Shown one piece after another: positions 1 through 64,000 of a DNA stretch of 64,000 nucleotides. The notes under the pieces are model-generated. The model worked only from the letters and a program-made list of their open reading frames with translations. It did no database searches and was not told where the DNA came from. Both the position numbers and the translations under genes were made by a program. Within the stretch, counting starts at the first letter, position 1; each line of letters begins with the position of its first letter. Source of the DNA: Porphyromonas asaccharolytica DSM 20707 (lineage in GTDB: Bacteria > Bacteroidota > Bacteroidia > Bacteroidales > Porphyromonadaceae); contig NC_015501.1 of NCBI RefSeq assembly GCF_000212375.1, forward strand, positions 1,550,001 to 1,614,000. Direction: 5' to 3'.

Positions 1-3000
1 GTGAAGCTGGCCAACGGCAAGCAAGAGACGGTCAAGTGGTATCAGTTCAAGATCCCCGTACGAGAGCCGACCCGCAGGGTAGGGGGCATAGCCGACCTCA
101 AGAGTATCCGCTTTATGCGCCTCTACTTGACGCAGTGGGACAAGCCTGTCGTGCTGCGCTTCGGTACCTTCAAGATGGTGCGTGGCGAGTGGCGACAGTA
201 TGACCGCCCGCTACACGCTCCCTCCGTAACGCCTATATCTAATGGTACGATGGAGGTCAATACGGTCAATATCGAGGAAAATGGTGACCGCAAGCCGATC
301 AACTACATCCTCCCGCCGGGCGTCTCTCGTAGCGTCAGCCCTAGTCAGGCGCAAGCCATTCGTCAGAACGAGCAGGCACTCAGCCTACGCATCAAGCGAC
401 TAGCTCCAGGCGATGCACGAGCTGTCTACAAGAATACGGGGCTAGACCTACGTCGCTACAAGCGCATCGAGCTGTTTGTCCATGCCGAGGAGCTTCCCGA
501 GGAGGGGACACCCACGGGCAATGGCGAGATGACCGCCTTCCTCCGCTTAGGCTCTGACTACACGAACAACTACTACGAGTACAGCGTCCCTCTAGAGCTG
601 ACCCCCTTCGGCACTTACAGTGACAATGCTAAGGATAGAGAGATGGTGTGGCCACGGGATAACAAGGTGGACTTCCGCTTTGACCTTCTCACGGGACTCA
701 AGATGCGACGCAACGCTGCGCAGGCTAATGGCGAGACCGACCTCTACACGCCTTACTCGGTGCCCGATGCTGAGCGTCCACGCAACACGATCACCGTGAT
801 GGGTAATCCCTCGCTGAGCAATGTAAAGACCATCATGATCGGTGTGCGAAACAGTGCTGGGCAGATCAAGAGTGCCGAGATTTGGGTCAATGAGCTACGC
901 CTGAGCGAGTACCAAGAGCAGGGCGGCTGGGCGACCAATGCCGATCTGCAGGTACAGCTGAGTGACTTAGGCTCGTTTAACGCTCGAGGCTCTTACCGTA
1001 CCGCAGGCTTTGGCGCACTCGATCAGTCACTCGCGCAGAGACAGCTAGAGGATACAGGCTTCCTCAACCTCTCGACGCAGGTGGAGCTCGGTAAGTTTTT
1101 CCCCGAGAAAGCGAAGGTGCGCATACCGCTCTACTACAGCTACCAAGACGAAGTGATCCGTCCGCAGTACAACCCGCTAGACCAAGACCTGCTCCTCACG
1201 GAGGCGCTCGACAATGCCGCCAACGAGTCGGTACGCGACTCCATCAAGACGATGGCGCTGACACGGACACAGGCTCATGCGCTGTCGCTCTCCAACGTGG
1301 GGGTCAACATACAGAGCAAGACCCCGATGCCGTACGACCCAGCCAACTTCACGCTTGGCTACTCGATGTCTTGGGACGAGAAGAACAGCCCCGAGATTGT
1401 CTACGACCGCAATCGTACGTGGCAAGCTACGGTGCAGTATCAGTATACGCCCGTGGTGGCTCCGTGGAAGCCTTTTGCCAAGCTAAAACAAGGCAAAGGC
1501 TCCTCCGAGGCGATCCGCACGGTCTCCTCGACGCTGAGAGGTTACCAGATCAACTACCTCCCCTCACGACTTGCTTTCAACAGCTCCATACTGCGCAACT
1601 ACAGCGAGCATCAGGTGCGCAACCTCATGCCTGGTGGCGGTGCTATGGCTGACTGGTCACTACCTGCTACCTTCGTGCAGAACTTCGTCTGGCAGCGTGC
1701 CGCAAACATTGTCTGGAACCCCACGACCAATCTCAAGCTCTCCTTTAACTCTGGCACCAACGCCCGCATCGTAGAGCCACACGTACAGGTCAATCGTGAG
1801 CTAGCTCCCGACGACTACACGCTATGGCGCGACTCCGTCTGGCAGAGTATACGTAGCTGGGGACTCCCGATGCAGTACAACCAGACTGCCAATGCGACCT
1901 ACACGCTCCCGCTTGCCCTCATACCCTTTATGGACTTCGTCTCAGCCACCGCCACCTATATGGCTTCGTACAATTGGGACCGCGGAGCCTTGACACAGCA
2001 GGGTGCCTCCATGGGCAATGTGGTACGCAATCAGATGAAGCTCGATGGACGGGTCAACATCCTCTTCCAGACTCTCTACCGTAAGTTCGACTGGTACAAA
2101 GATTACGAGAAGCGACAGAACAAGAGCAACAATCGTGACAACCGCTCCGCCTCTCGCCGAGATGCTCGTGTCAGTCGTCCAGATCAGGAGCCTGCGGACA
2201 AAGCTCCCGCAGCAGCACAGCGCAAGAAGCCTGCGCCACTGCGCTTTACTAAGGAGGTGGTCCTACGCCCTGACACGACGATTACCATCAACCACCAGCT
2301 CGGTAGTGCTAAGCCCGAGGTGACCGCCAAGGATTCGCTCGGACACAACTACCCCGTCAAGTATGCCGTGGTCAATCCCAACAGCATCACCGTCACAGGC
2401 ACTGACTCCGTCACGATACGGGTCAACGTCTATGCTGCCGACAAAGCTCGTGAGATGCGTATGGAGCGCATCTATCCCTACATTGATGCGGGTATCTCCT
2501 TGCTCACCTTCCTGCGTGACATCTCGCTCACTTACACCCGCACTTCGTCGCTGCACTTGCCTGGCTTCCTCCCCGACATCAAGGCTGCGGGCGGGCAGGG
2601 TTACCCGATGCAGGGCGTGATGGCTCCTGGCCTTGCCTTTGCTTTTGGCTTTACAGACAATGACTTCGTTCGTGAGGCAGCACAGCGTGGTTGGCTCCTC
2701 AAGCAGGCGGAAAACATCAACCCCGCTATGTACTCCCTCGCGGAAGATGCCACGGCACGTCTCAACCTCGAGCCACTTAAAGAGCTCAAAGTAACGCTCA
2801 CCTGGGACTACCATACCAATAGGGCGGTGCAGACACAGTATATGTTTGAGGGTGCTCCCGAGACTTACAGCGGTACCTTTACCGCCGGAACCATCGGTCT
2901 CAAGGGCTTCTTCGCTAGTGCTAATGCCAGCAATGGCTACAAGACCAGTACCTTTGACAACCTCCTCAGTTACCAGCAGGAGATGGTGCAGCGACTGACC

Positions 3001-3930
3001 AACCAGTACAACGCTATCGCTGGATCTGATGCGCCCGAGGTGCGGCCCAACAGTCCCGACGTGTTGATTCCTGCTTTCATTGCAGCTTATACGGCTCGTG
3101 GTCTAGACGGGGCGACGCCTTTCCACTCGATCTGGCGCACCCTCCCCAACTGGAGCATCACCTACACGGGGCTAACTAAGATCCCCGTCTTGGCAGACCT
3201 CTTCCGCAACTTCTCCCTCTCCCACACCTATCGCAATAGTTATAGTGTGGCAAACTACAACTCCTTCATCTCGTGGCAACCGATCGCACAGGAGCAACGC
3301 ATGGGCTACATAGAGATGCCCGCCGACGATGCTACTGCTGGAGCAAATGGGATGCGTCGTGTCGCTTCATCGCCCTACGACATCACGCAGGTCTCTATCC
3401 GTGAGTCCTTTGCGCCGCTCATTGGGGTCGAGATGACTCTGCAGAGTGGACTTGGCTTCAACGCCCGCTGGAACAAGTCGCGAGACCTGATGCTCAACCT
3501 CACCTCCTTCCAGGTTATCGAAAACAGTCGTAACGAGATCTCTGTCGGGATCAACTACAAGATCGATGACTTTAGCAAGCTCATCGGCATCAAGCGTCGA
3601 GCACCTCAGCGCACGGGAGCACAGGCACAAGAAGGCAAAAAGGAGAATCCGCTCTTTGCTTCGGGCGGTGCTATGACGCTGCGCTGCGAGTACTCGTACA
3701 ATCACTCCTCGATGCTCATTCGCAAGATACAGGAGGCCTTCACGCAGGCGACCAATGGCAACGTGGCGCACGTCATCAAGCTCAGTGCCGACTACGCCCT
3801 CAGCCGTATGCTCACCATACGAGGCTACTTCGACTGGAACATGAATCACCCGCTCGTGAGCACCGCCTCCTTCCCCGTGAACAATACCTCCTTCGGCGTC
3901 GCCCTCCGCATCAGCCTCACCCAGCAGTAA
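1..3930 (+). CDS. sprA: SprA, T9SS outer-membrane translocon (C-terminal part, cut by window edge)
   Basis: An open frame runs from base 1 for 1309 codons to a TAA at 3928-3930. SprA proteins are about 2,400 residues, so roughly the first half lies outside the window; the GTG at base 1 is probably not a real start. The text is typical of SprA: a conserved IWVNELR segment near residue 297, then long alternating beta-strand stretches rich in Tyr, Asn and Ser, and a C-terminal strand ending in Gln-Gln. In known systems SprA forms the giant outer-membrane barrel through which T9SS cargo is exported. A charged Lys/Arg/Asn linker lies around residues 700-745. The T9SS lipoprotein PorW and several cargo candidates occur elsewhere in this window. 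The family call is firm; the exact 5' end cannot be seen. Confidence 0.9.
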   Translation: MKLANGKQETVKWYQFKIPVREPTRRVGGIADLKSIRFMRLYLTQWDKPVVLRFGTFKMVRGEWRQYDRPLHAPSVTPISNGTMEVNTVNIEENGDRKPINYILPPGVSRSVSPSQAQAIRQNEQALSLRIKRLAPGDARAVYKNTGLDLRRYKRIELFVHAEELPEEGTPTGNGEMTAFLRLGSDYTNNYYEYSVPLELTPFGTYSDNAKDREMVWPRDNKVDFRFDLLTGLKMRRNAAQANGETDLYTPYSVPDAERPRNTITVMGNPSLSNVKTIMIGVRNSAGQIKSAEIWVNELRLSEYQEQGGWATNADLQVQLSDLGSFNARGSYRTAGFGALDQSLAQRQLEDTGFLNLSTQVELGKFFPEKAKVRIPLYYSYQDEVIRPQYNPLDQDLLLTEALDNAANESVRDSIKTMALTRTQAHALSLSNVGVNIQSKTPMPYDPANFTLGYSMSWDEKNSPEIVYDRNRTWQATVQYQYTPVVAPWKPFAKLKQGKGSSEAIRTVSSTLRGYQINYLPSRLAFNSSILRNYSEHQVRNLMPGGGAMADWSLPATFVQNFVWQRAANIVWNPTTNLKLSFNSGTNARIVEPHVQVNRELAPDDYTLWRDSVWQSIRSWGLPMQYNQTANATYTLPLALIPFMDFVSATATYMASYNWDRGALTQQGASMGNVVRNQMKLDGRVNILFQTLYRKFDWYKDYEKRQNKSNNRDNRSASRRDARVSRPDQEPADKAPAAAQRKKPAPLRFTKEVVLRPDTTITINHQLGSAKPEVTAKDSLGHNYPVKYAVVNPNSITVTGTDSVTIRVNVYAADKAREMRMERIYPYIDAGISLLTFLRDISLTYTRTSSLHLPGFLPDIKAAGGQGYPMQGVMAPGLAFAFGFTDNDFVREAAQRGWLLKQAENINPAMYSLAEDATARLNLEPLKELKVTLTWDYHTNRAVQTQYMFEGAPETYSGTFTAGTIGLKGFFASANASNGYKTSTFDNLLSYQQEMVQRLTNQYNAIAGSDAPEVRPNSPDVLIPAFIAAYTARGLDGATPFHSIWRTLPNWSITYTGLTKIPVLADLFRNFSLSHTYRNSYSVANYNSFISWQPIAQEQRMGYIEMPADDATAGANGMRRVASSPYDITQVSIRESFAPLIGVEMTLQSGLGFNARWNKSRDLMLNLTSFQVIENSRNEISVGINYKIDDFSKLIGIKRRAPQRTGAQAQEGKKENPLFASGGAMTLRCEYSYNHSSMLIRKIQEAFTQATNGNVAHVIKLSADYALSRMLTIRGYFDWNMNHPLVSTASFPVNNTSFGVALRISLTQQ

Positions 3931-4125
3931 CACCCACCTCGATACGAATAATGATATGTAGGAACGCACGGCTCGTGCGTCCGTTTCCGTTAAAGCAAGA
4001 CGAGTAACGTTGTGTCAAGGGTTACAGCATCGTGGTTTTAACGGGGACGGACGCTCGACCGAGCGTCCCTACAGATCGAGGTTACAGCGTTTGATGAATG
4101 GAATTGTCGTGCTGACGTAGCTTGT

Positions 4126-4205
4126 GTAGGGGCGGACCTACGTGTCCGCCCGCAGAATAGACTGCGCTCAGGTGAGGACGGGCGGACACACAGGTCCGCC
4201 CCTAC
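4126..4205. repeat. REP-like 27-bp inverted repeat
   Basis: The arms 4126-4152 and 4179-4205 are inverted copies that match at 25 of 27 positions and begin and end with GTAGGGGCGGACC / GGTCCGCCCCTAC. The 26-bp loop is unrelated. This would form a long GC-rich hairpin on either strand. The two smaller hairpins upstream share the GGACGC / GCGTCC style. It looks like an intergenic palindromic repeat rather than a gene or terminator, since no T-run follows either arm. Confidence 0.75.
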
Positions 4206-4410
4206 GGTGGAAGCTTCCACCCCGCCGAGCGGTTCACCCGAAGAGAAGTCGACTGAGTTTCCGAAACGAGAAAAAACTTCGCATTTTACTTGCATATGAA
4301 CTTAGAAAGCAAAGGGTTACTCGTATTGCACTGACTCCATTATATATACGAGATTCAACACTGGATGGGAGCGGATAGCTGCTATTGAGCTTGGCGGGCT
4401 ATAGACATAA

Positions 4411-4450
4411 GACAAGTCCCCGACAGAGATAGCTCTGCCGGGGACTTGTC
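4411..4450 (-). terminator. Terminator at the 3' end of the V-ATPase operon
   Basis: Arms 4411-4427 and 4434-4450 pair over 17 bp with one mismatch, a very stable stem. It lies about 80 bp downstream of the K-subunit stop on the minus strand. The tract after the stem on that strand is only mildly T-rich, so the call rests mainly on stem strength and position. Confidence 0.6.
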
Positions 4451-4530
4451 CGATAGTTGGTTGGGGCTATCTAGTAGCCCCTATGTGTAGAGTATGTCGC
4501 TAAAGCAACGGGGACTCTGACGGGGTGTCT

Positions 4531-6873
<2,343 letters not shown>

Positions 6874-6877
<4 letters not shown>

Positions 6878-7494
6878 TGTGCTAGTCGCTCTTTTTGTTT
6901 GGCAGCACGAATCTCTAGATTGGTGCGCATGATCTTTTGCGAAGCCTTGGAGAGACTCTCCTCATCCTCTAGATAACGCTTGATCTTGAGTATAGCGTCT
7001 TTGTAGCCGGGGATCTGAACCTTCTCAAAGAGGTTGACCTTTTGCGTAGTCTTACGACGAGCATACTCGAGATACTCTAGCTTGAGATTGAGAAACTCCG
7101 CCTCGATGCCCAGCGTGGCTAGCGCCTTGAGTAGCTCGACACCCTGAGCAAACCAGGAGGGATGGCTAAAGAGGCTAAAGGGCTTCACCTCGTAGTCTAT
7201 ATTGTCTAGCACAGGGACAACGACACCGGCTATCTTCTTTGTCGATAGCTTCACATCGGTGACGCTGACCAGCGTAGGGTCAAACTCGTCCCACAGAGCC
7301 ACCATATCTTGGTAGCCCTGTATGCCCTGCTCTAGCTGCTCATTGAGAGCATCTATCTCACGGCGAGCTTTCTTGACCTCTAGACGAAGGGCGCTCTCCT
7401 TGCTCTTGATCGTGGGCAGGGTGCGCTCTCGCATCTTAAGCTGTTTCTGCTGCTGCTGTAGCGAGGTCTTGTTGTACTGAAACTTGATCGCCAT
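6874..7494 (-). CDS. ntpD: V-type ATP synthase subunit D (central shaft)
   Basis: The 206 residues form an almost entirely helical protein, with N-terminal (about residues 1-75) and C-terminal (about 140-206) coiled-coil segments, as expected for the D subunit that turns inside the A/B ring. The N-terminus MAIKFQYNKTSLQQQQKQLK resembles Bacteroidota D subunits. It starts 8 bp after subunit B and overlaps subunit I by 4 bp. Size and position in the operon agree with the family. Confidence 0.92.
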
Positions 7495-7502
7495 CTCTCT
7501 CC

Positions 7503-8843
7503 TTAAGCTTTGTCGACCTTACTATCTGCAGGCCAATACTTATCCACAAGACTCTGACGTATGCTCACCTCAGCGGGTGTGAAGTACTTGGCAAAGAGAC
7601 TCCACGCATGGTCGAGCATCTCGGTCGTATTGAGGTTGACGTCGATAGCTAGGAGGTCGTTGGCATAGTCCTTCGCGAAGTCTAGCGTACGCTGGTCGTA
7701 GTCTGTCAGGTCAAAGCCGTTCTCCAGCTTGGTCTGAGCATTGGCCGCATCGGCATAGAGACGTACGCCTGCATTCATCACCTGCGGGTGGTCTTCGCGA
7801 GTCTTCTTGCCAATAACTAGCTGCTTCAGACGAGAGAGCGAGCGGAAGGGGTCTACGATCACCTTACCGATAGAAGAGTCACGACGTAGGTAAAGCTGAC
7901 CCTCGGTGATGTAACCCGTATTATCTGGCACAGCGTGCGTGATGTCGCCTCCCGAGAGGGTCGTCACAGCGATGATCGTGATAGAGCCGCCGTCGGGGAA
8001 CTGCACCGCCTTCTCATAGATCTTTGCCAAGTCGGAGTAGAGTGAGCCTGGCATGGAGTCCTTAGAGGGGATCTGGTCCATACGGTTCGAGACGATCGAG
8101 AGCGCATCGGCGTAGTTGGTCATGTCGGTCAGAAGGACCAGCACCTTCTCATGCTTCTGCACGGCAAAGTACTCAGCAGCCGACAGAGCCATATCGGGGA
8201 TCAGCAGACGCTCCACAGAGGGGTCTTCGGTCGTATTGATAAAGCTCACGATACGATCCAGAGCTCCCGCATTGCTAAATGTCTTCTTATAGTAAAGGTA
8301 GTCATCGTTCGTCAGACCCATACCACCGAGGATGATCTTGTCGCTCTCGGCACGGAGAGCTACGAGTGCCATCACCTCGTTAAAGGGTTGGTCAGGGTCC
8401 GCAAAGAATGGGATCTTCTGTCCCGTCACGAGCGTGTTGTTGAGGTCGATACCAGCGATACCTGTGGCGATCAGCTCGGAGGGCTGGTCACGACGTACAG
8501 GATTGACCGAGGGACCACCGATCTCTACATCCTCGCCCTCTAGCTGTGGACCGCCATCGATAGGCTCCCCATAAGCGTTGAAGAAGCGTCCAGCCAATTG
8601 GTCGCTCACCTTGAGAGCTGGCGCCTCACCGAGGAAGATAACCTCAGCATTGGTTGGGATGCCCTCTGTGCCTGCGAAGACCTGTAGAGTCACCTCGTCA
8701 TGATTGATTCTAACCACCTGAGCGAGCTTGCCATTGATTGTTGCTAGCTCGTCGTTACCCACCCCCGTAGCGTGGAGCATACAGGTAGCCTTGGTAATGT
8801 TGGTGATGCGTGTATATATCTTTTGAAAAGCTTGTGTAGCCAT
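7503..8843 (-). CDS. ntpB: V-type ATP synthase subunit B (non-catalytic nucleotide subunit)
   Basis: The 446-residue protein has an N-terminal beta-barrel (about residues 5-75), then the RecA-like core. It lacks a classic GxxxxGKT loop, having GQKIPFFADPDQPFNEV instead, as expected for the non-catalytic B subunit. Conserved V/A-type segments include VLVLLTDMTNYADALS and the DITHAVPDNTGYITEGQLYLRR loop. It alternates with subunit A in the A3B3 head. It begins 23 bp after subunit A; that spacer holds one half of a 14-bp tandem repeat. Confidence 0.95.
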   Translation of the reverse strand: MATQAFQKIYTRITNITKATCMLHATGVGNDELATINGKLAQVVRINHDEVTLQVFAGTEGIPTNAEVIFLGEAPALKVSDQLAGRFFNAYGEPIDGGPQLEGEDVEIGGPSVNPVRRDQPSELIATGIAGIDLNNTLVTGQKIPFFADPDQPFNEVMALVALRAESDKIILGGMGLTNDDYLYYKKTFSNAGALDRIVSFINTTEDPSVERLLIPDMALSAAEYFAVQKHEKVLVLLTDMTNYADALSIVSNRMDQIPSKDSMPGSLYSDLAKIYEKAVQFPDGGSITIIAVTTLSGGDITHAVPDNTGYITEGQLYLRRDSSIGKVIVDPFRSLSRLKQLVIGKKTREDHPQVMNAGVRLYADAANAQTKLENGFDLTDYDQRTLDFAKDYANDLLAIDVNLNTTEMLDHAWSLFAKYFTPAEVSIRQSLVDKYWPADSKVDKA

Positions 8844-8852
8844 TGTGAGACG

Positions 8853-8880
8853 TTAGATACTAGAGGTTAGATATTAGAGG
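8853..8880. repeat. 14-bp tandem duplication at the ntpA-ntpB junction
   Basis: Two adjacent 14-bp copies, TTAGATACTAGAGG (8853-8866) and TTAGATATTAGAGG (8867-8880), differ by one base. The second copy contains the ntpA stop codon and its last codons (Ser-Asn-Ile), and the first fills most of the spacer before ntpB. A related run of TTAGAGA-like units occurs at 19533-19560. It is probably a slippage duplication that altered the ntpA tail. Confidence 0.8.
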
Positions 8881-10636
8881 TGGCGTGCGTAGACTGCTGC
8901 TCAATCAGCTGCTCGTACTGCTGCTGGTACTTCTTGAAGTCTTCACTCTGAAACTCCGAGTAGTTCATCTGCTTGAGGTAGTTGATGAGCGTCTTGAAGA
9001 AAGTGCTCACCTCGTTGAAGTCCTCAAAGTTGAAGTCCGTATGACAGATCTTGATCACTCTGTCGAGCATATACTTCTGGCGCTCTAGAGGTGTGTTGCA
9101 GTCAATATCGTCAAAGGCATCCTGCTGTAGGATCACAAAGTCTATCAGCTCAGACTTCCAGAAGGTTACGTGGTACTCTACGGGTACGCCATCATCACCG
9201 AGGATGTTGATCTGCTCTGCGATTTCCTTGCCACGCTGCATGCGTGTCTTGATCTCGTTTACCTTGTCTAGCCAATCAGAGCCTAGGTCTGCTGTGATGT
9301 ACTCCTTAAGCTCGGGGTACTCGATATACTTAGAGTAGCTGTCGATCGGGTTGACAGCGGGGTAACGCTTACTATCAGCGCGCTCCTGCTCTAGAGCGTA
9401 GAAGCATCGAGCCACCTTCTTCGTATTCTCCGTGACAGGCTCCTTAAGGTTACCACCTGCTGGAGAGACCGTACCGATGAAGGTTACAGAACCTGTCTCA
9501 CCGTTGTTGAGATAGACGAAGCCGGCACGAGCGTAGAAGTTTGCCACGATAGCCGACAAGTCCATCGGGAATGCATCTGGTCCAGGCAGCTCCTCTAGAC
9601 GGTTAGACATCTCACGCAGTGCCTGTGCCCAGCGAGAGGTCGAGTCAGCCATTAGGAGTACTTTGAGACCCATCGAGCGGTAGTACTCAGCGATGGTCAT
9701 AGCGGTGTAGACCGAAGCCTCACGAGCAGCCACTGGCATGTTACTCGTGTTAGCGATGATGATCGTACGCTCCATCAGCTTGCGTCCCGTGTGTGGGTCT
9801 TCGAGCTCAGGGAACTCGGCAAAGATCTCCACCACCTCATTAGCACGCTCACCGCAGGCTGCCATAATGACGATATCAGCCTCCGCCTGCTTAGAGATAG
9901 CGTGCTGGAGGACCGTCTTGCCCGTACCAAAAGGACCAGGGATAAAGCCCGTACCGCCCTCTACGATTGGGTTCAGCGTGTCAATGGTTCGTACGCCCGT
10001 CTCTAGAAGCTTGAAGGGACGAGGCTTCTCACTGTAGACCTGGATAGGCACCTTGACCGGCCAACGCTGGATCATCGTGATATCATGCTTCTTGCCCTCA
10101 GCATCAACGATGACAGCGATCGTCTCCTCGATAGTATATTGACCCGCAGGCTTGACGCTCTCGACCGTGTAGCTCCCCTCCATAACGAAGGGTACCATAA
10201 TGCGGTGTGGCTGGTGATTCTCGTCCACCTGACCCAGCCACGACCCAGCCTGTACCGTGTCGCCTGCCTTAGCAATAGGCGTAAAGTCCCACTTCCTAGT
10301 CGTGTCTAGTGGGTGGGTGTAGTCACCTCGCTTGAGGAAGACGCCATCCATCTTATCTAGGTCGTGCTGTAGACCATCATAGTTCTTGGAGAGCATACCT
10401 GGTCCCAGTGTCACCTCAAGCATGTGCCCAGTGAAAGAGACCTTGTCGCCCACCTTCATACCACGAGTACTCTCGAAGACCTGTACATATACGCTTGCAC
10501 CGATCACCTTGATCACCTCGCTCATCAGCTCCACCCCGCGTACGGTGATGTAGCATATTTCATTTTGCGATACGGGACCATCGACCTCTACCGTGACGAG
10601 GTTAGAGACGATTCCTTTTACCACACCGTTTGTCAT
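8867..10636 (-). CDS. ntpA: V-type ATP synthase subunit A (catalytic)
   Basis: The 589-residue protein shows the V/A-type catalytic subunit plan. It has an N-terminal barrel, the bulge domain typical of A subunits (about residues 110-190), and the P-loop GPFGTGKTVLQ near residue 235 preceded by GGTGFIP. The MADSTSRWAQALREMSNRLEELPG-type region lies around residues 325-345 and a helical C-terminal domain follows. It hydrolyses or makes ATP at the A/B interface. The gene lies 8 bp after the DUF2764 gene and is co-oriented with all other subunits. The C-terminal end HATSNI falls in a short tandem repeat and may be recently altered. Confidence 0.96.
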   Translation of the reverse strand: MTNGVVKGIVSNLVTVEVDGPVSQNEICYITVRGVELMSEVIKVIGASVYVQVFESTRGMKVGDKVSFTGHMLEVTLGPGMLSKNYDGLQHDLDKMDGVFLKRGDYTHPLDTTRKWDFTPIAKAGDTVQAGSWLGQVDENHQPHRIMVPFVMEGSYTVESVKPAGQYTIEETIAVIVDAEGKKHDITMIQRWPVKVPIQVYSEKPRPFKLLETGVRTIDTLNPIVEGGTGFIPGPFGTGKTVLQHAISKQAEADIVIMAACGERANEVVEIFAEFPELEDPHTGRKLMERTIIIANTSNMPVAAREASVYTAMTIAEYYRSMGLKVLLMADSTSRWAQALREMSNRLEELPGPDAFPMDLSAIVANFYARAGFVYLNNGETGSVTFIGTVSPAGGNLKEPVTENTKKVARCFYALEQERADSKRYPAVNPIDSYSKYIEYPELKEYITADLGSDWLDKVNEIKTRMQRGKEIAEQINILGDDGVPVEYHVTFWKSELIDFVILQQDAFDDIDCNTPLERQKYMLDRVIKICHTDFNFEDFNEVSTFFKTLINYLKQMNYSEFQSEDFKKYQQQYEQLIEQQSTHATSNI

Positions 10637-10644
10637 TGTATCTA

Positions 10645-11631
10645 TTATTTCTTTTGTTTGCGTTTGAACTCCTCTAGCGAGGTGGTGCTCTCATGCTTGA
10701 GCTGAGAGACTATCTGACGGAAGACTTGCTCGCCCGTCTCTTCGTTGAGTGATACCCAGCGCTCTAGGATCTCTAGCTCTAAGTAGTAGGCTAGGAGATA
10801 CTCTATGTCAAAGGGCTTGAAGAAGGTCTGCTCCTCGAGCCAATCCCAGCGAAGCCGGTCTATCAGTTGTTCGCGACGAGCAATGTCCTCCTCGCGACTG
10901 ATATTGACCAACTGCTGTATCTGAGGAAAAAGCTCCTCCGTGATGCTAAAGTCCGCAGCCTGCGAAGTACGCAGATGATGCTGCAGCGTGCCTCCTCCGA
11001 TGATATACTCCTTAGGGTCAAAGCCCAGCTGCCGACTGGTGTAGGCGGCCAGGATATTCTTGATGTTAAGATTGAACTCCGCCCACTCGGCTACGAATCT
11101 ATTCTTCTGATGCATCAAATAGTCGTAGTACATCGCCATGAGCTTATCCTGCTCTAGGCGTAGCTGCCAGATCGTGTAGGGCTCCTCTGCTTGCTGTAGC
11201 TCCTCGCGCATCTCAGCTCGCTCCTCCTCTAGCTCCTCCTCCAGCTCGGGGTCGGGGAGGCGCATCTCGATGTACTCCTTGATGAAGTCGGGTAGATGCT
11301 TCGTGCGGGGGCGCTTCGTGCGCTGCTGTACAGCTATGATATAGTCAGCGAGCTCCTTAGCATCGATCGTCTCTAGTGGCTCCTTAGGCTCTAGCTCGAT
11401 CTCTGAGGGGTCATCCTCCCAGTGGATCGAGTCGTCCGAGAGCCACGCATTGATCGTCTCCAAGATCTGCGGTAGTTCCTGCTCCATGAGGAGTAGGTCT
11501 AGGAGCTGTCTGTCACGCTTGGTGAGCTCCTGTCGTAGCTCCGCCTGCAGCGCATCCGTCTGTATCGGTAGCTTGCGGTCGTCTACACCAATGTTTGGCA
11601 GACCTGCGATGGTAGCGTAGTACTTTGCCAT
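10645..11631 (-). CDS. DUF2764 protein of the V-ATPase operon
   Basis: The ATG at 11631 gives a 328-residue protein starting MAKYYATIAGLPN; an upstream in-frame ATG would only add eight unlikely residues. The sequence is rich in Glu, Leu and Gln and mostly helical. DUF2764 genes sit at this place, between subunits E and A, in Bacteroidota and chlamydial-type V-ATPase operons that lack a recognisable C subunit. No separate C or F subunit gene is seen here, so a role as the C/d-type socket subunit is a reasonable inference, but nothing in the sequence proves it. Confidence 0.82.
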   Translation of the reverse strand: MAKYYATIAGLPNIGVDDRKLPIQTDALQAELRQELTKRDRQLLDLLLMEQELPQILETINAWLSDDSIHWEDDPSEIELEPKEPLETIDAKELADYIIAVQQRTKRPRTKHLPDFIKEYIEMRLPDPELEEELEEERAEMREELQQAEEPYTIWQLRLEQDKLMAMYYDYLMHQKNRFVAEWAEFNLNIKNILAAYTSRQLGFDPKEYIIGGGTLQHHLRTSQAADFSITEELFPQIQQLVNISREEDIARREQLIDRLRWDWLEEQTFFKPFDIEYLLAYYLELEILERWVSLNEETGEQVFRQIVSQLKHESTTSLEEFKRKQKK

Positions 11632-11711
11632 AATGTTGTCGTTATAGCACAGCAAGTGGTGTGCAGAGAGGCTCTGTAGGCACCCTTAACTATACTTTAT
11701 ATATAGCTTGC

Positions 11712-12305
11712 TTAGAAAAGCTCCTCCACGAGACGAGGACGTAGGAAGCTCTTGAAGAAGTTGACAAACTCCTCCTCACCGAAGTTGACCTTGTACGAGC
11801 CATCAGCAGGTGCTACAGAAAAGCCAGCTCCCTGAGCCGCTCCCGTACGGATCGTCACCTGACCGCTATCGAGTAGTGCTTTAGCATTGCCGAGCATATA
11901 CTTCTCTAGAGCCTCGGCATTGGCTGTCTCGATGACCATCGGCTCACCGACAGTCCACTGCTGTACGATAGCGAGCATCAACTTCTGCATAAAGTCGGCA
12001 TCAGTCGTCATCGCCTTGACATTGTCACGTACGATGCGATCCGTCAGACTGTCTGCGATGGTACTCTGCGTAGAGCTAACCACCTGCTCAGCGTAGAGCT
12101 TTAGTTCAGACTGGGTGTTTTTAGTTAGATCCGCTGCTTGACGCTGGGCATCATTCACGATGCGCTGTGCCTCGGCCTGTGCGGTAGCGAGCATCTCGTC
12201 GCTCTGCTGCTTAGCCTTGGCTAAGATCTGAGCAGCCTCTTGATTTCCCTTTTCTACCCCTTCATGGTAGATCTTATCGGTGAGTTCCTTAATCTTGGAG
12301 TCCAT
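11712..12305 (-). CDS. ntpE: V-type ATP synthase subunit E (peripheral stalk)
   Basis: The first gene of the operon encodes 197 residues. A long helix rich in Ala, Gln, Lys and Glu (about residues 1-85, KIYHEGVEKGNQEAAQILAK) precedes a small C-terminal alpha/beta domain, the classic E-subunit layout. E holds the A3B3 head still relative to subunit I. A -7 promoter element lies 83 bp upstream of the start. The next gene begins 80 bp downstream. No separate G subunit is visible. Confidence 0.9.
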   Translation of the reverse strand: MDSKIKELTDKIYHEGVEKGNQEAAQILAKAKQQSDEMLATAQAEAQRIVNDAQRQAADLTKNTQSELKLYAEQVVSSTQSTIADSLTDRIVRDNVKAMTTDADFMQKLMLAIVQQWTVGEPMVIETANAEALEKYMLGNAKALLDSGQVTIRTGAAQGAGFSVAPADGSYKVNFGEEEFVNFFKSFLRPRLVEELF

Positions 12306-12387
12306 CTATATGTAGTCTATGTTTTTTGCTTGCCTTGTAGAATACACCAGCAGCGAGTCTCTGCACAGGCGTCTACGCTTACGAGGA

Positions 12388-12419
12388 CAAAGGTAATAAT
12401 TTGATTTAAGAGTCACAAC
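12388..12419 (-). promoter_or_regulatory. Predicted promoter of the V-ATPase operon
   Basis: On the minus strand TACCTTTG (12388-12395) matches the Bacteroidota -7 element TAnnTTTG exactly. GTTG at 12416-12419 gives a partial -33 element after 20 bp. Transcription would start near 12381, leaving a leader of about 76 nt before ntpE. Confidence 0.6.
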
Positions 12420-12430
12420 GATTTGACCCT

Positions 12431-12790
12431 CTAAATTGGGGTTGCACATTCCAGTGTCAAGTGCAATACGGTTATAAATGTAGGTGAGAAGACTTCGTAG
12501 GGAGTTTTATAGCCTTGTTTTTTACGTGGTCTATTGTTTTGTTGATTCTGAATATATCTGATTTCATCGTCAGAGATCTCGTCAAAGGATTTTCCCTTTG
12601 GTGATGTATTGCCGCATCAATCCATTCATATTTTCGATGAGAGGTTTGTCAGAAGAGCTGTAAGGTTTAGCAAAGAGTGCAGGGATATCTAGCGCCCGCT
12701 CTATAGACTTGAAGTAGGTGAACTCAGTCCCGTTATCAGTGGTGATGGAGCATATCTGCGCTTTACGAAGGCAAGCCTGCGATTGACCAC
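12431..12790 (-). pseudogene. IS30-family transposase remnant, truncated and frameshifted
   Basis: Read on the minus strand, this stretch encodes the C-terminal part of an IS30-type DDE transposase. One frame gives ITTDNGTEF (second catalytic Asp), then KPYSSSDKPLIENMNGLMR (catalytic Glu) and QYITKGK. After an A run the reading continues one frame away as SFDEISDDEIRYIQNQQNNR, then PRKKQGYKTPYEVF, to a TAG at 12431-12433. One extra A in GGGAAAATCC near 12592 explains the shift. The N-terminal helix-turn-helix and first Asp are missing, and stop codons precede the fragment. The inactive fragment separates the V-ATPase operon from the Omp28-like gene. Confidence 0.85.
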
Positions 12791-12819
12791 CCTGACCAAC
12801 TGTTTAGACCTAAAAGTCA

Positions 12820-12859
12820 AAAAGGATGCATCCCCTCAAAAGCAGGGATACATCCTTTT
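12820..12859 (-). terminator. Terminator after the Omp28-like gene
   Basis: Arms 12820-12834 and 12845-12859 pair over 15 bp (AAAAGGATG... / ...CATCCTTTT) with one G-T position. On the minus strand the stem runs into a T-rich tract. It lies about 50 bp after the stop at 12908, and being symmetric it could also act on plus-strand transcripts. Confidence 0.75.
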
Positions 12860-12907
12860 CTGTCTATTCTGATGGAAGAAGCCCTTTAGGGGCTTATGCT
12901 TCGTTCT

Positions 12908-15013
12908 TTACTTTACCACTACCTTATGGAGTGTGGTACCTTGGGCGTGACTCACTACTACCACATAGCTGCCACGGGGTAGCTGTGCGGGTAGGCTCTC
13001 CGCTACACATTGTCCCTCGAGGCTATAAACCACTACTCTCTCGTGATCTCCTTCGATTTGCAGCAGTCCCGAGGCATCTTGATAGAGCCTTGTAGAGCTC
13101 TCTTTGACTTGTGGAGCTGTTGCCCCAGAGAAGGAGCCACCAAAGGGTATAGTTTTGCTACTGTAGACATGGCAGCTAATCTTATTGACGTAGGTTGCAT
13201 TGCGATGCAGGAAGAGTACCACCTTCAGATTCTCTTTCTTCCACGAGGGATCAAGGGCAATTTCTGGAGATTTATAATCGAAGGTCCCGTCAGCCTCGGG
13301 CATAATCTTAGTACCGATATTGCTCGTGTAGTAAGCTCTCACCATATGCTGGTGCAGATACTCTTCCCCTGTGCCTATACCTTTTTGGTCTTCTGCCTTC
13401 ACGTTGTCTTCGGTCACGACAGCTGTAAGGTAGAGGTCGTCTGGGTCGGCGTCATAGAGAAGTTTCCCCTTTACCTCTAGAGTGGTCTTACCTTCAGGTA
13501 GGTCGTGGCATACGATATCTGAGATGAGCGCTCTCTCCTTCTCTTGAAGGAAGGGCTCCAGTAAATCGGCATCAGCCTTTTGATCTTTGCCAAAAAGCCG
13601 GTCCTTCGACACAAAGGCAAAGGCTCTACGCTCCGAAAGATAGGGAGCCCTATTGATGGAGAAATAGGGGAGCTGCGAAGGTGTGGGATACGGGACTTGC
13701 CCTAGGAGCGTAGCAAGCTCCTCGTTGCAAGCTTCTTTGGCAAAGGCGACCTCTTCACCACCCACGGGATATGCCACGCAAGAGACTTCGTAGCCCTTCG
13801 CCACTAGATCCTCTGCCATTTGATTGATCATAGCATTGTACCTCGGTGCATCGGGAGCACTCTCGGAGGTGTAGTACTCTACAAGTACCGACTTGCGCTC
13901 CACACTGCCCTTTTCAGTAGGATTGAAGGCATCAAATACCCACTTTATCATTCCTTTTTCGATTACCGACTGGTCGTTGATACTCAGCAATTCGACCGAC
14001 CCCTTGGAGGTACCTTCTGGATAAGGAGGATGCGTCCAGGCAACCTCGCAAATCCCTTTTACAGGTACAGGGATCTCAAAGGGGGGATACTGCTTCTCGC
14101 GCATCCCGTAGTTAGCATGATGGTACTTCTCGAGGAAAGTCATACTTGTTATCTCCTTAAAGCCGATATTGCGAACTAAGATATCGTAGCGGAAATATTC
14201 TTTGCTAGTAAGGAGACTATAACGTGGCTGCTTAAGAGGATAAACTACATAATCGTAGTGCCCCTGGGGGTCGTCCACAAGTGCGTAAATGAGCGCCGAG
14301 CCCAACTCGAGAGGCTCCGTATCCTGCACCTGGCTGAAACTGTAGCTCTTCCCTTTCTCGTAATAGGCGGGGGATACGGCTACTAGATTGGCTTCTGGAA
14401 GACTATTCTCATTATCGCCATCGTATAATACAGGCGAGGATTTGCTCTCCTTCACGCTAGTGGCGGGGCAAGAGTATCCGACCAGCACAAGATCCTTTGC
14501 AGAGACCTTTTGCGGCTCATCCAGTAACACTTGATTGTATCCCTCTTGGAGAGTAACAGGCTGGCTCACCAGGATCTCTTGACTCAGGCCATTCGTATCG
14601 TCTTGCCTCACACGTGCTACGACCACGCGGGCGTCCGCAACCGCTTCGTCTACGACGCACTCGATCCCTTTGATCGTTATATCGTCAAAGAGTGGAAGCA
14701 TAATATAAGGTGTAACTATGCCCTCAACGCCCTCTTCAAACTCCAGTGCTTGGTGAGTGAGAGACGGCTCGATAGAAGCATAGCCAAAACCTTTGACGAG
14801 GGGCACAAGGTTTACCGACGTCTCGCAAGCTACCCCTCTACCGAAAACATGCGGAGTCGTGCGAAGATCGAATAATTGCTTGATAGAGTGTGAGGAGGGC
14901 CATAGCCCTTGAGAAGGGTAGCCTGTCATAGCTTCCCCCTGAGCAAGAAGCACCAAGGGGGTAAATAAGAGAAGGCTAGCTATGCTCCTCCAAAGGTTGC
15001 TCATAGTTCTCAT
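12908..15013 (-). CDS. Omp28-like secreted protein with T9SS sorting domain
   Basis: The 701-residue protein has an N-terminal signal peptide (MSNLWRSIASLLLFTPLVLL then AQ). Translation may start at 15013 or at the ATG three codons later. Residues from about 375 resemble Omp28 family proteins: VLVEYYTSESAPDAPRYN aligns with the thioredoxin-like start, but the usual CxxC is absent, so redox activity is unlikely. LYLTAVVTEDNV and YLHQHMVRAYYTSNIGTKI follow, as in Omp28 C-terminal domains. The last ~75 residues, ending GTTLHKVVVK, look like a type-A T9SS sorting domain. It is probably a cell-surface or secreted protein; its substrate is unknown. It is the first of three surface-protein genes here. 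Confidence 0.75.
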   Translation of the reverse strand: MRTMSNLWRSIASLLLFTPLVLLAQGEAMTGYPSQGLWPSSHSIKQLFDLRTTPHVFGRGVACETSVNLVPLVKGFGYASIEPSLTHQALEFEEGVEGIVTPYIMLPLFDDITIKGIECVVDEAVADARVVVARVRQDDTNGLSQEILVSQPVTLQEGYNQVLLDEPQKVSAKDLVLVGYSCPATSVKESKSSPVLYDGDNENSLPEANLVAVSPAYYEKGKSYSFSQVQDTEPLELGSALIYALVDDPQGHYDYVVYPLKQPRYSLLTSKEYFRYDILVRNIGFKEITSMTFLEKYHHANYGMREKQYPPFEIPVPVKGICEVAWTHPPYPEGTSKGSVELLSINDQSVIEKGMIKWVFDAFNPTEKGSVERKSVLVEYYTSESAPDAPRYNAMINQMAEDLVAKGYEVSCVAYPVGGEEVAFAKEACNEELATLLGQVPYPTPSQLPYFSINRAPYLSERRAFAFVSKDRLFGKDQKADADLLEPFLQEKERALISDIVCHDLPEGKTTLEVKGKLLYDADPDDLYLTAVVTEDNVKAEDQKGIGTGEEYLHQHMVRAYYTSNIGTKIMPEADGTFDYKSPEIALDPSWKKENLKVVLFLHRNATYVNKISCHVYSSKTIPFGGSFSGATAPQVKESSTRLYQDASGLLQIEGDHERVVVYSLEGQCVAESLPAQLPRGSYVVVVSHAQGTTLHKVVVK

Positions 15014-15053
15014 ATCGTAAGTTCCAATTAGTTCCTTTCCTTATGGTGGGGAT

Positions 15054-15161
15054 AGCGAGCTTGGCAACATAGGTAGAGTCTGCTACGCGATAGACCAATA
15101 GGCAAAAAAGCTACAGTCTCCTGGGCGAGTACTCTAGAGTACCATATGCGTCAAGCTCGCT
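15054..15161. repeat. Inverted repeat around a perfect 14-bp palindrome
   Basis: Between the LRR gene end and the Omp28-like gene start, AGCGAGCTTG (15054-15063) is repeated inverted as CAAGCTCGCT (15152-15161). Inside, GTACTCTAGAGTAC (15129-15142) is a perfect palindrome. It could be the LRR terminator structure, an operator, or repeat debris; no clear -7 element was recognised here. Confidence 0.55.
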
Positions 15162-15170
15162 AGTCTCTCT

Positions 15171-17429
15171 TTATCGTTTGAAGAGAGGTAAGGATTCTCT
15201 CAGACCATTGTGTTCTATTACTAGCAAGTAGTCTCCTTGCGAGAGGCTACGAAGGTCTACTATAGTGCCACTCCCAGTCAGTTGCAGTTCGCCCGTGATG
15301 GAGTATAGAGTCCATACAGCGGCATCACTTGTGCGAATGTAGACGAAGTCTGTAGCTGGATTAGGATAGATTACAACGGATGGATTACTTGCGAGTACCT
15401 TGTCGATAGCGGTTGTATCTCCTTCGTACTCTACAGTATTGTTGACGCTTCCTCTAAAGTCGTAGCAAGTCCAGTTTTTGTTTTTTGCTATGGTCACGTC
15501 GCTCACGAGGCATATGTTCTCTTCGTTATTCGCCTTAGTGTCGACGATGGTTATCTTTCCCATAGCGTTGGCTTCTCTTTGTGGGAGCGACTGCATCGTA
15601 GCGGTCATCTTTTCCCCTTTGATCGCATTGGTATGGCACACCACGGTCATAAGGAGAGGAGTCGCGGTGAAGTCTAGCTCTTGGAGCTGATTGTCTGCCA
15701 CATTGAGGGTCTTGAGCTTTGAGTTATGAGCCAGGTCGAGCGAAGTGAGTCGATTGGCGTAGGCCATCAGTTCGCTGAGCTCGGGAAAAGCAGAGAGGTC
15801 AAGTGTGGAGAGCCTATTGCGGTGACACCAGAGACTGCTAAGTGCTGGACAGTCACCGAGCTGCAGCGATACGAGACCATTCTCGGAGCAGTCGAGAGTG
15901 GAGAGTTCTTTTTGATCGCTTAGTTCGAGCCTTTCCAGTTGGTTCTTCCCAATATATAGCTCCTCTATGGCAGGGCAGTTTTGGATAGTAAATTGGGCAA
16001 GTTTATTGGTGTGCAGCTCCACTTAGTTGAGGTTGGGGAGGTTCTTGAGGTGTGCTGCTGTCAGCTGCTGTCCGTTGCAGTCTAGCTCGGTGATATCTCC
16101 AGAGATAGAGATGGACTGCGACGTGATCGTGTAGAGGTAGCGTCCCTCTTCGTAGTCGCCTTGCTGATAGGCCTCTTTGACACCATTGAGTACGACTCCC
16201 TTGCTGTCTCCCAAGTTGAGGGCAATTTGTGCGCCAATCGGGAGCTCGGTCTTCAGTACGATGTTGATCTCTTCATTCTGAATATCGCTTTTGTGTAGCA
16301 CCACCTCGTTGGACTTGAGAGGAATGGTGGCGGAGCCAGTAAGCTCTTCGAGGGAGAAGAAAGCGGGCTCGAAGGTGGCTTGCAGGGTAATGCTATCTTT
16401 GTCGGCGAAGAGTGATTTCTTGAACTTAAATATCCCCTCTTCCGAGGTGTAGTGATCATCCGCTATCACTTCTCCACTATTAGCATCTTTCCATATAATG
16501 GTGGGGTGGTGTGGCTGACCGCTGAAGTCGTACTCTGTCGCCATCTGCGAGAGGTCTATGCGTGTGCCGACAATGTTTTCCTCGGGGATAGAGTAGCCCG
16601 CTGGGGCATAGGTAAAGTTGTACTCTCCGTATTCGACGTTGGGGTTCTTGGGCGGAAGGCTGCTAAGCGGGAGCTGGTGCCCCGAGATATTGAGTCTCTT
16701 GAGCCCTTCGTTGTTGAGAGTGATCTCTCTTAGCCCAATGCCATTTTGTATACCTCCGTTTTGCCACCGGAAGAAGTTGATCTTCGTAAGACCAGTAAGG
16801 TTGATTTCCTTGATCTCTTTCTGGTCGGTTACCCACACATACTCCAGGTCGGGGTAGCGTGAGAGGTCGAGATCGGTATTGGCAAGAGTAGCGTAGGCTG
16901 GGCTATCTTTCTTCCAGTTCGACTGGATCATGATGTGCTTGAGCTGAGGGTGGTACCCTATCTTGAGCCGTGGGGCATCCTGAATGCTGATGTACTGGAG
17001 TTTGGGGCAGAGAGAGAGGTCTACCACACCATCTGTGGAGTGTGCTAGTGTGCCACCCTTGTACGACATATAGTAGAAGCTGAGAAGGTCGGGAGCATCT
17101 ACCTTGCCTACACCGATGATGGAGCCAGACTCTTTGAAGCTGTTTTTGAAGCGCTCGATGCCTTCTGCTTCGAAGGAGACGACGCTATTCTTAGCAAGTG
17201 GCGTGGCATAGGTGTGGTTGATGGTTTGGGTAGCATCGGCGTCGACTTCAATAGTCTCGCTAGTGCCATCACCCCAGTCGATGGCAACGGATGCTTTACC
17301 ACCCAGCTCGAAGGAGACCTCTGTGGCCCCCTCTTTGACAATGATTTCAAAGGGATGGGTGATGCTTTGGGCATGGAGGGAAAGGATCCCAGCGATGCAT
17401 GCTAGAAGAAGGGTAATTATCTTTTTCAT
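15171..17429 (-). pseudogene. LRR surface protein with T9SS sorting domain, split by an in-frame TAA
   Basis: One continuous frame from the ATG at 17429 (signal peptide MKKIITLLLACIAGILSLHAQ) to the stop at 15171 is interrupted only by TAA at 16023-16025. Part one (468 residues) has a PKD-like IDWGDGT domain, then irregular leucine-rich repeats. Part two (15171-16022, 283 residues) has 21-residue leucine-rich repeats and a C-terminal sorting domain (YPNPATDF... ending SLPLFKR). The stop sits at position 14 of a 21-residue repeat, a variable position, and repeat length and frame are undisturbed, so a single nonsense substitution is the simplest reading. Part two could restart at the GTG right after the stop but would lack a signal peptide. 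Intact, it would be a secreted paralogue of the gene at 20046. Read-through or an assembly error remain possible. Confidence 0.8.
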
Positions 17430-17504
17430 AAGCGTATAACTAGTAAGTTTTGAATGGGGGCTTAGATTGGAAGGTGCTAATGCACATCTTCGACCTAGGT
17501 GAGA

Positions 17505-17512
17505 CAAATATA
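17505..17512 (-). promoter_or_regulatory. Predicted -7 element of the split LRR gene
   Basis: On the minus strand TATATTTG fits TAnnTTTG, about 76 bp before the ATG at 17429. No good -33 element is seen at the normal distance. Confidence 0.4.
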
Positions 17513-17554
17513 ATGCTTTTTCTAGACATAGGATCATCGGTACAGTGATTTTTC

Positions 17555-17654
17555 AGGGCTGACGCATTATATACAATGAACTCATCGACCTCTCTACTCC
17601 TCGCTTGTCGCTCATGTGCAGCTCCTGATAGAGCGATTATGATGCATCAGCCCT
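17555..17654. repeat. MITE-like arm, copy 1
   Basis: This 100-bp unit begins AGGGCTGACGCATTATATA and ends ATGATGCATCAGCCCT, so its termini are inverted repeats. Similar units of 85-100 bp lie at 19558-19649, 58075-58174 and 58502-58586, all in the same orientation, and share an internal CTCGCTTGTCGCT-type core and GAGCGATTAT. Here it is the left arm of a composite element whose centre is the box array. There is no coding capacity. Confidence 0.8.
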
Positions 17655-17989
17655 AGCAGGATAAATTCAACGCTGGTTCGCTACAATAATTTAGAGCTGG
17701 CTACATATCAAAACGACACTATGTCGGGGAAAAGTGATCTCCACGTGGATATTTCGAAATCTCCACGTGGATATTTTTTCTTTTCCACGTGGGAAAGAAA
17801 AAATTCCTCGGAGGAATCAAATGAAACTTCGGAGGAAATGAATGACGCCCACGTAGAAAATAAAGAATCTCCACGTGGAGATTGTCCTCTTCCTGAAAAA
17901 AGTACACAGTTGGGAAGGTGTTACTGAGATGATACACGGGTTGTTTTTGTTAATCCTGTGAGCGTTCTCATCTGTTAGTTTTGCTCCTG

Positions 17990-19030
17990 CTAGGGTACAC
18001 GACTTGTCGTCGTCTTTACTGCGGAGGTACACAAAGATAGGTCTTTGTTGGGAGTTAAGCGGCATGAGCTCGGAGATTTGAGGCTCAGAGCTTTGGGAGA
18101 ATTGTTCTTAGCTATCTGGTTCTTAGAGGGTTGGGTGGTTAGAGGGTTGGGGTAATTTGGTATGAGCATCTGCATCGGAGTCTTCTTGTTGATGGCTCGA
18201 TGAGGTCGCGCTGTGTTATAGAGAGCAATCGTTTGAGAGAGGATCTCTCGAACTTGATCTATGGGCTTATCCTCGAAGTTGTAAAGCCAGTCGTTCTTGA
18301 TGATCCCGTTAAGTCGCTCAGCCATAGCGTTGTGAAGGGGGTTTCCGGTCTGGGTGACGCTGGTTACGATGCCTAGGCTGGCCTCGTAGTCCGTCATCTG
18401 CTTGGAGACATATTGACAGCCTCGGTCGCTATGGAAGATGAGCCCTTTGAGGTCAAAGCCATGCTTCTGATAGAAGTCAACGGTCTGTCTTAGTGCGTTG
18501 TAGGGACCCTCTGTGGAGAGCGTGGGCTGCAGGTCAAAGCCGGTGATGATGCGGCTATAAGCGTCCATCGTCAGGGAGAGATATGCGAAGCCCCCTAAAC
18601 ATTTGACGTAGGTTATGTCTGAGACGGTGAGCCGGCAATGGTCGGTGGCTATGTACTTAGGGGTGGTGTTCAGGTGGTCTTGGAAGCCGTGATTGACCAC
18701 TCCCTTGGTCGTCTGGGGTGGACGCTTGCGCTTGCGACTTCTTAGTAGCATATCGTTGGCTCCTAACACTTTGTAGAGCCAGTCTCGACCTACTTGGAAG
18801 GTCCCTTTGAAGTATTCGTTGGCACACTGCTGGATGGTGTCTACGCCTGCTTTGGGGAGCTGACCGCGCACATACTGGCAATAGTGTAGGACGGAAGCTA
18901 CTTTGACATCTTCGTCTTGCTCGGTGAAGGTGTGCTTGTAGTAGCCTTTGCGGCTGACTTCTAACAGCTGACAAAGGTAGGTTATGGAGAGCTTTTGATC
19001 TCTCTCTTTGGCGGACTCAAGCTGTCTCAC
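17990..19030 (-). CDS. IS3-family transposase OrfB (DDE integrase domain)
   Basis: The frame encodes 346 residues from a GTG at 19030. It carries an HTH_21-like region (ITYLCQLLEVSRKGYY), then the rve integrase core: VSDITYVKCLGGFAYLSLTM with the following Asp, LIFHSDRGCQYVS (second Asp) and NPLHNAMAERLNGIIKNDWL (catalytic Glu). All three acidic residues are in place. It overlaps orfA by 4 bp in the -1 frame and is open upstream through an A9G run, so the working enzyme is likely an OrfAB fusion made by frameshifting rather than a free OrfB. Confidence 0.92.
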   Translation of the reverse strand: MRQLESAKERDQKLSITYLCQLLEVSRKGYYKHTFTEQDEDVKVASVLHYCQYVRGQLPKAGVDTIQQCANEYFKGTFQVGRDWLYKVLGANDMLLRSRKRKRPPQTTKGVVNHGFQDHLNTTPKYIATDHCRLTVSDITYVKCLGGFAYLSLTMDAYSRIITGFDLQPTLSTEGPYNALRQTVDFYQKHGFDLKGLIFHSDRGCQYVSKQMTDYEASLGIVTSVTQTGNPLHNAMAERLNGIIKNDWLYNFEDKPIDQVREILSQTIALYNTARPHRAINKKTPMQMLIPNYPNPLTTQPSKNQIAKNNSPKALSLKSPSSCRLTPNKDLSLCTSAVKTTTSRVP

Positions 19031-19431
19031 GGCTGCAAATCGGTCTTTTTTTTTAGATCAATGTGGTAGCGATTCAAGACCACTTCGAGTAGTGTCTTGT
19101 TGACTAATGCCTTGCTCTCAGCCTGGAAGAGGGCTGCTTTGAGACGAGCGTTTTCACGCTTGAGTTCTGCGTACTCTGGATCTACGTCTTTGTTCTTGTT
19201 TGTCTTGCTCATAGTGCTACTGGTGCTTTGGTTGGGTAACTCTACATCAAAGGTACGCAACCAATTTCGAATGGTGCGTGTGGTAATGCCGTAGCGCTGG
19301 CTGGTGGTGGCAATGCTGTCACCGGTGGCTAGGAGGTCGTCAATGACTCTCCACTTGAAATCTAGGGGATATCCCTTTCGTCCTAGTTTACTTTTTTCTT
19401 GTTTCATAGTTGTTGGGGTTGGCTTCCCCAA
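19027..19431 (-). CDS. IS3-family OrfA (helix-turn-helix)
   Basis: The 134-residue protein has an N-terminal helix-turn-helix (DSIATTSQRYGITTRTIRNW) and a C-terminal leucine-zipper-like helix (YAELKRENARLKAALFQAES). Near its end the codons for DLKKKTD contain A AAA AAG in a run of nine A residues, a classic -1 slippery site that would join it to OrfB as ...KKKDRFAAVRQLES. OrfA normally binds the IS ends and modulates transposition. Confidence 0.9.
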   Translation of the reverse strand: MGKPTPTTMKQEKSKLGRKGYPLDFKWRVIDDLLATGDSIATTSQRYGITTRTIRNWLRTFDVELPNQSTSSTMSKTNKNKDVDPEYAELKRENARLKAALFQAESKALVNKTLLEVVLNRYHIDLKKKTDLQP

Positions 19432-19557
19432 CTGTGTACTATTTCAGGAGAGGACAGATTTGAGATTTTCCACGTGGATATTCGAGAAAGGAGGGAATCG
19501 GACGAATTCCCCCGTAAAGATATGTAAACAGGGATTAGAGGTTAGAGATTAGAGATT

Positions 19558-19649
19558 AGGGCGGACACATTATATATAGTAACCTCATCTAAGCCTAGCT
19601 TGTGGCTCATATCTAGCTCCTGAAAGAGCGATTATAATACGTCAGCCCT
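19558..19649. repeat. MITE-like arm, copy 2
   Basis: A 92-bp relative of the 17555 unit, starting AGGGCGGACACATTATATA and ending ATTATAATACGTCAGCCCT. It is the right arm of the composite element split by the IS. Just before it (19533-19560) are short TTAGAG/TTAGAGA tandem units. Downstream is a run of ten T residues and no gene until 20046. Confidence 0.75.
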
Positions 19650-19754
19650 GAGTTTTTTTTTTGCGCATACACATTGGGTAGCTAGATACTATCCGTGCCT
19701 CCCTACAGATCGCTACACGTCAGGTTTTGACACAACGTCACTTGTCAGATTTCC

Positions 19755-19806
19755 TCACGTGGGGATTTCCAAATAGCCACGTGGAAAATGTCAAATCCCC
19801 ACGTGG
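19755..19806. repeat. Three-box half array
   Basis: TCACGTGG (19755), CCACGTGG (19777) and CCACGTGG (19799) are spaced exactly 22 bp apart, equal to one half of the six-box array, with no central module or second half. It lies about 240 bp upstream of the LRR gene start at 20046. The rest of 19650-20045 holds CCTCCCTACAGATCG and a TTGACACAACGT string shared with the 4.0-kb intergenic region, and no recognisable gene. Confidence 0.8.
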
Positions 19807-20045
19807 CTATATCGTGTCTGATAGTCTCTGCCCTGTCCTCTTCCTGAAAATGGTACAGATTAGAATGCGCTAGACTAGTTCTCTCTCTCAGTACTTCAAA
19901 ATAAAAATTAGCCTAGAAGGTAGTCAGCTGCTCAGAGATGAAACTTGGTTGGCCGTTAGATCAAAAAAATATATCTACCTTCGTGGAGGTCGTAAAGAAC
20001 TTGGCGAATGCTACACATCTAACTAATAATCTCAATAGCACACCT

Positions 20046-22502
20046 ATGCCTAGAAACATTACTCTATTCACGCTCCTACTTGGAGCCCTCCTCTGTCCCA
20101 GCATCACGAAGGGACAAGCCTATCAGCTCTCCAAGATCTCTGGCACTAGAGACAACAAAGAGGAGATCTATACGTACTACTACTCGGATCGTCTCCTCGA
20201 CTCGATCACCACCCAGCAGGAGGGAGCGTGGATGCTCAAGGAGGTCCCTGAGTACGATGCCTCTAAGCGACTTGTCAAGCTTGACGAGTGGCAGTTTAGT
20301 AACTATAAGAAGCAGTGGTACCTAGCTAATCACTACGACTATAAGTACAATGCCCAGGGTCTCCTCACAGGTTACTCCAAGAGTGTCTACTATGGTGCAG
20401 ACCTCACGCCACTCGAAGACTATGAGTACAGTTACGATGAGCAGGGACGCAAGAGCTCCGTCGAGGTCTACGACTATAGCCGAGATATGACTATGCGCCG
20501 TATAGAGTATAGCTATACTGAGCAAGGGCTGCTCAGCCGTCTCTCTGATTACAAGGTGCTATCCTCCGAAGGCCTAACTGAGGCCATACGGAGTGACTAC
20601 AGCTATACCGCAGAGGGTCAGCTCACAGAGATCAAAGTCTATACACGACAAGGCTCTACGCTCCAGCTCGATAAGACCAAACGCTATCAGTATGATGCTG
20701 ATGGCGCTTGCAGCAAAATGGAAGTCTATGAGGTAGGTATTGACTTTCCGACGGTTATCTATAAATACACTTCCGACAAGACGCTACTTCAAGAGGACTG
20801 CCTGCCCTATGGCTTCCCGCAGAGCTACTTCCCTGAGACGCCCGTAGATCGCTATGCTCGTCTCTCTGAGCAGATTCTGCTCCTAGACATTAACAAGAAG
20901 GAAAATGAGCATGCCAACTATACGTACAGCTATGAGCGGCTGGAAGCACCCGTGACAGACTACACCATCTCGTGGACTACCACGCTCCAGTCTGGCACAC
21001 CAGGCTACATCGGTATCGCCTCTACAGAGCCCTTTGATATAGATTGGGGTGATGGCAACTATGTCTCTTATGAGGCTGGCGACTTTGCCCAGATTACTAA
21101 GCGCAAGGAGGGAACCATCAAGGGGCAGCAGATACGCATCAAGGGCAATCCTCAGGCTATTACGAAGCTCAATCTAGCGCAGCAGGGAGTCTCTCAGATA
21201 GATCTCAAAGCCCTAACAGCACTCAAGGAGCTTTACCTCACGGAAAACAAATTATCTGCCATAGACCTCAGCAGTCAGACCGCTCTGCTACAACTTTATA
21301 TCGATAAGAACGACATAAGCTCGCTCGACCTCTCGGCTCAAAAGGAGCTGACACTCCTGAGAGCCAATGGCAACAAGCTCTCGACACTAGAGCTGTCTCA
21401 CACCCCCCAGTTGAAGAACCTAGTCCTATCTGACAATGAACTGAACCAGCTAAATGTCCAGAGTCTTACAAACCTAGAGGAGCTACAAGCGGACAATAAT
21501 AAGTTGACAGAGCTAGACATTACTAAAAACAGTCAGCTCACAGACTTAGACCTAGACTTTAACCAGCTCACATCTCTAGATCTACAGCACAATGCGGAGC
21601 TCACTTGGTTATATCTCGAGGGCAATCAGATCGCTCAGGTAGACCTCTCGGCGCTAAAGGCACTCCGCAACCTAAACCTTGCTGCCAACGCTCTGACATC
21701 CATTGACCTAAGCCATAATACGAGCCTGATAGAGCTCATACTCAATGGTAACCAGATCGGTCAGTTAGACATTGCTCCTAATGCTTCGATCTCTAGACTA
21801 CATGTTGCCGCCTGTGGATTGAGTATCCTAGACGTCACCAAGCAGCAGCGTCTCTCTACCTTAGAGGCTAGCGACAACATGTTGGAGTCAATCGACCTAA
21901 AGGTCAATGAGCGACTTAAGATCCTAGAGCTCTCAGGCAATAAGCTACAGACGATAGATCTCTCGAAGAATGTCAAGCTAACGAAGCTCTATCTCGATAA
22001 CAATCAGTTTGCACAGCTCACTCTCTCGGGGCTACCTAAGCTCATCATTGTATCGCTCCACCACAACCCGCTAGCAGCTGATCAGCTCGATGCGATCTAT
22101 GAAGCTCTGCCAGACCTCAGTGCTATAGCGGTCGATCCAGACATCAAGGATCACAAGAAGCTCCTAGTCTATGCGACTCCAGGGGCAGCCACAGCTCATC
22201 ACGCCACAGCTACGGAAAAGGGGTGGCTTGTCGAGCCCGAGATACCTGAGGGGATCGATATCGTCTCAACCCGTGCTGATGAGCGCATCAAGCTCTATCC
22301 TAATCCAGTGACAGATTACCTCTGCATAGAGGGCGCTACGCAGCAGACTCTAGTGGCTCTCTACACATTTGACGGGCAGATCGTCCTGCAGGCAGAGACA
22401 GATGCTCAGGGTACCGCACGACTAGTTCTTGGAGACCTCCCTAGTGGCTACTACTACCTGCAGATCGCTGGTCAAATGCACAAGGTGATCGTGACACACT
22501 AG
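20046..22502 (+). CDS. Leucine-rich-repeat surface protein with T9SS sorting domain
   Basis: The ATG at 20046 is chosen because it gives a clean signal peptide (MPRNITLFTLLLGALLCPS, cleaved near KGQA); the frame is open 36 codons further upstream. The 818-residue protein has a Tyr-rich N-terminal region of YD-like units (about residues 30-280), an IDWGDGN PKD-like segment near 330, then 14 leucine-rich repeats of exactly 21 residues (consensus LxxLDLSxNxxLxxLxLxxNx, about residues 370-680). A C-terminal type-A sorting domain starts at LYPNPVTDY and ends MHKVIVTH. It is predicted to be exported by T9SS and anchored or released at the surface. It is the intact paralogue of the split gene at 15171-17429, and the two face away from each other across the repeat region. 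Confidence 0.85.
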   Translation: MPRNITLFTLLLGALLCPSITKGQAYQLSKISGTRDNKEEIYTYYYSDRLLDSITTQQEGAWMLKEVPEYDASKRLVKLDEWQFSNYKKQWYLANHYDYKYNAQGLLTGYSKSVYYGADLTPLEDYEYSYDEQGRKSSVEVYDYSRDMTMRRIEYSYTEQGLLSRLSDYKVLSSEGLTEAIRSDYSYTAEGQLTEIKVYTRQGSTLQLDKTKRYQYDADGACSKMEVYEVGIDFPTVIYKYTSDKTLLQEDCLPYGFPQSYFPETPVDRYARLSEQILLLDINKKENEHANYTYSYERLEAPVTDYTISWTTTLQSGTPGYIGIASTEPFDIDWGDGNYVSYEAGDFAQITKRKEGTIKGQQIRIKGNPQAITKLNLAQQGVSQIDLKALTALKELYLTENKLSAIDLSSQTALLQLYIDKNDISSLDLSAQKELTLLRANGNKLSTLELSHTPQLKNLVLSDNELNQLNVQSLTNLEELQADNNKLTELDITKNSQLTDLDLDFNQLTSLDLQHNAELTWLYLEGNQIAQVDLSALKALRNLNLAANALTSIDLSHNTSLIELILNGNQIGQLDIAPNASISRLHVAACGLSILDVTKQQRLSTLEASDNMLESIDLKVNERLKILELSGNKLQTIDLSKNVKLTKLYLDNNQFAQLTLSGLPKLIIVSLHHNPLAADQLDAIYEALPDLSAIAVDPDIKDHKKLLVYATPGAATAHHATATEKGWLVEPEIPEGIDIVSTRADERIKLYPNPVTDYLCIEGATQQTLVALYTFDGQIVLQAETDAQGTARLVLGDLPSGYYYLQIAGQMHKVIVTH

Positions 22503-22536
22503 TTCGATCACTCATAGGCGCCTCATGGATCAACAG

Positions 22537-22564
22537 AGAGGACGTGTCATCAGATAGGTCCTCT
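22537..22564 (+). terminator. Possible terminator after the LRR gene
   Basis: AGAGGAC (22537-22543) pairs with GTCCTCT (22558-22564) 35 bp after the stop codon. The following tract (TGCTGTAT) is only weakly T-rich, so this is a modest call. Confidence 0.4.
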
Positions 22565-22616
22565 TGCTGTATCTAGTCATAGGGTGTGCTGGCATAGAAG
22601 AGCGATGCAACCATAC

Positions 22617-22776
22617 TCACGTGGATATTTTCAAATGCCTTGGTAGAGAAAAAAGATTTTCCACGTAGGGGAGAAACATTTCCTCCGAAGTTTCGTTTGA
22701 TTCTTCCGAAGTTTTATTTCTTCTCCACGTGGGAAATCTTTCTTTTCCACGTGAGAATTTTCGATTTCCTACGTGG
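22617..22776. repeat. Six-box CCACGTGG-type array, copy at 22.6 kb
   Basis: Boxes at 22617 (TCACGTGG), 22639 (degenerate), 22661 (CCACGTAG), 22725 (CCACGTGG), 22747 (CCACGTGA) and 22769 (CTACGTGG) keep the spacing 22, 22, 64, 22, 22 even where the box is worn. The central module is in the opposite orientation to the 17.7- and 58.3-kb copies (TCCTCCGAAG ... TTCCGAAG). No MITE-like arms flank it. It sits between the convergent ends of the LRR gene and dprA. Confidence 0.9.
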
Positions 22777-22835
22777 GGAACAGTTTTCTCGCTTTGTCGT
22801 TTCAGTTTTTTGTCGGACAGGAGTCAATACAAAAA

Positions 22836-22876
22836 AGAAGTCTTGGTAAGAGTCCACAGCTCTTTCCAAGACTTCT
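22836..22876 (-). terminator. Terminator of dprA
   Basis: AGAAGTCTTGG... (22836-22853) pairs with ...CCAAGACTTCT (22858-22876) with two mismatches. Read on the minus strand, a run of T residues (22831-22836) follows directly. It lies 25 bp after the dprA stop. Confidence 0.75.
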
Positions 22877-22900
22877 GCGTTGTTTGTGATGGAGATGCGG

Positions 22901-24055
22901 CTAGATCTGTAGCTTGTAGCGCCCATCGGGCTGGAGCGAGACGGCGCCCTCGCTCTCGAGGAGGAAGAGTCGGAAGCTCACCTCGTCGACCCCCATGAGC
23001 GTCTGGTCACAGAAGGCATCGATCGAGAGCCCATCACCGCTCTCGATGAGTAGGTCGAGGAGAGAACGCGTCTCAGGCTCTAGGCGAGCACGCAGAGCAT
23101 TGAGCTTGCTCTCGTGAGACATGGAGCCGACGGCACTGCGCGCCTCATGGTCGGGCTTGTGCCACTCGAGGTCTTCGCAGAGGTGAGCAGCAGAGGTGAT
23201 GAGCTTGGCGATGTTGTTGTAGATAAGGTTGTTGCACCCTTCGTTCTCACGATCTGAGGGACGACCTGGGAGTGCGTAGACGGTCCGGTCGTAGTCAAAA
23301 GCTTGGTGCGCTGTGATGAGCGACCCGCCACGCTCGGCAGACTGACCGACGAGGGTCGCCTGCGTGAGCCCCGCCACGATACGATTGCGCAAGACGAACT
23401 GATGTCGCTGTGGCTTGACACCCGCTGGGTACTCGGAGAGCAGAGCGCCACCGTGGGTTACGATATTGCGAGCGAGGTTGCGGTGATTGCTCGGATAGAT
23501 CATATGAAGCCCGTGAGCCAGCACGGCAGCGGTGGGCAAGCCCGCCTGCAGCGCTGCTTTGTGTGCGACAGCGTCTAGCCCGAGTGCCAGACCGCTGACG
23601 ATGGTCACGCGGTCGGTTACGTTGGGCAGGTGACTGATGATCGCCTGCAGATCCTCGACGCCATGCTGCGAAGGCTTGCGCGTGCCGACGATGCTGAGCG
23701 TCTGCTCCGCATGAAGTGGTGCTAAGTCGCCTAGGTAAAAGAGTATCAGCGGCGCATCGGCACACTGAAGGAGTAGGGGTGGGTAGTCGGCATCGTAGAT
23801 GCTGACCATTCGTATGCCTAGGTCGGCTGTGTGTTGGAACTGAGCTTGTGTTTCCTCGAGCTTAGCCCGATCTCGCAGGAGCGGGTAGAGATGCGTGTAG
23901 ATATGTCCGTTGAGCCTTGCCAGAGCTTGTGGATCAGCCCATAGTGCTGTGGCTGATCCAGCAAACTCTATCAGATGGCGAGCGAGCTGTAGCGATACGC
24001 CCTTGAGCTGTGTCAAGGCGTAGATACAGAGATGCTCACGGCTTATCTCAGGCAT
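22901..24055 (-). CDS. dprA: DNA-processing protein DprA
   Basis: The 384-residue protein has an N-terminal helical region (residues 1-75), the Rossmann-like DprA core with SIVGTRKPSQHG, the VSGLALGLDAVAHKAAL segment and the nucleotide-fold loop SERGGSLITA, and a C-terminal winged-helix-like domain (about residues 315-384). DprA loads RecA on incoming single-stranded DNA during natural transformation. It follows purL by 28 bp on the same strand and probably shares its transcript. Length and motifs are normal. Confidence 0.95.
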   Translation of the reverse strand: MPEISREHLCIYALTQLKGVSLQLARHLIEFAGSATALWADPQALARLNGHIYTHLYPLLRDRAKLEETQAQFQHTADLGIRMVSIYDADYPPLLLQCADAPLILFYLGDLAPLHAEQTLSIVGTRKPSQHGVEDLQAIISHLPNVTDRVTIVSGLALGLDAVAHKAALQAGLPTAAVLAHGLHMIYPSNHRNLARNIVTHGGALLSEYPAGVKPQRHQFVLRNRIVAGLTQATLVGQSAERGGSLITAHQAFDYDRTVYALPGRPSDRENEGCNNLIYNNIAKLITSAAHLCEDLEWHKPDHEARSAVGSMSHESKLNALRARLEPETRSLLDLLIESGDGLSIDAFCDQTLMGVDEVSFRLFLLESEGAVSLQPDGRYKLQI

Positions 24056-24083
24056 TGGCTAGCTGGTCTACTCCTAGCTGGGG

Positions 24084-27000
24084 CTACTGCTTAGCGAGCC
24101 ACTCGTAGCCGTTGCGGAAGAACTGTATCCACGGAGAGACTTGATCCTCCTGGCGACGCTCCTCGGGGTAGAAGCCACACTGCCAGGTGAGCGTAGCACG
24201 CTCTGGGTGAGGCATCATAGCTAGGTGACGGCCATCGCTACTGCAGAGCGCTGCGATGCTGCGCTCGGAGCCATTGGGATTACCTGGGTAGGTGTCGTAA
24301 TGGTAGCGCGCTGCGATCTGCTCATCAGGTATCGTGGGGCAGACGAAGCGTCCCTCGCCGTGAGCCACCCATACTCCGAGCTGACACCCCTCGAGACCTT
24401 GTGTCAAGATAGCGCCCGTGTCGGCTATGTCTACGGTTAGGAAGTTGGACTCAAACTTGTGCGAAGCGTTGTGCTCCAGCTTGAAGAGGCTTTTGCCCTG
24501 AGCATCCTTGCCGAGGAGACCCAGCTGAGCCATGAGCTGACAGCCGTTGCAGATACCGAGTGAGAGTGTGTCGGGACGTGCGTAGAAAGCTTCGATAGCT
24601 TTGCGAGCACGCTCGTTGTAGAGAATGCCCGCAGCCCAACCCTTAGCAGAGCCTAAGACATCGGAGTGCGAGAAGCCACCGCAGTAGACGAGCATACGCA
24701 CGTCGGCTAGGTCTGTACGTCCCTCGATGAGGTCGGTCAGATGAATGTCCTCCACGTCAAAGCCTGCGAGGTGCAGTGCGTAAGCCATCTCACGCTCACC
24801 GTTGGTTCCGTTGTCACGTAGGATAGCCGCTTTGATGCCTGAAGCCTTCGTGCGATGAGGCTCTAGACCGAGACCCGCGTAGGTGCCAGCGAAAGCGTGC
24901 GGGAAGCGCCACTGTACAGGCTGCTTGCCTAGGTTCTCGTAGCGGCTCGTTGCTGGAGCTTCGCCACTCTGGAAGCAGTCTAGCAAGTAAGACTTGTTTG
25001 CCCAGCACTTGCGCGCAGCATCGATGTCGATCTCGTACGTTTTGCTCTCCTTATGGATCATCAGCAGGCGAGACTCTGTAGGTGCGCCGAGGTCGGCATA
25101 AGCGATCTCATACTCTTCGAGGATACGCTTTGCCTGCTCTGCCTTAGAAACCTGTAGGATGATGCCTGGGTTCTCACTGTAGAGTGCCGTGACGAGGTCC
25201 ACATTGGAGAGCTCATCGAGACAGATCTCAGCACCGCCATGAGTGTTGGCGAAGCACATCTCCAAGAGCGTTGTGACCATACCGCCTGCCGATATGTCGT
25301 GACCAGCGAGGACTAAGCCCTTATGGATCAACTCCTGAACGGCCTCAAAGGCGGTGGCGAAGTAGTCGGTATCGCCGACTGTGGGGAAGCTATCACCCAG
25401 CTGTCCCAATGCTTGTGCCAAAGCTGAGCCACCGAGTGCCATCGGAGCAAAGCTAAAGTCTATGTAGAGCAGACGGCTCTGCTTAGCAGCCTTGAGCTCA
25501 GGCGTTACGATACCCCTGACGTCGCTCACGGGAGCCGCTGCGGTGATGATCAGTGTGCCTGGGCTCATCACCTGCTTTCCGTCGGGATACTTCTGCGTCA
25601 TAGAGAGTGAGTCCTTGCCCGTCGGGATATTGATCCCTAGATCTATAGCAAACTCACTACAAGCCTGCACCGCCTCATAGAGACGTGCGTCCTCGCCCTT
25701 GTTGCGACAAGGCCACATCCAGTTTGCACTGAGCGAGATGCCACGTATGCCACCCTCGATGGGAGCGAAGACAATGTTCGTCAGAGCCTCTGCGATAGCC
25801 ATACGAGAGCCAGCACCAGCATCAATGAGTGCGACCTGAGGCGCATGCCCAACGGCAGTAGCCATACCACTCTTGCCGTCGTAGTCTAGTGCCATAGCAC
25901 CGAGGTCGGAGAGCGGTAGCTGGAGCGCACCGACACACTGCTGCTGTGCCACACGACCCGTCACGGAGCGGTCCACTTTGTTGGTCAACCAATCCTTAGA
26001 GGCGACCGCTTCGAGGGTCAAGACTTTGTCTAGATATTCGCGCCACAGCTCTTTGTCATAGCTTACTGGGGCAAACTTGTGAGCGACCGTCTCGTCTTCC
26101 ATAACCGTCTTGGGCGACTGTCCCAGCAGGTCGGACACGGCTAGGTCGATGGCTGCGCGTCCCTCCCGCTCTGTACTAAAGAGGAGACGCTCATCATCGG
26201 TCGTCTCGCCTACCTTATATATAGGACTACCCTCACGTCGTGCTATCTGCTCCATCTGCGCGTACTCACGCTCCTGTATGAGCAGACCTACACGCTCTTG
26301 GCTCTCATTGCCGATGATCTCTCTAGCGGAGAGCGTCGGGTCGCCTACGGGTAGTGCGTCAATGTCGATACGTCCTCCTGTCTCCTCGATGAGCTCTGTG
26401 AGACAGTTCAGGTGTCCGCCAGCACCATGGTCGTGGATGCTCACGATCGGGTTGTCGCCCTGCTCGCTAATGGCGCGAACCACGTTGAGAACACGCTTTT
26501 GCATCTCCGGGTTGGCACGCTGTACCGCATTAAGCTCTATACCGCTACTGTACTCGCCCGTAGCAACAGAGCTGACGGCACCGCCACCCATACCGATGCG
26601 GTAGTTGTCGCCACCGAGTAGCACGACCGTCTCGCCAGGCTGTGGGGTCTCCTTCTTAGCATCCTCTTGGGGAGCGTAGCCCATACCGCCCGCCAGCATG
26701 ATCACCTTGTCGTAGCCGTAGAGCGTACTGTCGGCACCCTCCTGATGCTCGAAGGTAAGTAGCGAACCATTGATCAATGGCTGTCCGAACTTATTGCCAA
26801 AGTCGCTAGCTCCGTCACTCGCTTTCGTCAGGATCTCTTGCGGAGACTGGTAAAGCCAAGGACGTGGATCTAGCTTGGCGGGGCTAAGCTTCTGATCCTT
26901 CTCTAGGCGTGGGTAGGAGGTGATGTAGACGGCACTACCTGAGAGTGGTAGCGACCCCTTGCCACCGCACATGCGGTCTCGGATCTCACCTCCCGAGCCT

Positions 27001-27785
27001 GTCGCTGCTCCGTTGAAGGGCTCGACCGTCGTGGGGAAGTTGTGCGTCTCAGCCTTTAGTGCCAAGACTGTGTTGCGCTCCCGTAGTGTAAAGAGCGAAG
27101 GCTCCGTCGCGCTCGTTGGCGCAAACTGCCAGACGCGTGGACCCTTGACAAAAGCCACATTGTCCTTGTAAGCCGATACGATGCCGTTGGGGTTCTCCTT
27201 GGAGGTTTGCTTGATCATCGCAAAGAGCGAATCGTTTTGTCGCAAACCGTCGATGACGAAAGTGCCGTTGAATATCTTGTGGCGACAATGCTCCGAGTTG
27301 ACCTGTGAGAAGCCGAAGACCTCAGAGTCTGTCAGCGGACGACCAATGCGTGCCGAGACGCTCTGTAGGTAGGCTATCTCCTCCTCGCTTAGGGCTAGTC
27401 CCTCCTCTTCGTTGTACGCTGCTAGATCCGTTATCTCACGGATCGGCTGTGGCTCAGCGGTCATAGCGAAGCTCTCCTGACCTAGCCCCTTGTAGATCGC
27501 TTGGAGCATCGGGTCATAGTGCGGTTTCGCTTCGTGGGTACGTGTGAGCTGCTCGATACGGTCGATGCCAGAGATGCGCATGTTTTGAGTTATCTCCACA
27601 GCGTTGGTACTCCATGGAGTCACCTGCGTAGGACGAGGTCCCACAAAGGTCCCCTCGAGCTGAGACTCGGGAGCCAGCTGCGCTCCGCCAAAGAGCCACG
27701 AGAGACGCTCGCAGGTCTCCTCGCTGAGTGCTGAGGTATGTGAGACTGCATAAATCGTATCACCAAGGACAAAGTAACTAATCAT
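24084..27785 (-). CDS. purL: Phosphoribosylformylglycinamidine synthase (single-chain, large type)
   Basis: At 1233 residues this is the long PurL that fuses synthetase and glutaminase. It catalyses step four of purine synthesis (FGAR + Gln + ATP to FGAM). The linker domain contains GFSQVNSEHCRHKIFNG (about residues 158-174). The ATP-binding synthetase core includes ETHNFPTTVEPFNGAATGSGG and the repeated ATPase-like domain after about residue 630. The C-terminal class-I glutaminase domain has the catalytic Cys in LGICNGCQLM, and a PHPERA motif at the end. It needs no separate PurS or PurQ. Confidence 0.97.
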   Translation of the reverse strand: MISYFVLGDTIYAVSHTSALSEETCERLSWLFGGAQLAPESQLEGTFVGPRPTQVTPWSTNAVEITQNMRISGIDRIEQLTRTHEAKPHYDPMLQAIYKGLGQESFAMTAEPQPIREITDLAAYNEEEGLALSEEEIAYLQSVSARIGRPLTDSEVFGFSQVNSEHCRHKIFNGTFVIDGLRQNDSLFAMIKQTSKENPNGIVSAYKDNVAFVKGPRVWQFAPTSATEPSLFTLRERNTVLALKAETHNFPTTVEPFNGAATGSGGEIRDRMCGGKGSLPLSGSAVYITSYPRLEKDQKLSPAKLDPRPWLYQSPQEILTKASDGASDFGNKFGQPLINGSLLTFEHQEGADSTLYGYDKVIMLAGGMGYAPQEDAKKETPQPGETVVLLGGDNYRIGMGGGAVSSVATGEYSSGIELNAVQRANPEMQKRVLNVVRAISEQGDNPIVSIHDHGAGGHLNCLTELIEETGGRIDIDALPVGDPTLSAREIIGNESQERVGLLIQEREYAQMEQIARREGSPIYKVGETTDDERLLFSTEREGRAAIDLAVSDLLGQSPKTVMEDETVAHKFAPVSYDKELWREYLDKVLTLEAVASKDWLTNKVDRSVTGRVAQQQCVGALQLPLSDLGAMALDYDGKSGMATAVGHAPQVALIDAGAGSRMAIAEALTNIVFAPIEGGIRGISLSANWMWPCRNKGEDARLYEAVQACSEFAIDLGINIPTGKDSLSMTQKYPDGKQVMSPGTLIITAAAPVSDVRGIVTPELKAAKQSRLLYIDFSFAPMALGGSALAQALGQLGDSFPTVGDTDYFATAFEAVQELIHKGLVLAGHDISAGGMVTTLLEMCFANTHGGAEICLDELSNVDLVTALYSENPGIILQVSKAEQAKRILEEYEIAYADLGAPTESRLLMIHKESKTYEIDIDAARKCWANKSYLLDCFQSGEAPATSRYENLGKQPVQWRFPHAFAGTYAGLGLEPHRTKASGIKAAILRDNGTNGEREMAYALHLAGFDVEDIHLTDLIEGRTDLADVRMLVYCGGFSHSDVLGSAKGWAAGILYNERARKAIEAFYARPDTLSLGICNGCQLMAQLGLLGKDAQGKSLFKLEHNASHKFESNFLTVDIADTGAILTQGLEGCQLGVWVAHGEGRFVCPTIPDEQIAARYHYDTYPGNPNGSERSIAALCSSDGRHLAMMPHPERATLTWQCGFYPEERRQEDQVSPWIQFFRNGYEWLAKQ

Positions 27786-27823
27786 AGCGGGTTGTGTATA
27801 ATGGGTCTGAAACTACTTACGTG

Positions 27824-27831
27824 CAAATGTA
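27824..27831 (-). promoter_or_regulatory. Predicted -7 element of purL
   Basis: TACATTTG on the minus strand matches TAnnTTTG, 39 bp before the purL ATG. No good -33 element was found, and no PurR-type operator was recognised. Confidence 0.45.
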
Positions 27832-27857
27832 CGGAAATTAGCGTTGAGGGCAGCGGT

Positions 27858-28580
27858 TTAGACATATAGTTGCCCAGCTTCGTTGAGCGTGGGAATGTGT
27901 GTCGAGTTGTCTTGCTCGAGGCAGAGACGTAAGCTCTCGGGGTAGCCACGCTGTATCAGACGCTGGTTGTGATCGCAATTGTAGAGGTAGTCGTAGAGAT
28001 GCGCCCGGTGCTGGCGGTAAAGCTCTAGCGCCGTGCGGCTGCTATCGGTGAGTCGGTAGGTGGCACCCAGCTCCTCTAGCTTGTCTAGGAGCGCAGCACC
28101 GTAGAGCGTGTCTTCGATGCAGAAGCTGTTTTGCCAACCAGAAGCGAGTACCGTCACGGCACGTCCCGAAGCTTGGCAGTGGCGCGCCACGGCGGTGAGA
28201 TTGCTAAAGGCGCCTACGATGATCTCCGCTGCGCCAGCCTCCCGAGCTGCGTGAATGGCTTGGGTGCCGTTGGTCGTCGTGAAGACGATGCTACGTCCGC
28301 CGATCCGCTCAGCTGTAAATTCGGAGGGATCGTTGCCTAGGTCAGCCCACGGGCAACGCATCGCATTGCGCTCGGCAGCTACCACGTAGCCCTTGCCGAG
28401 AAAGCTCTCCGCCTCATCGGTCGTCGCCACGGGTATGATCTCCTTAGCGCCATGATCAAAGGCTGCCACCATCGAGGTGCCAGCACGCAGTATGTCCACA
28501 ACGACCACTACGCTGTCCTCCTGATGGTAGTAGGGGTAGAGTGCGGGACACGGACAAATATCAAAAGTTACTTCTCTCAT
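27858..28580 (-). CDS. comB: 2-phosphosulfolactate phosphatase family protein
   Basis: The 240-residue protein matches the ComB family throughout, with VVVVDILRAGTSMVAAFDHGA near the N-terminus, the AERNAMRCPWADLGNDPSEF segment and TTTNGTQAI. ComB hydrolyses 2-phosphosulfolactate in coenzyme M synthesis in archaea. Many bacteria, including Bacteroidota, carry it without coenzyme M, so the true substrate here is uncertain. It follows the DUF262 gene by 16 bp and precedes purL by 72 bp on the same strand. Confidence 0.85.
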   Translation of the reverse strand: MREVTFDICPCPALYPYYHQEDSVVVVVDILRAGTSMVAAFDHGAKEIIPVATTDEAESFLGKGYVVAAERNAMRCPWADLGNDPSEFTAERIGGRSIVFTTTNGTQAIHAAREAGAAEIIVGAFSNLTAVARHCQASGRAVTVLASGWQNSFCIEDTLYGAALLDKLEELGATYRLTDSSRTALELYRQHRAHLYDYLYNCDHNQRLIQRGYPESLRLCLEQDNSTHIPTLNEAGQLYV

Positions 28581-28596
28581 AAGTGTGTCTGCTCGT

Positions 28597-30792
28597 TTAT
28601 AGTTTAATGATGACCTCCTCGGAGTCTAAGTCTAGCAGTCGCATCACTCTAGCGATGCGATCGATGAGGGCTTGCGTATTCAACGTCGCATTGATACAAA
28701 TGCAGTCATCAGCAATGTCGCTCGTTTCCTTATAGCAATCCTTATTATCTATTGTCTTGTAGAGGTGCCTATAGCTTACCGGCTTTGACTTTAAATCCTT
28801 CCAAAGGATTAGAGCATCGGCTCTCCCAAGAACCTCTTTTTGATTGTCAAACAAGATACTCTTGGCCTGAGGGTGTTGATCGAAGAGATTCTTGAAAAAA
28901 AGAAGTAAGAGCGTCCTCCAAGACTTGACTTCAACTGTACTTCCAAATAGCACGACCGCTTTCGGCTTGCGCCCCGTGAGGATCGTCGGATCAGACTCCA
29001 GTGGGTAGAAGAGTGTCTCTGTTGCCTGCTTGTTGGCGTCCCTCCAATTGTTAGCTAGCTTGTACTCATCGGGCAGTGAGAAGGTGTCTAAGAAGAGACT
29101 GATCATACGATCTTGATGGTCGAGGATGCTTTCCTCACACCACTGCTCATACTGACAGATGTCATGGCTGTATCGTATGGTCGAGGTGGCGAGTCTTGAC
29201 TTCTTGTCGGCAAAAGACTTATTGCCCATCTCACTATTGAACTCCGTGAGTATCAGGTTGCCGATATTGTGCAGATAGTGCTGATGTACCTCCTCAGCCT
29301 TCTCCTCGCCCAGCTCGGAGCGCCACACCTCGTTGAGCGTCTGTGGCATAATGTGCTCGATGGTGACAGCCTTGTCCTTAAAGGGTACCGCTACCTTTGT
29401 GTGTTGCTCCTCCATCTTGCCTAGGATGAACTTGCTGTATTTATTTAGTCCTTTGTAAAAAGCGATGCGCTCCAAGGTGTCTCGCACCTCCTTGTCATTG
29501 GGAAAACGTAGGTGGTAGAACTGGTTGGCTAAAACATCCATGAGCGATGTCTGCTGGTTCGCTACGGCTGGAAGATAAGAGGTCAGTAGGGGAATGTTCA
29601 TATTCTCCCCAATCGTCAAGCTTAGGACACGCCGACGGATCAGGTAGGTACGTATGCTCTCTAGGGTTTCTATCAGCAAGGCACCACTGATGGTGGTCGC
29701 TGGAGCCTTGGCTTGATACATATGCAGTAGCTCTAGGACTACAGGCTTAAAGGCTTCGCTCGTGATGTCTTCGAAGATGTTGCACAGGAGCTCTCGGATC
29801 GTCTCGCTGTACGAGGTCGCGTCCTCGTAGTGCGATGGGTCTATGATGCTTAGGTAGCATGGCACATAGGACTGTATATCCTTTATAAAGGCGTCTCGGC
29901 TGGTGAAGGTCTGCTCGACGAACCCTTTGAACTGGTAGTAGAGCTCTTTGGTGTTGTTGTCGTTGACCACCTTGTAGGGCTTCTTGTCTCGGCACTGGAG
30001 GTAGTCACGAAAGAACTTAGAGAGATAAGCTTCTCCCAGTGGCTGCTCTATCTTAGGCTGCCACTCCTTATCGTAAGTTTTCGTCTGCTCCTTGCTAGGC
30101 ATCCCGAGTAAGATGTAGTTGCGGATAAGGTCCGATAGGGTGAGTGGCTTGCCGAGCGAATTAAGCGTCTCAAAGATAACCTGTGGGTCCTCGCCCTTGT
30201 AGGGTCTCTCATCAAGCAGGATGGTGACCACGTTGATCCGCTGCAGAGCTGTGATGAAGTGCCGTATGGTAAGCCCCTCGATCTGTAGCTTAGGAGTCAA
30301 GAGCTTGATGAAAAGCTTGTAGGCATCGGTTACCTTACCTGGGACTCGCTCCTCGTCGCCTCTCACCAATGCTCGATAAGCATCGAAGTCTGCCGTGACC
30401 TGCTTGAGCTTGACATGATCTTCAAACGAGGAGTTGCTACTCGTTAGCAATGTATTGGTCATGTCAGCCCTCTCTTGTGGATCTGTGGAGAGGTCGCGCA
30501 GAGCGATGCAGAAGAGGAGTGAGGTGGTGAGGCGTTGCTGTCCGTCGATGATGACATTGAGATTGATAAAGGAGCCCGTCGGCTCCGACTTGTAGACGAG
30601 CGTTCCGAAGAAGTGCTCTTGCTTATCCTTCTGCTTGGGGTCTAGCTCGGAGTGGACGAGTCGCATGACATCATCGAAGAATCGATATATCTGCTCCTTC
30701 TCCCAGGAGTAAGCTCTCTGGTAGGGAGGTATGAAGAATAGCGCCGTGTTGGGGCTAAGAGCGTTAAAAATGGAAGTATCTGAGGCCTTCAT
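28597..30792 (-). CDS. DUF262 + DUF1524 protein (GmrSD-like, possible type IV restriction)
   Basis: The 731-residue protein starts with a DUF262 (GmrS-type, ParB-fold) domain: PPYQRAYSWEKEQIYRF near residue 23 and the IIDGQQRLTT motif with DGQQR at 83-87. A DUF1524 (GmrD-type, His-Me finger) region follows, with EHIMPQ (His480) and NIGNLILTEFNSEMGNKSF about 40 residues later. The last ~120 residues form an extra alpha/beta domain I cannot name. Fused GmrSD proteins cut DNA carrying glucosylated or other modified bases, but many relatives are uncharacterised. It is not beside other defence genes: it lies between gcvT and comB, 16 bp upstream of comB, so it may share that transcript. Confidence 0.8.
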   Translation of the reverse strand: MKASDTSIFNALSPNTALFFIPPYQRAYSWEKEQIYRFFDDVMRLVHSELDPKQKDKQEHFFGTLVYKSEPTGSFINLNVIIDGQQRLTTSLLFCIALRDLSTDPQERADMTNTLLTSSNSSFEDHVKLKQVTADFDAYRALVRGDEERVPGKVTDAYKLFIKLLTPKLQIEGLTIRHFITALQRINVVTILLDERPYKGEDPQVIFETLNSLGKPLTLSDLIRNYILLGMPSKEQTKTYDKEWQPKIEQPLGEAYLSKFFRDYLQCRDKKPYKVVNDNNTKELYYQFKGFVEQTFTSRDAFIKDIQSYVPCYLSIIDPSHYEDATSYSETIRELLCNIFEDITSEAFKPVVLELLHMYQAKAPATTISGALLIETLESIRTYLIRRRVLSLTIGENMNIPLLTSYLPAVANQQTSLMDVLANQFYHLRFPNDKEVRDTLERIAFYKGLNKYSKFILGKMEEQHTKVAVPFKDKAVTIEHIMPQTLNEVWRSELGEEKAEEVHQHYLHNIGNLILTEFNSEMGNKSFADKKSRLATSTIRYSHDICQYEQWCEESILDHQDRMISLFLDTFSLPDEYKLANNWRDANKQATETLFYPLESDPTILTGRKPKAVVLFGSTVEVKSWRTLLLLFFKNLFDQHPQAKSILFDNQKEVLGRADALILWKDLKSKPVSYRHLYKTIDNKDCYKETSDIADDCICINATLNTQALIDRIARVMRLLDLDSEEVIIKL

Positions 30793-30834
30793 CGGATGGA
30801 ATTAGCGAATTGGTAGGGGAGTAGGTCGTATTGT

Positions 30835-30880
30835 CAAAGCCCTCCACGAGTGAGGCAGAGATGCTCAGTGGAGGGCTTTG
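30835..30880 (-). terminator. Terminator of gcvT
   Basis: CAAAGCCCTCCAC (30835-30847) and GTGGAGGGCTTTG (30868-30880) are a perfect 13-bp inverted repeat about 45 bp after the gcvT stop. The Ts are mostly within the stem, so efficiency is uncertain. It also precedes the DUF262 gene start by 42 bp. Confidence 0.65.
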
Positions 30881-30925
30881 CTTAGCGTGCTGCTTGTAGC
30901 TTGAGTAGCTTAGCGCAGCGTGTGA

Positions 30926-32017
30926 TTACTTGCGGAAGGGGGGCTTGACCACCTTCGCCTCTAGGTTGCGCTTGCGGACGGCGATGTAGATCTTGCTGTC
31001 TATCTTGCTGTACTCCGTAGAGACGTAGCCCATACCAATGCCCACTTTGAGTGCGGGAGACATAGTACCAGAGGTGACGACACCGATCTTCTCGCCAGCC
31101 TCGTTGACTATGTCGTAGTGCTGACGGGGGATGCCCTTGTCGACCATTTCGAAAGCGACGAGCTTGCGTGTCAAGCCCTCAGCCTTCTGCTTGAGCAGAG
31201 CCTCACGACCTACTAGGTCGGGTTTATTGTCCGTGAGCTTGGTGATCCAGCCTAGGCCACTCTCCAGTGACGTGTGCTGATCGTCGATGTCATTGCCGTA
31301 GAGGCAGAAGCCAGCCTCCAGACGAAGCGTGTCACGTGCACCCAGACCAGCCGGCATGATGCCCTCGGGCTTGCCAGCCTCAAAGATAGCGTCCCAGATC
31401 TTGTCTGCATATTGAGGGAAGAAGTAGAGCTCGAAGCCGCCGCAACCCGTGTAGCCCGTGTTGGAGATGATCACGTTGGGGCAGTCTGCGAAAGTGCCCA
31501 CCTTAAAGTGGTAGTAGGGGATGTCGAGCAGGTTGATGTCCGTCAGACGCTGTAGTACTTGTGTAGCCTTGGGGCCTTGTACGGCTAGCTGTCCGATCTT
31601 TGCGGAGCCGTCCTCTAGGTCAGCACCCATATCGTTTTGCTTGAGGCACCATGCCCAGTCCTTGACGACGTTAGCAGCGTTGGGGACGAGCATGTACTTG
31701 TTCTCTTCGTAGCGGTATACGAGGAAGTCGTCTAGGAGTGTACCCTGCTCTGTCGTGAAGCAGCTGTACTGTATCTGCCCCACTTCTAGCTTGGAGGCAT
31801 CGTTGCTAGATACTTTCTGGAGGAATTCGAGAGCCTTCGGTCCCTTGACCCAAAACTCTCCCATGTGTGACACGTCAAAGACGCCGACGCCGTTGATCAC
31901 ATTCATATGCTCCTCAAGGATCCCCGTAGGATACTCGATAGGCATATTGTAGCCTGCGAAGTCGTGCATCTTAGCACCCAGTGCTATGTGTCGATCTGTA
32001 AATGGAGTAGTCTTCAT
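30926..32017 (-). CDS. gcvT: Glycine cleavage system T protein (aminomethyltransferase)
   Basis: The 363-residue protein matches GcvT over its full length: [35 protein letters not shown], the [14 protein letters not shown] segment and [23 protein letters not shown]. It transfers the methylene group from the lipoylated H protein to tetrahydrofolate. The other glycine-cleavage genes are not in the window. A -7 promoter lies 61 bp upstream and a terminator follows, so it is probably monocistronic. Confidence 0.96.
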
Positions 32018-32077
32018 AATGGTATGATGTTATTGATTGATCTGTATTGAATTAGTGAGCTAAGCTCGTTCGCTCCC

Positions 32078-32085
32078 CAAAGATA
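32078..32085 (-). promoter_or_regulatory. Predicted -7 element of gcvT
   Basis: TATCTTTG on the minus strand fits TAnnTTTG, 61 bp before the gcvT ATG. No glycine riboswitch was recognised in the leader. Confidence 0.45.
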
Positions 32086-32237
32086 GTGAAAATGGAGATA
32101 CTAACCTTTTAGGAACAAGTCCATATAGCGAAATGTATATGCAACGATGATCTGTGTCATGCTTTTTGTGCGATGAAGACCTTTTAGGATAGAAACTGCC
32201 GAAGTGTATGTGTCACACATCGTTAACATCTTTGGAG

Positions 32238-32245
32238 TACCTTTG
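32238..32245 (+). promoter_or_regulatory. Predicted -7 element of the TonB-dependent receptor
   Basis: TACCTTTG fits TAnnTTTG and lies 29 bp before the ATG at 32274, giving a short leader of about 22 nt. No clear TTTG lies 19 bp upstream, which may mean an activator is needed. Confidence 0.5.
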
Positions 32246-32273
32246 CGGGTGAAATCAATCATCTCAAACTCGT

Positions 32274-34694
32274 ATGAAACATCTTACTAAGCTCGTCTTA
32301 CTTATCATTACCCTTGCATTTACCGCTTATCTAAATGCTCGGTTGAATGCTCAGGAGCCCTTTACACAAGAGGTGCGCGGAGAGGTCATCTCCACACTCC
32401 CTGACGATACGATTGTTGGAGCCTCAATCGTATTAGTCGGTAGTGATCCACTCGTAGGGACAACGACAGGTGCGGATCAGAAGTTCTCTCTACGGCTACC
32501 AGTCGGTCGTTGCTCCTTGCAGATTAGTTGTGTAGGCTATGAATCACAGGAGGTAGACCTCCTCGTTGTAGCGGGCAAGCAGAGCGTGCTTCATATAGCT
32601 TTGACACCATCTGATACCAAGCTCGATGCCGTGGTCGTGACAGCTCCGTATGACAAGAGTACTCCTACGAATAGACTCAGCTTGGCTGGAGCGCGTAGCT
32701 TTAGCGTTGATGAGGCGTATCGCTTCGCTGCTTCTCTAGGTGACCCTGCTCGTATGGTGCGTAGCTTTGCTGGCATCATGCCTGTCAACGACTCTCGCAA
32801 TGATATCATCATACGAGGTAATTCGCCCGTTGGGGTGCAGTGGATCCTAGATGGTATCGAGATTAGTAACCCCAACCACTTTAATACAGGTGTCGGTATG
32901 ACTGGTGGACAGGTAAGCTATCTGAATACCAATCTGCTGACCAACTCGGACTTTCACCTGAGTGCTTGGCCAGCCCCTTATGGCAATGCACTCTCAGGCA
33001 TCTTCGACTTGCATCTGCGTCAGGGAAATCTAGAGCGACATGAGTTTTGGATACAGTCAGGCTTCACTGGACTAGAGCTAGGTGCTGAGGGGTACCTGCG
33101 TAAGGGGAGTCAATCGTCTTACCTTGCTTCTTATCGCTACTCAGTTCCTGACATCATGCATGCTCTAGGCTTTAAGATGCCAGTGGTGCCACGCTATCAA
33201 GACTTCACGACGAAGCTCCACTTCGACCTAGGGCATGGGCATACACTCTCTTTCGTTGGACTATTTAGCAAGAGTCATATAGGTTTTGCCACAAACGAAC
33301 TAGGAGACAATTTTGAATATGCCGACTACGACTTTAGTAAGCTTTCTTTCGCACAGCGCATAGCAATCAATTCGACAGCTTACATTGCAGGGCTGACACA
33401 TAGCGTACAATTTTCTTCTCGCACGTCACTCCGTACGCAGCTCTCCTTCGTACGCTCTGATACTGGTATGCCTGTTGATACGATGAACCTCCAAGGGGAC
33501 AAGCAGAATCCTCAGTGGCATGTCATGTGGTCGGAGGCTGCACAGGAGAATAGGTGGTCGCTTCACTCAGATCTTACATGGCATCCCAGTCGGGAGGGGC
33601 TACTCGTGGCAGGCATCAGAGGTGATCTCTTTGATGCGCACTATATGGAGCAAACGGCTGATAGCACCTTCGCTCAAGGCGTGCGAACGATTGCTGAGGA
33701 GAGTCCGCTCTATGGCTTAATCCGAGCCTATGGACAGTATCGTCATCGTCTGGGAAGTTACTGGACAGCCACATTGGGGCTACATGGTATGTATCTTACG
33801 ATCAATGATCGCTATGCTGTCGAGCCCCGTATGGGCATGCAGTATCAGCCAGCTCGCTCTCACACCATCGGTCTTGCTGCGGGGCTGTATAGTCAGATGC
33901 TCCCTCGCTCCTTCTACTTCATACGGCACTATACGCCAGAGGGTATAGAGTATCGCAATAAGCAGGTCGACTTCACACGCAGTGCGCAGGTGGATCTCTA
34001 CTACGACTGGGCTTTTGCGCCCAACTGGCATGCTAAGATAGAGGGATACTATCAGGAGCTATACAGGGTGCCAGTGGTCAATGACCCAAACTCTATATGG
34101 ACACTCCTAGAGATAGGAGGTGCTGGACAAAACTACATAGAGCGTCAGAGCGATCTAGTCAATAAGGGACGTGGTAGAAACTACGGTGTAGAGCTTACGG
34201 TGGAGAAGTTTTATAGCAACAACTACTACCTGCTCTTCAACGCATCACTCTACAGCTCGACCTATACGACAGGATTTCAGAAAGAGTGGTGGAGTACTGT
34301 CTTCGATGGTCGATACCTTGTCAATATGACGGGTGGATATGAGTGGAAGCTACCGAAGCACTGGGCTCTCTTTACCGATCTCAAGGCTTCCTATGCAGGA
34401 GGGATTCGCTATACACCGATACGAGAAGATCTATATAAGCAGAGTGGGTACATTGAGCTTGACAAGACGCAAGTCAATGCTCGTCAAGCCAAGGATTACC
34501 TTCGAGCAGACTTAAAGATAGGTGCTCGCCAGATAGGTCAGCGCATCACCCAAGAGTGGGCCATAGACCTGCAGAATGTGACGAATCGTAAGAATGTTAT
34601 GTCGATCCTCTTCGATAATGGTGAGTACTCGACGATGTACACGCAGGGCTTTATGCCGATGGTTACTTACAAGCTCTTTTTCTCCGCAAAATAA
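32274..34694 (+). CDS. TonB-dependent receptor with carboxypeptidase-like N-terminal domain
   Basis: The 806-residue protein has a signal peptide (about residues 1-26), then a carboxypeptidase-regulatory-like domain (about residues 33-112, VGASIVLVG ... ISCVGYESQEVDL). The TonB plug (about residues 130-240) has RSFAGIMPVNDSRNDIIIRG and QWILDGIEISNPNHF, and a C-terminal barrel ends in KLFFSAK. No SusD partner follows, so it is not a typical glycan-uptake pair. The ligand cannot be read from sequence. The neighbouring B12 riboswitch runs on the other strand and does not control this gene. It appears to be monocistronic. Confidence 0.9.
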   Translation: MKHLTKLVLLIITLAFTAYLNARLNAQEPFTQEVRGEVISTLPDDTIVGASIVLVGSDPLVGTTTGADQKFSLRLPVGRCSLQISCVGYESQEVDLLVVAGKQSVLHIALTPSDTKLDAVVVTAPYDKSTPTNRLSLAGARSFSVDEAYRFAASLGDPARMVRSFAGIMPVNDSRNDIIIRGNSPVGVQWILDGIEISNPNHFNTGVGMTGGQVSYLNTNLLTNSDFHLSAWPAPYGNALSGIFDLHLRQGNLERHEFWIQSGFTGLELGAEGYLRKGSQSSYLASYRYSVPDIMHALGFKMPVVPRYQDFTTKLHFDLGHGHTLSFVGLFSKSHIGFATNELGDNFEYADYDFSKLSFAQRIAINSTAYIAGLTHSVQFSSRTSLRTQLSFVRSDTGMPVDTMNLQGDKQNPQWHVMWSEAAQENRWSLHSDLTWHPSREGLLVAGIRGDLFDAHYMEQTADSTFAQGVRTIAEESPLYGLIRAYGQYRHRLGSYWTATLGLHGMYLTINDRYAVEPRMGMQYQPARSHTIGLAAGLYSQMLPRSFYFIRHYTPEGIEYRNKQVDFTRSAQVDLYYDWAFAPNWHAKIEGYYQELYRVPVVNDPNSIWTLLEIGGAGQNYIERQSDLVNKGRGRNYGVELTVEKFYSNNYYLLFNASLYSSTYTTGFQKEWWSTVFDGRYLVNMTGGYEWKLPKHWALFTDLKASYAGGIRYTPIREDLYKQSGYIELDKTQVNARQAKDYLRADLKIGARQIGQRITQEWAIDLQNVTNRKNVMSILFDNGEYSTMYTQGFMPMVTYKLFFSAK

Positions 34695-34760
34695 CGAGGA
34701 TACAGTCAGCCTCCCTTATCGGGCAAAAAACTCGTGCTGGGTTAAGTGAAAAGTTTTCAT

Positions 34761-34768
34761 TACCTTTG
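34761..34768 (+). promoter_or_regulatory. Predicted -7 element of tRNA-Ala
   Basis: TACCTTTG matches TAnnTTTG, with transcription expected near 34775 and the mature tRNA beginning at 34810. A clear -33 box was not found. Confidence 0.5.
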
Positions 34769-34809
34769 TAGCACTTCGCAGAAGCCCCCTTGTTTGGGAG
34801 CTGACTCTT

Positions 34810-34886
34810 GGGGCATTAGCTCATCTGGCTAGAGCGCGACACTGGCAGTGTCGAGGTGATCGGTTCAAGTCCGATATGCTCCACCA
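34810..34886 (+). tRNA. tRNA-Ala (anticodon GGC)
   Basis: A complete cloverleaf can be drawn: acceptor GGGGCAT/ATGCTCC, D stem GCTC/GAGC, anticodon stem CGACA/TGTCG with loop CTGGCAG (anticodon GGC, reading GCC and GCU), and T stem ATCGG/CCGAT with loop TTCAAGT. The CCA end is encoded. It has its own promoter and a terminator directly after it. Confidence 0.97.
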
Positions 34887-34889
34887 CGG

Positions 34890-34929
34890 GAGGATGGTAC
34901 TATATTATATATAGCGTCATCCTCTTTTT
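34890..34929 (+). terminator. Terminator of tRNA-Ala
   Basis: GAGGATG (34890-34896) pairs with CATCCTC (34918-34924), followed at once by TTTTT. It begins 4 bp after the tRNA CCA end. Confidence 0.8.
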
Positions 34930-35021
34930 GTGTGACGATAGAGGACTTCGTGCAGATGCAGTCGTCAAAGGCTTACACGTATCATCGTTACTCGCAAGAC
35001 TTGCGGGATCAAAAAAAAAGA

Positions 35022-35064
35022 GAAGTCCACACGACAAGTACTCAGCGTACTGCGTGTGGACTTC
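35022..35064 (-). terminator. Strong terminator ending the minus-strand B12-riboswitch transcript
   Basis: GAAGTCCACACG (35022-35033) and CGTGTGGACTTC (35053-35064) are a perfect 12-bp inverted repeat. On the minus strand the stem is followed by TCT and then nine T residues (35011-35019). The loop contains a further short AGTAC/GTACT pairing. No protein gene lies upstream on this strand for over 1.2 kb, so it marks the end of the transcript started at about 36256. Confidence 0.85.
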
Positions 35065-36059
35065 AACTATTCGAATGCTCTTTGGGTAGCTATACCATCA
35101 CGATAGTGTGGAATAGCTTCTAGCAGGGTAGTGCGCCTTGCAGCGACCTCCCTAGAGTCTGTTAAACTGGTCAACAGGACTCTCCTAGAGCGGAACAGTG
35201 ACCACGATGCTTGTCTGGAGAGGGTATTGGGCTACGTGAGACTCTCTTCGTGGGAGAGTAGGGTGGTAGTCGCTGGTCTTTTTCAACACACACTTAACCT
35301 GTAACCAGTGGTACGCACCATACCTGTCTCTTAGTAGTGGATCCTCTCGACTTGAGAGTGTGAGGCTGTGACCTCACCTTAGGACTCGCATCATGATTTG
35401 CTCGGGGTGGCAAGAGGATCTATTGGTCTATCACCTAGCCTTGGGTAGACGAACTAGAACCTACAGCTTCTCCTCAAGTGGTAAGTATGTACAGTGGTCG
35501 CTCTGCTCGGAGTCTGCGGTGACACAGACTGATCTAGTTCGCACGCACTAGCGTAGTTGCATATAGGGACAACGGCATAGACGAGAGCCTGCTCTTATGC
35601 TTCCTCTTATTGTGACGATCAGACACCTAATTGATCTCGTGCGGCATGGGTGCTGTGATAGCACGCATACTTTTATGGTACTCATAGAGATCGCAGCAGC
35701 AAGACATTGCTCAATCACTTTATCGAAAACGTTCCCCTATTTAAAGTAAATGTCCTCCTATCTAGTCTCGTATAAGCATCCAAAGAGTCTCCTAGGTGCA
35801 TCGCTGTGATCAAAGCTTTTTGACTCGGAAGGTTGTGTCACAGCTACTGCTCGTATCAAAGAAAGCCGGTAGGCACTCAAGATGTCCCATTCAATACTCA
35901 TCGTGGTGTGATGCCTAGATGCATCGCTCGCATTGTAACATACATCTCCTGTCGCGCTCGACTCGGAGTAGCGAGGAGCGTACAGCTGAGGGAATAGAAG
36001 TCTCAGACTAGGATCTGAAAAGTGACGGTTATTTCCTTATGCTATACCTCGTAGCGCTT

Positions 36060-36250
36060 CAAGCCTTGCAGGTCTTCTGACTTACCTCATACAGACATCC
36101 CTTCCCACACCAATTAGACATGGTGCAGTGGTTATGATGCCTGCTTTGCGAGGATTACAGCAGCGGGACTGTTCAGGAGTTTCACCTGATTCCCTTTTAA
36201 GCCTTGAGGACTCCGAGCCCCTACTCGAGGGTTGAAAGAGTACTCTCAGC
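36060..36250 (-). promoter_or_regulatory. Cobalamin (B12) riboswitch
   Basis: Read on the minus strand the leader shows the conserved cobalamin aptamer text in order: AAAAGGGAATCAGGTGAAAC, CAGTCCCGCTGCTGTAATCC, CCACTG, GGGAAGGGATG, and GTCAGAAGACCTGC (the B12-box end, opposite strand GCAGGTCTTCTGAC at 36068-36081). Family, order and spacing fit class I cobalamin riboswitches. It starts within a few nucleotides of the predicted transcription start. No start codon or gene is visible where the regulated gene should begin, so its control is more likely over transcription of the downstream RNA. Confidence 0.93.
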
Positions 36251-36262
36251 ACAAAGCCACCA

Positions 36263-36293
36263 CAAAGGTACGATAACTTTCGAATATATCAAA
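36263..36293 (-). promoter_or_regulatory. Strong promoter of the B12-riboswitch transcript
   Basis: On the minus strand TTTG (36290-36293), a 19-bp spacer, and TACCTTTG (36263-36270) match the Bacteroidota primary-sigma promoter exactly. This is one of the two best promoters in the window. Confidence 0.8.
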
Positions 36294-36396
36294 GCTTCGG
36301 GCACCTTTTTTTGACGAAAAATGAAAACCTCTCCTCAAAGGGACCAACACGCTCCAAGTGGAGAGCTCGCAAGATATTGGTGCAGTAATGCAATCC

Positions 36397-36556
36397 CTAC
36401 GTGGATATTTCTCATTCTCCACGTGAGAAATGAAAATTCTCCACGTGGGCGTGATTCATTTCCTCCGAAGTTTCATTTGATTCCTCCGAAGTTTCATTTC
36501 TCGCCTACGTGGAGAATTTTTTTTCTCCACGTGGGGATTTTCTATTTCCTACGTGG
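36397..36556. repeat. Six-box CCACGTGG-type array, copy at 36.4 kb
   Basis: Boxes at 36397 (CTACGTGG), 36419 (CCACGTGA), 36441 (CCACGTGG), 36505 (CTACGTGG), 36527 (CCACGTGG) and 36549 (CTACGTGG) show the 22, 22, 64, 22, 22 spacing. The centre has two TCCTCCGAAG motifs separated by TTTCATTTGAT. It lies between the start of the B12-riboswitch unit and the asd promoter, 88 bp before the asd -33 box. No MITE-like arms are present. Confidence 0.92.
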
Positions 36557-36643
36557 ATATCTTTCTGATGTGTGTGCGGAGTGAAGGTCGTGTCTACGGA
36601 TCCTTTTTCTTAGTTGCGCGAGGTGATGTATGGTGGGTTACTT

Positions 36644-36674
36644 TTTGCCGATTGGTGTAGATTGGGTACTTTTG
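36644..36674 (+). promoter_or_regulatory. Strong promoter of the asd operon
   Basis: TTTG (36644-36647), a 19-bp spacer and TACTTTTG (36667-36674) match the Bacteroidota promoter consensus. Transcription would begin near 36681, with a leader of about 70 nt to the asd ATG at 36751. Confidence 0.75.
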
Positions 36675-36750
36675 CACTGGAGCTAGAGACAACTCTCTGA
36701 GCTTACGATCGTATAGACCTTAATTTCTAACTTTACAGAACGATAATAAT

Positions 36751-37767
36751 ATGAAGATAGCTATAGTAGGTGCCAGTGGAGCTGTGGGACGTGAGTTCCT
36801 ACGTCTCTTAGAGCATCGAGACTTCCCGATTGATGAGCTACGACTCTTTGGCTCGTCTCGCAGTGCAGGCAGTGAGATCACTTTCCGTGGTAAGGAATAC
36901 AAGATAAAGCTCCTAGCTCAAAACGATGACTTTAAGGATATTGACATCGCTTTTGTCTCTGCTGGGGGGCAGACGGCACTAGACTTCGCCAGTACGATCA
37001 CGAAGCATGGCGCTCTGATGATCGACAATTCGAGTGCCTTCCGTATGGATCCCGAGGTGCCGCTGGTCGTACCCGAGGTTAATGGGGCTGATGCGCTACA
37101 CCCTGCCAAGAGGATCATCGCTAACCCGAACTGCAGTACGATCCAGATGATCGTGGCTCTGGCTCCGATCCACGCTCTGAGTCCCATAGAGCGAGTTCAT
37201 GTGGCTACCTACCAGGCTGCTAGCGGTGCGGGTCACGATGCGATGTTAGAGCTGGAGGGACAGGTGCGTGACCAAGCGATGGGCAAGCCGCTTCAGACGA
37301 AGGCTTTCGGCAATCAACTCCTATATAATCTCATTCCGCAGATCGACATCTTTACGGACAATGACTACACGAAGGAGGAGATGAAGATGTACAATGAGAC
37401 CTGCAAGATCCTGCACAACGATGAGATACGTGTCAGTGCCACCTGCGTACGCGTCCCCGTGCTACGAGCTCATAGCGAGGCTATCTGGGTGAAGTGTGCT
37501 GAGCCACTTACGGTCGAGGCGGTACGCGAAGCAATGTCAAAGCAGAAGGGACTACTCTTGATGGATGATCCCGCCAAGCGTAGCTACCCGATGCCTCTAC
37601 ACTGTTCTATGCAGGAGCCTGTCTATGTGGGACGTCTGAGGGCTGATCTTGCCGAGCCAGGCTGTGTCACCTTCTGGTGCGTGGCTGACCAGATCATGAA
37701 GGGTGCTGCGCTCAATGCTATTCAGATTGCGGAGTACCTGATTCAGGAGGGTGCTTTTGCTAAGTAA
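36751..37767 (+). CDS. asd: Aspartate-semialdehyde dehydrogenase
   Basis: The 338-residue enzyme has the N-terminal Rossmann loop [12 protein letters not shown] and the active-site Cys128 in NPNCSTIQ, with the catalytic-domain segment [11 protein letters not shown] later. It reduces aspartyl phosphate to the semialdehyde for Lys, Met and Thr synthesis and for diaminopimelate. It is the first gene of a tight plus-strand run (next gene 22 bp downstream) that continues to about 41.7 kb. Full length. Confidence 0.96.
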
Positions 37768-37789
37768 GCCTTGATCCATTAGAGTGCAT

Positions 37790-38359
37790 ATGGAGCAAAT
37801 GACCGAGAGCAATCCGCAGGAGCTAGTTGCCTTCCTCACGCTGTGCAAGGACTACTGCGCGCTCGTAGAGCATGCGTCCGAGTATAGTCGGGCGGACTTT
37901 ATAAAGCGCACTTACGGCTACCTCCCAGAGATCTTTAGCTACTTATCGCAGATGCCAGCGACCTCTACGGAGGAGCTGGAGGATTGGCTTACGGGCTACA
38001 CGCAGGTGATCTCAGATGAGACAGTGAGTTACTACGAGGAGCAGGTGCGTGCGCTACTGGGCGAGGAGCTAGATCTCTTCCTTCACTACCCTGTGGGTAT
38101 AGCGCAAGATGGCGAGCTACAGCCGGAGCGACTCTCACGCCTTCTGGTACTGATCTCCCGTGAGTTGGGTACGCCGCTGCTGGTGCTTAGAGAGGATGCT
38201 GGCGAGCTACTCGTTGCGACGCTCTCGATACTGCAATACGCTTTTGACACATACCTGGGTGATGCGCTCCTCTCTGCCCTGCGTGTGCTGCACTATCACA
38301 AGCATGCCGAGGGGCTAGAGGAGGATACTGACCGCTGGGCTACAGAAAGCATACAATAA
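37790..38359 (+). CDS. DUF5063 protein
   Basis: The ATG at 37790 gives 189 residues (MEQMTESNPQELVAFL); a GTG two codons earlier is less likely. The protein is acidic and mostly helical and resembles DUF5063 proteins, which in Bacteroidales often precede a 3'-5' exonuclease gene, as here. No catalytic motif is evident. It lies 18 bp before the exonuclease gene, which suggests shared expression. The function is unknown. Confidence 0.75.
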   Translation: MEQMTESNPQELVAFLTLCKDYCALVEHASEYSRADFIKRTYGYLPEIFSYLSQMPATSTEELEDWLTGYTQVISDETVSYYEEQVRALLGEELDLFLHYPVGIAQDGELQPERLSRLLVLISRELGTPLLVLREDAGELLVATLSILQYAFDTYLGDALLSALRVLHYHKHAEGLEEDTDRWATESIQ

Positions 38360-38377
38360 TATATAGAGTAAACAATC

Positions 38378-38998
38378 GTGCTGTCATCAATTACTAAAGA
38401 GGAGATAGGCAAACTAGCCAAAGCGACCTTCACTGGTGAAATCGTTGTCGTGGACTCGCTCCCGCAAGTGGAGTCTGCCGTAGCAGCTCTAGAGCAGTGT
38501 GCTATAATCGGTATGGACACAGAGTCTAAGCCTGTCTTTAAGAAGTATGAGCGTCAGTCTGTAGCTCTTATTCAGCTATCGAGCGAGAGTTGCTGCTACC
38601 TCTTTAGGATCAACAAAATAGGCATTCCGCCTCGGCTACAAGGTTTACTGGAGCGTGAGGACATACTCAAGGTGGGACTAGACCTTTGCGGTGATCGGAG
38701 ACAGCTGAGAAGGTTTTCGCCAGAGTTACATCCACAAGGCTTTGTAGACTTGCAGCGACTTACCCCAGCTTACGGCATCCATGACTTGGGTCTGCAGAAG
38801 ATCTATGCGATACTCTTCGGGGAGAAGATTAGCAAGCGTGCTCAGCTGACCAATTGGGAGGCGGCTACGCTAACGCCTGCGCAGCAAAGCTACGCAGCGC
38901 TCGACGCATACGCTTGTCTCCGCATCTATCATCGTCTAGAGTCGGAGCCAATGCCACTACTGCACCACTTCGGGCTCTGTCCTGAGCAGCCATCCTAG
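38378..38998 (+). CDS. 3'-5' exonuclease (DnaQ/RNase D-like, DEDDy)
   Basis: A GTG start at 38378 gives 206 residues. The DEDD motifs are visible: IIGMDTESKPVF (Asp and Glu of motif I), LKVGLDLCGDRRQL (motif II region) and QSYAALDAYACL (motif III, Tyr-x3-Asp, so the DEDDy class). SKRAQLTNWEA lies just before motif III, as in RNase D-type domains. No HRDC domain is attached. The substrate (RNA or DNA) cannot be decided. It sits in the asd run between the DUF5063 and methyltransferase genes. Confidence 0.88.
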   Translation: MLSSITKEEIGKLAKATFTGEIVVVDSLPQVESAVAALEQCAIIGMDTESKPVFKKYERQSVALIQLSSESCCYLFRINKIGIPPRLQGLLEREDILKVGLDLCGDRRQLRRFSPELHPQGFVDLQRLTPAYGIHDLGLQKIYAILFGEKISKRAQLTNWEAATLTPAQQSYAALDAYACLRIYHRLESEPMPLLHHFGLCPEQPS

Positions 38999-39035
38999 GA
39001 CTTTACCACAAGAGTTACAACCTACCACCACCCCT

Positions 39036-40256
39036 ATGTACCAGTTATACCTCAAGCCTCACCGTGAGGAGCCTCTCCTCAGACATCATCCATGGGTCTT
39101 TTCGGGCGCACTGCAGCGCACCAAGGAGAGCATACCGCTAGGATCGATAGTGACTATCCTCAACCACGATGGCTCTCAGCAACTCGGGCAGGGAGTCTAC
39201 GAGGGTGGGACGATAGCCGTCCGCATGCTGACCTTTGGTGAGGAGAAGATAGGGGAGTGGCGCACATTCTTTACCACACGTCTGAGCCAAGCGCATCAGC
39301 TACGCAAGACGCTCCTCCAGAGCCAAGATGGTAGGCAGACAGACTGCTGGCGCTTGTGTTATGGCGAGAGCGATTTCATACCTGGACTAGTCATTGACAT
39401 CTATCGAGAGGTGGCTGTGATACAGATACATGCGCTGAGTCTCTACCCACTGCGTCAGTTGATTGCTGAGGTACTGTGCGAGCTGCCAGAGCTAGGCGTG
39501 CACTACGTCTATGACAAGTCTGTCGAGACGCTTCCAGCACAGACCCCTAGCGAGTGGATTATGCCCAATGGCTACCTAGGCAAGGCTCCCTCGGCAGAGT
39601 ACGATCGGACGGTGCAGGAGTACGGTTACCGCTTTCTGCCAGACTGGGAGCGAGGACAGAAGACCGGTTTCTTCGTGGACCAGCGTGACAATAGACGTCT
39701 TGTCGAGTCGTACGCTCGGGGGCGCAATGTCCTCAATATCTGCTGCTACTCGGGTGGTTTCTCCGTCTACGCACTCGGAGGGGGTGCCCAGCGTGTCGTC
39801 TCAATAGATAGCTCTGCACGAGCTATCTCACTCTGCGAGGAAAGTGTGGCGATCAACTTCTCTTCTGACCCAGAGACGCTCCAGAGACACGAGGCGGTCG
39901 TAGCTGATGCTTTCGACTACCTATCTGCGATCGAGACGAGTGCTTACGACCTCATAGTCCTAGATCCCCCCGCCTTTGTCAAGCAGCGCAACCATAAGCA
40001 GCAAGGTCTGGGCGGGTATCGCCGATTAAACGAATTAGCACTCAGAGCGATCGCCCGTGGTGGACTGCTCTTCACATTTAGCTGCTCGCAAGCTGTTACG
40101 ATGGAGGAGTTTACCCTAGCAGTGATGACGGCTGCCACACTTGCGGGGCGAGAGGTGCGCATCCTCAAGCGTTTGGGACAGAGTCCTTGTCATCCGATCA
40201 ACATCTTTTACCCAGAGGGGGAGTATCTCAAGGGGCTGCTCCTCTATGTCTCTTGA
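39036..40256 (+). CDS. rlmI: RlmI-like class I SAM-dependent rRNA methyltransferase
   Basis: The 406-residue protein has an N-terminal PUA domain (residues 1-75, HPWVFSGAL ... VYEGGTIAVRML), a middle EEHEA-like region, and a C-terminal Rossmann methyltransferase domain. The SAM-binding text NICCYSGGFSVYALGGGA and the catalytic-type DPPAFVK (about residue 309) are clear, as is QRDNRR. RlmI methylates C1962 of 23S rRNA in E. coli; the same target is likely but not shown. It ends 3 bp before the next gene. Confidence 0.88.
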   Translation: MYQLYLKPHREEPLLRHHPWVFSGALQRTKESIPLGSIVTILNHDGSQQLGQGVYEGGTIAVRMLTFGEEKIGEWRTFFTTRLSQAHQLRKTLLQSQDGRQTDCWRLCYGESDFIPGLVIDIYREVAVIQIHALSLYPLRQLIAEVLCELPELGVHYVYDKSVETLPAQTPSEWIMPNGYLGKAPSAEYDRTVQEYGYRFLPDWERGQKTGFFVDQRDNRRLVESYARGRNVLNICCYSGGFSVYALGGGAQRVVSIDSSARAISLCEESVAINFSSDPETLQRHEAVVADAFDYLSAIETSAYDLIVLDPPAFVKQRNHKQQGLGGYRRLNELALRAIARGGLLFTFSCSQAVTMEEFTLAVMTAATLAGREVRILKRLGQSPCHPINIFYPEGEYLKGLLLYVS

Positions 40257-40259
40257 TCC

Positions 40260-41270
40260 ATGTCGCCTAAGCCCAAAGAGCCCACCTCAGACCTACTATC
40301 GCCACAGACGACTAGTGCCGTGGCTGGTGGTATCGACTGCGAGCAGCTCTTTGCCTTGATGACACAGCAGCTTACTCTCGTCGTTGACACGCGGCGCTCT
40401 GGCAAGCTTTATAGACTTCTGCAGAAAGAGCTCGAAGCTCCGACCGATCATCTCAAGTTCCTTCAGACAGAGGGACTACACTGGCTACACCGTGTGGCTC
40501 GTCACGACTCACTCCCAGCGATCGACTACCTAGTTAAGCTCTATCAGCCGCACTCCGATAGGGTTGCGCAAACTTGTCTGAGACGCTACCTGCGCCAAAG
40601 AGTAGCATTGCGAGGAAATGTCGAGGATCTCTATGCTCTGGCACTACACTTGACAAGCCCGCAGACGGGACTGAGGAAGAACTACCGAGAGGCGAGCGAC
40701 TGCTTGCGTATGGCTATACAGCTAGGGCATCCGAAGTCTCATCTCCTCTTAGCGCAAATGTATCAGCGAGGCTTGGGCGTGGTGCGTAGTCACGAGCAGT
40801 ATCTCTATCACCTAGAGACGGCTGCCGAGGCGGGGCTCGTGGAGGCACAGATAGCTCTCGCTAGGGCTTATGCTCAGGGTGGGCTCTTCGTTCAGATGGA
40901 TCGAGTTGAGTACTGGCTCACGGCAGCTTTTAGGCAAGATGCTCCCGAAGCGTGCTACCTGCTAGGCAAGCTGTGGTATCACCAAGATGGAGATTGCTAT
41001 AGCTCTCGTGTCGTCTCCTTGTGGGAGCGAGCTGCCGAGGCGGGTATCCCCGAGGCGTGCTATGAGATAGGGCGAATGCTCCTAACAGATTCGCTACAAC
41101 CCAATCGCCGTACGGAGGCTATTCGCTACTTGTGCCAAGCAGCGCAGGGCGGTGTCTTTCTGGCGAATCAGCTACTCTATCGACATCATTACGACGCTAG
41201 TGGACGCTACATCGGTATGCTTCGTGAGTCGCTCTCGGAGTATGTCGCTGAGGAGCAGATGCTCTTTTGA
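40260..41270 (+). CDS. Sel1-repeat protein
   Basis: The 336-residue protein has no signal peptide. From about residue 120 it shows Sel1-type tetratricopeptide repeats: DCLRMAIQLGHPKSHLLLAQ then MYQRGLGV, HLETAAEAGLVEAQIALARA then YAQGG, ERAAEAGIPEACYEIGRMLL and a last unit CQAAQGGVFLANQLLY. Such repeats mediate protein contacts. The gene starts 3 bp after the methyltransferase stop, so translation is probably coupled. The partner is unknown. Confidence 0.8.
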   Translation: MSPKPKEPTSDLLSPQTTSAVAGGIDCEQLFALMTQQLTLVVDTRRSGKLYRLLQKELEAPTDHLKFLQTEGLHWLHRVARHDSLPAIDYLVKLYQPHSDRVAQTCLRRYLRQRVALRGNVEDLYALALHLTSPQTGLRKNYREASDCLRMAIQLGHPKSHLLLAQMYQRGLGVVRSHEQYLYHLETAAEAGLVEAQIALARAYAQGGLFVQMDRVEYWLTAAFRQDAPEACYLLGKLWYHQDGDCYSSRVVSLWERAAEAGIPEACYEIGRMLLTDSLQPNRRTEAIRYLCQAAQGGVFLANQLLYRHHYDASGRYIGMLRESLSEYVAEEQMLF

Positions 41271-41318
41271 GTCCTAAGGAAGTCTTACTTTAATAACAAG
41301 CTAACCGAACAAACGAAT

Positions 41319-41717
41319 ATGAAAACGCACTTAGTCAAGCAGGGAGCTTATCTCTCGCAAATCGATAATCAACGAGGCAGCAGCGTAACGGTCGACCTCC
41401 CAGTCACTTCTGGCGGTACGAATCAGGGCCCCACCGCCTTCGAGCTTCTCGCCATGTCGCTCAATGGTTGCATTGCAACGATCTTTACCACGATGGCCGA
41501 GAAGAAGCGTCTCACCATCGAGCATCTAGAGATAGATCTAGAGGCACAGACCACAGAGGGCGAGATGGATGCGATCGACTACACGCTACGAGTCAAGACG
41601 ACCGCCACAGATCAGGAGCTGGAGAAGTGCCTCGAGCTGACCGAGAAGGTCTGCCCCGTAGGGCGACTCTTTCACCGTGCTGGTGTCCCCTTCACTCATC
41701 GCATCGAGCGACTATAA
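41319..41717 (+). CDS. OsmC family peroxide-reducing protein
   Basis: The 132-residue protein matches OsmC/Ohr-type proteins in size and in both reactive cysteines, Cys51 in SLNGCIATIF and Cys112 in EKVCPVGRLFHR. The family removes organic or other peroxides with thiol help. It ends the plus-strand run and is followed by a bidirectional terminator. Whether it is closer to OsmC, Ohr or the YhfA group cannot be settled by eye. Confidence 0.88.
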   Translation: MKTHLVKQGAYLSQIDNQRGSSVTVDLPVTSGGTNQGPTAFELLAMSLNGCIATIFTTMAEKKRLTIEHLEIDLEAQTTEGEMDAIDYTLRVKTTATDQELEKCLELTEKVCPVGRLFHRAGVPFTHRIERL

Positions 41718-41762
41718 GGAGCGCGCTTTTTTCATCTAGAGCAAGGCTGCGGCAAGTCAAAG

Positions 41763-41802
41763 CAAAACCCCACCATCGTGTTTGTACAATGGTGGGGTTT
41801 TG
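41763..41802. terminator. Bidirectional terminator between the OsmC gene and nrdJ
   Basis: CAAAACCCCACCAT (41763-41776) and ATGGTGGGGTTTTG (41789-41802) are a perfect 14-bp inverted repeat with A- and T-rich outer ends, placed between convergent genes. Confidence 0.85.
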
Positions 41803-41881
41803 TAGTTTAGAGGGGTTAGCTCTGGAAAGCTTGTCAAGCGACTCTCAAGAGCCTAGTGTAAAGGGGAGTGAGCCTCTCTGG

Positions 41882-44455
41882 CTAGCCACACTTTGAGGAG
41901 CCGCAGTTGGTGCAGATAAGACAACCCTCCTGGTAGACTAGCGTGTGCTGTCCGCAGTTAGAGCAGGCGGCAGAGACGCTTGTACCACTGGGTAGGTAAC
42001 TCTTGAGAGCGCGAGCCACACCATTCTTCCAGGTGTTGATACTCTCATCGTTGAGCTCCATGCCTTGGACAAGATTGATGACCTGATCTATCGGCATCTG
42101 GTAGCGTAGGACGCCTGAGATGAGCTTGGCATAGTTCCAGTACTCAGGGTTGAACTTCGTGTCTAGACCCTCCACCGTGGTCTTGAAGCCACGCTTGTTG
42201 TGAAACTGGAAGTCGTAGTGCTTCGTGCCGTCCTCATCGTAGCTGCGGATGATCTTACCCTTCGTTACGCTCTTGGGGAGCATGATCCCCTCGTCATCGT
42301 CAGCGATACCTGTGAAGACCTCGTAAGGCTTGCCGTCGAGCAAGCCGACGAAGGCGATCCACTTCTCCTTATTATTTTGAAAGCGTACGATGTCAGCCTC
42401 TAGTTCTTTAGGGCGCTTGCGTACCGTCTGAGACAAAGGTGTGGGCTCTACGGGAACTTCGGGCGCTGACTCCTGCTCACTCTTCGCTTGCTGCTCCTTC
42501 TTCTGCTGCTCCTCCGAGATTAGTACGCCAGAGCGAGAACCTTCACGATATACGGTGCAACCCTTGCAACCAGCCTTCCATGCCTCAATGTAAAGCGTAG
42601 CAACCATCTCCTGCGAAATGTCGGAGGGGAGATTGATCGTCACGCTAATGCTGTGATCCACCCATTGCTGTATGCGTCCCTGCATCTTGACCTTGGCAAC
42701 CCAGTCCACATCGTTGGCAGTAGCCTTGTGGTAAGGTGACTTAGCGACTAGTTCTTGTAGCTCTTCGTGCGAATAGTTATGGTTTGGGTCGTAGCCGTTG
42801 GCCTTCATCCAGGTGAGGAAGTTGTGGTGGTAGACCGTGTACTCCTCGAAGGTGTCGCCCGTCTCGTCGGTGTAGTCCACCTTAACATTCTTGTCGTTGG
42901 GATTGACCTTGCGTCTGCGCTTGTAGACAGGCATAAAGACCGGCTCGATACCTGACGAAGTCTGCGTCATAAGGCTTGTCGAACCCGTGGGTGCGATGGT
43001 GAGCATCGCTATATTACGACGACCGAACTTCTTCATCTCCTCATAGAGCTTCGGATCAGCCTTGGCAACGCGCTGGATAAAGGGATTGTCCTTCTCACGC
43101 TCTGTGTCATAGAGGTCAAAGGCTCCGCGCTCCTTAGCCAACTCTACTGAACTTGCGTAAGCTGATAGGCAGAGTGTCTTCTGCACCTCCTCAGCAAAGC
43201 TGATAGCCTCGTCCGAACCATAGCGCATGCCCATAGCTGCGAGCATATCGCCCTCGGCGGTAATGCCGACACCCGTGCGACGCCCGAGGAGCGTCTTGCG
43301 CTTGATCTTGCGCCACAGCTCACGCTCAGCTGCTTTGACCTCTTCGGTCTCCGTATCTGAGGCGATCTTCATGAGGATTGCATCGATCTTCTCTGCTTCT
43401 AGGTCAATGATGTCATCCATGATGCGTAGCGCCTTGGCAACATGCTCACGGAAGAGGTCGAAGTCAAACGAAGCCTCTGCCGTAAAAGGATTGCGCACGT
43501 AGCTGTACAGGTTGATCGCCAGCAGACGGCAACTATCGTACGGACAGAGCGGGATCTCACCGCAAGGATTGGTCGAGATAGTCTTGAAGCCTAGATCGGC
43601 GTAGCAGTCGGGCACAGACTCGCGGATGATCGTGTCCCAAAAGAGCACCCCAGGCTCAGCACTCCGCCAAGCGTTGTAGATGATCTTGTCCCATAGCTGG
43701 CGTGCCTGAATGGTGCGGGTAAACTTAGGCTCCTTCGAGTGTATAGGATAGGTCTGCACATACTCCTTGTCATCCACAACTGCCTGCATAAAGGCATCGT
43801 CGATGCGTACTGAGACATTGGCACCCGTGACCTTACCCTCGGTCATCTTAGCATCGATAAAGGACTCGCTGTCAGGGTGATTGATCGATACCGTCAGCAT
43901 GAGCGCACCACGACGACCATCTTGCGCTACCTCACGAGTGGAGTTGGAGTAACGCTCCATAAAGGGTACCAAGCCTGTAGAGGTGAGGGCCGAGTTCTTG
44001 ACTGGCGACCCCTTAGGGCGTATATGCGATAGGTCGTGCCCCACGCCACCACGTCGCTTCATCAGCTGTACCTGCTCCTCATCGATGCGGATGATGCCTC
44101 CGTAAGAGTCTGGCTCACCATCTAGACCGATGACAAAGCAGTTCGAGAGCGAGGCAATCTGGTAATTATTGCCAATGCCAGTCATGGGACTGCCCTGAGG
44201 CACGATGTAGCGGAAGTGATCCATCAGATCCATCAGCTCACTCTCAGAGAGCGGGTTGGGGTAGTTGTGCTCTATGCGAACCAGTTCTCGTGCGATGCGC
44301 TGATGCATGTCACGAGGGGTCTGCTCGTAGATGTTGCCATAGCTGTCCTTAAGGGCGTACTTGGTCACCCACACTTTGGCGGCCAGCTCATCACCGCCAA
44401 AGTACTCCAATGTGGCTTGATAAGCCTCATCAAAGGAATATGTCTTTTGCTTCAC
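41882..44455 (-). CDS. nrdJ: Adenosylcobalamin-dependent (class II) ribonucleotide reductase
   Basis: The 857-residue enzyme carries the class II core: LSNCFVIGL (first redox Cys), the STNPCGEIPL motif with the active-site thiyl Cys, APTGSTSLM, and the C-terminal redox region. A C-terminal tail with four-Cys zinc-like pattern (CSNCGQH ... CTNCGSSKCG) follows, as in many bacterial NrdJ. It makes deoxynucleotides using B12, so cobalamin supply matters to this organism. No cobalamin riboswitch or clear NrdR boxes precede it; the upstream 370 bp is AT-rich. Confidence 0.93.
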   Translation of the reverse strand: MKQKTYSFDEAYQATLEYFGGDELAAKVWVTKYALKDSYGNIYEQTPRDMHQRIARELVRIEHNYPNPLSESELMDLMDHFRYIVPQGSPMTGIGNNYQIASLSNCFVIGLDGEPDSYGGIIRIDEEQVQLMKRRGGVGHDLSHIRPKGSPVKNSALTSTGLVPFMERYSNSTREVAQDGRRGALMLTVSINHPDSESFIDAKMTEGKVTGANVSVRIDDAFMQAVVDDKEYVQTYPIHSKEPKFTRTIQARQLWDKIIYNAWRSAEPGVLFWDTIIRESVPDCYADLGFKTISTNPCGEIPLCPYDSCRLLAINLYSYVRNPFTAEASFDFDLFREHVAKALRIMDDIIDLEAEKIDAILMKIASDTETEEVKAAERELWRKIKRKTLLGRRTGVGITAEGDMLAAMGMRYGSDEAISFAEEVQKTLCLSAYASSVELAKERGAFDLYDTEREKDNPFIQRVAKADPKLYEEMKKFGRRNIAMLTIAPTGSTSLMTQTSSGIEPVFMPVYKRRRKVNPNDKNVKVDYTDETGDTFEEYTVYHHNFLTWMKANGYDPNHNYSHEELQELVAKSPYHKATANDVDWVAKVKMQGRIQQWVDHSISVTINLPSDISQEMVATLYIEAWKAGCKGCTVYREGSRSGVLISEEQQKKEQQAKSEQESAPEVPVEPTPLSQTVRKRPKELEADIVRFQNNKEKWIAFVGLLDGKPYEVFTGIADDDEGIMLPKSVTKGKIIRSYDEDGTKHYDFQFHNKRGFKTTVEGLDTKFNPEYWNYAKLISGVLRYQMPIDQVINLVQGMELNDESINTWKNGVARALKSYLPSGTSVSAACSNCGQHTLVYQEGCLICTNCGSSKCG

Positions 44456-44824
44456 TTGAATAGGTGTATGAAGGGTTACAAGATTAAATCTGTTTAGAAG
44501 TCAAATCGTAAATAAATTAAATCTGACTCCGCGAAATCCTCTGCAATATTACAACCAATAATTGACGTGGGCAAATAAATCAACTGGAAAAGCATCAATT
44601 GTTGAAAAGTTGTCCGTATTAAAAGTGTAATTACTTCATATGTAGACTTATACGTATATTGTGCGTGTTCGCAAGTTGACTGTTTTGAAAACTCACCTTT
44701 GTGGGAAACTGCACAATACTTGCGTAAATGGTTGGCTATGTGGCTTAAAATGGTCTTTCAATTAGGGTTGTCTAGGTCTTCTCTCTAAGAATATCTCGAT
44801 CTTGCTCAGGCGTTCAGTAGATTT
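44456..44824. other. AT-rich intergenic region upstream of nrdJ
   Basis: This stretch is visibly richer in A and T than its neighbours and holds no gene or recognisable riboswitch. CACCTTTG at about 44692-44699 on the plus strand is a near match to a -7 element with no obvious gene to serve. It probably contains the nrdJ promoter, but no exact TAnnTTTG was found on the minus strand. Confidence 0.4.
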
Positions 44825-44984
44825 CCACGTAGAGAATCTTAAAAATCTCCGTGGAGATTTTTTATTTGCCACGTGGGCAAGAATCATTTCCTCCGAAGTT
44901 TCATTTGATTCCTCCGAAGTTTTATTTCTCGCCTACGTGGAGAATAATTTTTCCTCACGTGGATATTTCCAAATATTCACGTGG
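44825..44984. repeat. Six-box CCACGTGG-type array, copy at 44.8 kb
   Basis: Boxes at 44825 (CCACGTAG), 44847 (CTCCGTGG), 44869 (CCACGTGG), 44933 (CTACGTGG), 44955 (TCACGTGG) and 44977 (TCACGTGG) keep the 22, 22, 64, 22, 22 spacing. The centre again has two TCCTCCGAAG motifs. The spacer between the last two boxes, ATATTTCCAAATAT, is nearly palindromic. It sits between divergent nrdJ and the beta-barrel gene. Confidence 0.92.
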
Positions 44985-45056
44985 AGATCGGCTTCTTGCT
45001 TGCGAGAGTGCCACCGATCCTAGGGTATTGGTATTGCGTATCTTCTGAAAGATTCC

Positions 45057-45064
45057 GACCTTTG
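45057..45064 (+). promoter_or_regulatory. Possible -7 element of the small beta-barrel gene
   Basis: GACCTTTG is one base off TAnnTTTG, with ATTG 20 bp upstream as a weak -33. It is 30 bp before the ATG at 45094. Confidence 0.35.
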
Positions 45065-45093
45065 CCCCCGAATAATCACAGATACGATTAAAC

Positions 45094-45678
45094 ATGAAGA
45101 AACTGTTTACACTTTTCGCAGGGCTACTACTTGCCCTCCTCTGGAGCTGTGGCTCTCTACAGGCACAGACCACAACGGATGAGCACGACCACCAGGCTTC
45201 GTGGTTTGTAGGTGGTGTCGCTAGTTTTTGGATCGACAGTGATGCCGGGAAGACATCGCTAGAGTTTCAACCTGAATTCGGTTACTTTCTAAACGACACG
45301 TGGGCCGTGGGACTCATTGCAGGCTATGGACTGGAGTCGCACGAGGTAACTGGTGAGAAGGTACTACAACACGAGGTATCGCTCTCTCCTTTCGTCCGCT
45401 ACTACTACCTGCATAGAGGTCCAATCAATCTCTATGTAGACGGCAATGTGGGCTACAGCTACGAGACATCTAAGGGTAATAGCCACCACGGTTATGAGGT
45501 GGGCTTGCGTCCTGGTGCCTGCGTAGATCTTGCGGAGGGATTGTGCCTCTGCATGCGTTTGGGCTTCTTGGGCTATCGCAAGAGCTTCCACGGAGAGGAG
45601 CCTAGTGTGCCTTCGAATGGCTTCGGGCTATCCTTCACCCCAGAGCATCTGATGATCGGATTGGAGCTAGAGTTTTAG
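45094..45678 (+). CDS. Small outer-membrane beta-barrel protein
   Basis: The 194-residue protein has a signal peptide ([20 protein letters not shown], cleavage near LQAQ) and then alternating strands typical of an eight-stranded OMP_b-brl barrel, e.g. [20 protein letters not shown] and [17 protein letters not shown], ending in Phe as barrel proteins do. The Cys within the signal region may hint at a lipobox, but signal peptidase I cleavage fits better. The function is not readable. Its stop overlaps the engB stop by 4 bp from the opposite strand. Confidence 0.8.
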
Positions 45679-46286
45679 GCCTCTAGCTCAGCTATCATAC
45701 GGTTGAGCTGCTCGATATAATCTAGGAGTTCGTCACGCCCCAAGCCAGTCGATGCACTGGTCACGAAGAGGGGCGGCAGCTCCTCCCAATCTTCTAGTAG
45801 ACGAGATTGGTAAGCCTCTACAGCATCCCGCTGTACCTGCTTGCCGATCTTGTCTGCTTTGGTGAAGACGATACTGAAGGGGATGCCTTTTTCGCCCATT
45901 TCATTGATAAACTCTAGGTCGATGCGCTGCGGCTCATGGCGTATGTCTACAAGGACGAAGAGGTTGACCAAGGCCTCACGCTTCGTGACGTACTGGTCAA
46001 TCAGCTTGCGAAACTGCTCCCGCTGCTCTAGACTCCTGCGTGCGTAGCCGTAGCCGGGCAGGTCGACGAGGTGCCACGACTCATTGATCAGAAAGTGGTT
46101 GATGAGCTGCGTCTTACCAGGCTTTTGCGAGGTCATCGCTAGCCCTTTGTGCCCTGTGAGCATATTGATGAGCGAGGATTTGCCCACGTTGGAGCGCCCT
46201 ATGAAGGCGTACTCGGGTAGTGTACTTTGAGGGCAAGACTTTACTGAAGGACTACTCTGTACGAAGGTGGCGGAGTGTATTAACAT
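45675..46286 (-). CDS. engB: Ribosome-biogenesis GTPase EngB (YsxC/YihA)
   Basis: The 203-residue TRAFAC GTPase shows the P-loop GRSNVGKSS (residues 30-38), [10 protein letters not shown] (switch I Thr), DLPGYGYA (G3) and TKADKIGK (G4), then a C-terminal SAS motif ([10 protein letters not shown]5). EngB helps assemble the large ribosomal subunit. Its normal length and all motifs are present. It follows the HD-domain gene by 37 bp. Confidence 0.95.
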
Positions 46287-46323
46287 TGTGGTTTGGGTCT
46301 TGGTGGATGAATGGATAGGTGCT

Positions 46324-46884
46324 TTAGACTAATGTGCTGGACACCTGAAACTGCTCGTGCATTTGGTCGAAGCGGGCTAAGGACTCGGCGCCATACTTGG
46401 CGAGCGAGGTGCGTACCTTCTCTAAGGGCTTCTGATGCTCTAGTTGAGTCTTGGAGTAAAACTTGTCGGCATAGCAGATGACCCGCTCCTCGATGCTTTG
46501 GGGCATATAGAGGCGGTCGGTCGGGAGATCTAGTCCCCGAGCACGGATGGTCTCGCTGTCTAGTCCTGTGCCGGTGTGCCGCTCGGCAACCTGCGCATGC
46601 CGCTCCAGACCTAGCTCACGTAGTAGCTCGCCGCCTAGGTAGCCGTGACGTAAGTAAGGCTCGGTGCCGTAGCAACCGATCGTGGGGGCGTCAGTGAGGT
46701 AGATGCCGATGTCGTGGAGCATAGCTCCCTCGTAGACAAATCGCTCGTCGCACGCTAGCTCGGGGTGCTGACGTACAACTTCAAGTGCCAGCTCGGCAAC
46801 CTGCTGGCTGTGGGTTAGCAGGATGCGGTAGCCGAGCGTGTCGGTAGGGTAGTAACGCTCGATGATCTGTATGGGGTCAATCAT
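46324..46884 (-). CDS. HD-domain phosphohydrolase
   Basis: The 186-residue protein carries the HD signature: His near residue 25 ([11 protein letters not shown]), HD in [12 protein letters not shown] (about residues 56-57), further His residues around 79-103 ([15 protein letters not shown]) and a late Asp in CYADKFYSK. Such stand-alone HD proteins hydrolyse nucleotides or other phosphate esters; the substrate is unknown. It overlaps the end of the alpha-2-macroglobulin gene by 8 bp, so the two are likely translated from one message. Confidence 0.83.
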
Positions 46885-49800
46885 TTGCTATTACGATGTA
46901 AGGGGTTGGCATAGCGGTCTGAGCGGAGTACTCGGTAGCGTAAGCGCACTGAGCCTGCGTGATACCACGCTGGTAGGTGCCTGGACGCACGACGCTCTGC
47001 TCGTAGCTGATCTCGTAGGAGCCACGGAGTAGGCTATTAATATGGTATATCTGCGCATAGTGGCGCGCCTCGACATAGTATCCTAGACCGCTCTGCCACT
47101 CGTAGTGACTGAGCTGCTCTAGTGGCTCACAGCATGCGGGACGCATGTCTCGTATGGTGACGAAGTCTAGGTCACGACGGGTGGTGATGCGAAGCTTTGT
47201 GATGAGTACAGTCCCGATGGTGAGCTCCTCGCCAGACTGGATGGGACGCTCTTGCAGTTGACCGTTGATCTCTTCGCGAACGTAAGTCTTGCTTTCGATC
47301 ATCAGTTCACCTTGTCGCTCGGACACTTCGCTAAGTGGCTTCTCGCCAACGCTTAGGATGCCACCCCAGAGGATCGCTTGCGGGTCGCTGTGTGTGATGA
47401 CGATGCTACCCGTGCGGTCTAGTTGGCTAGGCTTGTACTGTAGTCCGCAGTAGGAGTCGGTCTCGATGCGCTCGGTCGTGCCATCGGCAAGAGGTATGGA
47501 GATGGTCACTTGGTCGTGCTTAGCTGTTTCCTCAGCGCTCTCCTCTAGGAGTGTGAGCAGGAGCTCTAGCTGCGTGAGGTTGGAGGCGCGCAGATTGGTG
47601 CGTAGGTACTCCATCGCCCAGCGACGCATCTGCTGTACCGTGTCGGGGTAGAGGTCGAGCAGTTTGAAGAGCTCGATAGTCTCTCGCTGTAGCGACATAG
47701 AGCGGTCTCGCCAGAAGTAACCACCTACGAGGGTGTTGGCAAAGAAAGCTCCCTGCGCCACTTCGTACGATAGATGGTCATGCAGTATCTCAGCGAGCTG
47801 TCGTGCTTGCGCTACGTTGCCCTGCTTGTAGAGCGTGTAGGCTGCTTGTGGCAGGACGTAGAGGGGGAGCTGCTGCGCCTCTTTGACGAGAAGTGGCGTG
47901 AGGTAGTCGATGAGTGCCTTCGTGGTCGGGTCTTTTTGCAGAGCCTTAGCGTCACGCCAGCGGTAGGATAGGTAGAGCCACTCGGCACCCCATGCGGGGA
48001 GGGTGGGCTGTCGCTTGCTCTTGGCTAGTTCTTTCTTCATCTCTTGCATCTGCTTGGTCGTGGTGCGGTCGTAAGCCTGCCAGCCACGAGCGAGCATAGA
48101 GGTTATCTCTTCGTTTGGCTCTAGCTCACTGACCGCTGCGAGATAGTCGAGAATGAGCGGCGTGAGGTAAGAGGAGCTAGGCATATCGGGGTACCACGAC
48201 CACTCTCCCGAAGCAGTCTGTAGGTTGCGCAGCTGCGCTATGTCCTTAGTTGTGGTGCGCTCATTGGGTGCCTTGAAGAGTGTCCAGAGCTGTTCCTGCG
48301 CACCATCGAGCCACCGCTCGGTAGCACGCCAAGGAGTCTCGTCTAGCGGTAGGAGTGTGGTCTCACGATTGCTGGTCAACTTGTTGGCGCCCTCGGTTGC
48401 CTGAGTTTGTGCCTGAACCCACTGAGCTATCTCCGACTGGCGTAGCAGTTGCTGCGTGCGGGTCAAAGTGTAGATGCGGAGGACCGTATTGATAGCGTCT
48501 CGCTCCTCATTGTTAAAGAGGATCGGCAGTTGCTGCAAGGCGAAGTAACGTGGATTGCTCCAGAGCTGTAGGTGTAGCGAAGCTGACGGATCGCTTGCCT
48601 GCCCTAGCAATGCGCTGAGCGGATAGGAGTAGCTCGCCTGCTTGTCCCACGCGAAGGGGATACTCTCGACGGTGCGTACCGTCGCTGGCTGTACGGGGAT
48701 GACGTACTCCTCGCCATCGCTGAGTGAGCCACTGACGAAGTAGACCTGCACCCGCAGTGCCGAGAGGTCAGGCAGAGCAGGTAGAGCGATGGTGTAGGGC
48801 GTCACGCCACTGGCTGGAACGGTGAGAGCCAGCTCCCGTGTGCCGTCGGCAAGTGGTGTCGCTGTGCTGTCCGTCGCTAGAGCATCGTAGAGGACTAGTC
48901 GGAGGTTGCCACTGAGAGCCTCTTCGGTGAGGTTGCGAATCGACCCCGTCAGGTAAGCTTGGTCTCCCTGCATGAGGAAGCGTGGCTGTAGCGTCTCGAC
49001 CATCAGCTGGCGATAGCTCTTGATGTCGGCCGTCGCAGCGCAGTCCGTCAGTCGGCTGTCGTAGCCAAAGAGCGCTAGGCGATAGCTGGAGAGCGCCTCG
49101 GGCATCTTGCCCGTAAAGGTGACAACGCCCTCGTCATCGGTGTAGAGGTTAGCTAAGAAGAAGGCGGTCTGAGAGAAGTCCTTTCGCAGATTAGGCGTAA
49201 CGTCTGTGACTTTCTCCTCGGCTAGTCTGTTTTCGCTCATATCTTCCACTAAGACTTCATCATTAGCTAGCCCCATCACTTCACCCTCTATGGAGGCGCT
49301 CTTAGCAAGAGCCATCTCCGGATAAGCGCCTCCTCCATAGCCATAAGCCATCGGGTAGTAATCCTTCATATCGAAGCCAAAGCAAGGGTTCGGACTGACA
49401 TCATGAAGGTAGAGTGGTATGTATTGAGCCAAGCGATCGATGCTGTGCGAACGTAGGCTCTCCAAGGCAGCGTCATACATCCACGCTATGACGGGGATGC
49501 GACGCGCCGGCGTGCCATCACTGTAGGTGAGGCGAGCTTGCCATGTGTGGGTCTCGCCAGCGAGGAGCTTGTCGGGTATCTCGATCCACGAGAGTTGCAG
49601 GGTCGGCTGGTCTGCCGTATAGCGATACTCGAAGCTCTGAGAGCTGTAGCGTCCGTCGCGTACGCAGTAGAGCTCTATGCGGATCTGCCCCTTGGGGTCG
49701 ACACTCTTGGGGAGCGTCGGCTGCCAGCGACCCACCTGCTGGGCAGGGAGCGCGGGAAGCTGTCCGTAGATAGCGGGCTGGTCTACCGTATTGATGACGT

Positions 49801-52627
49801 AGTAGATCGACTGCTCGCTCTCGTTGCTGGCGTAGTATATCGTAGGTGCGCCACCTCGTGGATATTCCTCCGAGGGCGAAGCTGCCCAGAGCGTACTTTG
49901 TATCGGTAGACGCTTGTCACGCTCTGCAAAGAGGACAATCTCTTGCTCTTCCTTTAGCGTTTCGCCCGTCTTATCGTGGTAAATGTAAGTCAAGCGGTAG
50001 GAACCCGAGGGTAGGCGAAGCCACTCAGCGGGCAGGTGCTGCTTCTCGTTGGCGGGCACCTCCACCGACCAAGAGCTTGTCGTGTCAGCGAGCGATGTGA
50101 GTCGTAGCTCTAGCATCGTGGCTATGGGAGCTTCGTCATCGTTGGTCACACGAATGGTAAAAGTCTGAGCCTCCTCTGGCCCATCCTTGAAGAAGGTCTC
50201 CGCCCCCTCGTACTCCATAGATACAGGTGTCGAGCCGATCCAAATAGATCGCTCTAGTCGCTGCGTCTCGCCACTAGGCGCCGTGATGGTTACCTCTATA
50301 TGGTAGGTGTGTAGGCTCCAAGGCTGCGGGTTCTGACGCATAGCCTCGGTGCGTAAGTCTGAGAGGGTAATCGGAAACTCAAAGCTCCCATCCTGCTCAT
50401 TGATCTGGAGCGTGCCAGAGGTGAGTAATTGATCGGGAACATCCTCACCGAACCACCAGTTTCTATAGCTTCCCGTCACGCTGTAGGTTATAGAAGCCTC
50501 TGCGAGCGGATAGCCGCTGTAAGTCATCGCAGAGCCACGGACGGAGATCGTGTCTTCCAGCTTCATCGCCACCTCGGGCAGGGTCAAGGCACCCTTAAAG
50601 CTCGGACGCTTATACTCCGCTACATGAATGGTTGTCTCATATTCGTCGAAATCATCTAGATCGCTATCACAAGAGACCTCAATGGTGTAGCCGCCCGTCA
50701 TCGCCTCTTTGGGCAGCTGGAGGGTCGTATGAAGACGTCCCCACTGATCAGTCTGGACTATGATAGAGTCGATCATATCGTCCTGTGGCGTGTATAGTTT
50801 GATGGTCAGGTCAAGCTTGGGCAGCACCGTCGCTTGCTTCGGGTCGTAGCCCCTTCGGTAAGCGACAGCGTAAAGCTGAATCTCATCACCCAGCTCGTAG
50901 ATACTTCTATCGGTCTGTAGGAGCGCCGTGCTTAACGTCTTGGATAGCTGAAAAGTGCCACGCTTGCCACGGTAGTTGTACTGGTAGCCACAAGTGGGTA
51001 AGAGCAACCGATTGTCTGCACTCTCCACCAGAAAAATTTCAGAACGATCTCGCTTCGCCGGCTGAGGCGTTGCAAAGATACCGAGCTTGTCGGGTGTTCG
51101 TTCGCCAATCTTGTCCAGTGTAGGCTTATAGTTCGAGTGCCACCCTGAGCGCTTGTCCCCATAGCTCCACAGCTGTATGGACTCCGTCTGAGCTTGCCCC
51201 GTGAGGGCATTCAGCAATTGAGTCTTTCCGTTGCCGAGGTTCAGCGTCCATAGGTCGCTTATGGTGCAGTCGTGGATAGTTGTATTGGTCTTTTTTATAT
51301 ACTCTACTTGTTTTGCCTCTGTCGTGTGATGAGCGACCGCTTGCAGGCGATAGTGTCCCGTTGGTAGGGTGGGGAGCTCTATCGAGTCACACTGTAGCAC
51401 CATCGCCTCCAAACCTTGCTTCCCCTGATATGTGTGACTCCAGACGAGCTTAGCTTGCTCGGGAATAGTTTGTCCTTCCGCCTTGATAGCGTCTTGTGGC
51501 GTAAGCGCAAAGAGCTTTAGCTCTAGTCGCTCCACATTGCTCATTTGAACCTCTACAAACCCTAGATGGTCAGCTAAAATAAAGTTAGGGAAGAAGATAT
51601 TTAGATGTGGGGTAAAGAGTTGTCGGCGGATCCCCTTACAGAACTCAGGGTACTTGCCCTGCTTGTCTAGCCACTCCAGGTAAGGCGTGATGAAGTGGTA
51701 AGCACGCAGAGGGTCAGAGCCGTTGGCATAGTAGTAGTGGAAGAGTCGCTTGTATATTTCCATCGTCTCAAGGTGCATCTGCTGGCTCTGCTGGAGTAAG
51801 CCCTCTAGCCGCTTCGCTACGGTACTGGAAGCTGTGCCACGGGTTGTCTCCTCGAGCGTCACCGCTTGATAAAGGGCATAGAGCCTAGCCCCCTCGTCTG
51901 CTTGCTGGAGTTGATCTTCCGTTAGGAGCGCACCGAGCCGATCCGACCAAGTGGGTATGCGTCCGACTTGCTGCTCTAGCTGATGCAACAGAGAGATCGG
52001 AAGAACCTTCAGCAGGTGGCTTATGAGCGTATAGCTACCCTCTTCGGGAAGGCGATTAGCGTAAAGCGCATCGGGTAGCTGCTTCGCCTCTTGTCGTGGG
52101 ATCACCTTGTAGAGTTCAGCACTGGGAGCGAAAGCTATCTCCATCAATGGATCAATAGCTTTCATATAGTCCGCATCGCTCCAGTAGCGAGGCGTGACAC
52201 TGTCTTGCTCTTGGGTCGTGAGGCTTAGTCCCTCTGACCTCAGGCGCTGACTGTAGCTCCGACTGATATACTGATTCGCTATGTATAGAGCGAGGAAGCG
52301 CTGATCCCGCACCGACAGCTTATCTCGTCCTTGCCATGTGGTGTGGAGTAGGGGAAACTGCTCCAGCAGACGGTTGTAGTCCAGTCTGCGAAGAGCCGTC
52401 TTGTGCGCCTCCAGAGCCTCGATTGTGTAGTAGAGATTGCCCTCACGGAGAGCCTGTGTAGCGAGTCGCTCAGCGCAGGAGAGCGTCTGTGTGGGCAGAC
52501 GCTTCTTCTGTAAATCCTGTAGCTCCTTGTAGAGAGCTTGGCTAGAGGTAGCTGGTTGCTGTGCCATAGTCATAGTGACAGATAGTAAGGTGGCAAACAA
52601 TATACATAGTGTGGTGCGAAGTCTCAT
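46877..52627 (-). CDS. Alpha-2-macroglobulin family protein (very large, no thioester seen)
   Basis: The ATG at 52627 gives a signal peptide (MRLRTTLCILFATLLSVTMT, cleaved near MAQ); the open frame extends 19 codons upstream without such a feature. The mature protein of about 1,890 residues has MG-type beta domains in the middle (LLQTDRSIYELGDEIQLYAV near residue 560 is the MG2 start). The A2M core segment is RKDFSQTAFFLANLYTDDEG, followed by an alpha/alpha helical domain. The thioester CxEQ motif is not found, so it cannot trap proteases covalently in the usual way. Bacterial A2Ms are thought to inhibit proteases in the periplasm or at the surface, which would matter in an asaccharolytic, protease-rich organism (inference). 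Confidence 0.87.
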   Translation of the reverse strand: MRLRTTLCILFATLLSVTMTMAQQPATSSQALYKELQDLQKKRLPTQTLSCAERLATQALREGNLYYTIEALEAHKTALRRLDYNRLLEQFPLLHTTWQGRDKLSVRDQRFLALYIANQYISRSYSQRLRSEGLSLTTQEQDSVTPRYWSDADYMKAIDPLMEIAFAPSAELYKVIPRQEAKQLPDALYANRLPEEGSYTLISHLLKVLPISLLHQLEQQVGRIPTWSDRLGALLTEDQLQQADEGARLYALYQAVTLEETTRGTASSTVAKRLEGLLQQSQQMHLETMEIYKRLFHYYYANGSDPLRAYHFITPYLEWLDKQGKYPEFCKGIRRQLFTPHLNIFFPNFILADHLGFVEVQMSNVERLELKLFALTPQDAIKAEGQTIPEQAKLVWSHTYQGKQGLEAMVLQCDSIELPTLPTGHYRLQAVAHHTTEAKQVEYIKKTNTTIHDCTISDLWTLNLGNGKTQLLNALTGQAQTESIQLWSYGDKRSGWHSNYKPTLDKIGERTPDKLGIFATPQPAKRDRSEIFLVESADNRLLLPTCGYQYNYRGKRGTFQLSKTLSTALLQTDRSIYELGDEIQLYAVAYRRGYDPKQATVLPKLDLTIKLYTPQDDMIDSIIVQTDQWGRLHTTLQLPKEAMTGGYTIEVSCDSDLDDFDEYETTIHVAEYKRPSFKGALTLPEVAMKLEDTISVRGSAMTYSGYPLAEASITYSVTGSYRNWWFGEDVPDQLLTSGTLQINEQDGSFEFPITLSDLRTEAMRQNPQPWSLHTYHIEVTITAPSGETQRLERSIWIGSTPVSMEYEGAETFFKDGPEEAQTFTIRVTNDDEAPIATMLELRLTSLADTTSSWSVEVPANEKQHLPAEWLRLPSGSYRLTYIYHDKTGETLKEEQEIVLFAERDKRLPIQSTLWAASPSEEYPRGGAPTIYYASNESEQSIYYVINTVDQPAIYGQLPALPAQQVGRWQPTLPKSVDPKGQIRIELYCVRDGRYSSQSFEYRYTADQPTLQLSWIEIPDKLLAGETHTWQARLTYSDGTPARRIPVIAWMYDAALESLRSHSIDRLAQYIPLYLHDVSPNPCFGFDMKDYYPMAYGYGGGAYPEMALAKSASIEGEVMGLANDEVLVEDMSENRLAEEKVTDVTPNLRKDFSQTAFFLANLYTDDEGVVTFTGKMPEALSSYRLALFGYDSRLTDCAATADIKSYRQLMVETLQPRFLMQGDQAYLTGSIRNLTEEALSGNLRLVLYDALATDSTATPLADGTRELALTVPASGVTPYTIALPALPDLSALRVQVYFVSGSLSDGEEYVIPVQPATVRTVESIPFAWDKQASYSYPLSALLGQASDPSASLHLQLWSNPRYFALQQLPILFNNEERDAINTVLRIYTLTRTQQLLRQSEIAQWVQAQTQATEGANKLTSNRETTLLPLDETPWRATERWLDGAQEQLWTLFKAPNERTTTKDIAQLRNLQTASGEWSWYPDMPSSSYLTPLILDYLAAVSELEPNEEITSMLARGWQAYDRTTTKQMQEMKKELAKSKRQPTLPAWGAEWLYLSYRWRDAKALQKDPTTKALIDYLTPLLVKEAQQLPLYVLPQAAYTLYKQGNVAQARQLAEILHDHLSYEVAQGAFFANTLVGGYFWRDRSMSLQRETIELFKLLDLYPDTVQQMRRWAMEYLRTNLRASNLTQLELLLTLLEESAEETAKHDQVTISIPLADGTTERIETDSYCGLQYKPSQLDRTGSIVITHSDPQAILWGGILSVGEKPLSEVSERQGELMIESKTYVREEINGQLQERPIQSGEELTIGTVLITKLRITTRRDLDFVTIRDMRPACCEPLEQLSHYEWQSGLGYYVEARHYAQIYHINSLLRGSYEISYEQSVVRPGTYQRGITQAQCAYATEYSAQTAMPTPYIVIAND

Positions 52628-52822
52628 AATACAATCTAGTTTCTTTGATACCCCGAAGTTACTCGAAAAGAAATAAACAAACAAGAGGAGGACTTTTGCA
52701 ACGGCCTCTCTTTGATAGTTATGATTCTGAACTTCTGCAGTTGCTTGTTGAAGAGCTTAGGAATACTTCCAAAACTGCCGATCCTCTAGAGAGATCGCTA
52801 TCGTATTTGATAGAGACAATCG

Positions 52823-52856
52823 AAAAAGAGCTGTACCTCGTTGACGAAGTACAGCT
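52823..52856 (-). terminator. Terminator of porW
   Basis: AGCTGTAC (52829-52836) and GTACAGCT (52849-52856) form a perfect 8-bp stem, and on the minus strand CTTTTT (52823-52828) follows. It lies 50 bp after the porW stop. Confidence 0.75.
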
Positions 52857-52906
52857 ATAGTCTATTGTTTAGCTGTAACCTTAGTGGAGTGGCACATCAG
52901 GGGCGG

Positions 52907-55900
52907 TTAGCGGCGCTGCTTCTGCTGCTCTTTCTGCTGCGCCTCTCGCTCTTTGAGCTTACGACGACGCTCCTCCTCGAGTGCCTTGAGACGCTTCTGA
53001 CGCTCTTTTTCCTGTTGTCGCAGCTGCTCCTTGCGTGCTTTTTCCTGAGCACGACGCTCTGCCTCCACACGCTTGATCTGCTCCTGACGCAGTTGCTCCT
53101 GGCGGCGCTGCTCTTCACGGCGAGCCTTGAGCTCCGCATCGCGCTGGCGCTGACGCTCTTTGAGTTGCTCCTCACGATCGCGCTTCGCTTGACGCTCTTG
53201 CGCTTTGCGCTCGCGCTCCATCTGCTTCAGGTCCTCGGGAGTCACTTGTCGTGCCTTTTGGATCGTGGTGCGTTGATCCTGTACAGGCATCGTATCTTCA
53301 GGCTTTTGCAGTAAGCTGTCAAGCTGCAGCTCCACCGCAGGCAGAGCGATCCGCGAGCGATCTATCTCGAAGGTGATCGGCTTATCGACGGCTGGCATGA
53401 CGGGCGTAGCGACCGTATCGCTCTTCACCGTCTTCTCTTCTTGCAAGCCTGTGAGGAGGAGCCAGCGATCTACGAGATAGTGCGCTGCGGGGTAAAGCTC
53501 GACCAAGCTATCAGCTACAAAGGTCATATAGTCGCCGATGCTCTTGGCGCCCGTAGCGACCTGATGGTAGTTGTCGTCGGTCATAACGAGCAGCAACGCC
53601 GAACTATCCAAAGCGGAGAGATAGCCCTCAGGACTATAAGCCCGAGTCACGTACTGCCATGCGACAGTGGCCGAGGGTAGGTCGCTGATGGTCACGAGGG
53701 TCTCATGCTCCGAGGGTGCAAAAGCTACGGGCAAGATGTAATCGGTGAACTGAGCGTAGTTGAAGCTCTCGACGGCGAAGCGCAGAGAGCGCTCCAAAGC
53801 GTCACCTCGTTGTGGCACGATGAGCAGCGCTTGGTACTTGTCGCTACGCTTTCCGATAGCAAAAGGTTGCTCCGCCAATGTTCCTGCGACGCTATCCTGC
53901 GATGCAAGGCGCAGATCCCAAGCGATACCTTGGTAGCCACCCTGAGCGATGTGCGCTCCACGCAATAGACGCTGGAGCATCTCCTGAGCGAGGACAGCTA
54001 CCTCCTCTTTAGGATAAGATGCGGTGAGCGACTCCAGCCCCTTTCTAAAGGCGGCTTCGTCACCCTGCAAGACATAGCTGAGCGCATTGACAAAGGCAAA
54101 CTGCGGCAAGGTCTCTGAGAGCGGATAGGACTCAGCCGTCTCACGATATAGCCGCTGCACCTCTCGTGACCTGCCTGCTAAGTAAGCATTGAAGGCTTGG
54201 TCATAGAGTCGCTCGTCAGCCCCGATGTTGGCGCGTAGCTTGGCTATGTAGTTAGGATCTTGTAGTGTGACGGCAAGTGGGTCTTCGGGTAGCTCGGCGA
54301 GCAACTTGCGTCGCCACGGCTCAGCCCGGTCTGCCCGCTCTAGTCGCTGATAGAGCATGTAGAGCGTGTAGTATATGGAGGCTCTGTCAGCGTACTCGGG
54401 ATAGCGTCTGAGGAGATCTTCGTAGCTCTTGACCGCCTCTTCGAAGCGCTCCATCTGCTCGTTAAACGCTTTGCCCATACCGACCAGCGCCGTCTGGATA
54501 ATCTCATCCGAAGCGGCAATCTGCTCAGGCGTGGTGGGAAGCTTGGAGAGGTAATACTCCCTCTGGAGGGGATCTTGGTCTGCAGACAGGCTATCGGTGG
54601 CAGAGGAGAGACTGTCCGTAGCGGATGCCACAGAAGACAACGAGTCTGTGGGCTCTTCGCCAGTCTCACCCATCTGAGCCGTGGGGTCGCTCGCATCAAA
54701 GGAGATCTGCTTATTACGTCTCCGCCAGTCGTCCGCTAGTGGACGCTTGCCCCACTTGCGCTCGAATAGATCCTTACCCTGAGCTACCAGCGTAGGATTG
54801 TAGAAGTAACTCTTGCCATTGCCACCACCCGACATCGAGGGAGGTGTGCCGACACCGCCAGGGCGACCACCGCCAGGCATATTGATGTCGGCCTGCTGGT
54901 TGAGCGCTTCGTTTTGACCCTGCTGCTCAGCGAGTAGCTCCTGCTTACGAGCCTCTTCTTGCGCCTTCTTGTAAGCGGTGATGAGACTGTCCGCATAGGC
55001 CAACCGCTCCGTCTCTGGGAGCGCCGCAATGCGCCGCAGGCTGTCCTGCTCGTAGACCTGCTGCGCAAAGGAGACTAGCTGGTCTAGATCGGCCGATAGC
55101 TTGGTCACAGCCTCGTAGCGTGGATGGCTTTTCTCAATAACACTTGCTGCACCTGCATAGGCTTCTTGTGCTTTGAGGTAGTTGTTTTGCGCTAGGTAAA
55201 TGTCGCCTAGATGAAGCTGACAAAGCATATAGTCGAAGCTGCGCTGCGTGCTCTGCTCCACCCCATGTGTAAAGGCGGTGACGGCATGTGTCGTATCAGG
55301 GATCGCCAAGTAAAGGCGTCCCTGCGTGAGGTATATCTGGTCGACGAGCTCTTTGTTCTTGTCCTTATGTGCCAAACGCTCTAGACGCTGTATGACTCGC
55401 TGCGGATTACCCTGCGCCTCGATCTCTAGGCGGCGCATCGTGGCGGCAAACTCCAGCGGATAAGGTGGCGCCAGACGTATCACACGCCCGAAAGCTTGAG
55501 AGGCGTCGCTCCACCGACCTTCATTGCTGTAGAGCTGCCCTAAGAGGTAGTAGAGCCTGGCTCGCTGAGCCTTGATAGGCTTGCGATCGATCGTCTGCTG
55601 CAGGTAAGAGATGGCTGAGAGCGTGTCGCCCTGCTTGAGCGCTAGCTCTGTCTCCGCTAGTGGATAGATCTTACTGCGACTCTTGTAGATGCCCTCTTCG
55701 GGTAGGTTGTTCAGGATCTCGTCTGCTTCGCCTACCCAGCCCAAGGCAAGGTAACAGCGAGCCTGCCAAATGCGCGCTTCGTCCCGCACCTTATCCTCCG
55801 TGCTGTAAAGCCTCGTCATATAGGAGAAGGTCGCCAGAGCCTCCATAAAGTGCCCACCGTAAAACTGAGCCTCACCTACCATCATCCAGGCATTGTGCAG

Positions 55901-56356
55901 GAAGGGGTTGTACTCCATCTTGTTGTAGAAAGCCTTCTTCTTAGGATTGCGCAGGAGGTCTTCTCGCGATACCTTTGGCTTCGTACGTATTGAGTGCTCA
56001 CGGATTGCCTTCTGCCCCTTTTCGATCGCTTTGCCTAGCGAACCGCCCACGGCTGTCTCCTCCGATGACTCCGGCCCAGCTGTGCGTGTGATAGGATCGG
56101 GCACCAGCAGCTCGGTGTAGCTCTCCGATAGGTCTTGGTAGAGAGATTTGTACCCCTCGTTAAAGGCGAGCTGACCATTGTGATAGACGTTATAGCGTGT
56201 GGTCAGATTGTGGTAAAAGCGTGAAGCACTATCATTGCGCTTGGTGCTACAGCCCACGGCACTGCCCAAGACGCACAGCAAAGCTACCACTACGCCTAGA
56301 CATCGCTTAGAGCGCAGTGGTAGCTTACCACGATAAGATGTGTCTCTGTCTGCCAC
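52907..56356 (-). CDS. porW: PorW/SprE-type T9SS lipoprotein with TPR repeats
   Basis: The 1149-residue protein has a lipoprotein signal with lipobox GSAVGC (Cys36), then CSTKRNDSASRFYHNLTTRYN then VYHNG, the conserved start of PorW/SprE. TPR repeats run from about residue 155 to 430 and again from about 590 to 790. The C-terminal ~110 residues are an uninterrupted Arg/Glu/Gln/Lys helix (RERKAQERQAKRDREEQLKE ...), very likely a single long charged coil. PorW is a T9SS component that links the outer-membrane translocon to the energised inner-membrane motor parts. SprA lies 50 kb away in this window. A -7 promoter is at 56417. Confidence 0.9.
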   Translation of the reverse strand: MADRDTSYRGKLPLRSKRCLGVVVALLCVLGSAVGCSTKRNDSASRFYHNLTTRYNVYHNGQLAFNEGYKSLYQDLSESYTELLVPDPITRTAGPESSEETAVGGSLGKAIEKGQKAIREHSIRTKPKVSREDLLRNPKKKAFYNKMEYNPFLHNAWMMVGEAQFYGGHFMEALATFSYMTRLYSTEDKVRDEARIWQARCYLALGWVGEADEILNNLPEEGIYKSRSKIYPLAETELALKQGDTLSAISYLQQTIDRKPIKAQRARLYYLLGQLYSNEGRWSDASQAFGRVIRLAPPYPLEFAATMRRLEIEAQGNPQRVIQRLERLAHKDKNKELVDQIYLTQGRLYLAIPDTTHAVTAFTHGVEQSTQRSFDYMLCQLHLGDIYLAQNNYLKAQEAYAGAASVIEKSHPRYEAVTKLSADLDQLVSFAQQVYEQDSLRRIAALPETERLAYADSLITAYKKAQEEARKQELLAEQQGQNEALNQQADINMPGGGRPGGVGTPPSMSGGGNGKSYFYNPTLVAQGKDLFERKWGKRPLADDWRRRNKQISFDASDPTAQMGETGEEPTDSLSSVASATDSLSSATDSLSADQDPLQREYYLSKLPTTPEQIAASDEIIQTALVGMGKAFNEQMERFEEAVKSYEDLLRRYPEYADRASIYYTLYMLYQRLERADRAEPWRRKLLAELPEDPLAVTLQDPNYIAKLRANIGADERLYDQAFNAYLAGRSREVQRLYRETAESYPLSETLPQFAFVNALSYVLQGDEAAFRKGLESLTASYPKEEVAVLAQEMLQRLLRGAHIAQGGYQGIAWDLRLASQDSVAGTLAEQPFAIGKRSDKYQALLIVPQRGDALERSLRFAVESFNYAQFTDYILPVAFAPSEHETLVTISDLPSATVAWQYVTRAYSPEGYLSALDSSALLLVMTDDNYHQVATGAKSIGDYMTFVADSLVELYPAAHYLVDRWLLLTGLQEEKTVKSDTVATPVMPAVDKPITFEIDRSRIALPAVELQLDSLLQKPEDTMPVQDQRTTIQKARQVTPEDLKQMERERKAQERQAKRDREEQLKERQRQRDAELKARREEQRRQEQLRQEQIKRVEAERRAQEKARKEQLRQQEKERQKRLKALEEERRRKLKEREAQQKEQQKQRR

Positions 56357-56416
56357 GCTTACAATTAAGTTCTAATCCTTAGGGAGCGTATCTATGCTAC
56401 AACCTTTACTCTCACA

Positions 56417-56424
56417 AACGTACC
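56417..56424 (-). promoter_or_regulatory. Predicted -7 element of porW
   Basis: TACGTTTG on the minus strand fits TAnnTTTG, 61 bp before the porW ATG. No exact -33 box was found. Confidence 0.45.
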
Positions 56425-56451
56425 AGACCTCGTATATATTGTACTGTGCGC

Positions 56452-56940
56452 CTACGGCGTGACCAACTGCAAGATCTCAGGCGGGAGCAAGATGCCACGC
56501 ATCGAGAGACTCTTGAGCCACCCCTCATAGTCGGTCTCGAGGAGCGTCTCGGCCACCTCGCGGAGCATCGCTAGCTCCGCATCGGTGTAGCTCTCTATAG
56601 GACGGTGCGCCAGGACGTCGAGCTCCTCATCATCGTAGTAGACGATTCGGGGGGCGCGTCTTATCGCTCTCTCAGCTTCGGAGCAAGAGTCCGTACAACT
56701 GGCACAAGCGGTCGCATCATCAGCACAGCGACTCGTAGCCGACTCGCCAGAGAGTGACTCTTTCAGTTCACGCTCCACCTCACCAAGGGCAGAGCCTAGA
56801 GCTGACTTCCCAGTCGTCTGCGAGCTTTGCTGTGAAGCATCGTCGGTGCCACGAGACTTCTGTCGCTCAGACCATCGAACGAGCAGATGCACGATCAGTC
56901 CTATCGCTATAGATAGAAAAAAGATCTCTAGAGCCTCCAT
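56452..56940 (-). CDS. Unrecognised small membrane-anchored protein
   Basis: The 162-residue protein begins with one membrane helix (MEALEIFFLSIAIGLIVHLL) followed by a positive stretch, so the rest is probably cytoplasmic. A low-complexity Ser/Gly/Glu linker leads to a Cys-rich segment with four Cys (CADDATACASCTDSC, about residues 82-96) that could hold a metal. The C-terminal part is a compact acidic domain (about residues 105-162). I do not recognise a family. It lies 20 bp after rpiB and upstream of porW. Confidence 0.7.
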   Translation of the reverse strand: MEALEIFFLSIAIGLIVHLLVRWSERQKSRGTDDASQQSSQTTGKSALGSALGEVERELKESLSGESATSRCADDATACASCTDSCSEAERAIRRAPRIVYYDDEELDVLAHRPIESYTDAELAMLREVAETLLETDYEGWLKSLSMRGILLPPEILQLVTP

Positions 56941-56959
56941 AGCTCAGCGTCAGCAGTAG

Positions 56960-57397
56960 CTAGCAACTGGGTAGTGCTATCTTGTCGATACGCTCCTTGT
57001 GACGACCGCCCTCGAAGGGCGTGTCGAGGAACGCATGCAGACAGCGCTCAGCCTCTGCAGTCTCTATGAAGCGTGCCGGCATGACCAGCACATTAGCGTC
57101 ATTGTGCGCCCGGATTAGCTTAGCAATATCCTCGCTCCAAGCGAGCCCAGCACGGATGACGTTGTACTTATTGAGCGTCATAGCCATGCCATTGCCCGTG
57201 CCACAGATAGCGATACCACGATCTACCGTCCCCATCTGTACCGCAAAGGCTAGCTGGTGCGCATAGTCTGGATAGTCACAACGCTCTTCCGAATGAGTGC
57301 CATAGTCGACACACTCGATCTGCATAGCGGCGAGCCACTCCTTGACCTGCTCTTTGAGTTGATAGCCAGCGTGGTCAGAGCAAATACCTAGTTTCAT
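56960..57397 (-). CDS. rpiB: Ribose-5-phosphate isomerase B
   Basis: The 145-residue enzyme shows the RpiB landmarks CSDHAGYQLKE (residues 6-16), DYGTHSEERCDYPDYA and ICGTGNGMAM with the catalytic Cys65. It interconverts ribose-5- and ribulose-5-phosphate in the pentose phosphate pathway. Normal length. It lies 29 bp after the arginine decarboxylase gene and probably shares its transcript. Confidence 0.95.
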   Translation of the reverse strand: MKLGICSDHAGYQLKEQVKEWLAAMQIECVDYGTHSEERCDYPDYAHQLAFAVQMGTVDRGIAICGTGNGMAMTLNKYNVIRAGLAWSEDIAKLIRAHNDANVLVMPARFIETAEAERCLHAFLDTPFEGGRHKERIDKIALPSC

Positions 57398-57425
57398 AAG
57401 CTACTAATTCTCTATATTGTTTTGA

Positions 57426-57980
57426 TTAATCTTCATCCTTCATAGGAGACTCAGGAAGTACGAAGTCCACGAAGCAAAGCCCTGCCAGTGCCGTACCGTA
57501 GCGCTTAGTTACCGTGATACCCTCCGTGATGAAGTTGAGCTCACCAAGGTAGTACTGACTGTAAGTGTTCTGGTGCAGATCGTTGATGACACGTATCAGA
57601 CGAGACTCTAGCTCCTCGATACGGTAGCGACCGCTCACCTCGCAGACGAGTCCACCAGCCTTCTCGTCGAAGTTTTCATCCTTGTACATCCAGGCGTAGA
57701 CGACACCAGCGCTGACGAACTCATCTTGTATACCGTGCGAGACAGACATAATCGTCTTGAGCTCTGAGCCAAAGGGAGGCATATCTACCTCATCGGGAGA
57801 TACGAGTCGAGCCGTAGCTGGGAGGACGGAGGAGTAGACCATTATATTATAGTCGGCGATACCAGCATCGTAGAGTGCCATGTGGTAGGAGCCTGCATGC
57901 TTCTCAAGGTCGGACTCACCGCTACCTTTTGTCGTGAAGAATGTATTGGGGATCAAGTTCCCGTAGTACTTGTTGCTCAT
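57426..57980 (-). CDS. pdaD: Pyruvoyl-dependent arginine decarboxylase
   Basis: The 184-residue proenzyme matches the family: NTFFTTKGSGESDLEKHAGS near the start, then MALYDAGIADYNIMVYSSVL with the Ser50-Ser51 pair where self-cleavage makes the pyruvoyl group, and a later EVSGRYR/ALAGLCFVDF core. It converts arginine to agmatine and CO2 without pyridoxal phosphate, feeding polyamine synthesis or acid resistance. It heads the pdaD-rpiB-56452 run, with a -7 promoter at 58025. Confidence 0.88.
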   Translation of the reverse strand: MSNKYYGNLIPNTFFTTKGSGESDLEKHAGSYHMALYDAGIADYNIMVYSSVLPATARLVSPDEVDMPPFGSELKTIMSVSHGIQDEFVSAGVVYAWMYKDENFDEKAGGLVCEVSGRYRIEELESRLIRVINDLHQNTYSQYYLGELNFITEGITVTKRYGTALAGLCFVDFVLPESPMKDED

Positions 57981-58024
57981 CGTGATAGTTATTTATGGGT
58001 TAGAAAATATCTAATTTGCGCTGG

Positions 58025-58032
58025 CAAATATA
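58025..58032 (-). promoter_or_regulatory. Predicted -7 element of pdaD
   Basis: TATATTTG on the minus strand fits TAnnTTTG, 45 bp before the pdaD ATG. The composite repeat begins only 30-50 bp further upstream, so its insertion may have replaced the native -33 region. Confidence 0.45.
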
Positions 58033-58074
58033 CGAAAGTAAGAGGACATAGCCAGGGTGACGCATTACAACGGC

Positions 58075-58174
58075 AGGGCTGACGCATTATATACAGTGAG
58101 TTCATCTATCGCCTTATTTCTCGCTTGTCGCTAATGTGTAGCTTCTGAAAGAACGATTATGATGCGTTAGCCCT
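58075..58174. repeat. MITE-like arm, copy 3
   Basis: 100 bp with inverted ends AGGGCTGACGCATTATATA and ATTATGATGCGTTAGCCCT. It is the left arm of the 58-kb composite and is closely similar to 17555-17654. A worn terminal copy (AGGGTGACGCATTA) lies just before it at 58054-58067. Confidence 0.8.
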
Positions 58175-58260
58175 GACTGGGCAAATTAGGCGCTGGCTCG
58201 TTACAATAATTTATAACCAACTACATATCGATACGGAGCTATGTTGGGGAAAACTGATTT

Positions 58261-58420
58261 CCACGTGGAGATTTCGAAATATCCACGTGGAGGATTTTTA
58301 TTTCCCACGTGGGGAAGAAAAAACTCTTCGGAGGAATCAAATGAAACTTCGGAGGAAGTGAATCACGCCCACGTGGAAAATAAAAAATATCCACGTGGAG
58401 ATTTGAGATTTTCCACGTGG
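58261..58420. repeat. Six-box CCACGTGG array, best-preserved copy
   Basis: All six boxes, at 58261, 58283, 58305, 58369, 58391 and 58413, are perfect CCACGTGG, with spacing 22, 22, 64, 22, 22. The centre has two CTTCGGAGGAA motifs (58326-58336 and 58347-58357) 21 bp apart. The halves are roughly mirror images: outer spacers are near-palindromes and inner spacers are T-rich on the left and A-rich on the right. This copy serves as the reference for the family. Confidence 0.95.
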
Positions 58421-58501
58421 ATATTCGAGAAAGGAGGGAATCGGACGAGTTCCTTCGTAAATATATGTAAAGCCACAAGAGGTGAGGATCGCGAGAATCC
58501 A

Positions 58502-58586
58502 TGGGCTGACACATTACATTCTAATGACCTCATCTATTTCTCACTTGTCGCTAATGTGTAGCTCCTAATTATAATGCGTCAGCCCT
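58502..58586. repeat. MITE-like arm, copy 4
   Basis: An 85-bp arm, TGGGCTGACACATTACA ... TATAATGCGTCAGCCCT, lacking the internal GAAAGAGCG piece of the other copies. It is the right arm of the 58-kb composite, in the same orientation as the left arm. Confidence 0.75.
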
Positions 58587-58728
58587 GATTACAACGGCTA
58601 ATTCCTATTTTGAGGTGCTGAGGGAGAAGCTACATTTTGACAGCACCTCTTACACAGTCATTATGATCACTGATTACACATTTGTTTTCCCCATCTATGT
58701 CTCCAGTCTCAAACACATCAACTGTTGC

Positions 58729-59097
58729 TTACTGAGGCATCTGTTCTGCCAACCATTCTTTCAAGACAACAGCATGATTGTATTTCTCGTTTTTTGCGCC
58801 ATACAGCAGGGTCACATTATGATCTTGCAACTTCTGCGCACACAAATCTTTAAACTCCTGTGATGCTGAGTTCTCGGACAATTCCTGTCTGTATCTCTGT
58901 TTAAACTCATCATATCTTTCAGGAGTATGGGAAAACCATCTTCGAAGTCCATCTGATGGTGCAATCTCCTTAGCCCATAAATCAATTTCAGCATTTTCCT
59001 TTTTCATTCCTCGTGGCCATAGTTTGTCCACAAGAACACGAAAACCATCTGCTTCAACTGGAGTTTGATAGATTCGCTTGTATCTCAATTCATTCAT
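58729..59097 (-). CDS. DUF488 family protein
   Basis: The 122-residue protein matches DUF488: KRIYQTPVEADGFRVLVDKL then WPRGMKKE, DLWAKEIAPSDGLRRWFSH and LLYGAKNEKYNHAVVLKEWL. The biochemical role of DUF488 is unknown. The gene and its flanks (58600-59160) are visibly more AT-rich than the surroundings and it stands alone next to a repeat element, which suggests horizontal gain. It has its own -7 element at 59145. Confidence 0.88.
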   Translation of the reverse strand: MNELRYKRIYQTPVEADGFRVLVDKLWPRGMKKENAEIDLWAKEIAPSDGLRRWFSHTPERYDEFKQRYRQELSENSASQEFKDLCAQKLQDHNVTLLYGAKNEKYNHAVVLKEWLAEQMPQ

Positions 59098-59144
59098 TAT
59101 GTATTGTCGCCTTTAAGGTGAATTCATTCATTCGTGGTCAAAGG

Positions 59145-59152
59145 CAAATGTA
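59145..59152 (-). promoter_or_regulatory. Predicted -7 element of the DUF488 gene
   Basis: TACATTTG on the minus strand fits TAnnTTTG, 48 bp before the ATG at 59097. Confidence 0.45.
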
Positions 59153-59232
59153 CGAATAAGTCATCATAATACGGCGTTGCTGATTGAATCTACGCTACGG
59201 GATAGTATGTCTTATAATCTGACCAAAATGTG

Positions 59233-59280
59233 TACATTTGCTGGCGACTGGTTAGCCCTAAGGGGGTGACCAGCCAGTCT
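59233..59280 (+). promoter_or_regulatory. -7 element and leader hairpin of the DUF438/hemerythrin gene
   Basis: TACATTTG (59233-59240) fits TAnnTTTG. Immediately after, where transcription should begin (about 59247), GACTGGT...CCC and GGG...ACCAG.CAGTC form an imperfect hairpin to 59280, about 40 bp before the ATG. A stem at the very 5' end could stabilise the message or be a protein site; there is no direct evidence for either. Confidence 0.45.
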
Positions 59281-59322
59281 TGATTAGGCTGATATAAATT
59301 CACTTTAAACAACCTGTGAAGT

Positions 59323-60561
59323 ATGAGCGAATTCTTACATAACACACCTGATGAGCGCAAGGCGATGCTCAAGGAGATACTCCTGCGCTTACATCAAGGA
59401 GAACAACCCGAAACTCTAAAGCGGCAACTCTCCACACTCCTCCACGCTATTCCCTACCAAGAGGTCGTTGCCGTGGAGGAGGAGCTAATAGCTCATGGAC
59501 TACTATCGACAGATGAGATACAGCTCTTTTGCGATCACCACTCGGAGATCCTAGATGGAGCTATTGATGTGAGTGGGGCTAAAGAGGTGCCTGCGGGGCA
59601 TCCCATAGACACCTTTAGAGCAGAGAATGTAGCTCTAGGAGAAGTAGTCGCCGAGTACTATGCTTTGGCAAAGGAGGTCAAAGAGCAGCACTGCGAGCGT
59701 CCTCTCTCGGAACTCTTGCTAAGTCTGAGATCTATCTTCAACCGACTGATGGATGTAGACAAGCACTATCTGCGCAAAGAGTACCTCCTCTTCCCATACT
59801 TAGAGCAACATGGAGTGACTGGACCTCCTGTAGTCATGTGGGGCAAGCACGATGAGATTAGGAAGCTACTCAAGAGTGCCATAGCAGTACTCTCTGGGGA
59901 GACTTCAGATATGGCATCTCTGAGAGCTCACATCGTGGAGACCTTTGACCCCGCAGTGGAGATGCTGGACAGTATGATCACCAAAGAGGAGATGATCCTC
60001 TTCCCAATGACACTGGACCTACTGTCGGAGGCTGAGTGGTATCACATCTATCAGGAGACCCCAGAGTTTGGATACTGCCTATATGACCCACAGACTGTAT
60101 GGCAAGCAGACGTGGAGGCGGACGACCTGCACTTTCAGTACGAGAGTCATGATGCTATACGGCTGTCCACTGGAGCCTTTAGCGTAGCGGAGCTAGAGGC
60201 TCTACTCATCCACCTCCCGATAGACATCACCTTTGTGGACAAAGACGATAAGGTGCGCTTCTACTCTCACAGCCCCAAGCGAGTCTTCGTACGCAATAGA
60301 TCCATCATCGGTAGAGATGTGCGTATGTGTCATCCGCCCGAAAGTGTCCATGTCGTAGAGACTATCCTTGCGGACTTCAAGAGTGGTCGCCAGAATTGTG
60401 CTAAATTTTGGATTGGCAACTTCCGTGGGCGATTTATCTATATAGAGTACACGGCTGTGCGTGATCCCGAGGGTAACTATCTAGGGGTCGTCGAGTGCTC
60501 TCAGGATATTACTGAGCTACGGCAACTGGAAGGCTCTAGGACTCTTCTGAATTATGACTGA
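59323..60561 (+). CDS. DUF438 / hemerythrin / PAS-domain protein
   Basis: The 412-residue protein has an N-terminal DUF438 domain (about residues 1-90, RKAMLKEILLRLHQGE), then a hemerythrin-like helical bundle (about residues 95-245) with HYLRKEYLLFPYLEQHG, WGKHDEIR and ITKEEMILFPM as likely di-iron ligands, and a C-terminal PAS domain (about residues 285-405, ITFVDKDDKVRFYSHSPKRV). Such proteins are thought to sense oxygen, nitric oxide or iron state. It overlaps the DUF1858 gene by 8 bp; that pairing is common and suggests joint action. Confidence 0.88.
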   Translation: MSEFLHNTPDERKAMLKEILLRLHQGEQPETLKRQLSTLLHAIPYQEVVAVEEELIAHGLLSTDEIQLFCDHHSEILDGAIDVSGAKEVPAGHPIDTFRAENVALGEVVAEYYALAKEVKEQHCERPLSELLLSLRSIFNRLMDVDKHYLRKEYLLFPYLEQHGVTGPPVVMWGKHDEIRKLLKSAIAVLSGETSDMASLRAHIVETFDPAVEMLDSMITKEEMILFPMTLDLLSEAEWYHIYQETPEFGYCLYDPQTVWQADVEADDLHFQYESHDAIRLSTGAFSVAELEALLIHLPIDITFVDKDDKVRFYSHSPKRVFVRNRSIIGRDVRMCHPPESVHVVETILADFKSGRQNCAKFWIGNFRGRFIYIEYTAVRDPEGNYLGVVECSQDITELRQLEGSRTLLNYD

Positions 60562-60811
60562 TACGACACCTCTACTCATCACCCCTGAAACCAAAGTGGG
60601 GACGATGCTGGACCGCTACCCAGAGCTCATCGATACGCTTGTATCGCTCTCGGATCGGTATAGAAATCTGACCAATCCGATACTGCGCAAGAGTGTGGCA
60701 CCTCGTACTCCGCTCAAGCTCGCAGCTCAGATGGGCGGTGTGGACTTAGCCCTACTGGTTAATACGCTACGCCAAGCCGTCGGACAGCCTCTGCTTGACT
60801 TGCCAAAGTAG
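60554..60811 (+). CDS. DUF1858 protein
   Basis: The 85-residue protein fits DUF1858: ITPETKVGTMLDRYPELIDT near the start and FxP-like NPILRKSVAPRTPLKLAAQM in the middle. DUF1858 often accompanies DUF438 or hybrid-cluster proteins and is a small helical domain of unknown chemistry; no Cys is present. Its start lies within the end of the DUF438 gene, so translation is coupled. Confidence 0.85.
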   Translation: MTDTTPLLITPETKVGTMLDRYPELIDTLVSLSDRYRNLTNPILRKSVAPRTPLKLAAQMGGVDLALLVNTLRQAVGQPLLDLPK

Positions 60812-60850
60812 GGCTTATACGTTCGTCTACTTGGAACGAGATTTAGAAAA

Positions 60851-60888
60851 AGGAGACTCAAACGCAGCTCGAAGCGGTTGAGTCTCCT
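60851..60888. terminator. Bidirectional terminator
   Basis: AGGAGACTCAA (60851-60861) pairs with TTGAGTCTCCT (60878-60888), with inner CGC/GCG pairing. On the minus strand TTTTT follows, and on the plus strand a T-rich tract. It separates the convergent DUF1858 and 5'-nucleotidase genes. Confidence 0.85.
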
Positions 60889-60932
60889 CTTGTTTTGCCA
60901 GTAGTGGCGTGAGAGCAATGATGCGTGTTGCC

Positions 60933-62414
60933 TTAGCGAGCCACTCTGATGTTGTAGCGACTCTTGTAGTCCACCTGGGGCATCTCGGGAAGTGACTTAA
61001 GGTACTGGACGATCACCTCGGCAGTCGTGATGCCTTGGTTCTTGTCAGGAGCCGAAGTATGGTAGGTGTAGGCTGCCTGCACATAAGAGCTAGTAGCTAG
61101 CGTGTAGAGCTTGTCAGGATCAACTGGCTGATCGCTACCAGCGGGATAGACAGTGCAATCCAGCAGCACGCCTGTGTCATCAAGCAGATAGTCCACACGT
61201 AGCCCCGATGTATGAGCTGGCGTATTATTGTCAGTTGTCCAGGCATGGACGAAAAACTCCTTAAGCTGTCGACCCGTCATCGTGAGCACGGTCAGTTCAT
61301 TACCAAAGGGGTCTAGACGCAGGATATCCTTGAGCGTGATATTGCCTTGGGGCAATTCACCAATGCGTACGCCTCCAGGGTTTTGCATCGCAAAGTCCGC
61401 ATGACTATACCAGCGCTGCGCATCGGCAAAGATAGCCCCCAGCGTGTATTTGTCTTGGATAGGTTTTGGATTGGTCGTCACCACTTCGGCAAAAAGCGGA
61501 TTAGCATTGTAGCCTTCTACCATGCGCTGCATTTTCTCATTGACCCCACCAGCGTGCGGATCTGCGGGGAGAAGCATCTCTTGGTGTGAGAGCACCTGCC
61601 CACCTCTATGTTGTATCAGTGCGAGGGAGATGTAGTGTGCCTTGTAGCCAGACTGCACGATGGGTACCGCAGCGTGCAGGTTGTTCGGGTGATCAATGAG
61701 CGTGTGCGAGTGTCCCCCCACGATGAGATCTAGGTAAGGAGCCACCTGCGCCAGTAGCGTATCCTTCTGCACGCCAATGTGCGTAAGAGCTATCTGCAGA
61801 TCCGAGCAGCCCGCTAGATAGCGGTAGTTCTTAACCTCTTCGAGTGGTTGGGTGAAAGCTACGCCCCGTACATTTTTCGGGTGCGAATCGGGAATGCCTA
61901 GCTCGCCCAATTGAAGCAGCCCCACGACAGAGACCCTCGTGCCGTCAGGCATCGTGAAGATCTTGTAGGGTTTCAGCGCAATACCATAGGAGGGCGAGGG
62001 GAAGACATTGGCCGAAAGGAAAGGGAACTTAGCCCGATGCGAAATGTCACCCAACCCGTGCTGCCCCAAGTCAAACTCATGATTGCCCAGAGCCGAAGCG
62101 TCAAAGCGCATCTCATTCATCAGTTCGATGATCGGTAGCCCCTTTGGCTGGAAGTTGTCGTTGATTGGGTTGCCCGTCTGTAGGTCACCCGCAGCCAGTA
62201 GGAGCAGATTGGGATAGATCGCCCGCATACTATCGACCATAAAGGCGATGCGGGGCAACTGGTCGATGTTGGCGTGGATGTCATTGAGCCCTACGACAGC
62301 AAGCGTTGACACGCCACTCGGCTGCGCCTGCTGCTTGACACGGCAAGACGACAGGCTCCCCACGAGGAGTAGAAGCAGCGCACTGTAAAGTGCATGGTTA
62401 AAGGTCTTTCTCAT
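60933..62414 (-). CDS. 5'-nucleotidase/metallophosphatase lipoprotein
   Basis: The 493-residue protein has a lipoprotein signal with lipobox SLSSC (Cys24). The calcineurin-like N-terminal domain shows GLNDIHANID, AAGDLQTGN, LGNHEFD and GGHSHT, the metal-binding motifs. The C-terminal 5_nucleotid_C domain (about residues 310-470) contains NPGGVRIGELPQGNITLKDI. It likely releases nucleosides or phosphate from extracellular nucleotides at the outer surface or periplasm. It follows xseA by 16 bp. Confidence 0.92.
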   Translation of the reverse strand: MRKTFNHALYSALLLLLVGSLSSCRVKQQAQPSGVSTLAVVGLNDIHANIDQLPRIAFMVDSMRAIYPNLLLLAAGDLQTGNPINDNFQPKGLPIIELMNEMRFDASALGNHEFDLGQHGLGDISHRAKFPFLSANVFPSPSYGIALKPYKIFTMPDGTRVSVVGLLQLGELGIPDSHPKNVRGVAFTQPLEEVKNYRYLAGCSDLQIALTHIGVQKDTLLAQVAPYLDLIVGGHSHTLIDHPNNLHAAVPIVQSGYKAHYISLALIQHRGGQVLSHQEMLLPADPHAGGVNEKMQRMVEGYNANPLFAEVVTTNPKPIQDKYTLGAIFADAQRWYSHADFAMQNPGGVRIGELPQGNITLKDILRLDPFGNELTVLTMTGRQLKEFFVHAWTTDNNTPAHTSGLRVDYLLDDTGVLLDCTVYPAGSDQPVDPDKLYTLATSSYVQAAYTYHTSAPDKNQGITTAEVIVQYLKSLPEMPQVDYKSRYNIRVAR

Positions 62415-62430
62415 GATATGGATTGCTTTT

Positions 62431-63930
62431 TTATGGTTCTTTCAATTGGCTCAGCGTAGCCGAGAGCGTACCCTTAGCTAGGCGTAGCTCTATGTCATCG
62501 CCCTCACGGAGCTGCGATGGGCTTTTGACTAGCTCGCCCTTATGGTGCACGATAGCGTAGCCACGCTGCAGGATCGTCTGCGGGTCCATCGCTCGGATGA
62601 TCTGCGCCAGATGCTCTATCTGCGTGCGCTGCGTGGTCGTAATCTTGCGCTGCTCCTGCAGGCTCTGCTGCCTAGCTTGCCACTGGTTGAGCTGAGCCGT
62701 GAGGTAACTCGCATAGCGATGCCTAAACTGGGTTAAGAGCGTATCCCACTGAAGCTGATAGCGCATAGGCAAGTAGCGAGCAGCACCTGCTAGGCGCTCC
62801 CGTTGCGACTCCAGCAGTGCGTGCTGATCGCGCAGTAGCGTATGAGGAGAGACGGAGAGCTGTTCACGTAGCAAGAGCATCTGGCGCTCCTCACGATGTA
62901 GCTGCTCTAGCGTTGTCTGCCTGAGCAATTGAGCCAAGCGCTCTAGCCCCGTTTGCGCCGTCTGTCTAGCCTCCTGCCAAGCGCGCTCCAGTCGCTGATG
63001 TGCCTCCTCGAGGAGCGTGTACTCTGCACACCAAGCATCGATCACAGCGGTAGCCACTGCCGTAGGGGTCTTGAAGGCTCTGTGCGAAACTAAGTCCACG
63101 ACGCTCTCGTCCCGATCGTGACCGATACCACTCCACACAGGGAGCGAAAACTCCGCCACGGCACGAGCTACGGCAAAGTCATCGAAGGTACCCAAATCAG
63201 CCGTGGCACCCCCACCTCGTATGATGACTACAAGGTCAAAGAGCGTCTCGTGCTGACGCACCCTTTCGAGTGCTGCGACGATGGACTGCGGAGCACTCTT
63301 GCCCTGCATCGTCGCCCGAAAGAGAGCCTTCTCTATAAAAGGAGCCACCGCACTCTCCTCCAGATGTCTCGTGAAGTCTTGGTAGCCGGCAGCCGTTGGC
63401 GAGGAGATGATGGCGATGCGTCGCAAAGGTCTCGGCATCGGGTACTGCTTGTTACGCTCCATCAGCCCCATACGCTCTAAGAGCTGGAGCGTCTCACGTC
63501 TTTGTCGTGCCACCTCACCCAGTGTGTAGCTTGGATCAATATCCTGTATGTCTAGTTGTAGCCCGTAGCGTGGGTCATACTTGAGCTCCACGAGCGCCAA
63601 TATCTTGATCCCGTCCGTGAGCGGCTGACCCGTCACCTGCTGAAAGTGCTGAGCGATCTGATTGTAGCGACTGGCCCAGATCACAGCTGAGATCTGCGCC
63701 GATAGCTCTCCTCCACCCAACTCAGGATGTAGCGGGTCTGATGCTTTATCTATCAAGTTAAAGTAGCAATGCCCCCGTTGGCTACGTCCACGGTAGCCAC
63801 TCACCTCACCCGTTACGTAATAGAGCCGATTGTAATAGTGGTCAATGCAGCGCTGCAACGAACCCAGTAGCTCGGTTAGCGTGTACCGCTTGGCTACTAG
63901 GTCTGAAGCTTGCATCTCTAGTGAGGACAT
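62431..63930 (-). CDS. xseA: Exodeoxyribonuclease VII large subunit
   Basis: The 499-residue protein has an N-terminal OB-fold (about residues 15-115, YYVTGEVSGYRGRSQRGHCY then FNLID), the catalytic region with ISSPTAAGYQDF and VIIRGGGATADLGTFDD, SGIGHDRDESVVDLVSHRAF then KTPTA, and a long C-terminal coiled coil ending in the usual QRGYAIV segment. It degrades single-stranded DNA with XseB. The small-subunit gene xseB is not visible next to it; the downstream neighbour is the 5'-nucleotidase. Confidence 0.95.
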   Translation of the reverse strand: MSSLEMQASDLVAKRYTLTELLGSLQRCIDHYYNRLYYVTGEVSGYRGRSQRGHCYFNLIDKASDPLHPELGGGELSAQISAVIWASRYNQIAQHFQQVTGQPLTDGIKILALVELKYDPRYGLQLDIQDIDPSYTLGEVARQRRETLQLLERMGLMERNKQYPMPRPLRRIAIISSPTAAGYQDFTRHLEESAVAPFIEKALFRATMQGKSAPQSIVAALERVRQHETLFDLVVIIRGGGATADLGTFDDFAVARAVAEFSLPVWSGIGHDRDESVVDLVSHRAFKTPTAVATAVIDAWCAEYTLLEEAHQRLERAWQEARQTAQTGLERLAQLLRQTTLEQLHREERQMLLLREQLSVSPHTLLRDQHALLESQRERLAGAARYLPMRYQLQWDTLLTQFRHRYASYLTAQLNQWQARQQSLQEQRKITTTQRTQIEHLAQIIRAMDPQTILQRGYAIVHHKGELVKSPSQLREGDDIELRLAKGTLSATLSQLKEP

Positions 63931-63952
63931 GGCGCAGGAAAACGGCTTTTAT

Positions 63953-64000
63953 TTAGTCAAAAAGGGATACCTCTGGGGGCAACTCCTGCCGATAGGTACG
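63953..64000 (-). CDS. Possible 3' end of an upstream minus-strand gene (cut by window edge)
   Basis: The last 48 bases read on the minus strand as RTYRQELPPEVSLFD then TAA, 22 bp before the xseA start, which would suit a co-transcribed gene. However, the plus strand is also open from an ATG at 63929 (MAQENGFYLVKKGYLW ...) to the window end. The two cannot be separated without more sequence. Confidence 0.3.
   Translation of the reverse strand, partial: RTYRQELPPEVSLFD

Follow-up and report, generated by a model that had tools for sequence, protein, structure and literature searches.

BrickBuilt of P. gingivalis (Klein et al., 2015, PMC4596501) is described as a MITE with IS5-type ends and with internal 23-nt repeats, a length near two helical turns, which form a head-to-tail minisatellite of 1 to 22.8 copies; the element is always intergenic, gains or loses whole repeat units and is present in 19 copies in ATCC 33277, and even chromosomal spacing is not among the features given in the accessible part of that description. 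The same source lists MITE239, MITE464/PgRS and MITE700 of P. gingivalis, one of them with 41-nt internal repeats. Outside this genus, REP/BIME sequences with RAYT transposases are presented, in the accessible parts of two papers (PMC2817692, PMC6907758), as palindromic units placed at regular distance, intergenic, exceeding 100 copies and specific to the species or strain in sequence, and as candidate supercoil barriers. One BIME impeded supercoil diffusion in E. coli, where topological domains of 10-400 kb with random barriers are reported; according to the same part of that source, most of the barriers that delimit bacterial topological domains have yet to be identified, and they are commonly assumed to be placed at random (PMC6907758).

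The array reported here was analyzed in P. asaccharolytica (genome G000), starting from a window of 64,000 bp (positions 1,550,001-1,614,000 of its single contig). It shares with BrickBuilt a MITE context within Porphyromonas, a repeat of about two helical turns, the intergenic position and the gain or loss of whole units, but it is a fixed eight-unit array of other sequence: by inspection, neither the BrickBuilt 23-nt repeat AGAYCATARTATCCTCTCRTRTG nor the IS5-type ends were matched by the array units or ends. The terminal repeats of the other three P. gingivalis MITEs, as given in table 2 of PMC4596501, also differ from those of both array vehicles. The palindromic units at regular distance, the intergenic position, the copy number above 100 and the species- or strain-specific sequence of REP/BIME recur in the array, which would likewise be a candidate supercoil barrier; the array differs in its fixed number of units, in having at least two MITE vehicles (one of ISAs1 type) and in its position upstream of promoters; the GTAG or CGTC head of REP/BIME was not seen at the boxes in the consensus of 86 arrays. 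BIME is the nearest functional precedent. The initial annotation of the window knew of no described element with this layout, and none was found in searches of the open-licence literature.

Organization of the array

The array at 58261 comprises eight palindrome-like units following one another at steps of 22-22-22-21-21-22-22 bp, i.e., at a pitch of about two helical turns. It had been annotated as six boxes with spacings of 22-22-64-22-22 bp around a central module with two motifs. These boxes and spacings were reproduced at 58261, 17741, 22617, 36397 and 44825, and both motifs are present, but the 64-bp centre resolves into 22+21+21 bp and contains two further TTCGGAGGA units at 58327 and 58348, which raises the unit count to eight and makes the centre a part of the array pitch instead of a separate module. 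The features in the window are as follows.

58255-58427, plus strand: eight-unit array, boxes and centre (profile HMM 171.5 bits at 58258-58427)
58261, 58283, 58305 (boxes); 58327, 58348 (centre); 58369, 58391, 58413 (boxes): single units of this array
58327-58357, plus strand: array centre, two TTCGGAGGA units 21 bp apart (centre-motif search)
22612-22779, minus strand: array with worn boxes (profile HMM 136.6 bits)
36390-36559, minus strand: array (profile HMM 151.5 bits)
44820-44987, minus strand: array (profile HMM 156.3 bits)
19752-19807, plus strand: half array of three boxes (box search; profile HMM 35.2 bits)

In total, the window holds five eight-unit arrays (17738 and 58258 on the plus strand; 22612, 36390 and 44820 on the minus strand) and one half array at 19752, the latter being the genuine counterpart of the three-box half copy annotated at 19755. 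At no more than one mismatch, CCACGTGG occurs 50 times in the window versus 18.8 ± 3.9 times in shuffled sequences (0 of 100 shuffles as high), and the centre motif gives 5 matches versus 0 expected. No Rfam family matched the array at gathering scores, the window holding only a cobalamin riboswitch and tRNA by this search; the riboswitch (36052-36243, minus strand, 88.1 bits) adjoins the array at 36390.

Copy number and divergence in the genome

The P. asaccharolytica genome (one contig, 2,186,370 bp) carries at least 116 arrays. They result from the merging of 63 forward and 66 reverse matches of the centre pattern at no more than three mismatches, and the reversed control of this pattern gave zero matches. 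The pattern misses some arrays, as the profile HMM added 6 arrays of at least 60 bits among the 52 in two 400-kb stretches (4 of 23 in 1-400 kb and 2 of 29 in 480-880 kb). In the 92 two-centre arrays (five three-centre variants were excluded from 97), 493 of the 499 placeable boxes stood at the exact offset, 53 of the 552 boxes being too worn to place. Mean pairwise identity among 86 distinct copies was 74% (an average difference of 26%), so the set does not consist of identical copies made recently. Near-identical copies (97% or more), N-containing rows, worn copies and six interrupted or misaligned rows were dropped from the comparisons where stated. The idea that geometry is constrained while sequence drifts, proposed from the window, thus holds genome-wide: spacing does not vary freely, and the copies are no identical recent duplicates. 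The spacing is not universal, since in some copies a third TTCGGA unit stands in for box 3; at one orthologous site (L019/L043) the matched stretches of 206 and 184 bp differ by 22 bp, the length of one unit.

MITE vehicles of the array

The 58261 and 17741 copies sit inside a larger ISAs1-type MITE that was absent from the initial annotation.

58074-58587, plus strand: ISAs1-type MITE of 514 bp carrying the 58261 array (terminal repeats, empty site, transposase beside the same end elsewhere)
58064-58073, no strand: left 10-bp target duplication ATTACAACGG (sequence and empty site)
58588-58597, no strand: right 10-bp target duplication ATTACAACGG (sequence and empty site)
17554-19650, plus strand: second ISAs1-type MITE with the array at 17738-17893, box 6 at 19470 and an IS at about 17884-19457, which splits the array as annotated before

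The inverted terminal repeats of the 514-bp element are formed by CAGGGCTGACGCATTATA read from 58074 (plus strand) and from 58587 (minus strand). Its exact empty site, with ATTACAACGG in single copy, was found in locus L250, and two further contigs (L147, L222) lack the element less cleanly. At no more than two mismatches, the CAGGGCTGACGCATTATA ends occur at 30 sites of the genome; an array lies no farther than about 2.1 kb from 26 of these sites. The same ISAs1 ends bound a 15.35-kb segment (G000:874133-889484) with the 10-bp duplication GATTAGGAGT; two ORFs beside its right end cover positions 1-115 and 117-314 of the 314-position ISAs1 model NF033564, and so, judging from the sequence, the transposase gene looks broken, while the left end has short ORFs only. 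Hence the inverted terminal repeats, the target duplication with its empty site and the ends held in common with a transposase-bearing element were all found for the ISAs1-type MITE. The interior of the 15.35-kb segment (L340) contains GmrSD-type restriction genes and a large helicase-like protein.

A second vehicle with the ends GGCTAATTCCTATTTTGAGGTGCTG stands at a fixed distance from the array (41 or 102 bp on the left, 78 bp on the right). Its 8-bp target duplication is exact in L311 (GATACGGA) and L313 (CTATGTTG), has one or two mismatches in L303, L330 and L331, and was not seen at L272; by its inverted terminal repeats and target duplication this vehicle is a MITE as well. Among 92 arrays, 19 are of ISAs1 type by flank; of the remaining 73, 22 are bordered on one or both sides by an end resembling that of the second vehicle, and 51, about half of all, have neither vehicle at the thresholds used. 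The latter may be old MITE copies, the array probably persisting after its vehicle decays. A non-autonomous mobile unit was among the options initially considered; that the array is the cargo of at least two MITEs had not been foreseen.

In four arrays (window 17884-19457; L054 and L299 in G000; L119 in G025), the same IS with the ends CTTCCTGAAAAAAGTACACAG is found immediately 3' of a box, as if the arrays were its target; the window copy has an rve-type integrase core, and an end of this IS also abuts the L016 array. In the left flank of the ISAs1-type MITE (e.g., window 58212-58250), CCAAC...GTTGG in L001/L002 corresponds to CCGAC...GTCGG in others, a pairing that looks compensatory, though L007 breaks it.

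Sequence constraint and covariation

The boxes and the centre of the array are constrained. In the ISAs1-type family (43 copies from G000 and G025, six interrupted or misaligned rows having been dropped from 49), mean pairwise difference was 0.070 in the boxes and 0.057 in the centre, whose conservation arises partly by construction, as most arrays were retrieved with the centre motif; the spacers, left flank and right flank gave 0.165, 0.155 and 0.093, respectively. The 35 nearest-neighbour pairs of this family differed per site by 0.047 in the array versus 0.113 and 0.064 in the flanks, with 0.17 indels per kb versus 1.02 and 1.30. Over all pairs, the whole array difference was 0.114, i.e., above that of the right flank (0.093), and its 3.05 indels per kb exceeded the rates of both flanks; the mixing of two- and three-centre variants probably explains these high figures in part. 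The nearest neighbours carried by the second vehicle (12 copies) showed 0.041 in the array versus 0.146 and 0.074 in the flanks.

Covariation between boxes was examined in 75 of the 86 arrays. It links box 5 with box 6 (17 double changes, spread over 11 arrays, versus 2.6 by permutation, z 8.0), none of the other pairs among the 15 exceeding z 2.6 by Watson-Crick score; with all 86 arrays kept, other pairs reached up to z 5.2 versus 7.2 for boxes 5-6. In an unbiased scan the 5-6 helix came first at z 8.9, but a parallel-diagonal control reached 8.2, and relatedness may therefore explain part of the signal. The scans of the P. uenonis families were not clearly above their controls. When each box was scored against itself, boxes 1-3 reached z 3.0-4.3, and the values of boxes 4-6 lay between -0.8 and 1.1.

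Several structural candidates were tried and rejected: dimer-site palindromes, with own-box covariation in boxes 1-3 only; a long single hairpin pairing boxes 1-6, 2-5 and 3-4, which did not clearly covary (Watson-Crick z not above 1.3); and intrinsic curvature, the end-to-end to contour ratio being 0.829 versus 0.849 ± 0.096 in shuffled sequences (60 of the 86 arrays). Single folds of the array are very stable on both strands (RNA -84 kcal/mol, z -11.4).

Gene context

As had been noted in the window, the arrays are intergenic: none of 92 lies inside an ORF of 200 aa or more, the ORFs being our own calls of 90 aa or more and not an annotation. Where both neighbours were called (84 arrays), these were divergent in 34 cases, co-oriented in 45 and convergent in 5. 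The neighbours of the 58261 array, arginine decarboxylase and a DUF488 protein, differ in function. TAnnTTTG is a promoter consensus of Bacteroidota. Beside the 73 non-ISAs1 arrays this box occurs 90 times facing outward versus 12 times inward, 64 of the 90 outward boxes standing at 60-160 bp from the array, and within the arrays it was found 4 times in 92 on both strands. The arrays are thus placed upstream of promoters and seem to lie mostly outside transcripts; therefore, their action as DNA is favoured. The option of RNA hairpins, left open initially, is disfavoured by this position.

An array is present in 12 of the 26 divergent gaps of the 480-880 kb stretch versus 16 of 95 other gaps (p 0.003); the enrichment was not found in 1-400 kb (6 of 28 versus 17 of 99, p 0.39), and we are unsure about a preference for divergent gaps. 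The depletion of convergent gaps (5 of 84 in the first sample) was not significant in either stretch (3 of 28 versus 17 of 93, p 0.26, in 480-880 kb; 3 of 23 versus 16 of 104, p 0.54, in 1-400 kb). Strand polarity along the replichores of G000 was considered and rejected: with the origin and the terminus placed tentatively by the GC skew of the fetched stretches, 56 arrays are on the leading and 60 on the lagging strand. In 1.0-1.8 Mb of G025, 30 arrays are forward and 5 reverse, a polarity that G000 does not have.

Distribution in related genomes

A 246-bp query matched at E 0.001 in 6 of 26 Porphyromonas genomes, P. asaccharolytica included, one of the six (G015) giving just two short matches; the carriers among the matches listed are Porphyromonas uenonis 60-3, P. 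uenonis DSM 23387 (G023) and an uncultured Porphyromonas. The centre pattern was found in 3 of 393 genomes sampled across the order, a sample excluding G021, G024 and G025: in P. asaccharolytica, in G023 and, with two matches, in one genome of another genus of the same family. Phages and plasmids searched with the array at E 1e-5 gave no match.

The centre is common to the species and the boxes differ, being CCACGTGG in P. asaccharolytica and G025, TTCCTACCTAGGAA-like in G023 and CTCCACGGAGG-like in G024, with all three box types present in G023. Measured from centre to centre, the steps of the second, TTCCTACCTAGGAA-like type are for the most part 21 or 23 bp (out of 317, 232 fall within 21-23 bp, most others being multiples), and the third, CTCCACGGAGG-like type has a 21-bp step in 126 of 267 cases, with many others being multiples. 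The arrays of the relatives keep the pitch, mostly 21-23 bp per unit, with other boxes. Array turnover is high: at 3 of 30 G025 loci, both flanks were found beside a fetched G000 array. This change of box sequence between species, like the even spacing of the whole set (see below), had no place in the initial annotation.

In L062 (1456-1560) and L101, from G023 and G024, the array breaks off directly behind its second centre unit, and in both loci the non-array sequence that continues from there is TATAAACRTCTCGTTTATAG..., possibly an integration junction; no recognised transposase occurs among the listed ORFs of these two loci.

Spacing along the chromosome

To our knowledge, even spacing of the kind observed here has been shown for no other intergenic repeat array of bacteria. 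In the whole G000 genome, the 116 arrays have a gap CV of 0.557 versus 0.988 at random, with a mean gap of 18.8 kb; none of 20,000 uniform placements was as even (minimum CV 0.691). Gaps under 5 kb number 4 versus 26.9 expected, and gaps over 40 kb number 6 versus 13.9. The first spacing run covered arrays up to 1.47 Mb and was repeated on the complete list. In 0-1.8 Mb of G025, 88 arrays have CV 0.59 (0 of 5,000 random placements as even). A bootstrap intergenic-spacing null gave CV 0.94 with a minimum of 0.67 of 4,000. A different palindromic repeat of G000 is clustered (29 sites, CV 1.50).

The first search for missed arrays was confined to long gaps (about 195 kb) and yielded 3 full arrays and some partial ones, the full arrays lying at about 374.9, 1,052.4 and 1,998.0 kb, inside three of the four long gaps read; the fourth (1,348-1,393 kb) contained no full array by profile HMM. 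Because that search was aimed at long gaps, two contiguous 400-kb stretches were scanned with the profile HMM and compared with random choices among each stretch's own non-convergent intergenic gaps. The 480-880 kb stretch, picked by hand with pattern positions known and not including in full any of the six gaps over 40 kb, has 29 arrays with CV 0.378 versus 0.860 (0 of 20,000; minimum 0.442) and zero gaps under 6 kb versus 8.6 expected. The 1-400 kb stretch, chosen by coordinate, gave a weaker but significant result, with 23 arrays at CV 0.484 versus 0.895 (P 0.0007) and 2 gaps under 6 kb versus 5.9 expected (P 0.023). In P. uenonis DSM 23387, 24 arrays have CV 0.72 (P 0.078 against uniform placement, 0.093 among intergenic gaps), with 5 gaps under 5 kb versus 6.2 expected, in a sample of 380 kb of one contig that mixes three box types and counts as two arrays two pieces 1.9 kb apart, perhaps one split array. 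Evenness is therefore shown for two genomes, in which most of the arrays recovered belong to the CCACGTGG type, and not for the P. uenonis sample.

The ISAs1-type arrays keep away from other arrays: over the first 1.47 Mb of G000 their median distance to these is 17.7 kb versus 6.5 kb (P 0.0005), and in G025 only 2 of 29 lie within 7 kb of others versus 12.6 expected, where the "other" arrays may include unrecognised ISAs1-type copies. Avoidance between ISAs1-type and second-vehicle arrays was not significant (1 of 21 within 8 kb versus 3.3 expected, P 0.13). Taken alone, the ISAs1-type class has CV 1.01 in G000 (15 copies) and 0.60 in G025 (29, P 0.003), and the remaining arrays have CV 0.72 in G000 (62, P 0.004); those outside the known ISAs1 type in G025 are not even (61, CV 1.02). 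A hard exclusion of 8-9 kb alone reproduces the whole-genome CV of G000. Close pairs (<10 kb) face the same way in 5 of 10 cases in G000 and in 3 of 10 in G025.

Possible nature of the array

A protein-bound array would be consistent with the pitch and the palindrome-like form of the units, with the location upstream and with the way in which copies avoid one another. We tentatively prefer, as possible rather than probable, the reading of a MITE-borne array that binds protein at the DNA level and works like a BIME-type insulator. The eight palindrome-like units, one per two helical turns, form a modular DNA array carried about the chromosome as cargo by at least two MITE families with different ends; a candidate protein or nucleoid factor would bind the units side by side on one face of the DNA, and the bound array, lying upstream and for the most part not transcribed, would separate transcription units as a roadblock or insulator, as is thought for BIMEs in E. 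coli, with a presumed topological or architectural effect. New copies might be retained where there is no array within roughly 6-10 kb, which would lead to even spacing, and in this case selection rather than immunity would lie behind it; a protein-bound array would serve best at one per 10-20 kb. Several facts speak against the insulator. The box sequence differs between species, which sits uneasily with a host regulator that has over 100 sites, and the covariation of boxes 5-6 is not predicted by a pure dimer-site model. The P. uenonis sample is not significantly even, avoidance between vehicles is not significant, the G025 arrays not assigned to the ISAs1 type are not even alone, and the 8-9 kb exclusion suffices for the CV. 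Furthermore, the divergent-gap enrichment of one 400-kb stretch failed in the other, and the all-pairs array difference and indel rate exceed those of the right flank and of both flanks, respectively. The even spacing gives a hint of a role in organising the chromosome. It is rather doubtful that the array is a chromosome-spacing element, in which case the cell would maintain roughly one array per 14-19 kb, drawn from several MITEs, as regular domain boundaries with a box code that is exchanged as a whole from one species to the next. If true, this would make candidate boundaries countable and might be an instance of MITE cargo taken over to organise the chromosome.

It is also possible that the array is selfish cargo, i.e., transposase-binding or parasitic DNA with no host role, near which insertion is blocked or close copies are lost. 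The arrays ride on MITEs, their gap distribution fits the hard exclusion, and direct avoidance between the two vehicles is not significant; the target immunity of Mu and Tn7 blocks nearby insertion, and their ends bear transposase sites of about 22 bp, which the array pitch resembles. However, since ISAs1-type arrays avoid arrays with another or no vehicle (some G025 classes being unassigned), immunity would have to lie in the array itself; moreover, the ISAs1-type copies alone are even in G025 but not in G000, and the absence of inverted-order enrichment among the close pairs of G000 weakens a loss by direct-repeat deletion. If true, this explanation would mean an exclusion between copies that have no recognisable common vehicle. 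Plain MITE debris without function, in which gap-free copies reflect nothing but descent from few master copies, agrees with the MITE vehicles and the high turnover, but is unlikely given that the boxes and the centre are less variable than the spacers and the flanks of the vehicle, with the second vehicle behaving likewise, and it is strained by the even spacing of the whole genome and of both 400-kb stretches.

A transcription factor binding the units as an operator array, its regulon being spread by MITEs, would account for the distance of most outward TAnnTTTG boxes from the non-ISAs1 arrays; even spacing is not expected of a regulon, the boxes change wholesale between species and the genes at 58261 are unlike in function, which makes this explanation improbable. 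Most improbable appears an RNA or single-strand hairpin element, either as a long hairpin or with the last two boxes as a terminal hairpin. The stable folds and the covariation of boxes 5-6 agree with it, but pairs 1-6, 2-5 and 3-4 do not clearly covary, the arrays lie upstream of promoters and rarely contain one, the control diagonal came near the 5-6 signal in the unbiased scan, and template-switch repair of palindromes could possibly give covariation as well.

Other repeats near the arrays

Octamer-like purine-strand repeats (TTAGAGGTTAGAGATTAG) flank many arrays and are inverted on the opposite side (e.g., window 19530-19560). A clustered palindromic repeat of G000, ACGCACGAGCCGTGCGTCC, with 52 matches at no more than two mismatches (e.g., at 1155725-1156349), is often present in the same intergenic regions as the arrays.
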